Shown one piece after another: positions 1 to 36,610 of a stretch of DNA of 36,610 nucleotides. Within the stretch, counting starts at the first letter, position 1. Each line of letters begins with the position of its first letter. Below the pieces are notes generated by a model. The model saw only the letters and a program-made list of their open reading frames with translations. It was not told the origin of the DNA and ran no database searches. Origin of the DNA: Actinomycetota bacterium (GTDB lineage: Bacteria > Actinomycetota > Thermoleophilia > RBG-16-64-13); the NCBI GenBank assembly GCA_012514635.1, contig JAAYZX010000089.1:1-36610 (forward strand), written 5' to 3'. Position numbers and translations under genes: made by a program.

Positions 1-126
1 ACTCCTCCAGTCTGATCAACTGACCCCTCCTCGACAGATTGCTAGGTCCGTCGAGAAGCCTACGTCATCAGGGGTGGGTCAGTTTCAAATCGGCACTAGT
101 GGGTCAGTTTCGCACCGGCACCGACA
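1..126. mobile_element. Putative terminus of an IS21-family insertion sequence
   Basis: The 13-mer GTGGGTCAGTTTC occurs at 74-86 and again at 99-111, a 25-bp period. Each copy is followed by a short run ending in CGGCA or CCGGCA, and the block ends in CCGACA at 126. An inverted partial copy (CAACTGACCC) lies at 18-27. Repeated GGGTCAGTTT-like subterminal boxes ending in ...GACA are what I know of IS21-family ends, where IstA transposase binds several copies. No istA or istB coding sequence is visible because the window starts here. The call rests on the repeats alone; the outer end should lie left of position 1. Confidence 0.5.
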
Positions 127-348
127 GTAGGTGCAATTATAGTTCTGGCTGCGCTCGCGCTGATGGTGCTGTCTATTGTGGAACGCAATGGCGGTCAGCT
201 GTGGATGCCTTGGATGCATCTCGTGAGTTGGGTAGTCGTAATGATAGGAGTGGCGGCCTTCACCTATGAGCCGGAGGAGGCTAGTCGTGCGCGCCTCCAG
301 CAAGGGGATCCGGATTCGGAGAAGATGGACAGTAAGAGGGCAGCCTAG
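127..348 (+). pseudogene. C-terminal remnant of a membrane protein, cut by the putative IS end
   Basis: Read in frame from about 127 to the TAG at 346-348, this gives two hydrophobic helices (VGAIIVLAALALMVLSIV and roughly LVSWVVVMIGVAAFTY) and a short charged tail. The first ATG (163) lies inside the first helix and has no ribosome site. The frame opens only at a stop at 97-99, inside the IS-like repeats. The simplest reading is that the 5' part of a membrane-protein gene was lost when the element inserted or rearranged. I do not recognise the family; about 73 residues survive. A fusion start at 100 is possible but would translate IS-end sequence. Confidence 0.45.
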
Positions 349-390
349 CGCGGGCTGCGGATATGGACAGCTGTTTTTGTGTAGTTGAGA

Positions 391-427
391 GACATGAGGC
401 CCGGCAGATAGCGCCGGGCCTCATGTC
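391..427. terminator. Bidirectional hairpin terminator downstream of porB
   Basis: A perfect 15-bp stem, GACATGAGGCCCGGC (391-405) with GCCGGGCCTCATGTC (413-427), closes a 7-nt loop. It sits 18 bp past the porB stop, between that minus-strand operon and the plus-strand remnant. On the minus strand an ACAAAAA tract follows about 10 nt beyond the stem. There is no strong T run on either side, so termination efficiency is uncertain. Confidence 0.7.
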
Positions 428-445
428 TTCTTGAGTGCTCTTCCG

Positions 446-1363
446 CTACGGAATCGGTTCCGCGTTAGATACAGAAACCACGCATGTGGCACGTGCTTGG
501 AGCAGTTCCCAGGCACGGTCGGTCTCCCTCTGCAGCTCATCCGCCATCTCGGGGGTGAGGTGCCTATACCGACTCTGCAGTTTCAGGTACTCCATTACAG
601 GCACACCCTGTGGTCCGCGGTTGATTGTGTATTTGGTACCGTACTCCACCTCATAGAGGGGCCACATGCCGGTATCCACGGCCAGACGAGAGACTTTGAC
701 GCCCTCATCATCCTTGACTCCCCAACCCGCCAGGCACGGCGTCAGCACCACGATGAAGCGCAGGCCTTTCATATCGCGTGCTTTGGCTACTTTGCGGGCT
801 AAATCGTCCGGGAAACCGGTGGTGGCGGTGGCTACGTAGGGGATACCGTGTGCGGCCATGATCTCAACCACGTTCTTCTTGACGGTGGGTTTGCCGCCTG
901 GAGTGAAGGCGGTGTTCACCAGATGGGGCGAAGCTCCGGACTTCTGGGCCCCCGTATTCATGTAGCCTTCGTTGTCGAGGCACACGTACACGAAGTCCTC
1001 GTTGCGCTCAGCGGCACCGGACAGAGCCTGGAAGCCGATATCGTATGTGCCGCCATCGCCGGCCAGAGCCAGAACGTTGACATGGTCCTTGCCCTGGCGG
1101 ATCAGCGCGCGCTTGATACCGGCAGCTGAGGCGGCGCTTGCTTCAAGTGTGGTTTGGTACACGGGGATCTTCATGGAGCTGTAGGGCTGTGCTCCCGAGA
1201 TGATGGAGATACAGGACGGGGGAACCACAGCAATGGTGTCAGGGCCCATGGTGTTGAGCACATAGCGTACTGCCAGCGCCTCACCGCAACCTGGGCATGC
1301 AAAGTGGCCCGAGAGGAAGACATCCTCTTCGGGTATGTCGTAGTGCTTCTTGGTTTCTATCAT
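446..1363 (-). CDS. porB: 2-oxoacid (pyruvate-type):ferredoxin oxidoreductase, beta subunit
   Basis: This is the thiamine-pyrophosphate-binding subunit of a pyruvate:ferredoxin oxidoreductase-type complex, which converts a 2-oxoacid plus CoA to acyl-CoA, CO2 and reduced ferredoxin in the cytoplasm. The N-terminal FACPGCGEALAVRYV motif carries Fe-S-ligating cysteines. GDGGTYDIGFQALSGA followed by LDNEGYMNTG is the TPP/Mg-binding region, and a further cysteine lies in VLTPCLAGWG. The length (305 aa) is normal for a separate beta subunit. I chose ATG 1363 because AGGTGA lies 5 nt upstream; the in-frame GTG at 1372 abuts the porA stop and has no ribosome site. It is the last gene of the hydantoinase-porG-gltD-porA-porB operon. 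The natural oxoacid (pyruvate, 2-oxobutyrate or an aryl pyruvate) cannot be told from sequence. Confidence 0.9.
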   Translation of the reverse strand: MIETKKHYDIPEEDVFLSGHFACPGCGEALAVRYVLNTMGPDTIAVVPPSCISIISGAQPYSSMKIPVYQTTLEASAASAAGIKRALIRQGKDHVNVLALAGDGGTYDIGFQALSGAAERNEDFVYVCLDNEGYMNTGAQKSGASPHLVNTAFTPGGKPTVKKNVVEIMAAHGIPYVATATTGFPDDLARKVAKARDMKGLRFIVVLTPCLAGWGVKDDEGVKVSRLAVDTGMWPLYEVEYGTKYTINRGPQGVPVMEYLKLQSRYRHLTPEMADELQRETDRAWELLQARATCVVSVSNAEPIP

Positions 1364-1372
1364 AATCGTCAC

Positions 1373-2575
1373 CTACACCCAGACGGATTCGACCACAGGC
1401 GTTTCAGCCAATGCCTTGCGTGTCAATTCTTCTATACGGTCTACGGATACGTTGACGCCACCTACTCCGGCCAGGTATCCGTGCACCAAGGGTGCGTTCT
1501 CCATACCGAAGAGGGCGGCCTTGAGTTCCTGATGTAGTATGCCGCCGAGGCCGGGGCTGTAGTTGCGTTCCATAACCACAAGACGTGGAATGCCCGCAAC
1601 CGCTTCTTGTATGGCCTGCACTGGGAAGGGGCGGAACAGTCTGATTTTGAGAAGACCCACGGGGAGGTTTTTCTCGCGCATCTGGTCGACGGCTTCACGG
1701 ATGGTGCCGCACATGGCCCCAAAGGCAACGATGTACATTTCGGCATCCTCGCAGCGATATTTCTCAAGAATACCGCCGTAGCCACGACCAAAGCGCTCGG
1801 CGAACTCGACATCCGCCTTCGTGACCAGATCGGGCACGTGACTCATGGAAATGCCCATATCACGCCGGTGACGGTAAAACATCTCTTGAGTGACGACGTT
1901 GCCCCACGATTCTTTTCGATCGACATCGAGACGATGTTCCGGGTTGAAGGGCGGAAGATAAGCGTCAACGTCGGCCTGTGACGGAACAGTGATGGGTTCC
2001 AATGCATGGGATACGTAGAAGGCTTCGTGGCACACCATGGCCGGCAGCATGACGTCTGGATTTTCCGCTATTTTGTACGCTTGGATGACCATGTCGAGGG
2101 ACTCTTGACCACCTTCGGTATAGAACTGGATCCAGCCGGTGTCGCGCTGGGCAAGAGAGTCGGTTTGATCTGGCCAGAACCCCCAAGGCGAGCCCAGTGT
2201 GCGGTTGACGATGGGCATGACGATGGGAGTGCGGGCACCGGAAGCGTAGTGGAGCATCTCGTGCATCAGGAAAAGACCCTGAGATGCGCTGGCAGTGAAG
2301 ACCCGTACTCCGGTAAGTGAAGCCGTGATGCAGGCGGACATGGCCGAGTGTTCAGATTCACAGGTCATGATCTCGGCGTCGATCTCACCGGTTAATGCCA
2401 GGTCTGCGATCTTCTCCACGATCGGTGTCTGGGGGGTGATCGGATACATAGCGATCACTTCCGGTCGGCAGCGCATAACGCCATACGACACAGCGTGATT
2501 GCCCTTGAGCAGCATGCGCCGCTCCTGGAGCAGGGCGGGGTCGAGGGCGGGATTTTCCAGCTTCACGGCACTCAT
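1373..2575 (-). CDS. porA: 2-oxoacid (pyruvate-type):ferredoxin oxidoreductase, alpha subunit
   Basis: This 400-aa protein carries the pyrimidine-binding and transketolase C-terminal-like domains of the Por complex. YPITPQTPIVEKIA is the family's N-terminal signature. CESEHSAMSACITASLTG and the TASASQGLFLMHE stretch follow as in PorA, and the C-terminal domain has LLKIRLFRPFP and the ERNYSPGLGG motif. The start at 2575 overlaps the stop of the upstream oxidoreductase in an ATGA arrangement (2572-2575), so the two are probably translationally coupled. A longer in-frame reading starting at 2758 would run through the 3' end of that gene in another frame and is not credible. porB follows with almost no gap. 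Confidence 0.92.
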   Translation of the reverse strand: MSAVKLENPALDPALLQERRMLLKGNHAVSYGVMRCRPEVIAMYPITPQTPIVEKIADLALTGEIDAEIMTCESEHSAMSACITASLTGVRVFTASASQGLFLMHEMLHYASGARTPIVMPIVNRTLGSPWGFWPDQTDSLAQRDTGWIQFYTEGGQESLDMVIQAYKIAENPDVMLPAMVCHEAFYVSHALEPITVPSQADVDAYLPPFNPEHRLDVDRKESWGNVVTQEMFYRHRRDMGISMSHVPDLVTKADVEFAERFGRGYGGILEKYRCEDAEMYIVAFGAMCGTIREAVDQMREKNLPVGLLKIRLFRPFPVQAIQEAVAGIPRLVVMERNYSPGLGGILHQELKAALFGMENAPLVHGYLAGVGGVNVSVDRIEELTRKALAETPVVESVWV

Positions 2576-4251
2576 TTCGACTCCTGCTTCATGATGATGC
2601 AGCCCCGCGGGCATTCCGCCGCGCAAAGACCGCAGCCCTTGCAGTACTGTTCCAGAATGATGTAGTGTTCCTCCTTTTCGGGGGCCTTCTTCACCGCCAT
2701 ATCGGAACAAAATATATAGCAGTTGTCGCATTCGACGCAGGTACCGCAGCTCATGCAACGGTCGGCTTCGCTCAGCGCTTGGCCTTCGCTGTACCCGATT
2801 TTCACATCAGCAAAGCTGCGCAGCCGCTTGGTCACTGCTGTGTGCCCTCGCTCTTCACGTGCAGCTATGGGGAAGTAGAAAGGATTGATTTCGTTGCGGG
2901 CTACCGCGTCGTCCAGCGTGTAGTCGGGAAGTGGAACGATCTCGGGATGGCCGAGATAGGCGGCGATAGCACGTGCCGCCTCTTTGCCCTGGCCTATGGC
3001 CCGTGATACGTAGCGATCCATGGTGGCAACATCGCCTCCGGCGAAAATGCCGGGTACGTTGGCTGCCGGGCCGCCATTGGTTTTGATCATCCCACCCTCT
3101 GTGGCCACTACTGTATCGAATCCGTCGAGCGTTGGGTCTTGGCCGATAGTCACGATTATCTGGTGAGCTTCAAGCTTGAAATCGGAGCCCTCCAACGGGA
3201 TGGGTTTGATCTCGCCTTTGGCCAAAGCTTCTTTGTCGAGCAGGACTTTCTTGCAACTGAGTTCCATCAGTGGTTTGGAAGTGTCCAGCGATGCCACCAT
3301 GGCTCCGTCGAAGAGAGAGACACCCTCCTCGAGGGCCTCGAGGATTTCATCTTCCTGGGCCGGAAGTTCGTTGCGGCCTTCCAGTGCGATCAGTTGTACA
3401 GTTTTGCCCAGTCGGCGCAGAGTACGGGCCACGTCCATGGCGGCACTACCGCCTCCGATGACGGCGACCTTGTCACCTAACACCGGATCTTTCCCGCGGC
3501 TCACATCTTCCAGGAAGTCGAGCCCAATGAGAATGCGGGCATCATCTCCCAGATAGGGGAGGCGTTTTGCCTTCTGGGCACCGATTGCCAAGAAAACTGC
3601 GTCATAAGATTTGCGCAACGCCTCCAGTTTGTCGGCCGTATCTATGGCCTCGCCGGCCTTGACCTCGATACCCAAATCGAGTACGCGCTTGATCTCGGCG
3701 TCGGCCACCGTCTGCGGCAGGCGGTATTCTGGGATGCCGAACTTTAAGAGACCGCCTACTGTGTCACGGGCTTCAAAGATGGTGACGTCGTATCCGAAAC
3801 GGCGGAGTTGGTAGGCACAGGAGAGGCCGGCCGGGCCGCCGCCCACCACAGCCACCTTCTTGCCCTGAGATTCTCCGGCCGGTGGCAGTGTCCAACCCTT
3901 CTCCAGTGCCAGATCGCCGAGATACTGTTCCAGACTGTTGATGGCCACCGGCTGTTCCAGAGCCTGCCGGTTGCAGTCGGTTTCGCATGGGTGATGACAA
4001 ACGCGGCCGATGATGGCAGGGAAGGGGTCATTTTCCACGACCTTGTCCCACGCTGCCTTGTAGTCTTCCTCTGAGCCACCGGTGATGGACCGTATCCACA
4101 GCGGGATCTCATTACCCAAAGGGCAGCTGACGAAGCAAGGAGCCGGACGCCACATGTGCACCGGCAGTTGGCTGCGCCAGGTGCCGGTGTCGAAGACCGT
4201 AGTCCAGCCCGTAGTCCAAGCTGTTGGTACGGGAGTCTGTTGTGCGCTCAT
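2572..4251 (-). CDS. GltD-like FAD/NAD(P) oxidoreductase fused to a C-terminal two-cluster ferredoxin (PorD-like)
   Basis: 559 aa. The N-terminal cysteine-rich region (CFVSCPLGN near 39-47, then CHHPCETDC) resembles the Fe-S domain of glutamate synthase small subunits. KVAVVGGGPAGLSCAYQL near residue 129 is the FAD Rossmann motif, and KVAVIGGGSAAMDVARTL is a second dinucleotide fold. FAGGDVATM is the GGD motif near the end of the FAD domain. The last 70 residues hold CMSCGTCVECDNCYIFC and CKGCGLCAAECP, two 4Fe-4S sites as in the PorD delta subunit. Lying between porG and porA, it probably replaces PorD and may link the complex to NAD(P)H (inference). Ribosome site GAGCAGGAG precedes the ATG. 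The porG stop is 13 bp upstream; the 3' end overlaps porA by 4 nt. Confidence 0.88.
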   Translation of the reverse strand: MSAQQTPVPTAWTTGWTTVFDTGTWRSQLPVHMWRPAPCFVSCPLGNEIPLWIRSITGGSEEDYKAAWDKVVENDPFPAIIGRVCHHPCETDCNRQALEQPVAINSLEQYLGDLALEKGWTLPPAGESQGKKVAVVGGGPAGLSCAYQLRRFGYDVTIFEARDTVGGLLKFGIPEYRLPQTVADAEIKRVLDLGIEVKAGEAIDTADKLEALRKSYDAVFLAIGAQKAKRLPYLGDDARILIGLDFLEDVSRGKDPVLGDKVAVIGGGSAAMDVARTLRRLGKTVQLIALEGRNELPAQEDEILEALEEGVSLFDGAMVASLDTSKPLMELSCKKVLLDKEALAKGEIKPIPLEGSDFKLEAHQIIVTIGQDPTLDGFDTVVATEGGMIKTNGGPAANVPGIFAGGDVATMDRYVSRAIGQGKEAARAIAAYLGHPEIVPLPDYTLDDAVARNEINPFYFPIAAREERGHTAVTKRLRSFADVKIGYSEGQALSEADRCMSCGTCVECDNCYIFCSDMAVKKAPEKEEHYIILEQYCKGCGLCAAECPRGCIIMKQESK

Positions 4252-4264
4252 ACCCTGCTCCTGC

Positions 4265-4822
4265 TCACTCGGCGACGGCCGTAGAGGCCATCATCTTGAC
4301 CATCTCGTATCCGTCGCGGGCGCACTGAGCGTTCTCCTCATTCTTGCGCGGGGATACCTCGTACACCACGCGGGCCAAGACGTCGAGGGAGGGCGCGCCC
4401 ATGATGCGGGCGAAGGCACCCAGTACGGCTGAGTTGACAATACGACCCAGACCGTTTTTCTGGGCAATGGCGATTCCGTCAATGGTGGCGACGCGTAAGT
4501 CGCCCCACTCAGTGAAGGCCTCCGGCTCGAGAGCGGAGTTAAGCAACACCACCGTGTCCGGCCCGGAACCTTCCAGTAGGGCCGGCCCCATCAACGAAGA
4601 GTCGAAGCATACGACTGCGTCGGGGTGATCGATGTTACTTCTCAACCGGATGGGCTTGTCGTCCACCCGGATGGCGGTGAGCACCGGAGTGCCGCGTATT
4701 GCGCCTCCATAGGATGAGAAGGCCTGTACGTACTTGCCTTCTTGGAAGAAGGCTTCCGCCAGCACGTCTCCGGCCATCTGAGCCCCCTGTCCCCCCCGTC
4801 CGGTAATTCTGATCGATAACAA
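4265..4822 (-). CDS. porG: 2-oxoacid (pyruvate-type):ferredoxin oxidoreductase, gamma subunit
   Basis: This is the gamma (CoA-domain) subunit of the Por complex, 185 aa. The N-terminus reads LLSIRITGRGGQGAQMAG, with the GRGGQG motif typical of PorG/IorB-like subunits. SSYGGAIRGTPV corresponds to the family's SYGxExRG region with some divergence. I chose the TTG at 4822: AAGGAGG lies 12 nt upstream, and the family N-terminus begins about there. The longer in-frame reading from ATG 4933 would translate a strong GC hairpin and low-complexity sequence. First of the four Por-type genes; a 15-bp hairpin separates it from the hydantoinase-like gene. The TTG start together with this hairpin could limit its expression (inference). 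Confidence 0.87.
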   Translation of the reverse strand: MLSIRITGRGGQGAQMAGDVLAEAFFQEGKYVQAFSSYGGAIRGTPVLTAIRVDDKPIRLRSNIDHPDAVVCFDSSLMGPALLEGSGPDTVVLLNSALEPEAFTEWGDLRVATIDGIAIAQKNGLGRIVNSAVLGAFARIMGAPSLDVLARVVYEVSPRKNEENAQCARDGYEMVKMMASTAVAE

Positions 4823-4854
4823 GGTGGTTCTTAACCTCCTTCGTTGCGTGCACC

Positions 4855-4898
4855 GGGTGGGGCGGCGGCCCGCCCATGGGCCGGCCGCCGCCCCACCC
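4855..4898. terminator. Intercistronic GC hairpin between the hydantoinase-like gene and porG
   Basis: Perfect 15-bp arms GGGTGGGGCGGCGGC (4855-4869) and GCCGCCGCCCCACCC (4884-4898) flank a 14-nt loop. On the minus strand it falls just after the hydantoinase stop and before the porG ribosome site. There is no T run, so it may be a partial terminator or an mRNA-stability element that sets different levels for the two parts of the operon. Confidence 0.55.
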
Positions 4899-4929
4899 CT
4901 CCCGGCGTCACGCTGGGTAGGGTCCTCTG

Positions 4930-6291
4930 TCAAATGGTTCGTGACAGGTAGCGGCCGATTCCCGGCTCAACCTTGATCTGATTGTCCTCCACGGCCACCA
5001 CGCCGCCCTTGATGGTCACGACAGGCCAGCCACGCAGCTTACGGCCTTCCCAGAGAGAGAAATCGGCAAAGGAGTAGAACTCTTCCGCCTTGACCACACG
5101 CTCTTTGTCGAGGTCGACGATGACCAGGTCGGCATCACTGCCCACAGCGATGGTGCCCTTCTGGGGATACAATTCAAAGATCTTGGCAGGATTGGCGCAT
5201 GCCTTCTCCACGATGATCTCCAGGGAGATGCCTCTAGTATTCACACCTTCGTGCAGCAGGACAGGCAGGTGGGTTTGAATGACAGGGTAACCCGCCAACG
5301 CACCCAGCATCCCCGCTTCGGCGGCCTTGATTTTGGCCGTCAATGGGGTGTTATCGGTACCGAAGCTATCCACTACATCCTCGACCACACCTTCCCACAA
5401 GGCTTCGCGGTCACACTCATCCTTGATGGGTGGCAACATCTTGGCCATGAGACCAGAGGGGTCATTCTTGGTGAGCGATAGGTATGGGGATGTAGTTTCC
5501 ACGAATAGATTGTCAGGACGCTGTTCGGCTGCTGCGATTATGCCCGGCTCGGACGACATATGCACAATGTAAAGTTTGGTCCCCGTGACCCTGGCCAGGT
5601 AGCAGGCGCGGATGACGGCCAATTCCTCGGCTTCGTACGGGCCGGCCTTGGCCCACTCACAGAGATCGCCGCCACCTGATTCGCCGTATGTGCAGGCCAG
5701 CTCATCGAAGCCCATGTCAACGATCGACTGGTCTTCGCAGTGCACGCAGGCGGTCAGCTTGTCGCTGATTGCGCTCATGCGGCGCAGCCCGTCCAGGATG
5801 TGTGCGTCAGAGACGTTGGGGAACACGCCCCTCACGCCGGCCATGTAGAACTTGAAATCCAGCACACCGAAGTCGTTGACGTACTGCGGAATCTCATCGA
5901 GTTGCTGCGGCGTGAACATGGCCAGGTGCAGGAATATATCCGTGGAAGATTTGGCGTTGATGTTCTCGATGACGCCTGGGAGTTGGCCTAAGTAGGACTC
6001 GCCGCCACCCATGAACACACCCACGGTGGTAACGCCGCCTGCCAGGGCCGCACGGGTCTCGTGTTCGGTCTCGTAGGCGAAATCGCCGGTGTAAATGCCC
6101 AGGTGACAGTGTGGATCGATCACGCCGGGAATGACGTATTTGCCGGCTGCATCGACTGTAGACGTGGCTTCCGGCAATACGGCCTCGTCTGCGATCAGAA
6201 CGATTTTCCCATCCTGGCAGCCTACGCCTGCGCGCACCATACCGGTACCGGGTATGACCAGCGTCCCGTTTATGATCTTTAGATCGAGCAT
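4930..6291 (-). CDS. Hydantoinase/dihydropyrimidinase/allantoinase-type amidohydrolase
   Basis: This 453-aa cyclic-amide hydrolase is expected to open hydantoin-, dihydropyrimidine- or allantoin-like rings in the cytoplasm. Binuclear metal-site residues can be followed in order: DPHCHLG (HxH), the likely carboxylated lysine in LDFKFYM, His in ACVHCED, His in YIVHMSS and Asp in FGTDNTPLT. The C-terminus has GSDADLVIVD, the closing beta-sandwich strand common in this superfamily. ATG 6291 has GAGAGGA upstream; an in-frame upstream ATG (6372) lacks support. It heads the minus-strand operon with the Por genes and has its own promoter candidate at 6472-6500. Clustering with molybdenum hydroxylases 5 kb away suggests N-heterocycle catabolism (inference); the exact substrate is unknown. 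Confidence 0.85.
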   Translation of the reverse strand: MLDLKIINGTLVIPGTGMVRAGVGCQDGKIVLIADEAVLPEATSTVDAAGKYVIPGVIDPHCHLGIYTGDFAYETEHETRAALAGGVTTVGVFMGGGESYLGQLPGVIENINAKSSTDIFLHLAMFTPQQLDEIPQYVNDFGVLDFKFYMAGVRGVFPNVSDAHILDGLRRMSAISDKLTACVHCEDQSIVDMGFDELACTYGESGGGDLCEWAKAGPYEAEELAVIRACYLARVTGTKLYIVHMSSEPGIIAAAEQRPDNLFVETTSPYLSLTKNDPSGLMAKMLPPIKDECDREALWEGVVEDVVDSFGTDNTPLTAKIKAAEAGMLGALAGYPVIQTHLPVLLHEGVNTRGISLEIIVEKACANPAKIFELYPQKGTIAVGSDADLVIVDLDKERVVKAEEFYSFADFSLWEGRKLRGWPVVTIKGGVVAVEDNQIKVEPGIGRYLSRTI

Positions 6292-6440
6292 GTCTTTTCT
6301 GTCCTCTCTTTCGTTTTGTAGAGGGTCTGGCCTAAAGGAGATCCTTGGCGCACAGATATCCGGAAGTAGCACTGAGCCCCGCGCCGGGCCAACACGCTTC
6401 GTTGCGGTGATGACCGCTGTGCGTTCTCCACACCCCGCGC

Positions 6441-6469
6441 TTGACGACGCTCGCAGACACCACTATAGT
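6441..6469 (+). promoter_or_regulatory. Promoter for the HTH-TrpD-like gene
   Basis: TTGACG (6441-6446), 17-bp spacer, TATAGT (6464-6469): close to the housekeeping sigma-70 consensus, directed right. The predicted start near 6476 gives a leader of about 95 nt before the ATG at 6572. Confidence 0.6.
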
Positions 6470-6471
6470 CC

Positions 6472-6500
6472 AAGCTAATACAGGATTGTAGGATTGTCAA
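6472..6500 (-). promoter_or_regulatory. Promoter for the hydantoinase-por operon
   Basis: On the minus strand TTGACA (plus-strand 6495-6500), 17-bp spacer, TAGCTT (6472-6477). Its -10 lies 2 bp from the -10 of the rightward promoter, so two polymerases could not bind at once. The spacer is occupied by the tandem AGGATTGT repeat. Confidence 0.5.
6482..6497. repeat. Tandem octamer AGGATTGT x2 between divergent promoters
   Basis: AGGATTGT at 6482-6489 is repeated immediately at 6490-6497, within the spacer and -35 of the leftward promoter and just downstream of the rightward start. It may be a direct-repeat operator; no binding protein is known. Confidence 0.4.
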
Positions 6501-6549
6501 CGACCCTGTCGTTTAAGGTGCAAGCTACGGTTATATGGGAGGGGTTCTT

Positions 6550-6579
6550 GTGTTTCGCAGAGTGATGCGCCATGCGTAG
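6550..6579 (+). CDS. Candidate 9-residue leader ORF overlapping the TrpD-like start
   Basis: GGGAGGGG (about 6538-6544) sits 5 nt before a GTG that opens a 9-codon frame (fMFRRVMRHA) ending in TAG at 6577-6579. The ATG of the downstream gene (6572) lies inside it and has no good ribosome site of its own. The arrangement would let ribosomes terminate and restart on the main gene. It may also be chance; there is no conservation evidence here. Confidence 0.35.
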   Translation: MFRRVMRHA

Positions 6580-8014
6580 CCTGCCGCCTTCGTGGCAGGG
6601 ATCTCCTGCCGAAGCTTCCGCCCTATTTCCCCGCATGCGTTACTCGTACGATCATTTCTCCGACGCGCTGGCGGATCTGCTACGTCAAGAAAATGGGGAT
6701 CCTCGTGCGCGCATCAACCTTCGTGAATTCTTCCGGCGGGTGGATGGGTGGGAGTACGAGACATTGCGCAAACAGGTAGCGGGAGAGCGCACTCTGCAAC
6801 CTGAGGCCATTGAGGCAATGGCTGCGGCATTGCACGTTGTACCGGAATACTTCCAAGAATATCGACGATACCAGATCGAGAAGTCGATCTCAGACCACCC
6901 GGAGCTCGTGGACCTGGTCTACGATTTATTGGTGACCCGCTCCAAATCGCTAGATGCGGCTGCCGCTCCTCTGGTATCCATAGCGCTGGATATGCTCGCT
7001 GAGCGACACAATCTTGATGCCGACCTGGCGTCAAAAGTTCTCGACCTCATAATTGAGGGCCAGGTAGGAGACATCCAGACTGCAGCGTTTCTTATGGGCC
7101 TCAGGGTCAAGGGCGAAAGCGGCGAGGAAATCTCCGGATTTGCCCGCTCCATGCAGCGGTCGTGTACGCCTGTGCACATCGAATGCGACGAGCCACTGAT
7201 GGACATCGTCAGTACCGGAGGCGATCGTCTGGCTACTTTCAATATCTCGAGCACGGCTGCCTTTGTCGCGGCCGGTGCAGGCGTCAAGATGGCTAAACAC
7301 GGAAGCCGTGGGCAGACGTCTTATGCAGGCGCTGCCGACCTGATGCAGTCGCTGGGGGCACGGATCGACCTGCTTCCCGAAGCCATCGCGCGCTGTGTGT
7401 GTGAGGTGGGATTCGGTTTTATGTTTGCGCCACTGCATTACACCGCCATTCGTCGTCTGCTTCCCGTGCGTCGCAGTCTGAATATGCCCACCGTCTTCAA
7501 TATGCTCGGCCCCATTCTCAACCCTGCGTCCGTGAAGCGGCAACTCACCGGCGTGAGCGATGCTCGACACGTTCCTGTACTGGCTGAAGCTCTGGCCCGT
7601 TTGGGCTCGGAGCGCGCGATGGTGGTGCACGGCGAGGACGGTTTGGATGAGATCTCGGCCAGCTCCCCAACCATTGTGGTGGAGGTCAGAAATGGGGAGT
7701 GCAGCGATCCCTTCCACATCTATCCGGAGCTGTACGGATTGCGATGCTGGCCCCTGAAGTACTTGGTAGGAGGCGATCCCGCCAAGAACGCGTCCATCAC
7801 CCGCAGAGTGCTGGCCGGTGAGCCGGGTGCGCCGTTAGACGTGGTATTGATCAATGCCGGCGCGGCTATTTACTTGGCCGACAAAGCCGAATCCATTCAC
7901 GAGGGCATCGAACTGGCTCGGGAGGCGGTTCAGTCCGGCCGGGCTTTAGAGATCTTGAGCGCGTTTGTGGAGTTCACCCAGTCGGTGAAGAAGACGGGCG
8001 GGGCGCGCCCCTAG
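6572..8014 (+). CDS. HTH domain fused to an anthranilate phosphoribosyltransferase (TrpD)-like domain
   Basis: 480 aa. Residues about 25-100 (LREFFRRVDGWEYETLRKQV, AIEAMAAALHVVPEYFQEYR) look like an XRE/cro-type helix-turn-helix. From about 135 the TrpD fold follows: alpha-helical N-terminal part, DIVSTGGDRLATFNISSTAA (phosphoribosyl-pyrophosphate loop, residues 211-230), KMAKHGSRGQTSYAGAADLM, the FMFAPLHYTAIRRLLPVRRS substrate region and HGEDGLDEIS. TrpD joins anthranilate to PRPP in tryptophan synthesis. No other trp gene is nearby, and STGGD replaces the usual GTGGD, so this may act on another aromatic amine, sense anthranilate/PRPP, or be a related phosphorylase. ATG 6572 was chosen as the first in-frame start; ATG 6635 is an alternative. 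A strong hairpin follows the stop. Confidence 0.75.
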   Translation: MRSLPPSWQGSPAEASALFPRMRYSYDHFSDALADLLRQENGDPRARINLREFFRRVDGWEYETLRKQVAGERTLQPEAIEAMAAALHVVPEYFQEYRRYQIEKSISDHPELVDLVYDLLVTRSKSLDAAAAPLVSIALDMLAERHNLDADLASKVLDLIIEGQVGDIQTAAFLMGLRVKGESGEEISGFARSMQRSCTPVHIECDEPLMDIVSTGGDRLATFNISSTAAFVAAGAGVKMAKHGSRGQTSYAGAADLMQSLGARIDLLPEAIARCVCEVGFGFMFAPLHYTAIRRLLPVRRSLNMPTVFNMLGPILNPASVKRQLTGVSDARHVPVLAEALARLGSERAMVVHGEDGLDEISASSPTIVVEVRNGECSDPFHIYPELYGLRCWPLKYLVGGDPAKNASITRRVLAGEPGAPLDVVLINAGAAIYLADKAESIHEGIELAREAVQSGRALEILSAFVEFTQSVKKTGGARP

Positions 8015-8022
8015 GATAAGTG

Positions 8023-8056
8023 ACGCGGCCCGTGGACTTCCGCCCACGGGCCGCGT
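8023..8056. terminator. Hairpin terminator between convergent genes
   Basis: Perfect 13-bp stem ACGCGGCCCGTGG (8023-8035) with CCACGGGCCGCGT (8044-8056) and an 8-nt loop, 9 bp after the TrpD-like stop. It serves that gene and possibly the convergent class V enzyme gene ending at 8110. No T run follows. Confidence 0.65.
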
Positions 8057-8067
8057 AGGTGGGGGGG

Positions 8068-8098
8068 TCAATCTGCAGCCGGGTTCAATCTGCAGCCG
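8068..8098. repeat. 17-bp-spaced direct repeat TCAATCTGCAGCCG x2
   Basis: The 14-mer TCAATCTGCAGCCG occurs at 8068-8081 and 8085-8098, just before the 3' end of the class V enzyme gene. It looks like a small slippage duplication; no function is evident. Confidence 0.5.
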
Positions 8099-8109
8099 TA
8101 CCCACCGGA

Positions 8110-9309
8110 TCAATGTCGGGGAGTCGAAGCCAGCAGTTCGGGTTCCCGATACACGTCTGCGAGCGCGTCCACGGCATAATCGCACTCCTCTAGGGTGTTG
8201 TAGAAATGGGGCGCCAGCCGGATCACGGGGCCGCGCGCAGGTGCGATTACCCCGCGCTTGAGCATCAGATCTTGTGCTACGTGCGAGTCGCCTGGGCATA
8301 AGAATGAAGTGATGGGTGTCTTCTGCGTAACGTCGTCGGTGCCGTAGAGCTTGAGTCCGTTCGCCCTGCCGCGCTCGATGAGGCGGGCGGAGAGTGGTCG
8401 AGTGACGGCTTGAATGGTGTCGACGCCTACTTCGGCGACGACCTGTAAGCCCCCTCGCGCAATGTAGACGGCGGGCACCGGCCATGTGCCCGTCTCCAGG
8501 CGCTTGGCAGTGGGGTGCCAGTCAAGCAATTTGGGATTGAATGCGAAGACATCGGTGCGTCCAAACCAGCCGGTGTGGGCAGGTTCCAGGAGAGGCAGCA
8601 ACTCCTTCTTAGCATAAAGGAAGGCGATACCGGGCACTCCGAACATCCACTTTAGAGTGCCGGTGGCCAAAAAGTCGATGTCCATGGCTTTCACGTCGAT
8701 GGGCACCACTCCTGCCGACTGGTACGCATCCACAAAGATGAATGCGCCTTTGTCGTGCGCCTTCTGGGCGATGGCTGCGATGTCCTGCACATAGCCGTTC
8801 TGGTAGTAGGCATGGGTGGCGGAGACGAGAAGGGTGGATTCGTCGATCAGTCGATCGTAATCCTCCAAATGGAGGATTTCATCACGGACGGACACCCATG
8901 CTGGTTCCAGTCCATAGCGACCGTGAGCCAGTATTATATGGGCGACACAAGGAAACTCGGCCTCGGTTAATACGATTCTCTTGCGTTGCTTGAGAGTCAG
9001 GGCACTGACGAGGACGGCCGTGGCTTCGGAGACGGAGGTCAGTGTGGCGATCTCGTCCGGAGAGGCATTGATGAAAGCGGCGAAATCTTTCTTGAGCGCG
9101 TCGACCTCTTCCTCCCACCGGTCCCAGTCCATGACTTCACGGCTCCAAGATTCCAGATACCGCTCGGCCGCCATGCGCGTATGATCGCATTGCGGTGTCT
9201 GGGAGCAGTTGTTCATGAGGACCAGGCGTTCGCAGGCGGGGATACGTCTGCGCCAGGAGTGTATGTTGAACCCGTTGGGGTCGTAGGTAGGTGTTGCATC
9301 CATGATCAT
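8110..9309 (-). CDS. Kynureninase-like class V PLP-dependent enzyme
   Basis: 399-aa fold-type I PLP enzyme of the aminotransferase class V family (kynureninase, cysteine desulfurase, isopenicillin epimerase relatives). SEATAVLVSAL binds the phosphate, His166 lies in SATHAYYQNG, Asp194 in FVDAYQSAG contacts the pyridine nitrogen, and Lys220 in ATGTLKWMFG is the expected Schiff-base lysine. No cysteine-bearing loop of group I/II desulfurases is obvious, which makes sulfur mobilisation less likely. Start ATG 9309 has AAGGGGG 5 nt upstream and a good promoter. It runs opposite to its neighbours and sits between a TrpD-like and a threonine aldolase gene. Kynureninase would yield anthranilate plus alanine, an interesting match to the TrpD-like neighbour, but the reaction cannot be assigned from sequence. 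Confidence 0.75.
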   Translation of the reverse strand: MIMDATPTYDPNGFNIHSWRRRIPACERLVLMNNCSQTPQCDHTRMAAERYLESWSREVMDWDRWEEEVDALKKDFAAFINASPDEIATLTSVSEATAVLVSALTLKQRKRIVLTEAEFPCVAHIILAHGRYGLEPAWVSVRDEILHLEDYDRLIDESTLLVSATHAYYQNGYVQDIAAIAQKAHDKGAFIFVDAYQSAGVVPIDVKAMDIDFLATGTLKWMFGVPGIAFLYAKKELLPLLEPAHTGWFGRTDVFAFNPKLLDWHPTAKRLETGTWPVPAVYIARGGLQVVAEVGVDTIQAVTRPLSARLIERGRANGLKLYGTDDVTQKTPITSFLCPGDSHVAQDLMLKRGVIAPARGPVIRLAPHFYNTLEECDYAVDALADVYREPELLASTPRH

Positions 9310-9342
9310 TCGCCCCCTTGCGCGGTCAACTGATTGGACCGG

Positions 9343-9371
9343 ATACTACAGAGGGGTATTATCTGTGTCAA
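9343..9371 (-). promoter_or_regulatory. Promoter for the class V PLP enzyme gene
   Basis: Minus-strand TTGACA (plus 9366-9371), 17-bp spacer, TAGTAT (plus 9343-9348), about 35 bp before the start codon. In the same 213-bp divergent gap the repeated word TACATTGT occurs twice at about 9394-9414; I see no convincing rightward promoter for the aldolase gene. Confidence 0.6.
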
Positions 9372-9522
9372 GAAATGCGACGCCATCCTTGTGTACATTG
9401 TTTTATACATTGTCTTCATTTTTGGTGAGGCATTCGTTTGTGGTGGAGCAGTCACCTGTAAGTAGCCGCTCGTTTGCGGTGGGGCCGGTGAGGGGCGCTG
9501 GGGCCGAATTACGGAGGATCTC

Positions 9523-10575
9523 ATGAGGATCGTGGAGTTGCGGAGCGATACCAAGACCAAACCCACTTTGGCCATGCGCGAAGCCATGTTTGCCGCGGAA
9601 GTGGGCGACGATGTCTCAGGCGAGGACCCCACCGTTAATCGACTGGAGGAGCTGGCCGCAGAGATGCTGGGCAAAGAGGCGGCGTTGTTCGTGGTAAGCG
9701 GCACCATGGGCAATCTGTCCTGTGTATTGACGCACTGCCGGCGGGGACACGAAGTGATCTTGGGGGAGTGGGCCCATATCTACTGGGCTGAAGTGGCAGG
9801 TGCGGCGGCCTTGGGGGGCATCTCTTATCGGCCGTTGCCAAATCAGCCGGATGGCACTATAGAAATTGCTGGCATTGCGGAAGGGATCCGGCCGCCCGAT
9901 CTACATTATGCACAGACGGGGCTGATTTGCTTGGAAAACAGCCATAATCGTATGGGTGGAACGGTTTTGAGCTTGGACTATATGGCGGAAGTCAGGGAGC
10001 TGGCCGACCGACACGGGATCCCTGTCCACCTTGATGGTGCGCGCCTGTTCAACGCGGCAGTCTATCTAGATGTTGCGGTTGCAGAAGTAGCTGCTTATGC
10101 CGACAGCGTACAGATATGTCTATCCAAAGGACTGGGTGCGCCCGTAGGCTCTGTGGTGGCGGGGACAGCGGAGTTCGTCGCGCGCGCGCGCAAGGTCCGG
10201 AAGATGTTGGGTGGAGGTATGCGGCAGGCAGGAATCATAGCCGCCGCAGGTATTGTGGCGCTGGAGCAGCACGTTGATCGCCTGAGGGTAGACCACGCCA
10301 ATGCGCGCCTTCTGGCGGAAGGAATGGCGACGATCTCCGGCCTGGACATTGACCCGGATGCGGTGCAAACCAATATTGTGAATGTGCGCATGACCCACGA
10401 TGGACCGACGGCCGTGCAGTTTGAGACCGAGATGGCTGAGCGAGGAGTTCTCTTCAACACCATCAGTGACACCGAGGTGCGAATGGTCACTCACTTGGAT
10501 GTTACGCGTTCTGATATCTTGTGGGCACTCGAACAGATGACCGGTCTCCAAACAGGCCGAAAGATGCAGGTCTGA
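9523..10575 (+). CDS. ltaE: Low-specificity L-threonine aldolase
   Basis: This 350-aa PLP enzyme cleaves threonine or allo-threonine to glycine and acetaldehyde. The N-terminus ELRSDTKTKPTLAMREAM matches the LRSDTVT-x-P-T-x-xMR family opening; GDDVSGEDPTVNRLEE follows. HLDGARLFNAAVYL contains the pyridine-contacting Asp and a substrate Arg, and Lys202 in CLSKGLGAPVGSV is the PLP lysine. The length is normal. GGAGG lies 6 nt before the ATG. The gene for the GntR-type regulator follows after 50 bp in the same direction and may be cotranscribed. Acetaldehyde produced here is a plausible substrate for the AOR encoded at 16.5-19.2 kb (inference). Confidence 0.9.
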   Translation: MRIVELRSDTKTKPTLAMREAMFAAEVGDDVSGEDPTVNRLEELAAEMLGKEAALFVVSGTMGNLSCVLTHCRRGHEVILGEWAHIYWAEVAGAAALGGISYRPLPNQPDGTIEIAGIAEGIRPPDLHYAQTGLICLENSHNRMGGTVLSLDYMAEVRELADRHGIPVHLDGARLFNAAVYLDVAVAEVAAYADSVQICLSKGLGAPVGSVVAGTAEFVARARKVRKMLGGGMRQAGIIAAAGIVALEQHVDRLRVDHANARLLAEGMATISGLDIDPDAVQTNIVNVRMTHDGPTAVQFETEMAERGVLFNTISDTEVRMVTHLDVTRSDILWALEQMTGLQTGRKMQV

Positions 10576-10625
10576 GGGCTCGTCAGGAGGCGGAAGTGGG
10601 TTGTCGCGACTGAGGAGCGGAACGC

Positions 10626-11402
10626 GTGCGTAAAGATGATCTCTTTGAATCCGTGAGGCCCAAGAGGCTTTCTGATAGTGCCGTGGATCAGATATTGAAT
10701 CTGGTAAGCACAGGACAGCTTACCCCGGGAAGCCGCATGCCTCCGGAACGCGAACTCATCACCAGTCTCGGGGTGAGCCGGACCTCACTGCGGGAAGCCA
10801 TTCGTATCCTGGAAACGCTGGGAGTGTTACGAGTGGTTCCGGGCCGGGGGACCTGGGTGAGGGAAGACTACCAGCGACCTTCGCTCGGTGACACGCTCGC
10901 GTGGCTTCCAAACCATGAGCACGATGTTCTGCAACTGTTTGAAGTGCGGGAAACGTTGGAGGTCAAGGCGGCTCAACTGGCCGCCGACCGGGCCACGGCC
11001 GATCAACTGATCTCCATGAGCATGAGCATTCAGCGCTTCAAGGACGCCGTATCCGACGCAGATTACGAGGGCATGTTGGCTGCCGACGGTATGTTTCATG
11101 AGGCTATAGGTGCCGCCTCGGGGAATACGCTACTGGCGGAGATGCTTAACGGACTTTTCTCACTGGTACAGAGCACCAGAAAAGCTCTCATTGCCATCCC
11201 AGGTCGTCCCGAGGCCATATTGCGTGAACACATCGCTGTTATGGAGGCCATACTGTCCCGCAACCCTCGTACTGCGGCCAAAGCCATGCAAACGCACGAT
11301 CGCAAAGCTGAGGAAGCCGCTCGGACGGCCATCTCCGCCGGGCATGTCGTGGGTGCGGCGGACGTCGAGAAAGTCTCCAAAGAAGAGCAGAAAGAGGTAT
11401 AG
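10626..11402 (+). CDS. GntR-family transcriptional regulator, FadR (FCD) subfamily
   Basis: 258 aa. An N-terminal winged helix (about 10-75, with PGSRMPPERELITSLGVSRTSLREAIRILETLGVLRVVPGRGTWV read in pieces) is the GntR signature. The all-helical FCD effector domain (about 90-225) has the FHEAI, EHIAVMEAI and MQTHDRKAEE segments that normally supply metal/ligand-binding His and Asp. FCD regulators usually bind small organic acids and release DNA. Start is GTG 10626 with GAGGAG 6 nt upstream. A palindrome matching the FadR-type core lies 175 bp downstream of this gene, over the predicted start of the hydroxylase 1 promoter, making that operon its probable target. Confidence 0.9.
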   Translation: MRKDDLFESVRPKRLSDSAVDQILNLVSTGQLTPGSRMPPERELITSLGVSRTSLREAIRILETLGVLRVVPGRGTWVREDYQRPSLGDTLAWLPNHEHDVLQLFEVRETLEVKAAQLAADRATADQLISMSMSIQRFKDAVSDADYEGMLAADGMFHEAIGAASGNTLLAEMLNGLFSLVQSTRKALIAIPGRPEAILREHIAVMEAILSRNPRTAAKAMQTHDRKAEEAARTAISAGHVVGAADVEKVSKEEQKEV

Positions 11403-11538
11403 GAGCGACATGGAGTAGGGCCGGAATGCGTGATCTCGGAAGCCTTCCTGAAATACGCCCTACTCTTGAGGTGCAAGCGGCAACAATCGCCGCCCGTTTG
11501 TTTGTCTTTCTTGCTCCCTCCTCTTCTGCCTTCATCCC

Positions 11539-11568
11539 TTGACACTGTCAGTCCTGTGGCCCTAGAGT
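11539..11568 (+). promoter_or_regulatory. Promoter of molybdenum hydroxylase 1 operon
   Basis: TTGACA (11539-11544), 18-bp spacer, TAGAGT (11563-11568). The predicted start near 11575 leaves a leader of about 147 nt. The rest of the 320-bp gap shows no ORF or terminator I would support. Confidence 0.65.
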
Positions 11569-11575
11569 GAGGCAG

Positions 11576-11588
11576 CTGGTCTGACCAG
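11576..11588. promoter_or_regulatory. FadR-type operator palindrome
   Basis: CTGGTCTGACCAG is a perfect 6-bp inverted repeat around one base and matches the E. coli FadR core TGGTCNGACCA. It covers the predicted transcription start, a classic repressor position. The GntR/FadR gene immediately upstream is the likely binder. A half site (GACCAG) recurs at 11590-11595 with one change of spacing. Confidence 0.65.
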
Positions 11589-11722
11589 AGGACCAGGAAA
11601 CTTCAGAACCAACTTCAGCCGCGCAAAGCATCACCTTACGGCGGTCGTATGAAAAGCGCGCTTCGGGATGAAATAGAGAAACCACACGCCGCACGTTTCG
11701 GCACTCGGAAGGAGAGCGTCTC

Positions 11723-12598
11723 ATGATTCTGGACTATGTGGCCCCGCGAACCTTGGCCGAAGCCTGCGCCCTCGGCAGAGAGCCCGGTACCGTGTTCCTG
11801 GCGGGGGGCACGGACGTGCTGGTGTGGGGGGCGGATGGGCGACGCCGACTCGGCCGAGTGGTATCGCTGCGCGGGCTACCCGAGCTTCGTGAGCGTCGTT
11901 GGCGGGAGGATGGATCGCTGTATCTGGGTGCCGGGACCACGCACGATGAGGTGGCCTCAGATCCCGAGATCCAGAAGCAGTACCCTGTTCTGGCAGAGGG
12001 TTGTCGCTCTGTGGGTTCGTGGTCCATCAGGGTGGCCGGCACACTGGGTGGAAATGTGTGCACGGCGGCGCCGTCGGCGGACTCGGCGGGGCCGTTGCTT
12101 GTGTACGGTGCCGAACTGGAGTTGACCGACGGGGAGTCCCGCTGGAGCCTGCCTTTGGTCGACTTCTACATGGGTGCGGGCAAGACCGTGCTGCAGCCGG
12201 GTCAGATCGTGCTGGGCTTCCACCTGCCCAACCCGGGGTATCACGGTGCAGCGTTCGTCAAGTTGGGGCGTCGGCGGGCTATGGAGATCGCGCTGGTCAG
12301 CGCTACGGCTCTGGTGAAATTGGACGACGCCGACGCGTGCCGGGATCTCCATCTGGCCCTGGGGACGGCGGCTCCCACGCCCATGCTGGTGGAGGGTGCG
12401 GCAGAGATGGCTGCCGGCCGACTGTTCGATGAGGGTTTGGTCAACCAGATTGCTCAGGCGGCGGCCGCGCAGGCGCGGCCGCGCATAGGCTCCTTTCGCT
12501 GTGACCCGGACTACCGGCGCCGGATGGTGGCGGTGACGGCCGGCCGGGCCGTCACCGCTGCGTGGGACCGGGCCCAGGACGAAGGGAGGGTGTCGTGA
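11723..12598 (+). CDS. Molybdenum hydroxylase 1, FAD-binding subunit (CoxM/XdhB-like)
   Basis: 291 aa, medium subunit of a xanthine dehydrogenase/CO dehydrogenase-type flavoprotein; it passes electrons from the 2Fe-2S clusters to NAD or another acceptor. FLAGGTDVLVWG is the first FAD-pyrophosphate motif (GGTD), and VAGTLGGNVCTAAPSADSAG the second (TLGGN). The C-terminal domain ends with DPDYRRRMVAV, as in CoxM C-termini. Start ATG 11723 has GGAAGGAG upstream. It overlaps the next gene by 4 nt (GTGA), so both are coupled. First gene after the FadR-like operator. The family is clear; the substrate is not. Confidence 0.9.
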   Translation: MILDYVAPRTLAEACALGREPGTVFLAGGTDVLVWGADGRRRLGRVVSLRGLPELRERRWREDGSLYLGAGTTHDEVASDPEIQKQYPVLAEGCRSVGSWSIRVAGTLGGNVCTAAPSADSAGPLLVYGAELELTDGESRWSLPLVDFYMGAGKTVLQPGQIVLGFHLPNPGYHGAAFVKLGRRRAMEIALVSATALVKLDDADACRDLHLALGTAAPTPMLVEGAAEMAAGRLFDEGLVNQIAQAAAAQARPRIGSFRCDPDYRRRMVAVTAGRAVTAAWDRAQDEGRVS

Positions 12599-15357
12599 AG
12601 CGGGGCATCAGCTTGAAGGTCAACGGACTCGTGTGCGAGGTCTACGCGAATCCCGGGGAGACTCTGCTGTTCTGTCTGCGTGAGCGCCTGGGCCTCATCG
12701 GAGCCAAGGAAGGGTGTGGCGACGGCGAATGCGGGGCCTGCATGGTTCTCATCGACGGCCTGCCTCGCAACTCGTGCTTGGTGTTGCTGGGTGACGTGGA
12801 AAATCGCGAGATCACCACTGTCGAAGGGTTATCGGTCAACGGTGGACTGACGTCTCTCCAGGAAGCTTTCGTTGCCAAGGGCGCCATCCAGTGCGGCTTC
12901 TGCACTCCGGGGTTTGTGGTCAGCGCCACGGCTCTGTTGGCGCGAAACCCCAGTCCTTCGGAGGCGGAGATACGCGAGGCCGTCGCCGGCAACCTGTGTC
13001 GCTGCACTGGGTACGCCAAGATAGTGGAAGCCATCCAGGCTGCGGCCTGTGGTGAGGAGTGTGTGAGGGAAGACGGCTCATTAGGAACCAGCGTGGCACG
13101 GCTAGATGCCGTAGAGAAGGTGACGGGCAAGGCGCAATTTGGGGCCGATGTGTCCCGTCCCGGCCAACTCTGGGGCGCCGTGGTGCGGAGCACGCGTCCG
13201 CACGCTCGTATCGTGGACATCGACACCGCGAAGGCTTTGGCGATGCCGGGAGTGGCGGTTGCGGTCACCGGAGCCGAACTGACGCCCGGTCTCTACTACG
13301 GGGTGGATCTCTTCGACCAGCAGGTGCTGGCGCGAGGCAAGGTGCGTCACGTAGGCGAGCCGGTGGCGTTGGTGGCGGCGGAGACGCCGGAACTGGCCGC
13401 CGAGGCCGCTGCAGCGGTAGAGGTAACCTACGAGGACCTACCCCCCGTACATGACATCGACGCGGCTTTAGCGCCCGATGCTTCTCTGATCCACGAGGAT
13501 CTGATGGACTACGAGGCCGGTTGGGACGCCATCCGCGAAGGCAATGCCTGCTCGGCCACGTATATCACTCGGGGCGACACCGATGCGGCCCTCGCCACCT
13601 GCGACCGCGTATTTACCCATACCTTCGAGACCCAAATCATCCACCAGAGTTACATAGAGCCGCATGCCGGCCTGGCGGAGGCCGACGCCAACGGTAAGGT
13701 CACTATATGGACGACGAACCAGAAGCCCTTCGCGGTGCGACGCTATATGTCTCAAGCGCTGGGCTGGCCCATGACCAAAATCCGGGTGATCGGTATGCAC
13801 ATCGGAGGAGGTTTCGGCGGCAAGCTCGAGATGGGGCTGGAGCCGTACGCGGCGCTGTTGGCGCTGAAGAGTCGCCGCTCCGTCAAAATGGCTATGAGTC
13901 GCAAGGAGGAGTTCCAAGCGGCCAACCCGCGTCACGCATCGCGGATAACCATCACCACCGGAGTCAATCGCGATATGAAGATGGTGGCCCGCCGCGCCGA
14001 GGTGCTGCTGGATACCGGGGCCTACTCGGGCAACGGCCCCACTGCCGTAGGTCTGTCCATGTTCCTGGTCACCGGTCCCTACCGCCTGGACAACGTGGAC
14101 CTCTCCGGCAAGGCCGTCTACACCAATAAGACCAGCTCCGGCTCGTGCCGGGGACCGGGAGGACCGCAGGCGGTCTTCGCCGGTGAGTCGCAGATCGACA
14201 TCATCGCCAGGGAGATGGGTTGGGATCCTCTCGCCTTCCGGCTGGCGAATGTGGTGGAGGAAGGCGATGTGTTGGGTGCCGGCCAGCGGTTGCAGGATGT
14301 CGGCGTGCGCGAATGCTTGGAGCAGGCCGCCGCTGCGATTAATTGGGGTGGCGAGGAAGAGCCGGATGAAGGCGTAGGTCTGGCCTGCAGCTGGTGGACC
14401 AGCGGCGGCTGGGCCACGTCGGCGCTGATAAACTTGAATGAGGACGGGACGGTAACGCTCATCACCGGCGCGGTGGATATCGGCCCGGGAGCCAAGTACA
14501 CATCCCTTCCGCAGCTCGTGGCCGACGAGCTTCAGCTGAAACCGGGAGACGTGATCGTGTCCTCGTGCGACACCGACACTTCACCGTACGACCACGGTGA
14601 CGGCGGGAGTCGCATGACTTACAACGTGGGCAGGGCGTGTCAGATGGCCGCCGAGGAACTGCGCACGGTCATCCTGGAACGAGCCGCGCGCACGCTGGGC
14701 GTGGCCGAGGACCTGTTGGAGCTGGTTCCGGACGGTGTGCGCCTGCTCGGGCACGAGGAGAAGGCGCTGACGCTGGCGGAGATTGCAGAGCGTGGGCGCG
14801 TGCTGGTGGACGGTCCCATCCAGGGGCGTGCTTCCTTCCTGGCCGATATGCCGAGTTGGGATACCGATGCCTGCCGCGGTCTAACCTATCCCAGCTTTCT
14901 GGCGCCCAGCTTCAGTGCGCAGGCGGTGCGGGTGCGCGTAGATCGCCAGACGGGTCAGGTCCGCGTGCTGGAAGCGGCGGCGGCCATGGATGTGGGTAGA
15001 GCTATCAATCCCATGGCGGTGGAGGGGCAGCTGGAGGGGGGCTTCGCCATGGGTATGGGCTATGGTCTCCTCGAAGAGGTGAAGATGAGGGAGGGCGTGG
15101 TCATCAACCCCAACTTCCTCGATTACAAGCTGCCCACCGCCGTTGACATGCCGGTGGTCAAGCCCATTATTGTGGAGGAACCGTCGATCACGGGTGTCCA
15201 CGGGGTGAAAGGGGTGGGAGAGCCACCGGCGTCACTCCCCGCCGCCGCCATCGCTAACGCTGTGGATGATGCTGTGGGTGCGAGGCTCATGCGCGTGCCA
15301 TTGACGCAGGAGACCGTATTAGATGCGTTGGACGCAGCCGGAACGACGGGCTCCTGA
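12595..15357 (+). CDS. Molybdenum hydroxylase 1, fused 2Fe-2S and molybdopterin subunit
   Basis: 920 aa. Residues 1-150 form the two-[2Fe-2S] domain: Cys41, 46, 49, 61 (plant type) and Cys100, 103, 135, 137 (CGFCTPG...CRCTG). From about 168 the molybdopterin-cytosine-dinucleotide domain begins (LDAVEKVTGKAQFGADV); IGGGFGGK at 403-410 and GSCRGPGGPQ line the Mo site, and Glu876 in KGVGEPPASLP is the expected catalytic base. Such small-large fusions are known in aldehyde oxidoreductase (Mop) and some xanthine dehydrogenase relatives, but here a separate FAD subunit gene precedes it. Start is GTG 12595 with AGGGAGG 5 nt upstream, inside the preceding stop. The substrate could be a purine, nicotinate-like ring or an aldehyde; it is not resolvable here. 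Whether it carries selenium is unknown. Confidence 0.88.
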   Translation: MKRGISLKVNGLVCEVYANPGETLLFCLRERLGLIGAKEGCGDGECGACMVLIDGLPRNSCLVLLGDVENREITTVEGLSVNGGLTSLQEAFVAKGAIQCGFCTPGFVVSATALLARNPSPSEAEIREAVAGNLCRCTGYAKIVEAIQAAACGEECVREDGSLGTSVARLDAVEKVTGKAQFGADVSRPGQLWGAVVRSTRPHARIVDIDTAKALAMPGVAVAVTGAELTPGLYYGVDLFDQQVLARGKVRHVGEPVALVAAETPELAAEAAAAVEVTYEDLPPVHDIDAALAPDASLIHEDLMDYEAGWDAIREGNACSATYITRGDTDAALATCDRVFTHTFETQIIHQSYIEPHAGLAEADANGKVTIWTTNQKPFAVRRYMSQALGWPMTKIRVIGMHIGGGFGGKLEMGLEPYAALLALKSRRSVKMAMSRKEEFQAANPRHASRITITTGVNRDMKMVARRAEVLLDTGAYSGNGPTAVGLSMFLVTGPYRLDNVDLSGKAVYTNKTSSGSCRGPGGPQAVFAGESQIDIIAREMGWDPLAFRLANVVEEGDVLGAGQRLQDVGVRECLEQAAAAINWGGEEEPDEGVGLACSWWTSGGWATSALINLNEDGTVTLITGAVDIGPGAKYTSLPQLVADELQLKPGDVIVSSCDTDTSPYDHGDGGSRMTYNVGRACQMAAEELRTVILERAARTLGVAEDLLELVPDGVRLLGHEEKALTLAEIAERGRVLVDGPIQGRASFLADMPSWDTDACRGLTYPSFLAPSFSAQAVRVRVDRQTGQVRVLEAAAAMDVGRAINPMAVEGQLEGGFAMGMGYGLLEEVKMREGVVINPNFLDYKLPTAVDMPVVKPIIVEEPSITGVHGVKGVGEPPASLPAAAIANAVDDAVGARLMRVPLTQETVLDALDAAGTTGS

Positions 15358-15376
15358 CGACAGGCTCCTGACGACA
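15349..15376. repeat. Tandem 14-bp duplication at the 3' end of hydroxylase 1
   Basis: GGCTCCTGACGACA is present twice in tandem (15349-15362, 15363-15376), the first copy containing the stop codon. A third partial copy (GGTCGTT) follows. It looks like slippage and puts a second in-register TGA just downstream. Confidence 0.55.
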
Positions 15377-15387
15377 GGTCGTTGTGC

Positions 15388-15463
15388 GGGAGGGAGAGCG
15401 ACTCTTATGCTCCCTCCCTATGGTGCGGTGGGCCGGTTGACTCAATCAGTCCGCCGCACCATA
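15388..15463. terminator. Two consecutive hairpins between hydroxylase 1 and the Fpg-like gene
   Basis: Hairpin A: GGGAGGGAG (15388-15396) pairs with CTCCCTCCC (15410-15418). Hairpin B follows directly: TATGGTGCGGTGG (15419-15431) pairs with CCGCCGCACCATA (15451-15463), with one G-U pair. The block occupies most of the 189-bp gap and may terminate hydroxylase 1 or regulate read-through into the Fpg-like/AOR genes. Only a weak T-rich stretch (TAGTCTATTC) follows B. I see no clear promoter after it. Confidence 0.5.
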
Positions 15464-15546
15464 GTCTATTCAAAGCCGACCTGCCGCACCGGTAGGGGGC
15501 CGGTCGCCAGCGGCCCTTGTCGGCCGTAGGCGGAAAGGAGTCTGTG

Positions 15547-16419
15547 ATGAGTATTGAGCTGCCCGAGGCGCTCATCATCGCCAATCAGTTGCGGGAGCGG
15601 CTCCCCCGCGCACCCGTAGCCGGGTACCGGCTCGTCGACGTGGCCCGCATGCAGAAGATCGGTTTCACTAATCGCGATGCGGCCGATTTCGACATGCTGG
15701 TAGGGGCCATGGTGGAGTCGGTGGCTGCCCGTGGAAACACCATCCTGGTGGGGTTCGACAACAGCATCACTCTGCTGATCGCCCCTGAGTACGGAGGAGA
15801 GGTGCGTGTTCATCCGCCGGGATCGCCGCCGTCGGGGCGTCATCAGTTCCGCTTCGATTTTGACGATGGATCAGCGCTGACCGTGTGGATAAAGAGCATG
15901 GGCGGCGTGATGGCTCTGACGTCGGGCGCACTCGAGGATAACTACATGTATCGTCGCGACTTCGATCAGTCCGCGCTCGACCCGAACTCTGCCGGCTTCA
16001 CGCTCCCCGCCTTCTCCTCGTCGCTGGCTCAGGCGCGCAGGGCTATGAAGACGGCACTGGTGGGAAAAGACGCGGTGGTGGTGGGGTTGAGCAATGCGAC
16101 CTTCCAGGATGTGCTGCTTCGAGCGGGCATCCACCCCAAGCGGCGGGCCGCCGATCTCAGTACCGAGGAGGTTGCCCGTTTGCACGACGTTATCCGGTGG
16201 GTGATCGCGGAGCGCCTGCGTCTGGGTGGCAAGGTGGGCTTTCGCGACGTGTTTGGGGCGGAGGGGCGGTATGTTCTTGCCATGGGACCCCATCTGAGGG
16301 GACAGCCCTGCCCGCAGTGCGGTGGGGTGGTGCAAAAGCTGAGCTTGGGCGGCGGTGAAGTTTGGTGCTGTCCGGTGTGTCAATCGAACCAGAAGTGGTG
16401 CCGCTCTCATGATGGATGA
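15547..16419 (+). CDS. Fpg/Nei-family protein lacking the catalytic N-terminal proline
   Basis: 290 aa with the architecture of formamidopyrimidine-DNA glycosylase: N-terminal beta domain, a helix-two-turn-helix segment (VVGLSNATFQDVLLRAGIHPKRRAADLS, read in parts, with the conserved Asn and GIHP), and a C-terminal zinc finger CPQC-x16-CPVC. Active Fpg/Nei use Pro2 and Glu3 at the very N-terminus; this one begins MSIELPEALIIANQL, so the Pro is at position 6 and Ser follows Met. Start ATG 15547 has AAAGGAG 6 nt upstream; no alternative start exposes Pro2. It may bind DNA without cleaving it, or have another role. Its place between two Mo/W oxidoreductase genes rather than with repair genes is unusual. 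The AOR gene follows after 47 bp. Confidence 0.75.
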   Translation: MSIELPEALIIANQLRERLPRAPVAGYRLVDVARMQKIGFTNRDAADFDMLVGAMVESVAARGNTILVGFDNSITLLIAPEYGGEVRVHPPGSPPSGRHQFRFDFDDGSALTVWIKSMGGVMALTSGALEDNYMYRRDFDQSALDPNSAGFTLPAFSSSLAQARRAMKTALVGKDAVVVGLSNATFQDVLLRAGIHPKRRAADLSTEEVARLHDVIRWVIAERLRLGGKVGFRDVFGAEGRYVLAMGPHLRGQPCPQCGGVVQKLSLGGGEVWCCPVCQSNQKWCRSHDG

Positions 16420-16437
16420 GATCGGAAAGGAGACGCT

Positions 16438-16470
16438 GTGAGCGATAATCTGTGGTGGGCGGAGGCATGA
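16438..16470 (+). CDS. Candidate 10-residue leader ORF with tandem Trp codons, coupled to the AOR start
   Basis: GGAAAGGAG (16424-16432) is 5 nt before a GTG opening fMSDNLWWAEA, whose TGA overlaps the AOR ATG as ATGA (16467-16470). This is the only good ribosome site in the gap, and the AOR ATG itself has GGAGG just one base away, too close to work well. Ribosomes could translate this peptide and restart on AOR. The two adjacent TGG codons are reminiscent of amino-acid-sensing leaders, but I see no attenuator pair around it. Confidence 0.45.
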   Translation: MSDNLWWAEA

Positions 16471-19223
16471 GCGGGTCATTTGGCCATGCCGGCTATCGCC
16501 TACGCGTGGATCTCACCAACCGTCGGTGGAAGGTAGAGGAGATCCCCGCCGACTACGCGCGTAAATGGATGGGCGGTCGCGGGTACAACATGGAGGTGCT
16601 GTTCCGAGAAGTGCCGGTGGACGCCGACCCTCGTGGTCCCGAGAATAAGCTGATGTTCGGCGTAGGGCCCATCACGGGTACCAGCTTCCCCGGTTCGCGT
16701 ATCAACGCCAGTGGAAAATCGCCGCACACCGGCTACCTGGGTGACTCCAATGCAGGTGGCCACTTCAGCGCTGAGATGAAGTACGCAGGATTCGACCAGC
16801 TCATCTTCGAGGGCACCGCCGATAAACCCGTGTATGTGCGCATCGTAGATCATGAGGTGGAGATCCGCGATGCTTCACATTTGTGGAACCTCGATACCTG
16901 GGAGACGCAGGCGGCTCTGCGTCGTGAACTTCACGACCATACTGTGCAGGTTGCCTGCTGCGGAACCGCCGCGGTTAACGGGGTTAGTTATGCCTGTGTC
17001 ATGACCAACAATGCTCGTGCTATGGGCCGCACGGGCATGGGCACGCTGATGGCTTCTAAAAACTTGAAAGCGGTGGCACTGTCTGGTTCCGGCAGTGTGC
17101 GGGTGGCAGAGCCGGAGAAGTTTCAGCGGTTGATCAATTACTTCTACCGCGCGCTCTACAACCACTCCAACTACCAGGAGCGCGGCATCACCGGCACTAC
17201 CAACCTGATCAGACTGGAGCAGGCAGTGGGCATTCTTCCCTATCGCCATTTTCAGTCCGGGGTGTATGAGGGGTGGGTGGGCGTATCTGGTGAGAAGGCT
17301 GCAGCTGAGTACAACGTGAAGCGTAAGGGCTGTTTCAGTTGTATCTCTCCCTGTAGTCGCTATTACGTTGTCCCCGGTGGCTTCGATGGAGAACAGTGCC
17401 GGGCCGAGGGGCCGGAGTTTGAGACGCTGGCCGCTTTTACCGTGCGCACAGGTAACCCAGATTTGAAGCTGGCGTACAAGTGTGCAGAGGTGGTCAATCG
17501 CGCCGGACTGGATTCAATCACAGTCACGGAGGCCATCTCCTGGGCTCAGGAGCTCTTCCAGCGCGGTTACCTTACAGAGAAGGACTGCGACGGACTCGAT
17601 CTCACATGGGGCAACGGCCGAGCCGTGTACGAACTTCTCCATAAGATCATCCGGCGGGAAGGCTTCGGGGACGTGCTGGCCGATGGTGTGGTGCGTGCGT
17701 CGGAGCGACTGGGCATGGGTCGCGAGCTGTGTATGGAAGCTAAGAATCTGGAGATATTCGAGGCAGACGTGCGAGGGCTCAAGGCTTATGGTTTGGGCAA
17801 TGCGGTGGCCTCGCGTGGCGCAGATCACCAACGGGCAGACCCCTTCTTCGAGATGTCGGGACGTACTCAGGAAGCCTTGGAGCGCTTCGGATCAGAGAAC
17901 TGCGCATTGCAGGCGCCGTGGCAGGGCAAGGCCAAAATGTTGGCGTGGTTTGAAGAGATGTGTGCGCTCGCCGATTGCCTTAGCTACTGCAAGATCATAG
18001 GTGTCTCCATGGAGACCGTGCAGGAGCCCATGGCCCGCGATCTGTTCCGTTATGCTACCGGCTTCGATGTGGACATCGAGGAGATGCTACGTATCGGTGA
18101 GCGCATAAACAACCTTGAGCGCGCCATGCTGGTGCGCTGGGGCCTGTCCCGCAAGGACGACTATCTGCCTAGGCGCTTCCGAGAAGAACCTATGGGAGAC
18201 GATTGCGGCCCGGCTGCCGGTCTGGTATTCGAGAATGAGCAGATGCTGGACGAGTACTATCCCTTCCGCGGCTGGGACCCCGTCACAGGATGGCCCACCG
18301 AGCAAAAACTGCGCGAGTTGGATCTGGACTTCGTGGTTGATGACTTGGCGACGCGGGGCATCATACTGACAAAAGACTACACGTCGGAGTCCGACACTGT
18401 GGCTACGGTAGGTGATGAGACGCAGGTGAACGGTGATCCAACACTGGCCCATACCACCGCGCGTTGGATGCATCTGGCACAAATGCTGGGTGACTCCGAG
18501 GAGTATGTGCACCTGTTCAAGACCGTTGCCGCAGAGGACGAGGAGGAGGACGCTGTTGCCGGCGGAAATACAGGAACTAAGGTTGTGATCAACAAACGCC
18601 TGGTTGTGGATCCGGAGTTGTGTACTGGGTGTCGCGCTTGCGAGATGGGGTGCTCTTTTGTCCATGAAAATGAGTATTCACCGTCATTGGCCCGTCTCCA
18701 TGTGGTGAAATTGGAGGAATCGGGTGTGGATCGACCCATCGTGTGCCTGAGGTGCGCGAAGGCGCCGTGTGCGGCGGTGTGTCCCGTGGACGCCATCACG
18801 CAGGACCCGGTGACCAGACTGGTCAGCGTTGATCCAGACACGTGTGTTGGCTGCGGCCTTTGTGCTGAGGTGTGTGTCTCGGGTGTCATTCAACTTCATC
18901 CTCGTACCGAGGTGCCCCTGCTATGCGACCTGTGCGGTGGCGATCCGGAGTGCGCCAGGCGTTGCCCCACGGGTGCATTGGTGGCGGTAGAGGGTCGCGA
19001 TCACGCGGCCAAGAAAACCCGCGAGCAGGCAGGGCGTAGAACTGAGAGACAGCTGGCCAAAGTTTGGGGTTCCGCCGATGCGAAACGTCCGGTGGATCGG
19101 CCCATGACACCGCCCGATCCAGAAACCGGAATCCCAATTAAGCCACCAAAAATATTCAAGGGGAACCCTCCTCCACCCCTAGAGGATCGCGTGAAATACG
19201 ATTTGTTCGAAGAGGAGAATTGA
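16467..19223 (+). CDS. Tungsten-type aldehyde:ferredoxin oxidoreductase fused to a four-cluster ferredoxin domain
   Basis: 918 aa. Residues 1-620 are AOR: WMGGRGYNMEVLF, GKSPHTGYLGDSNAGGHFSA, GRTGMGTLMASKNLKAVALSG, and cluster ligands Cys289, 292, 296 (CFSCISPC) with Cys508 (ADCLSYCKI), close to the positions in Pyrococcus AOR. AOR oxidises aldehydes to acids with a W-bis-pyranopterin. After a linker, residues about 705-850 form a HycB/DmsB-like electron-transfer module with CTGCRACEMGC, CLRCAKAPCAAVCP, CVGCGLCAEVC and CDLCGGDPECARRCP, four 4Fe-4S sites; a basic tail follows. In many bacteria such a module is a separate small subunit (AorA-type). I chose ATG 16467 over GTG 16452 because of the overlapping leader and fit to family N-termini. 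Likely substrates are acetaldehyde or aryl aldehydes. Confidence 0.88.
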   Translation: MSGSFGHAGYRLRVDLTNRRWKVEEIPADYARKWMGGRGYNMEVLFREVPVDADPRGPENKLMFGVGPITGTSFPGSRINASGKSPHTGYLGDSNAGGHFSAEMKYAGFDQLIFEGTADKPVYVRIVDHEVEIRDASHLWNLDTWETQAALRRELHDHTVQVACCGTAAVNGVSYACVMTNNARAMGRTGMGTLMASKNLKAVALSGSGSVRVAEPEKFQRLINYFYRALYNHSNYQERGITGTTNLIRLEQAVGILPYRHFQSGVYEGWVGVSGEKAAAEYNVKRKGCFSCISPCSRYYVVPGGFDGEQCRAEGPEFETLAAFTVRTGNPDLKLAYKCAEVVNRAGLDSITVTEAISWAQELFQRGYLTEKDCDGLDLTWGNGRAVYELLHKIIRREGFGDVLADGVVRASERLGMGRELCMEAKNLEIFEADVRGLKAYGLGNAVASRGADHQRADPFFEMSGRTQEALERFGSENCALQAPWQGKAKMLAWFEEMCALADCLSYCKIIGVSMETVQEPMARDLFRYATGFDVDIEEMLRIGERINNLERAMLVRWGLSRKDDYLPRRFREEPMGDDCGPAAGLVFENEQMLDEYYPFRGWDPVTGWPTEQKLRELDLDFVVDDLATRGIILTKDYTSESDTVATVGDETQVNGDPTLAHTTARWMHLAQMLGDSEEYVHLFKTVAAEDEEEDAVAGGNTGTKVVINKRLVVDPELCTGCRACEMGCSFVHENEYSPSLARLHVVKLEESGVDRPIVCLRCAKAPCAAVCPVDAITQDPVTRLVSVDPDTCVGCGLCAEVCVSGVIQLHPRTEVPLLCDLCGGDPECARRCPTGALVAVEGRDHAAKKTREQAGRRTERQLAKVWGSADAKRPVDRPMTPPDPETGIPIKPPKIFKGNPPPPLEDRVKYDLFEEEN

Positions 19224-19283
19224 ACCGGCGGATGGGCTCTCGATTGAGCCGTATCGATTCAGAATAGATGCTTCTTCCCTGGG

Positions 19284-19319
19284 CGGCGGCGGTCGGTCCT
19301 GCAGGACCGACCGCCGCCG
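19284..19319. terminator. Perfect 18-bp palindromic terminator after the AOR gene
   Basis: Arms 19284-19301 and 19302-19319 are exactly complementary around CTGCAG, followed by CTCCTCCCGTTTTT. The T run makes this a convincing rightward intrinsic terminator 60 bp after the AOR stop. Confidence 0.85.
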
Positions 19320-19474
19320 TCTCCTCCCGTTTTTCGCTCAGCTATTCCTAGGTACGGAGCAAGCAGAAATCGGAATGTCCGTCCGGCGCGCACGCGACCT
19401 GTTATGCGCGGTCTGATAAGCAGTCCAGTCATGATTAGTGGTGTATAGTGATGAAATAAAGGGAGTGCCATCCG

Positions 19475-19558
19475 ATGAAATCCCACGCATACGGCGGGAT
19501 GGGTAAGTTTTGTGCCTTGAGGGGTTATGAGGTGGATGACGCTTCATTTGCCAACTGA
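19475..19558 (+). CDS. Possible 27-residue small protein upstream of hydroxylase 2
   Basis: ATG 19475 has AAAGGGAG 9 nt upstream and opens 27 codons (MKSHAYGGMGKFCALRGYEV...) ending in TGA at 19556-19558, 15 bp before the hydroxylase 2 FAD subunit. A TATAGT (19444-19449) could be a -10, but no good -35 precedes it. I do not recognise the peptide. It may be a leader or simply part of the 250-bp gap after the AOR terminator. Confidence 0.3.
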   Translation: MKSHAYGGMGKFCALRGYEVDDASFAN

Positions 19559-19573
19559 ACAAGGGGGTCGGGG

Positions 19574-20464
19574 GTGTTCAGGCTGTTGCGCCCGTTTGAG
19601 TATTTGGAGCCGTCCTGCGTCGCAGAGGCAGTGGAGATGCTGGTTCGGTACGGCGAGAAGGCTCGGATTTTTGCGGGGGGTACCGATCTCGTCATCTCCA
19701 TGAAAAAGCGGCAGATAGTTCCCGACTATTTGATTGCCATCGGTCACCTCTCGGAACTGGATTTTATCGAAGCAGAACCTAACGGTACACTGAGGCTGGG
19801 TCCGCTGGCCACCCATGCCCGCCTTGCAGCCTCTCCCTTGGTGTGGCAGCGTTTCCCCATGTTGGCCACGGCATGTAACGAGGTGGGGACTCCCCAGGTC
19901 CGCAACATGGGGACTATCGGGGGCAATGTGTGCAAGGCGGGCCCGTCACAGGATACGCCGCCCGTCCTAGTGTCGCTGGAGGCCAAGTTGCACCTGGTCG
20001 GTCCCTCGGGTAAACGCACCGTGCCTATGGATCAGTTCTGCACCGGTCCGTTTTGTACAGTACTGGCGCAGGATGAGTTGGTGGTGGAGATAGAGATACC
20101 ACCATTACCGCCACGCAGTGCCGGATGCTACAAGTGGATAACGAAGATCACGGCCACCGACGAGACGCTGGCGGGAGCCGGTGTGGTGGTGGTGCTGAAG
20201 GAAGACGGGTCGTTCGAGGATGTGCGTATAGGTCTCGGCTCGGTGGCGCCCATGGCCATCCGGGCCCGTCGGGCCGAGTCGCTGCTGCGGGGGACGTGGC
20301 CGGAGGCGGCTCAGATCGCCGAGGCGGCGCAGATCGCATCCGAGGAAGCCGAGCCCCGCTCTCGAGCTGCGTATCGCCGGCGCATGGTTCAAGTGCTCGT
20401 GAACGAGGGAGTCACCGAAATGCAACGCCAGATTGCCGCGTCCATGCAGGAGGCCGGCAGATGA
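19574..20464 (+). CDS. Molybdenum hydroxylase 2, FAD-binding subunit (CoxM-like)
   Basis: 296 aa. FAGGTDLVISMKKRQIVPDYLIAI carries the first FAD motif and RNMGTIGGNVCKAGPSQDTPPVL the second. The C-terminal CoxM domain includes AYRRRMVQVL. It starts at GTG 19574 with AAGGGGG 7 nt upstream, and its stop overlaps the ATG of the 2Fe-2S subunit (ATGA). It begins a three-gene set in the classic medium-small-large order. Sequence is only moderately like the FAD subunit at 11.7 kb, so the two hydroxylases are not a recent duplication. Confidence 0.9.
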   Translation: MFRLLRPFEYLEPSCVAEAVEMLVRYGEKARIFAGGTDLVISMKKRQIVPDYLIAIGHLSELDFIEAEPNGTLRLGPLATHARLAASPLVWQRFPMLATACNEVGTPQVRNMGTIGGNVCKAGPSQDTPPVLVSLEAKLHLVGPSGKRTVPMDQFCTGPFCTVLAQDELVVEIEIPPLPPRSAGCYKWITKITATDETLAGAGVVVVLKEDGSFEDVRIGLGSVAPMAIRARRAESLLRGTWPEAAQIAEAAQIASEEAEPRSRAAYRRRMVQVLVNEGVTEMQRQIAASMQEAGR

Positions 20465-20940
20465 AAACGGTTGCCACTTTTACCGTCAATGGGCTTCCGC
20501 ACGAGATCGCCGTGGAGCCACATCAGCTGCTGATCGAAGTACTCAGAGAGCATCTGGGTCTAACCGGGACCAAGCACAGTTGCGGTGTGGGCAACTGTGG
20601 CGCCTGTACCGTGTTGGTGGATGGCACACCTGAGCTGGCCTGTCTCACATTGGCCATGGAGGTGCGGGACAAGTCGGTACTCACCATTGAGGGGCTCGCC
20701 AAAGAGGGCCTGCTGCATCCGCTGCAGCAGGCCTTCGTGGACTACGGAGCCATCCAATGCGGTTACTGCACGCCGGGCATGATTCTAACCGGCAAGGCTT
20801 TGCTGGACGACAATCCTGATCCTACCGAGCATGAGGTTCGGGAAGCGCTGGCCGGCAACATCTGTCGCTGCACAGGGTATGTGAAGATCGTGGAAGCGGT
20901 GCTCGCCGCCGCCGAAGTCATGCGGAAGGGGGGCAATTGA
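20461..20940 (+). CDS. Molybdenum hydroxylase 2, 2Fe-2S subunit (CoxS-like)
   Basis: 159 aa, a normal length. Two [2Fe-2S] clusters are bound by Cys41, 46, 49, 61 (CGVGNCGACT) and Cys100, 103, 135, 137 (CGYCTPG, CRCTG). It carries electrons from the Mo site to the FAD subunit. The start ATG 20461 overlaps the preceding stop; GGAGGCCGGCAG provides a ribosome site inside the upstream gene. The large subunit follows one base after its stop. Longer in-frame readings upstream belong to another frame of the FAD subunit gene. Confidence 0.93.
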   Translation: MKTVATFTVNGLPHEIAVEPHQLLIEVLREHLGLTGTKHSCGVGNCGACTVLVDGTPELACLTLAMEVRDKSVLTIEGLAKEGLLHPLQQAFVDYGAIQCGYCTPGMILTGKALLDDNPDPTEHEVREALAGNICRCTGYVKIVEAVLAAAEVMRKGGN

Positions 20941-20941
20941 G

Positions 20942-23323
20942 ATGGAAGGGCACGCAGCCGACAACCGGAAGTCCGCGGTGCACCAGGGCGCTGAGGTTGC
21001 GCAGTTCAGCGTAGTGGGCACGCGCATCCGCCAGCCGGACGGTCCTGCCAAGGCCACGGGTGAGGCCAAGTTTGCCGGTGATATCTCACTTCCCGGTATG
21101 CTCATAGGCAAGATCCTGCGCAGCCCGTATCCCCACGCCGTCATCAAGAGTATCGACACGTCCAAAGCCGAGGCGCTACCCGGCGTGATGGCCGTGCTGA
21201 CGCCCGACAATGTGGCCGAATGGAAGACGTTTGATCGTGGGATGAAGGATATGCCGCTGGTGGCGGGTGGCTATCGTGTGCCGTCGGAGGAAGCGGTGGT
21301 CAACAAGGTGGCTCGCCACTACGGCGATGCTATCGCCGCTGTGGCCGCGGTCGACGAGCACACGGCCGAAGAGGCCATAGAGTTGCTGGAAGTGGAGTAC
21401 GAGCTTCTGCCGTTCGTGCTCGATGCGGAGGAGGCCATGCAGCCGGATGCGCCGCAGGTCTCCGACTTGGCGCCGGACAATGTAGGCAAGCATCTCTTCT
21501 ATCCTTACCCTGAGGGCGACGTGGACAAGGCCTTGGCCGAGGCCGACCTGGTGGTGAGCGGTGTCTTCTCTACGCACAAGCAAGACCACTGCACGCAGGA
21601 GACCGCCGCATGCGTGGCATATCTGGATGCTTCGGGCCGCTTGAACGTCTGGTCGCAGTGCCAGTTGGCCCACCTCGGCCGGCGCGAGCTGGCAAGTATT
21701 TTCAAGATGCCGGTGAACCGCATCAAGCTCATGACGCCCTTCGTGGGAGGCAGCTTCGGGCAGCGCGGCGCCGTGTGCGCCGAACCCATCGCTGTGGCTC
21801 TGGCTCTGCGGAGCAAAAGACCCGTCCGCCTCGTATTCTCGCGCGAGGACAACTTCCTGGGACTGGAGAGCCGCACCGGCTTCAAGAAGATCGATATCAA
21901 GATGGGCTTCACCTCCGACGGTACGTTGACCGCCATCAAGACCCAGATGATTGGCACCCTGGGTGGTTACATGGGCTGTGGTCCCATGTCTTCCGTGATC
22001 GGCATGACGCTGGCCATGGGCCATTATCGTTGCCCGAATCGGTTCGGCGAGGCCCACATGGTCATGACCAATACACCGGTGTCGGGGGCCATGCGTGGCT
22101 TCGGCAACGACGCCATGATGTTCTGTATCGAGCAGTTGATGGACGACGCTGCGCGCAGACTCGGCATTGATCCTATCGACATCCGTCTCAAGAACGCGAA
22201 AGAGCCGGGTGAGATCGCCTCCATGGGCCTGGAGCTCGAGAGCACTTACATGGAGGACTGCTTGCAGCTCGGGGCCGAAGCCTTCGGCTGGCATGAGAAG
22301 CGCACGCAGGCCAAGAAGGATGAAGGCCCCATCAAGCGCGGCTACGGCATGGCCACCATGAGTCACTGCACCGGCGCGGCGCCCCTCTACTTGGAGCACT
22401 CGAACGCCATGGTGAAGTTCAACGAGGACGGCTCCGCCGATCTGACCGTACACCCGGCGCCGGTCGGCCAGCACATCTGGGGGGCGCTCTCCCAGATCTG
22501 CGCCGAAGAGTTGGGTATTCGGGCGGAGGACGTCCACATAGTCACCGGTGACACCGACGTGACCCTCTTCGAGTACGGTTCCGACGCCAGTCGTTCCACC
22601 TATGCCATTGGAGGCGCCACACTCCGGGCCGCCCGCCAGGCCAAAGAGCAGATGCTGGCCCGCGCCGCCGAGATGCTGGAGGTGCCGGCCGACCGGCTCG
22701 AAGTGAAGGACCGTGTGGTTGTGGTCAAAGGCCGGCCGGACAAGACGGTGACGGTGGCCGAGGTCTGCTACGACGCCATCTACGCTTTCGGCGGGCGTGC
22801 CACCAACTTCGCGGGTAAGCAGTCTTTTGAGTCGACGTGGAACTCACCCACTTACGGTGCGTACTTTGCCGAGGTGGAAGTCAACACGGAAACGGGCCGC
22901 GTGCATGTGCCTCGGTTTGTCACGGCCATCGACTGTGGTAAGGCCATCAATCCCATGGCGGTGGAGGGGCAGCTCGAGGGCGGTCTGCAGCAGGGTCTGG
23001 GCTACGCTTTGACGGAAAACTTCATCGTGAACCCGAAGACCGGCGTGGTGGAGACCGACAATTACGACTCCTACAAAGTCCCCGGTGCGTTGGACATGCC
23101 GGACAGCACCGTCCTCATTGTCGATAAGCCTGACCCCAAGGGGCCTTTCGGCGCCAAGGGTGTGGGCGAGCCGGGTATGGTAGGTATTCCGCCCTGCATA
23201 GCAAATGCCGTGTACGATGCCATCGGCGTGCGCCTACGCGATCTACCCATGACACCGGAACGGGTGCTGGAGGCTCTGACTGAGAAGACGGAAGGGGAGA
23301 CCGAGACCGTCCGCGGGGAATAG
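20942..23323 (+). CDS. Molybdenum hydroxylase 2, molybdopterin subunit (CoxL/XdhA-like)
   Basis: 793 aa, the substrate-oxidising subunit. IRQPDGPAKATGEAKFAGDI is the usual N-terminus. The Mo-site loop reads GGSFGQRG at 269-276 rather than the common GGGFGGK. GAMRGFGN is the second Mo-pterin loop, and Glu743 in KGVGEPGMVGIPP is the catalytic base. It lacks the AYRCSFR active-site loop of aerobic CO dehydrogenase, so CO oxidation is unlikely. It resembles generic xanthine dehydrogenase, 4-hydroxybenzoyl-CoA reductase and purine/aromatic hydroxylase large subunits; I cannot decide between them. The start ATG lies one base after the small-subunit stop, within GGGGGCAATTGAG as ribosome site. No terminator follows closely. 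Confidence 0.9.
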   Translation: MEGHAADNRKSAVHQGAEVAQFSVVGTRIRQPDGPAKATGEAKFAGDISLPGMLIGKILRSPYPHAVIKSIDTSKAEALPGVMAVLTPDNVAEWKTFDRGMKDMPLVAGGYRVPSEEAVVNKVARHYGDAIAAVAAVDEHTAEEAIELLEVEYELLPFVLDAEEAMQPDAPQVSDLAPDNVGKHLFYPYPEGDVDKALAEADLVVSGVFSTHKQDHCTQETAACVAYLDASGRLNVWSQCQLAHLGRRELASIFKMPVNRIKLMTPFVGGSFGQRGAVCAEPIAVALALRSKRPVRLVFSREDNFLGLESRTGFKKIDIKMGFTSDGTLTAIKTQMIGTLGGYMGCGPMSSVIGMTLAMGHYRCPNRFGEAHMVMTNTPVSGAMRGFGNDAMMFCIEQLMDDAARRLGIDPIDIRLKNAKEPGEIASMGLELESTYMEDCLQLGAEAFGWHEKRTQAKKDEGPIKRGYGMATMSHCTGAAPLYLEHSNAMVKFNEDGSADLTVHPAPVGQHIWGALSQICAEELGIRAEDVHIVTGDTDVTLFEYGSDASRSTYAIGGATLRAARQAKEQMLARAAEMLEVPADRLEVKDRVVVVKGRPDKTVTVAEVCYDAIYAFGGRATNFAGKQSFESTWNSPTYGAYFAEVEVNTETGRVHVPRFVTAIDCGKAINPMAVEGQLEGGLQQGLGYALTENFIVNPKTGVVETDNYDSYKVPGALDMPDSTVLIVDKPDPKGPFGAKGVGEPGMVGIPPCIANAVYDAIGVRLRDLPMTPERVLEALTEKTEGETETVRGE

Positions 23324-23620
23324 AAGTTCGGGGCTTGGGGGAATGAAGCGTGTGGCTGGGTATATTTATTGCAGTCCAATAGTCGGCCAAGAATTACGGA
23401 ATCCGTGGTAGATTCAAGTTTAGAGTGATCGCGAGCGGGGAATTCATGGCGGCGACTCATGAATCAAGGGGTGATTTCTTGCGTCAGACGAGCACTCAGC
23501 ACCACGCGCAAGAAAGGGGGTGTGGACGGTTGTGGTGGCCTTCCACCACGCGCGGTACAGACGTCTAGACAGTTTCGTCATATTAGTCGCATGTTGTAGG
23601 ATCAATTGGGGGTACAAAAG
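23324..23620. other. Intergenic region before the ABC importer, with two inverted repeats
   Basis: This 297-bp gap is AT-richer than its neighbours. TTTCTTGCG (23475-23483) pairs with CGCAAGAAA (23507-23515) around a 23-nt loop, and GTGGTGG (23532-23538) with CCACCAC (23543-23549) around CCTT. The first is followed by GGGGG rather than Ts. I would place the importer promoter here, but no hexamer pair is good enough to call. The repeats could be an operator or a terminator of hydroxylase 2. Confidence 0.4.
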
Positions 23621-24823
23621 GTGAGGCTTGATAAACGGCATATATCATTATTGGTGTTCGTTGTCATCGCGGTAGTCACTTTTGCAGCGGGTTGCGGAGG
23701 CACAACTACTACAGCTGCTCCGGGTGAGACTGGTACCACTACGGGTGCCGCCGTTACCGTGAAGATCGCCGCTCAGGGTCCTTTTACGGGTGACCTTTCC
23801 AAGATTGGTTTGGATGCCTTGCAGGCTGTTCAGTTTGCGGTCGAGGACTTCAACAAGTCCGGCGCCATGCCCGGAGTAACATTTGCGGTTGAGGTGGGTG
23901 ACGATATCGCCGATCCGGCCACTGCCGCCACCGTGGCGCAGAAGTTCGTTGAAGATAAGGCCGTGGTGGGCGTAATCGGGCCCATGAACAGCTCCACGGT
24001 ATTGTCGGCGCTTCCGGTTTACGAGGAAGCCGACCTTGCCATGATCACGCAGTCGGCCACCAACGACAAACTGGCCGAGAGCGGCTGGACCGTCTTCCAC
24101 CGCATCTGCCCGGCCGACGCCGTGCAGGGTCCGTCTATTGCCAAGTTCGTGACGGAGGACCTCGGAGTCAAGAAGGCCTTCCTTATCGATGACAAGAGCA
24201 CATACAGTGTCGGCATCACCGATTCGGTCGAGGCCTCTCTTGCCGAACGTGGGGTCGAGATGGAGCGGCAGCAGATTGCTGCCACCGACAAGGACTTCGC
24301 CTCCGTTCTGACCAAGGTGAAGGAATTCGGCCCCGACATCCTCTTCACCACCATCCCGTCCCCTGCTCAGGCCGCTGCCATCGCCAAACAGGCCAAGAGC
24401 ATGGGCATCGACGTGACGATCATGGGTAGCGACGGCTGCAACGACCCAGTCGACTTCATCGAGAACGCCGGTGGAGCCACCGAGGGCGCATATGCCACCA
24501 GCCTCGGTCCCTTGGTCACGGACCTGCCTACAGCTCAGGATTTCCTTGATCGGTACATCGCCAAGTACGGTGTGACCAGTGCGTTTACGGCGCAGAGCTA
24601 CGAAGCCACCATGTTGCTGCTGGATGCCATTAAGTCGGTTGGCGTCCAGGATGGCAAGGTTGACCGTAAGGCTGTGAAGGAAGCCCTGGGTAAGATCCAG
24701 TACAAGGGCATTCTGGACTTCCCCGTCTCCTTCCTGCCCAATGGGAACCTCGCCACCGGCGGTATTTTCATCATTCAGGCCAAGGGCGATAGATTCGTGC
24801 AGGTCAAGGGCGTCACGCTCTAA
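23621..24823 (+). CDS. livK: Branched-chain-amino-acid-type ABC importer, substrate-binding lipoprotein (LivK-like)
   Basis: 400 aa. A short basic N-terminus (MRLDKRH), a hydrophobic stretch and an AAGC lipobox indicate a lipoprotein; a Thr/Ala-rich linker (GGTTTTAAPGETGTTTG) follows. The mature part is a type I periplasmic-binding fold: VKIAAQGPFTGDLSKIGLDA, AVVGVIGPMNSSTVLSALPV, and DKSTYSVGITDSVEA. Members bind branched-chain or aromatic amino acids, urea or aromatic acids. I chose GTG 23621 (GGGGG 8 nt upstream) over TTG 23606, which leaves a clean signal sequence. A strong hairpin separates it from livH. Ligand not predictable. Confidence 0.87.
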   Translation: MRLDKRHISLLVFVVIAVVTFAAGCGGTTTTAAPGETGTTTGAAVTVKIAAQGPFTGDLSKIGLDALQAVQFAVEDFNKSGAMPGVTFAVEVGDDIADPATAATVAQKFVEDKAVVGVIGPMNSSTVLSALPVYEEADLAMITQSATNDKLAESGWTVFHRICPADAVQGPSIAKFVTEDLGVKKAFLIDDKSTYSVGITDSVEASLAERGVEMERQQIAATDKDFASVLTKVKEFGPDILFTTIPSPAQAAAIAKQAKSMGIDVTIMGSDGCNDPVDFIENAGGATEGAYATSLGPLVTDLPTAQDFLDRYIAKYGVTSAFTAQSYEATMLLLDAIKSVGVQDGKVDRKAVKEALGKIQYKGILDFPVSFLPNGNLATGGIFIIQAKGDRFVQVKGVTL

Positions 24824-24849
24824 AGGCCGCACGAAGCCTGCAGTTGTTG

Positions 24850-24882
24850 GGTTCGGGCCGGAGAAGCACTCCGGCCCGAACC
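24850..24882. terminator. Intercistronic hairpin between livK and livH
   Basis: Perfect 14-bp stem GGTTCGGGCCGGAG (24850-24863) with CTCCGGCCCGAACC (24869-24882), 5-nt loop, no T run. Such hairpins commonly let the binding protein be made in excess over the membrane parts. Confidence 0.65.
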
Positions 24883-24970
24883 GGAACAACCACGCTAGGC
24901 CTCGGTCCCGCCCGGGTCGGCGTATTCGGCCATATAGAGCCTACTCTCCAGACCAGAGGAACGTGGATAT

Positions 24971-25879
24971 ATGACACAACAAGTAGTCAATGCGCTGACC
25001 TTGGGCTCGGTTATCGCGCTGTTCGCCCTAGGTTATTCTATGGTCTACGGCATCTTGACCATTCTCAACTTCGCCCACGGCGAGGTCTTCATGATCGGCG
25101 CCTTTATGGGCTATTACGTTCAGAAGCTTTTCATTGTTGACAATCAGTTGACTGCAAATCCCATCCTCATCATCTTTCTTTCGCTTCTGGTAGCTATGGT
25201 GGTTTGCGGTGCCTTGGCTGTCACCATTGAGTTTGTGGCCTATCGACCTTTGCGTCAGGCAGCGCGCCTTGCGCCACTGATCAGCGCTCTGGCCATGTCG
25301 GTTCTGCTGCGGAACATAATGGGTGTTATCACCAAATTCCGGGTGCGTCCCATCTCCACCGATCTGCTCCTACCCCAACGGTGGGCAGTTCACATTGGTG
25401 AGACCACCATCGCCGCCAGCCGTTATGTGATCATAGGCGTGACTTTGATCTCGCTCGTTGCCCTCGAGCTGTTCATGGCGCGCACGAAAGCCGGGAAGGC
25501 CATGCGGGCGTGTGCCCAAGACCGTGAGGCGGCTTCCTTCATGGGTATCTCGGTCAACGGCATCATCTCGCTTACCTTCCTGGTAGGCGCGGTTATGGCC
25601 GGAATCGGCGGGATCATGACGGGCCTCTACTACACGCAGATCGACTTCTCCATGGGATTCAGCCTGGGCATGAAGGCCTTCACGGCGGCCGTGTTGGGAG
25701 GCATCGGGAATCTCAGGGGCGCTGTGCTCGGATCATTCATCCTGGCTACGGCGGAAACGCTGGGTTCCTACTACATCTCATTCACGTACCGTGACGTCAT
25801 AGCCTTTGCCATATTGATTACTATTTTGCTGTTCAAGCCGTCGGGACTGCTGGGCAAACCGATCCCAGTGAAAGTCTGA
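24971..25879 (+). CDS. livH: Branched-chain-type ABC importer, permease LivH
   Basis: 302 aa integral membrane protein of the LivH family. Hydrophobic helices run throughout, with the family motifs GYSMVYGILTILNFAHGEVFM near the N-terminus, KAGKAMRACAQDREAASFMGI in the coupling region facing the ATPase, and AVLGGIGNLRGAVLG. Length is typical. ATG 24971 is preceded by GAGGAAC about 8 nt upstream. Ten bases separate it from the next gene, which encodes the partner permease and both ATPases. Confidence 0.92.
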   Translation: MTQQVVNALTLGSVIALFALGYSMVYGILTILNFAHGEVFMIGAFMGYYVQKLFIVDNQLTANPILIIFLSLLVAMVVCGALAVTIEFVAYRPLRQAARLAPLISALAMSVLLRNIMGVITKFRVRPISTDLLLPQRWAVHIGETTIAASRYVIIGVTLISLVALELFMARTKAGKAMRACAQDREAASFMGISVNGIISLTFLVGAVMAGIGGIMTGLYYTQIDFSMGFSLGMKAFTAAVLGGIGNLRGAVLGSFILATAETLGSYYISFTYRDVIAFAILITILLFKPSGLLGKPIPVKV

Positions 25880-25889
25880 GGGCGGTACC

Positions 25890-28610
25890 ATGGCTCAATC
25901 ATTGCGCGAACGAGCCGGCAGCGCACTCATGAGCGCCACGGCTCCTGTAAGATCCGTGACATCGCGTGTACCGCAACCCGTGTGGGCCATCATCGTCGCC
26001 GTTCTAGTGATCGTCTTCCCAATGCTGGTCCGCAGCAGCTATTGGACGCGGGTGGGAGTTATTGTTGCCGTTTACGTGATAGCGGGGAACGGTCTCAATC
26101 TACTGGCAGGTGTGGCCGGCCTGCTGGACATGGGCTTCATAGCCTTCTACGCGATTGGGGGTTACACTTACGCGCTGCTCAACTCAGCGCAGTTCGGTAT
26201 TCACTTGGGGTTTTGGCCGTCTATTCTGATCGCAATGTTTGTGGCGGCTGTGTTCGGCCTGATCATTGGGGTTCCGAGCCTAAGAGTGCGGGGCGACTAC
26301 CTGGCCATTGTTACCCTGGCTTTCTTCTATATCGTGCAGCAACTTATTTTGAACCTGATGCCTGTCACGAACGGACCCAACGGCATCCCGGGTGTGGCCC
26401 GGCCTTCGGTATTCAGCTTCATTTTCAAAACACCCACCGCCTACTACTATTTATTCTGGGCATTTGCCGCTCTCGTGCTGTTTGCCTCGTTGAGGCTTCT
26501 GTGGTCCCGTAGCGGAAGGGCTTGGGCCGGCATCCGTGACGATGAGATTACGGCCTCGTGTATGGGGGTGAATCTTCCCCGCTATCGTGTCAACGTTTTC
26601 GTTGTGACGGCCTCCATCATGGGATTAGCGGGTGCAGTTCTGGTAGCGTTCCAGGCCGGTGTCTATCCAGAGAACTTCACGTTGGACACGCTCGTGGCCA
26701 TCTATCTGCTCCTCATTCTCGGCGGGCAGGGTAACCCCACCGGCGTCCTGGCCGGAGCCATCATGTACACGTTCCTGGGCGAGTTCCTGCGCATGTTTCC
26801 GAGTATTGTGCAGTACCGCATGGCCATCAGCAGTCTGCTTCTGCTGATCGTGATCATCCTGCTCCCGATGGGCGTGTTGCGAGCGCGGCCCCGAAAGAGC
26901 AGAACCGACGTGGAGGAAGCCATTGCCGGCCAAGGGGATGTGCGGCTCACCGCTCTGAGGGCGGAACCCGTGGCGGTTGGGGCAGGTGCCGGCGGTTTGG
27001 CCGCGGCGCTGCAAGGAGCCCATCTGGCCGCCGCCCCTCAGGTTGTGGGCGGAGGGGTGGAATCCGATGTGGCCTGCACCCCCCGCACGACGGGGCAGGT
27101 TCTGTTGTCGGTGAAAGGCCTGAGCAAGAACTTCGGCGGCATCGTCGCCGTGGATGGCGTTTCGTTCGACGTGCACAAAGGCGAGATACTGGGAGTCATC
27201 GGCCCCAACGGCGCCGGGAAGACGACGCTGTTCAATCTCATCACCGGCATCTACAAGCCGGACAGGGGTACGGTCACCTATAAGGGTGAAGATATCACCG
27301 GGTTGAGTCCGGACCGGGTGGCGAGTAAGGGTCTGGCACGCACCTTCCAGAACATCCGCGTGTATCCGCAACTGTCGGTGCTCGATAACGTAATGGCGGG
27401 CGCGCACCATTGGTTGAAGGCCGGGGTCTATAGGTCGATTCTTCGCTTACCGGGGACCAAGCGCGAGGAGAGCAAAGCTGAAGTCAATGCCATCCGCAAC
27501 CTGGCGTTCTTCGACAAGGGGCTGGCCGAGCGGAAGGACGAGTATGTGACGGTGCTGAACTACGCCGACCGGCGCCGGGTGGAGATCGCCCGTGCCATGA
27601 CGCTGGGCCCCGACCTGCTTCTGCTCGACGAGCCGGCAGCCGGGATGAACCCTGCTGAGGTGGAGGAGCTCAGCGCACAGATCATTCAACTGCGTGATAT
27701 GGGATTTACCATAATCTTGGTGGAGCACCAGATGCCTGTGGTGATGGGATGCTCCGACCATATGGTGGTGGTGAACAAGGGCCAGGTCTTGGCGGAGGGC
27801 ACGCCCAAGCAGATGCAGGAGCACCCCGATGTGATCACCGCCTACCTGGGTGAGAAGTATGACACCGCCGTTACCGTCAAACCGAGCCTGGTCAAGGGAA
27901 CGCCGTTGCTCAGCCTCAAGGGCGTTGAGGCCTCTTACGGCCCTATCAACGTCCTGAAAGGGCTGGATCTGGACGTATACGAGGGCGAGATCGTTTGTTT
28001 GCTCGGCGCCAACGCGGCCGGGAAAAGCACCACCATCAAGACCATTCTGGGCAATGTCCGCGCCGGCGCCGGTACCATCGAGTTCGACGGCAGGCGTATC
28101 GAGCGGTGGCCTACAGGGAGGATCGTGGGGGCGGGAGTGGCCCTGGTTCCAGAAGGACGGCGTATCTTCCCGCTCATGTCGGTGCTGGACAACCTGAAGC
28201 TCGGTGGCTACTCCACCAATGATCAGAACATGATCAAACGCGGTATCGATCGGGCGTTTGAACAGTTTCCCATTTTGTACGAGCGACGTCATCAGCCGGG
28301 AGCCACTCTTTCGGGAGGCGAGCAGCAGATGCTGGCCATCGCACGGGCACTGATGACGGAACCCAAACTTATCTGTCTGGACGAACCCTCTATGGGCCTG
28401 TCGCCAATTCTGGTGCAACAGGTCTTTGACATCGTCGAAGCCATCAACAAGAGCGGCACTACCGTGTTCATGGTGGAACAGAACGCACAGATGGCGCTGC
28501 AGATTGCACACCGGGCATATGTATTGCGGACCGGCTCCATCGTGCTTGCCGACGAAGCGTATAAATTGGCGGAAAGCGACTTAGTCAAGAAGGCCTACCT
28601 GGGAGACTAG
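25890..28610 (+). CDS. LivM-LivG-LivF triple fusion: permease plus two ATPases in one polypeptide
   Basis: 906 aa in one frame. Residues about 1-335 are LivM: GNGLNLLAGVAGLLDMGFIA, VPSLRVRGDYLAIVTLAF and LGGQGNPTGVLAGA. An Ala/Gly/Val-rich linker (about 340-400) leads to LivG: Walker A GPNGAGKTT at 438-446, LARTFQNIRVYPQL, and LLLLDEPAAGMNP; its signature motif is degenerate (LNYADRRRVEIARA). LivF starts near 668: Walker A GANAAGKST at 706-714, VPEGRRIFPLMSV, LSGGEQQMLAIARAL and LICLDEPSMGLSP. Separate genes are the rule for this importer class; LivM-LivG fusions occur, but all three joined is unusual. Neither linker contains a stop, and frame is continuous. Start ATG 25890 has GAGGGCGG upstream. 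With LivH it would give a two-chain transporter core. Confidence 0.9.
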   Translation: MAQSLRERAGSALMSATAPVRSVTSRVPQPVWAIIVAVLVIVFPMLVRSSYWTRVGVIVAVYVIAGNGLNLLAGVAGLLDMGFIAFYAIGGYTYALLNSAQFGIHLGFWPSILIAMFVAAVFGLIIGVPSLRVRGDYLAIVTLAFFYIVQQLILNLMPVTNGPNGIPGVARPSVFSFIFKTPTAYYYLFWAFAALVLFASLRLLWSRSGRAWAGIRDDEITASCMGVNLPRYRVNVFVVTASIMGLAGAVLVAFQAGVYPENFTLDTLVAIYLLLILGGQGNPTGVLAGAIMYTFLGEFLRMFPSIVQYRMAISSLLLLIVIILLPMGVLRARPRKSRTDVEEAIAGQGDVRLTALRAEPVAVGAGAGGLAAALQGAHLAAAPQVVGGGVESDVACTPRTTGQVLLSVKGLSKNFGGIVAVDGVSFDVHKGEILGVIGPNGAGKTTLFNLITGIYKPDRGTVTYKGEDITGLSPDRVASKGLARTFQNIRVYPQLSVLDNVMAGAHHWLKAGVYRSILRLPGTKREESKAEVNAIRNLAFFDKGLAERKDEYVTVLNYADRRRVEIARAMTLGPDLLLLDEPAAGMNPAEVEELSAQIIQLRDMGFTIILVEHQMPVVMGCSDHMVVVNKGQVLAEGTPKQMQEHPDVITAYLGEKYDTAVTVKPSLVKGTPLLSLKGVEASYGPINVLKGLDLDVYEGEIVCLLGANAAGKSTTIKTILGNVRAGAGTIEFDGRRIERWPTGRIVGAGVALVPEGRRIFPLMSVLDNLKLGGYSTNDQNMIKRGIDRAFEQFPILYERRHQPGATLSGGEQQMLAIARALMTEPKLICLDEPSMGLSPILVQQVFDIVEAINKSGTTVFMVEQNAQMALQIAHRAYVLRTGSIVLADEAYKLAESDLVKKAYLGD

Positions 28611-28669
28611 GGCGGTCTACAGCGACACAGCAACGAGGCACGCTATTCGCTGTCTTTGTCGGAAAGGAA

Positions 28670-28706
28670 GGGGCCCGGATGGTCCGTGTGACGGATGCCG
28701 GGCCCC
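28670..28706 (+). terminator. Hairpin terminator after the importer operon
   Basis: GGGGCCCGG (28670-28678) pairs with CCGGGCCCC (28698-28706), and inside it TCCGT pairs with ACGGA around GTG. It lies 60 bp after the stop. No T run follows. The remaining gap to 28829 has a lone TTGACA (28753-28758) without a good -10. Confidence 0.6.
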
Positions 28707-28828
28707 GACGCTTCAGAATGGAGCTGTCGGGGGCTCATATCCGTGCGGCCGCTTGACACGGCGCGACCGACGTCATTTGGCCGGCTTCGACTTTGCTCAC
28801 GCAACCAATGAAGGGAGCACACACGCCA

Positions 28829-30208
28829 ATGGCCGAATACCCACTTGAACCATTCCGCATTAAGGTGGTTGAACCTATCCGCCTCACCACGCGTGAGGAG
28901 CGGCAGCGTGTGCTCGAAGAGGCGGGCTACAACCTGTTCGCAGTGAGGTCGGAGGACATACTTCTGGATTTCTTCACGGATTCCGGCACCACCGCCATGA
29001 GTGACGACCAGTGGTCGGGAATCATGCTGGGCGACGAGTCGTACGCCGGTTGCCGCAACTTCTTTCACCTGAAAGAGGTGCAGGAGACCATCTTCGGCAT
29101 GCCCTATTTCGTGCCCACCCATCAAGGGCGCCCGGCGGAGAACATGCTGATGGATCTCTACGTCAAACCGGGCCTGGTGGTGCCCAACAACATGCACTTC
29201 GACTCCACCGAGGGCAACATCATTGTGCGAGGGGGGAAAGCCCCCAACCTCGCCATCGATGAGGCGTGGCAGCCTACGGTGCAGCACCCCTTCAAGGGGA
29301 ACATGGATATCGTCAAGTTGCGGGACTGCATCGAGCGGGTGGGGGTGGAGAACGTACCTCTCATCCTGATGACGGTGACCAACAACACCGGGGCCGGCCA
29401 GCCCGTGTCCATGCGGAACATTCGCGAGACGAAAGCCGTGGCCGATGATTACGCTATCCCCTTCTGGTTTGATGCCGCGCGTTACGCCGAGAACGCCTAC
29501 TTCATCAAGCTGCGCGAACCCGGATATGCGGACAAGACACCTCTGGAGATAGCCCAGGAGATGTTCTCGTATGCCGATGGTTTTGTAATGAGTTCCAAGA
29601 AGGACGGCCTGGTCAACATCGGCGGGTTGTTCGGTTGTCGTGATGCCGCCCTCTTCGACCAAGTGAAGGTCATGATGATCCTTCGCGAGGGCTTCCTCAC
29701 TTACGGTGGTCTCGCCGGCCGCGATCTGGAGGCCCTGGCGCGGGGCCTCATGGAGGGCGTGCAGGAGAGCTATCTCAAGTACCGGATCGAGCAGACTCGG
29801 TACTTTGGAGAGCGGCTGCTGGAGGGGGGTGTGCCCATAGTGGAGCCGGTGGGAGGCCACGCGGTCTATCTGGACATGCTGAGGTTCCTGCCACATATCC
29901 CGCAAAGCTGCTTTCCAGGCGTGGCTTTCGTCTGTCGCCTGTTCTTGGATTCAGGGGTGAGGGCAGTGGAGTTGGGCTCTCTGGCGTTTGCGCACACCGA
30001 TCCGGATACCGGGGAAGTGAAGTACCCTGGTCTGGAACTGGTACGGCTCTGTCTGCCCCGGCGCGTATACACACGTAGTCACATCGATTACGCGGCCGAC
30101 GCCATCATCCAGATCTACAAAGACCGGGAGCAGTTGCGGGGCCTGAAGCTTGTGTGGGAGCCGCCGATCATGCGTCACTTCACGGCGCGGCTGGAGCCGC
30201 TGCCTTGA
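28829..30208 (+). CDS. Beta-eliminating lyase, tryptophanase/tyrosine phenol-lyase family (tryptophanase-like residues)
   Basis: 459-aa PLP enzyme splitting an aromatic amino acid into ring compound, pyruvate and ammonia. YPLEPFRIKVVEPIRLT, DSGTTAMSDDQWSGIMLGDESYAG and THQGRPAENML are shared by the family; Lys258 in MSSKKDGLVNIGG is the PLP lysine (Lys257 in tyrosine phenol-lyase). Two specificity sites favour tryptophanase: the tyrosine-binding Arg381 of tyrosine phenol-lyase is Leu382 here (GVRAVELG), and the NMHFDSTEG stretch is nearer to tryptophanase. If so, indole is released. Start ATG 28829 has AAGGGAG upstream; in-frame TTG 28793 is less likely. Pyruvate formed would feed the Por complex. 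Confidence 0.85.
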   Translation: MAEYPLEPFRIKVVEPIRLTTREERQRVLEEAGYNLFAVRSEDILLDFFTDSGTTAMSDDQWSGIMLGDESYAGCRNFFHLKEVQETIFGMPYFVPTHQGRPAENMLMDLYVKPGLVVPNNMHFDSTEGNIIVRGGKAPNLAIDEAWQPTVQHPFKGNMDIVKLRDCIERVGVENVPLILMTVTNNTGAGQPVSMRNIRETKAVADDYAIPFWFDAARYAENAYFIKLREPGYADKTPLEIAQEMFSYADGFVMSSKKDGLVNIGGLFGCRDAALFDQVKVMMILREGFLTYGGLAGRDLEALARGLMEGVQESYLKYRIEQTRYFGERLLEGGVPIVEPVGGHAVYLDMLRFLPHIPQSCFPGVAFVCRLFLDSGVRAVELGSLAFAHTDPDTGEVKYPGLELVRLCLPRRVYTRSHIDYAADAIIQIYKDREQLRGLKLVWEPPIMRHFTARLEPLP

Positions 30209-30379
30209 GGGGTGGTGGCGGTGGTCTCGATGTTCCGGGCCTCATCGTCCCCGACGGCAGTTGAATAGGGTGGGGCGAATGGGGGCCTCCTGAGAGCCGC
30301 GGGTTTGCCCTCCAGGGGCCATGGAAAGAGAGCACTGTCCGGTGCCGGCTCACGCCGGCCCAGAAGGGGGTTGGGTGAA

Positions 30380-31426
30380 GTGGAGTATGTGAATCTGGGC
30401 CGCACAGGCCTCAAAGTGTCGCGGCTGGTGCTGGGGTGCGGCAACTTCGGTGGCATCGGTAGCATGCCCGAGTTCTTCGGCAAGGGGGAGACGCAGGAAG
30501 AGGCGTTTGAATTGATGGATGCCGCCTTCTACGTGGGCATCAACCTCTTCGATACCGCCAACGCATATGGCGGGGGCGCGAGCGAAACCATGATCGGCAA
30601 TTGGCTGGCAACCAAAGGCCCCGCCGTCCGTGATCAGCTTGTCATCAGCACCAAGATCTTCAACCCGGTGGGACCCGGGCCCAACGATCGCGGGTTGTCA
30701 CGGCGCCACATCCTCCACGAGGTCGATGAGAGCCTGACTCGTTTGGGAGTGGATTACCTGGATCTGCTGCTCATGCACGAGCCCGATCCCTCCACTCCCC
30801 TGGAAGAGACGTTGTCGACTATGAATACCCTGGTGCACCAGGGTAAGGTGCGTTACATCGGTGCTTCCAATATGCCTGCGTGGCTCACGGCCAAAGCCGT
30901 CTGGTTGGCTGACGTCCACGGGTGGTGTCGGATCGAGTGGGTCCAGAACTCCTACTCGCTTCTTGACCGTAGAGATGAGGTTGAGCTGTTCCCGTTCTTG
31001 GCCGATCAAGGGCTGGGTTTCACGCCGTTCAGCCCGCTGGCCGGAGGCTGGCTCACGGGTAAGTACAGAGAGGGAGCCGTCTACCCGGAAGGCTCGCGAA
31101 TGACGCTGCGCTCCGATCCCTACGAACACTTGGTGCGGCCGCATATCTTCTCCGGACTGGAGCGACTGCGTAGTTTCGCTGAAGCACGTGGCACCGATAT
31201 GGCCACGGTTGCGTTGGCATGGGTGCTCAGCGAGCCGCGGGTCACGGCAGCGATCATGGGGCCGCGTCGTCTGGTGCACTTAGAGCCGGGTCTGGCGGCG
31301 CTTAATATGAAGTTGACGATGGGTGAGCGGGAGGAGATCGCCTCTTACTTTGTGTGTCCCGTCTGCAGTTCTTCGGATGAGGACGAATCGTCACAAGCGG
31401 CGAGTTGCTTGCCTGAAGAAGGCTGA
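30380..31426 (+). CDS. Aldo-keto reductase
   Basis: 348-aa NADP(H)-dependent TIM-barrel oxidoreductase. The catalytic tetrad is visible: Asp58 and Tyr63 in NLFDTANAYGGG, Lys92 in VISTKIF, His133 in LLLMHEPDP. FTPFSPLAGGWLTGKY and IMGPRRLVHLEP supply the cofactor-binding end. The Cys-rich tail (FVCPVCSSSDEDE) is uncommon. I chose GTG 30380 (AGAAGGGGG upstream), which gives the standard MEYVNLGRTGLKVSRLVLG opening; an in-frame upstream ATG at 30305 adds 25 unlikely residues. Substrate unknown; an aldehyde or ketone from the amino-acid pathway is plausible. Confidence 0.88.
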   Translation: MEYVNLGRTGLKVSRLVLGCGNFGGIGSMPEFFGKGETQEEAFELMDAAFYVGINLFDTANAYGGGASETMIGNWLATKGPAVRDQLVISTKIFNPVGPGPNDRGLSRRHILHEVDESLTRLGVDYLDLLLMHEPDPSTPLEETLSTMNTLVHQGKVRYIGASNMPAWLTAKAVWLADVHGWCRIEWVQNSYSLLDRRDEVELFPFLADQGLGFTPFSPLAGGWLTGKYREGAVYPEGSRMTLRSDPYEHLVRPHIFSGLERLRSFAEARGTDMATVALAWVLSEPRVTAAIMGPRRLVHLEPGLAALNMKLTMGEREEIASYFVCPVCSSSDEDESSQAASCLPEEG

Positions 31427-31429
31427 GCC

Positions 31430-31651
31430 ATGAGTGGCGTCTTGGTGTTGACGCACCAGCAGGTGCGATCCGGTTTTGCAGGAAGAATGTCTGCAGGCCG
31501 GAGTCCCTCGAGAACGAGTTCGCTCCAGCCAGAACGAGATCACATTGTTCAAGTCGTGGGGTTGGCGGTAGAGGATCTGATGGCGCCTCGCTACATATTC
31601 ATGAAGGCGGTAAACGAAGGGGTGGGGACCTTGGTCCGTGATTTCGCCTAG
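31430..31651 (+). CDS. Unrecognised 73-residue ORF between two enzymes
   Basis: ATG 31430 follows the aldo-keto reductase stop by 3 bases and has GAAGAAGG 7 nt upstream. The product (MSGVLVLTHQQVRSGFAGRM..., ending GVGTLVRDFA) shows no domain or motif I recognise. It fills most of the 256-bp gap before the dehydratase-like gene. Position and ribosome site favour a real gene; the unremarkable composition and open opposite frame argue for caution. Confidence 0.35.
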   Translation: MSGVLVLTHQQVRSGFAGRMSAGRSPSRTSSLQPERDHIVQVVGLAVEDLMAPRYIFMKAVNEGVGTLVRDFA

Positions 31652-31682
31652 CCCTAAGCCGCGCAAGAGGAGGGGGAACGCG

Positions 31683-32660
31683 ATGTTGCCCACGATGGCT
31701 GACATAGAGGTGGCACGGCAGAGGGTGACGGCGCATGTGTGGCGCACACCCTTGGTTCGACTTGATCCTATGCGGACGGAACTGTTTGCCCAGAATACCG
31801 AGATCTACCTCAAGCTGGAGAACCTGCAATCCATAGGTGCCTTCAAGATCAGAGGTGCCGCCGCCGTGGTGGGAGACCTGGCTCCGGAAGATCTCGCCCG
31901 AGGTCTGGTGACGGCTTCGGCGGGCAACATGGCTCAGGCCGTTGCCCATTTGGCACGGGAAATGGGTGTGCCCTGTACAGTGCTTGTTCCCAATTTTGCA
32001 CCGGAGACCAAAGTGGCGGCCAATGAGCGATTGGGAGCCCATGTTATCCGTGTCACATATGAGCAATGGTGGCAGGCCTTCCACGACAGGGTGTTCCCTG
32101 GTGCCGAGGGGACCTTTGTACACGCTTTCGATGACCCGAGGGTCATGGCAGGAAATGCCACCATCGCCCTGGAGATTCTGGAGGACCTGCCGGATGTTGC
32201 CGCCATCGTTACGCCGTGGGGCGGGGGAGGTCTTACTTGCGGGGTGGCCTCCGCTCTGGCTACAGCGAAACCTTCGTGCCGGGTGGTGGCGGCTGAGGTT
32301 GCGGGAGCCGCGCCCTACGCAGCCGCCGTTGAGGCCGGGAGGCCGGTGGAGATCGAATACAAGCCTTCCTTTGTAGACGGTATCGGTAGTCGATCCGTCT
32401 TCCCCGATATGTTTAAGTGGGCGCGGATGCTCGGTGTGCAGTCGGCGGTGGCGTCGGTGGACGAAGTGGCTGCAGCGTTGCTCCTGACTGCGGAGCGCAA
32501 TCACGTGATTGCTGAAGGGGCGGGAGCTTGTCCTGTGGCCTGTGCGATTGCGGGCCGAGCCGGGGGTGGGAAGGTGGTATGTGTGGTATCGGGTGGGAAC
32601 ATCGATCTGGAGGAGGTGGCTTTGTTGGTGGCAACATATCGAAAGAAACTAGAATCATAA
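31683..32660 (+). CDS. Threonine dehydratase-like PLP enzyme (fold type II)
   Basis: 325 aa. LKLENLQSIGAFKIRGA contains the PLP lysine (Lys55); the usual TGSFKIRGA is altered to SIGAFKIRGA. SAGNMAQAVAHLA is the phosphate-side Asn loop, VTPWGGGGLTCGVASAL the glycine loop, and VVSGGNID the C-terminal signature of serine/threonine dehydratases and racemases. There is no C-terminal ACT domain, as in catabolic types. Threonine dehydratase would give 2-oxobutyrate and ammonia, and 2-oxobutyrate is a Por substrate; serine racemase or a hydroxyaspartate lyase are alternatives. Start ATG 31683 has GAGGAGGGG 6 nt upstream. Confidence 0.83.
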   Translation: MLPTMADIEVARQRVTAHVWRTPLVRLDPMRTELFAQNTEIYLKLENLQSIGAFKIRGAAAVVGDLAPEDLARGLVTASAGNMAQAVAHLAREMGVPCTVLVPNFAPETKVAANERLGAHVIRVTYEQWWQAFHDRVFPGAEGTFVHAFDDPRVMAGNATIALEILEDLPDVAAIVTPWGGGGLTCGVASALATAKPSCRVVAAEVAGAAPYAAAVEAGRPVEIEYKPSFVDGIGSRSVFPDMFKWARMLGVQSAVASVDEVAAALLLTAERNHVIAEGAGACPVACAIAGRAGGGKVVCVVSGGNIDLEEVALLVATYRKKLES

Positions 32661-32798
32661 GGACTACCTGCACCAAGTACCGGAGCCAAGGAGCCTGGGG
32701 GTTATGGAGCGTTGCCCGTGATGCGGAGGCATACTCAACCTGTCTACGATGATGACGAGATCGCTGTGCTACGTGACATCATGCCTGGGCGCGACACA

Positions 32799-33245
32799 TT
32801 AGAAACGAGGCTTGCGCAGCAGTTCTTCGACAGCCTCTTCACTATAGCCGAGAAGCCTCCCCAGCTCGCGTGCGATCTCGATCTCCTCGGCTAGACGCTG
32901 CTCGTCGACCAAGGCGGCTGCGGCGCTCTTGCGGGCTTTGAGCGCGTGGTACGAGTTCAGAACAGACCGGCCGGTTGCCATCAGAACTATCAGTCTACCG
33001 TGCGTGAACTCTGGGTTGAAGAGCAGGGTTTCGATGATCGTATCGTCGCCCTCTGCCGCAGTTCCATACTCCTCCGCGATCAAGAGAGCGGCTCGCAACA
33101 TCTCCACGTACTCATCCGGGTCCAGCGGAGGGCTAAAGGCCAGAGGTTTGCAACCGGAGGCAACCGCCTCGGTGAAGGCGTAGATCATGCCGAGCTTGAA
33201 CGCCCGGGTGTCCAACGGTTTAAGGTAATCGGGAGGAAACGCCAT
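32799..33245 (-). CDS. Conserved-looking protein of unknown function
   Basis: 148 aa, soluble and acidic, helical. AAGGGAG lies 6 nt before ATG 33245. It begins MAFPPDYLKPLDTRAFKLGM, has a central KPLAFSPPLDPDEYVEMLRA, and ends in a charged helical LARELGRLLGYSEEAVEELL-type segment (IEIARELGRLLGYSEEA). No cysteines are placed for metal binding, and no signal peptide or membrane helix appears. I do not recognise a named domain. It is convergent with the dehydratase-like gene and divergent from msrA, so shares no operon. Confidence 0.7.
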   Translation of the reverse strand: MAFPPDYLKPLDTRAFKLGMIYAFTEAVASGCKPLAFSPPLDPDEYVEMLRAALLIAEEYGTAAEGDDTIIETLLFNPEFTHGRLIVLMATGRSVLNSYHALKARKSAAAALVDEQRLAEEIEIARELGRLLGYSEEAVEELLRKPRF

Positions 33246-33351
33246 GTCGAGCTCCCTTGTGCTTTGCTATTGGCCAACGATTACATCTATGCGGGATGCG
33301 GGCGGTTGGGCAGATCATGTACGGGACAAGCATGGCGCAGGTGGGGATGTT

Positions 33352-33380
33352 CTGACAAGCGATGTTTTGGGGTATGCTAT
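33352..33380 (+). promoter_or_regulatory. Promoter of the selenoprotein msrA gene
   Basis: CTGACA (33352-33357), 17-bp spacer, TGCTAT (33375-33380), giving a start about 20 nt before the ATG at 33408. GGAG lies 10 nt before that ATG. Confidence 0.5.
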
Positions 33381-33407
33381 TCATGACGACCTCGGAGTGA
33401 TACTGAT

Positions 33408-34205
33408 ATGCATTCTCGACATCATCTGAAGACGACGGCCGTTGTGCTGACCGCTCTGGGTCTCGGCGCCGGCCTGACGCTTCCGGTGGCAGGATGCTCC
33501 TCTGCTGCGAAGACGGCGGCGCCGATCGGGGTCCAATCGTCCGAGCACACCACGGCAACACCGAGCATTCCGCCACTCGACGCCCGTGCTCCGGCCGTGT
33601 TTGAGACGGCGACCCTTGCCCTGGGCTGATTCTGGGGTCCCGACGCCCAGTTCGGGTGTCTCGACGGCATTATCAGGACGCGTGTAGGCTACGCCGGAGG
33701 GAGTACCAAGAACCCCACCTATCACAACCTGGCGGACCACACCGAGACCGTTCAGATCGACTACGATCCCAACGTCATCGGCTATGAAGAGTTGCTCTCC
33801 CTTTTCTTTGCAGCTCATAATTGTTTCCGAACTGCATTCTCACGCCAATACAAGTCCATCATCTTTGTTCACGACGCCGAGCAGGAGCGGACCGCGCGTG
33901 CGGCCAAGGCGGCGCTGCAGGCACGCACGGGGCGCACGGTGCAGACGGATATCGTGACCGCGTGGGAGTTCTACCGCGCTGAGAATTATCATCAGAAGTA
34001 CGCGCTGCAGGGGAAGAAGGCCATCCTGGAGGAGTTCCGGCGCATGTACCCGGACTTCGGGGGCATTGTCGATTCCACGGCCGCTGCGCGCGTGAACGGG
34101 TTTCTCTACGGCTGTGGTTCCCCGGATGAGGTGAGGAGGCTGAAGGACGATCTCGGTCTCTCATCCGAGGCCGTGGACCGGCTGATCCAGGTGCTGGGCG
34201 GATAA
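33408..34205 (+). CDS. msrA: Selenocysteine-containing peptide-methionine (S)-S-oxide reductase, lipoprotein
   Basis: The frame from ATG 33408 meets TGA at 33627-33629 and continues in the same frame, without another stop, to 34205. Translated through, it gives 265 aa. TGA sits exactly at the catalytic cysteine of MsrA: TLALG-U-FWGPDAQFG, normally GCFWG, so residue 74 is selenocysteine. After it come RTRVGYAGGSTKNPTYH, EFYRAENYHQKY and the rest of an intact MsrA. A hairpin fitting a bacterial SECIS lies 12 nt after TGA. The N-terminus is a lipoprotein signal (LPVAGC, Cys30), so the enzyme should repair oxidised methionine outside the membrane. Cys84, Cys139 and Cys236 are possible resolving residues. 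Conventional gene calling would split it into a 73-aa and a 137-aa ORF. Confidence 0.92.
33642..33660 (+). promoter_or_regulatory. Candidate bacterial SECIS hairpin of msrA
   Basis: GACGCCC (33642-33648) pairs with GGGTGTC (33654-33660), one G-U, around the loop AGUUC. The loop begins 19 nt after the UGA and has G at its second position, as SelB-binding bacterial SECIS require. GTC/GAC flanks could extend the stem. It lies within the coding sequence, as usual in bacteria. Confidence 0.7.
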
Positions 34206-34207
34206 CG

Positions 34208-34247
34208 GCGGGTGGCAGGCGGCGCACACGCGCCGCCTGCCACCCGC
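34208..34247. terminator. Perfect 18-bp hairpin terminator between convergent msrA and acyl-CoA synthetase
   Basis: Arms 34208-34225 (GCGGGTGGCAGGCGGCGC) and 34230-34247 are exactly complementary with an ACAC loop. It starts 3 bp after the msrA stop and 16 bp from the convergent gene's stop, so it can serve both. No T run. Confidence 0.8.
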
Positions 34248-34262
34248 GTCGTGTGATCGGGA

Positions 34263-35861
34263 TCAGTTCTTCCGTTTGAACTCGCGCTCGAGCGCTTCCT
34301 TGGCCGGTTTCACGTAGATCTCGCGCAGTTTGGGTTTCTCGATCTTGCCTGCCGGGTTGCGCGACACGGGTGCGAACACCACCTTCTCCGGCCACTTGAA
34401 CTTGGCCAGCCCAGCTCCACCTACAAACGCTATCACTTCTTCTTCGGTCATCTTCTCGCCCGGCCTGAGTTGGATGACGGCCATCACGATCTCCACCAGT
34501 CGATGGTGCGGGTAACCCAGCACTGCGGCGTCGTCGATTTTGGGATGTTTGCGCAGGATATCTTCTATCTCCGCCGGGAAGATGTTCTCTCCGCCGCGGA
34601 TGATGAGATCTTTCTGGCGATCAGTGAAAAAGATGTAGCCCTCTTCATCGATGTAGGCAAGATCGCCGGTCTTGAGCCAGTCGTTGATGATGGTCTTGCG
34701 GGTCATACCCGGGTTGAAGGCGTATTCCTTCATTAGTCGTGGTCCGCGTATGACGAGCTCCCCCACCTGGCCGGCGGGCATGTCCTTCATGAAGTTGTCG
34801 ACTACGCGTGCCTCTGTGAAGGCTGTGGCTTTGCCGATGGAACCGGCTTTGCGCAGAATATCGTCGTCGTAGCAGTTGATCAGACCGCCTCCGCCGCCTT
34901 CAGTAATTCCGTAGATGTTGCCGAAGGCCACATTAGGGAACAGGCGCTTGGAGTCTTCCAGGAGAACATAGGGCACCGGTTGCGCCCCGATCTCGATGTG
35001 GCGCAGAGCGGTGAGATCGTAGTCGGCGAGATCGATAGCTTCGGTCTTGATGGCATTGATAACGTCCGACCACGTTGGCACGGAGTTCCATCCGCCGGTA
35101 CATCTCTCCTCGGCAAGGGAGCGCAGGTACAAGTCGGGCTGTAGTTCCATGGGCATCAGGATCTTGCCTGCCGCGATGTAACTGGGGAAGGACAGGAAGA
35201 AGGTGCCGCTGTGGTAGAAGGGGTGCGGCGCCAGGTAGGTGCTGAGGTAGCCCTCGCTGTAGGTCAGGGCATTGCCGATGCCGATCCAGAACAGAGTCCC
35301 GTGGGTGTGGCATACAGGCTTGGGGGCGCCCGTGGTGCCGGAAGTGAACATGAGCTCAGCCATGTCGCCGTCGTCCACGGGCTCCATCACCGGTGTGGAT
35401 TCGCCGTAGTTGATGATGTCCTCGTATTGGATCATGTCTGGAGGACCATCTTCACCCACCACAATGTAATGCTCGCAGTACTCCATCTCACCGCGGATGG
35501 GTTCTACGCGCGAGGCGAAAGTATCACCTAGGATAAAAACTTTGCTGCCGATGACGTCGCAGGCATATTTGATGTCGGAGGTAGCGAAGCGGAAGTTCAG
35601 CGGGCTTACGGCGGCACCGGTCTTGAGCACAGCCATGTAAGTGATGTACCACTCCAGACTGTTGGTCATGAGGTGTTGGACAAAATCGCCTTTACCGATG
35701 CCGCATACATTGCGTAGGTAGTTGGCAAGCTTATTGGTTTGCACTTCCAAATCCGTCCACGTGAGGACGCGCCGGAAGTTGCGGGACGGGTAGCTTTCTA
35801 TGAGGAATTCGCGCTCAGCGAATTTGGCGGCATTCAGAGCGCAAAAACGTGCGAAGTTCAT
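34263..35861 (-). CDS. AMP-forming acyl-CoA synthetase/ligase
   Basis: 532-aa ANL-superfamily enzyme activating a carboxylic acid with ATP to acyl-AMP, then acyl-CoA. LMFTSGTTGAPKPVCHTHG is the A3 P-loop, GNIYGITEGGG the A5 motif, YIDEEGYIFFTDRQKDLIIRGGENIFP the A7-A8 hinge (read in pieces), and NPAGKIEKPKLRE holds the A10 lysine. Its substrate could be a fatty acid or an aromatic acid such as the aryl-acetates an AOR would form; the pocket cannot be judged here. ATG 35861 has GAGGTG 7 nt upstream. It stands alone on the minus strand with its own presumptive promoter. Confidence 0.9.
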   Translation of the reverse strand: MNFARFCALNAAKFAEREFLIESYPSRNFRRVLTWTDLEVQTNKLANYLRNVCGIGKGDFVQHLMTNSLEWYITYMAVLKTGAAVSPLNFRFATSDIKYACDVIGSKVFILGDTFASRVEPIRGEMEYCEHYIVVGEDGPPDMIQYEDIINYGESTPVMEPVDDGDMAELMFTSGTTGAPKPVCHTHGTLFWIGIGNALTYSEGYLSTYLAPHPFYHSGTFFLSFPSYIAAGKILMPMELQPDLYLRSLAEERCTGGWNSVPTWSDVINAIKTEAIDLADYDLTALRHIEIGAQPVPYVLLEDSKRLFPNVAFGNIYGITEGGGGGLINCYDDDILRKAGSIGKATAFTEARVVDNFMKDMPAGQVGELVIRGPRLMKEYAFNPGMTRKTIINDWLKTGDLAYIDEEGYIFFTDRQKDLIIRGGENIFPAEIEDILRKHPKIDDAAVLGYPHHRLVEIVMAVIQLRPGEKMTEEEVIAFVGGAGLAKFKWPEKVVFAPVSRNPAGKIEKPKLREIYVKPAKEALEREFKRKN

Positions 35862-36089
35862 TCAGTTGCACCTCGTATCGCAGGACGGTCCGCCTATAAT
35901 AATCGAAGACGACGGGATGCGATGGAGACTTAGGCGAGACGAGCGGAAATCGGCAGAATCGAAGCCGAAGTTTTTGGGTCGATGTTGCCCTTCGGTTGAG
36001 TTGTATATCTGCTGGGTACAAGAACCTGATAAGTCGCGGCCGGCGGCTGCGCCGCGGCCGCCGCAATCCAACCGAGGAGGGACCCCGAA
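35862..36089. other. Divergent intergenic region with AT-rich box and GC hairpin
   Basis: A TATAATAAT box near 35896 can be read as a -10 in either direction, but no good -35 partner is present, so promoters are unassigned. CGGCGGC (about 36041) can pair with GCCGCCG (about 36057), a 7-bp GC stem just before the TusA-like ribosome site GAGGAGGG. Nothing else seen. Confidence 0.35.
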
Positions 36090-36311
36090 GTGACTGAGAT
36101 CACCGTTGACTGTCGGGGCGACATCTGCCCCGTGCCGCTGGTGGAGACGCGGAAGGCGCTACGCAAGGCGACCCCCGGCGACATAGTGGAGATATTGGGA
36201 GATCATCCCTCGTCCAAAGTAGAGATCCCCATGGCCGTGAAGGCGCTGGGCTTGGAAATACTCGAGATCGGTCAAGAGGGCGACGAGTGGAAGATAAGGA
36301 TCAAACGATGA
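36090..36311 (+). CDS. TusA/YedF-family sulfur-carrier protein
   Basis: 73 aa, the usual size. VDCRGDICPVPLVETRKAL contains the CPxP motif whose cysteine (in DICPVP) carries persulfide; the rest follows the two-layer alpha/beta fold (GDIVEILGDHPSSKVEIPMAV). TusA-type proteins pass sulfur to tRNA thiolation, molybdenum cofactor or sulfur oxidation/reduction enzymes; YedF relatives occur with selenium metabolism. GTG 36090 has GAGGAGGG 8 nt upstream. The next gene overlaps as ATGA, so the two are coupled. Molybdenum hydroxylases need a sulfurated Mo centre, one possible reason for the pairing, though distance makes this only a suggestion. Confidence 0.87.
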   Translation: MTEITVDCRGDICPVPLVETRKALRKATPGDIVEILGDHPSSKVEIPMAVKALGLEILEIGQEGDEWKIRIKR

Positions 36312-36610
36312 GCGGCGCAGACGAAGGTCCGGCCCCCGTCACTTCCTCCACATCCATCACCCCCGAAGAACTGGCGGCGCGAGACGCTTCGGTGGCGCCG
36401 CAGGCCGCGGCGGCGCCCGTGACATCCGGAGCGTCCCCGCCGCCGCCCCCCGCTTCGATGCCCGCCGCCGGCGCCGAACCCGCTCCGATCGCGCCCATCA
36501 TGCCCCAGAAGGCCACCATCATCGTCCACAGTGGCGACTTCGACAAAATCTACAGCGCCTTCATCATCGGGAGCGGAGCGCTGGCCATGGGCATGGAGTG
36601 CACGCTGTTC
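36308..36610 (+). CDS. DsrE-like protein with Pro/Ala-rich N-terminal extension (partial, runs off the window)
   Basis: ATG 36308 overlaps the TusA-like stop. The first 75 or so residues are low-complexity Ala/Pro/Thr-rich; then KATIIVHSGDFDKIYSAFIIGSGALAMGMECTLF begins (in pieces), which resembles the opening of DsrE/DsrF/DrsH-like (DsrE2-type) proteins, usually SGDLDK...AF.IA.GA.AMG. These commonly pair with TusA for sulfur relay. The gene continues beyond 36610; catalytic cysteines would lie there. Codon use is very GC-rich in the extension. Confidence 0.75.
   Translation, partial: MSGADEGPAPVTSSTSITPEELAARDASVAPQAAAAPVTSGASPPPPPASMPAAGAEPAPIAPIMPQKATIIVHSGDFDKIYSAFIIGSGALAMGMECTLF

Follow-up and report, generated by a model that had tools for sequence, protein, structure and literature searches.

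A predicted lipoprotein MsrA with selenocysteine at its catalytic position, and a candidate selenoprotein redox partner, in a genome of the Actinomycetota

The locus raises the question of whether an in-frame TGA in a gene for methionine sulfoxide reductase A (MsrA), the beginning of which resembles a lipoprotein signal, is read as selenocysteine (Sec), whether the product would leave the cytoplasm and, if so, which reductant could recharge it there. The window, that is, the whole analyzed stretch of 36,610 nucleotides of contig JAAYZX010000089.1, belongs to one draft genome assembled into 129 contigs (98% complete), in which this gene was the only MsrA detected. If the reading given below is right, an MsrA branch acts outside the cytoplasm, without the glutathione/glutaredoxin system and where oxidants arrive first. 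This raises the questions of why bacteria spend selenium in that place and how oxidation of a Sec protein is avoided during its passage through the membrane.

The reading frame of 265 codons starts with an ATG at position 33408, ends with the stop codon at 34203-34205, and contains exactly one in-frame TGA, at residue 74 in the motif ALG-U-FWG (Table 1). The sequence-only reading had placed a single TGA at the position of the catalytic Cys of MsrA with all later motifs in frame, and translation together with the domain matches confirmed this. With Cys at the TGA, the frame matched PF01625 with an E value of 2e-40 (residues 67-203); the match to TIGR00401 reached 118 bits, which exceeds the cut-off, and the frame is conserved in relatives. 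Upstream of msrA, a gene for a 148-aa product without a Pfam match is located on the minus strand (32799-33245).

Table 1. Features of the msrA locus and of the SecTrx gene. Positions are those of the window unless another locus is given.
Feature	Position	Strand	Basis or remark
Shine-Dalgarno-like GGAG, 10 nt 5' of ATG	33394..33397	+	sequence
msrA coding sequence, 265 aa, one predicted Sec (U74)	33408..34205	+	domain matches; frame conserved in relatives
Predicted lipoprotein-type signal peptide, residues 1-29	33408..33494	+	hydrophobic core VVLTALGLGAGL following H/R/K-rich start
Lipobox Cys C30 (V-A-G-C), predicted lipidation/cleavage site	33495..33497	+	44-residue spacing to Sec
Linker, residues 31-66, mostly low predicted order	33498..33605	+	AlphaFold pLDDT block means <60, residues 1-60
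MsrA catalytic domain, residues 67-202	33606..34013	+	PF01625 67-203; fold match 4lwj
TGA, predicted selenocysteine U74, catalytic position	33627..33629	+	invariant column; TGA in 12 family genomes
bSECIS-type hairpin, 7 bp, loop AGUUC	33642..33660	+	comparative pairing test
Cys84, possible structural disulfide with Cys236	33657..33659	+	co-occurrence in L019, L020, L024
Cys139, near active-site QY; Pro in most relatives	33822..33824	+	alignment
Predicted C-terminal helical domain, CoMsrA type, residues 203-265	34014..34202	+	phmmer to CoMsrA 9-197; TM 0.91
Cys236	34113..34115	+	alignment
SecTrx, thioredoxin-like lipoprotein (predicted), in-frame TGA (WUGAC), between lgt and ccdA	L135:3934-4557 = G000:C117:30433-31056	-	

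Sec insertion requires a machinery for which a search had been proposed with the sequence-only reading, and selA, selB, selC, and selD are all present in the genome, among them selB and selC, the absence of which had been named as the outcome speaking against Sec. The genes selA (521 bits) and selB (303 to 328 bits), which adjoin each other, and the tRNA-Sec gene selC (80 bits) form one cluster on contig C56, and selD was found with 393 bits. An ABC transporter ATPase gene sits between selB and selC (L017:1483-2289, minus strand), and selD is itself a selenoprotein gene with an in-frame TGA at the GSGUACK active site (L137:2271-3680, minus strand, contig C10 of the window's genome, G000). A global reassignment of TGA was rejected, since TGA terminates 15 of the 24 genes in the window.

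An MsrA of this kind occurs in 12 of 18 genomes of the same family. The alignment to Cys- and Sec-containing MsrAs, likewise proposed before, placed the TGA in an invariant catalytic column, and the catalytic codon is TGA in all 12 family homologues. The tRNA-Sec was detected in 11 of these 12 genomes, the exception being the fragmented draft G006. A scan of public genomes added about 38 MsrAs of other lineages in which this codon is TGA (Chloroflexota, Bacillota, Thermodesulfobacteriota, Nitrospirota, Planctomycetota, and Verrucomicrobiota), along with relatives that have Cys in haloarchaea and other groups. A Halanaerobiales MsrB-MsrA fusion also carries a TGA at the catalytic codon of its MsrA part (L111, around 4001). 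With one draft genome of 129 contigs, the TGA might be suspected to stem from an error of sequencing or from a nonsense mutation that hit a Cys gene or a pseudogene, but the former was rejected because the TGA is kept in 12 family genomes, and the dozens of TGA homologues elsewhere, the complete Sec machinery, and the selection on the downstream hairpin leave either explanation with a negligible probability. SelB and tRNA-Sec would almost certainly decode UGA74 as Sec, with a hairpin 12 to 30 nt downstream. As judged by these comparisons, the gene almost certainly encodes a real selenoprotein MsrA of the Clostridium oremlandii type.

The hairpin GACGCCC-AGUUC-GGGUGUC, with the loop 19 nt past the UGA, agrees with a bacterial SECIS element (bSECIS) in its position after the UGA, a G within the first two loop bases, and a suitable spacing. 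The earlier claim of a hairpin at bSECIS spacing was weak as long as it was derived from the single sequence, because the stability showed no excess over shuffled sequences (z of -0.16) and was uninformative alone; the Rfam scan of the window yielded no matches. The comparison of homologues gave the claim its support. For eight stacked pairs examined in 50 TGA genes, pairing was formed in 70% of cases, compared to 50% (standard deviation, 1.8%) under a null model that swapped codons for synonyms at each gene's own GC3, resulting in a z of about 11, a value overstated because the null model treats the genes as independent. The signal may nevertheless be credited because the Cys genes, which are just as related among themselves, exhibited no pairing excess (n = 59 in two groups; 34% versus 35% and 28% versus 31%; z of -0.4 and -1.7). 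Moreover, GGG is used for the Gly that follows the loop (codon 9) by 43 of 50 TGA genes, compared to 4 of 31 haloarchaeal Cys genes. This indicates that a SECIS-type hairpin is under selection in the TGA genes only.

The best solved relatives of the protein are the entries of the C. oremlandii selenoprotein MsrA (CoMsrA), matched by phmmer with an E value of 1e-52 (query residues 67-255 on 9-197). An AlphaFold model based on 40 homologues had a mean pLDDT of 84.7, and nearly every residue from 61 to 265 exceeded 90. Foldseek with this model listed the CoMsrA entries first, with a TM score, normalized to the target length, of 0.91 across 201 columns (4lwj) and 43% identity, so the C-terminal helical domain of CoMsrA is predicted to be present. 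This domain is essential in CoMsrA (PMC4333827), which is devoid of a resolving Cys and is reduced by glutaredoxin instead of thioredoxin (PMC4479559). Both proteins share Sec in GUFWG, the helical domain, and apparently the absence of a conserved resolving Cys (Clostridium/Alkaliphilus oremlandii; PDB 4lwj, 4u66; PMC4333827, PMC4479559). They differ in that the glutaredoxin-reduced CoMsrA, with 209 aa, lacks both a signal peptide and Cys residues, whereas the MsrA of the window has a predicted lipoprotein signal, a linker, and three Cys residues after Sec. None of the three, Cys84, Cys139, and Cys236, is conserved, most Sec relatives have zero Cys there, and the homologue alignment contained no conserved resolving Cys. 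L019, L020, and L024 have both Cys84 and Cys236, a coincidence with a chance of about 5e-4 if the alignment rows are independent, and a disulfide bond between these two residues, connecting the two domains, is possible. By homology, Sec74 would attack methionine-S-sulfoxide, yielding selenenic acid and methionine, and the enzyme may repair oxidized surface proteins or free methionine sulfoxide.

Residues 1-30, MHSRHHLKTTAVVLTALGLGAGLTLPVAGC, contain a hydrophobic core followed by the lipobox P-V-A-G-C, with V-A-G-C at residues 27-30. The Pro at position -4 is unusual and presumably falls outside the strict PROSITE pattern. A lipobox-like Cys is positioned 44 residues before Sec in five family genes with diverged linkers (G000, G010, G015, G016, and G017), and the same spacing is found in a truncated second Sec-MsrA copy in G003. 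The window's genome possesses lspA and lgt, the latter matching PF01790 with 180 bits. The lipobox, the GGAG site, the fixed spacing in homologues, and the presence of lspA and lgt uphold the lipoprotein signal proposed in the sequence-only reading. The preprotein would very probably be exported, lipidated by Lgt at Cys30, and cut by LspA, which would produce a flexible tether of about 36 residues outside the membrane. The truncated copy in G003 (L198:1294-1650, plus strand) shares its contig with a Sec-MsrA that lacks a signal, and the gene beside it resembles the selC neighbor in G000 (L017:171-1262).

A real Sec-MsrA might nevertheless remain in the cytosol if translation started internally, for instance at the GTG of Val64, in which case the upstream frame encodes no signal peptide. 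Export of the sole detected MsrA would leave the cytosol with MsrB only, and this MsrB has no signal; close family members (L023, L026, and L028-L030) have short non-hydrophobic N termini, and the C. oremlandii enzyme has no such N-terminal extension. These points are countered by the GGAG 10 nt before the upstream ATG, the hydrophobic core with the lipobox, and the 44-residue spacing, which persisted in five genes despite diverged linkers and in the truncated sixth, so a cytosolic location is improbable. Decoding, export, and catalysis taken together, the reading as an exported lipoprotein Sec-MsrA of the CoMsrA type has a probability of roughly 0.8, with cell location and selenium content being predictions from the sequence.

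The combination of Sec and a lipoprotein signal had been regarded as unusual. It is indeed present here but not unique, since at least 15 Sec-MsrAs of several phyla are lipoprotein-like. Lipoboxes were assigned to 15 of 49 long-form Sec-MsrAs, and 14 more combined an upstream start with a hydrophobic N terminus; the simple rule used for this classification misjudges some proteins, for instance L061, which was called signal/anchor but has V-N-A-G-C. Sec-MsrAs with a lipobox or a signal-anchor N terminus recur in Chloroflexota, Bacillota, Thermodesulfobacteriota, Planctomycetota, and others. Since signal-less Sec-MsrAs occur within the same family too, export has probably been gained or lost more than once, as suggested by a quick tree of MsrA. 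That export goes with Sec is not claimed, because the Fisher p value of 4e-7 for all long-form MsrAs changed to 0.19 without the haloarchaeal Cys genes.

The location of a Sec protein outside the cytoplasm has precedents, because formate dehydrogenase N and NiFeSe hydrogenases are exported bacterial selenoproteins. Also already known are MsrAs with Sec, their helical domain, and a surface pathway from CcdA via thioredoxin to MsrA. A literature search, with most subscription journals outside its coverage, yielded no paper on a lipoprotein or exported Sec-MsrA, which is weak evidence for novelty. In the searchable text of recent reviews on prokaryotic selenoproteins, MsrA is listed, with signal peptides and lipoproteins unmentioned there.

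An exported MsrA needs an exported reductant, and CcdA was therefore sought in the genome. The one ccdA gene found is located on contig C117 in an operon-like cluster, lgt-SecTrx-ccdA, with all genes in the same orientation. The SecTrx gene, which overlaps the start of ccdA by 14 nt, is absent from the ordinary frame listing owing to its TGA, and the cluster was missing from the sequence-only reading, which covered the window alone. SecTrx is a redoxin/TlpA-like protein of 207 aa with the lipobox GTGAGC and the active site FWASW-U-GAC, in which the predicted Sec is residue 109. The nearest solved proteins by sequence are StoA, PDB entries 4hqs, 2yp6, 4evm, and 4hqz, which we take to be the pneumococcal Etrx1/2, and ResA. 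Like the ResA-like WAxxUGC selenoprotein family NF041054, SecTrx would have Sec in the active site, but membership in this family was rejected with 44 bits versus a cut-off of 300 bits. In 16 of the 18 family genomes, among them each of the 12 that have Sec-MsrA, the best match to SecTrx carries a TGA at the same codon, and ccdA or lgt adjoins the gene in most cases. The nucleotide sequence of the SecTrx hairpin, CUCGAUAG-GUU-CUAUCGAG, is near-invariant, with GAT and TAT in 16 of 16 genes, and its z against synonyms is 8.1, compared to -0.1 for Cys relatives. Given the conserved TGA, the lipobox, and the near-invariant hairpin, the prediction that SecTrx is another exported selenoprotein has support equal to that for MsrA.

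Because the MsrA has no conserved resolving Cys and a cytosolic glutaredoxin is unable to reach an exported enzyme, electrons from CcdA may pass via the WUGAC lipoprotein SecTrx to MsrA, a tentative step at somewhat below even odds. The whole selenium relay outside the cytoplasm, from CcdA to SecTrx to Sec-MsrA with both lipoproteins modified via the general Lgt/LspA route, is conceivable, with the odds leaning slightly further against it. Reduction of a selenoprotein MsrA by another selenoprotein reportedly occurs in C. oremlandii, where a Sec-glutaredoxin and a Sec-MsrA are said to represent a "tandem use of selenocysteine" (Mol Microbiol 2011, cited in PMC4479559); there the reductant is a glutaredoxin, while an exported TlpA/ResA-like lipoprotein is proposed here. 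The pneumococcal surface lipoproteins Etrx1 and Etrx2 are supplied with electrons by CcdA1 and CcdA2 and in turn reduce the membrane-anchored SpMsrAB2 (PMC3914529). The arrangement described here, deduced from the genes, resembles this pathway with a membrane-bound CcdA, a thioredoxin-like lipoprotein, and a surface MsrA, and ccdA and the gene for the thioredoxin-like lipoprotein are encoded together here and in relatives. In contrast, the pneumococcal thioredoxins and Msr work with Cys, and a transmembrane segment anchors MsrAB2, whereas here Sec is predicted in both the thioredoxin and the MsrA, and the MsrA is a predicted lipoprotein encoded on a contig apart from ccdA.

Alternatively, the Sec-MsrA may be recharged by a thioredoxin-like protein with Cys, by a low-molecular-weight thiol, or by Cys residues of the enzyme itself, and this has close to an even chance. 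The SecTrx gene is on a different contig from msrA, without genetic linkage, and SecTrx is not tied to an exported MsrA, being present in several family genomes with a signal-less Sec-MsrA or without a detected MsrA. Genomes of other phyla that encode an exported Sec-MsrA mostly have TlpA-like proteins with Cys instead of Sec; SecTrx as a general partner across phyla is not supported, since its best matches there are mostly Cys forms. Cys84, Cys139, and Cys236 could serve in an internal recharging but are not conserved, and the sole match to the SecTrx query in G000 was P0002 (E value up to 0.001), which speaks against this alternative. With a SecTrx lipoprotein alongside Sec-MsrA, the question of the reductant is directly testable, and both proteins make selenium chemistry outside the bacterial cytoplasm accessible to tests.

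In other phyla, no thioredoxin gene was found beside Sec-msrA, and the sole recurrent neighbor was msrB. The msrB gene is positioned just upstream of Sec-msrA at L028, L030, L049, and L050, and that of the window's genome is far from msrA (C79:802-1146).
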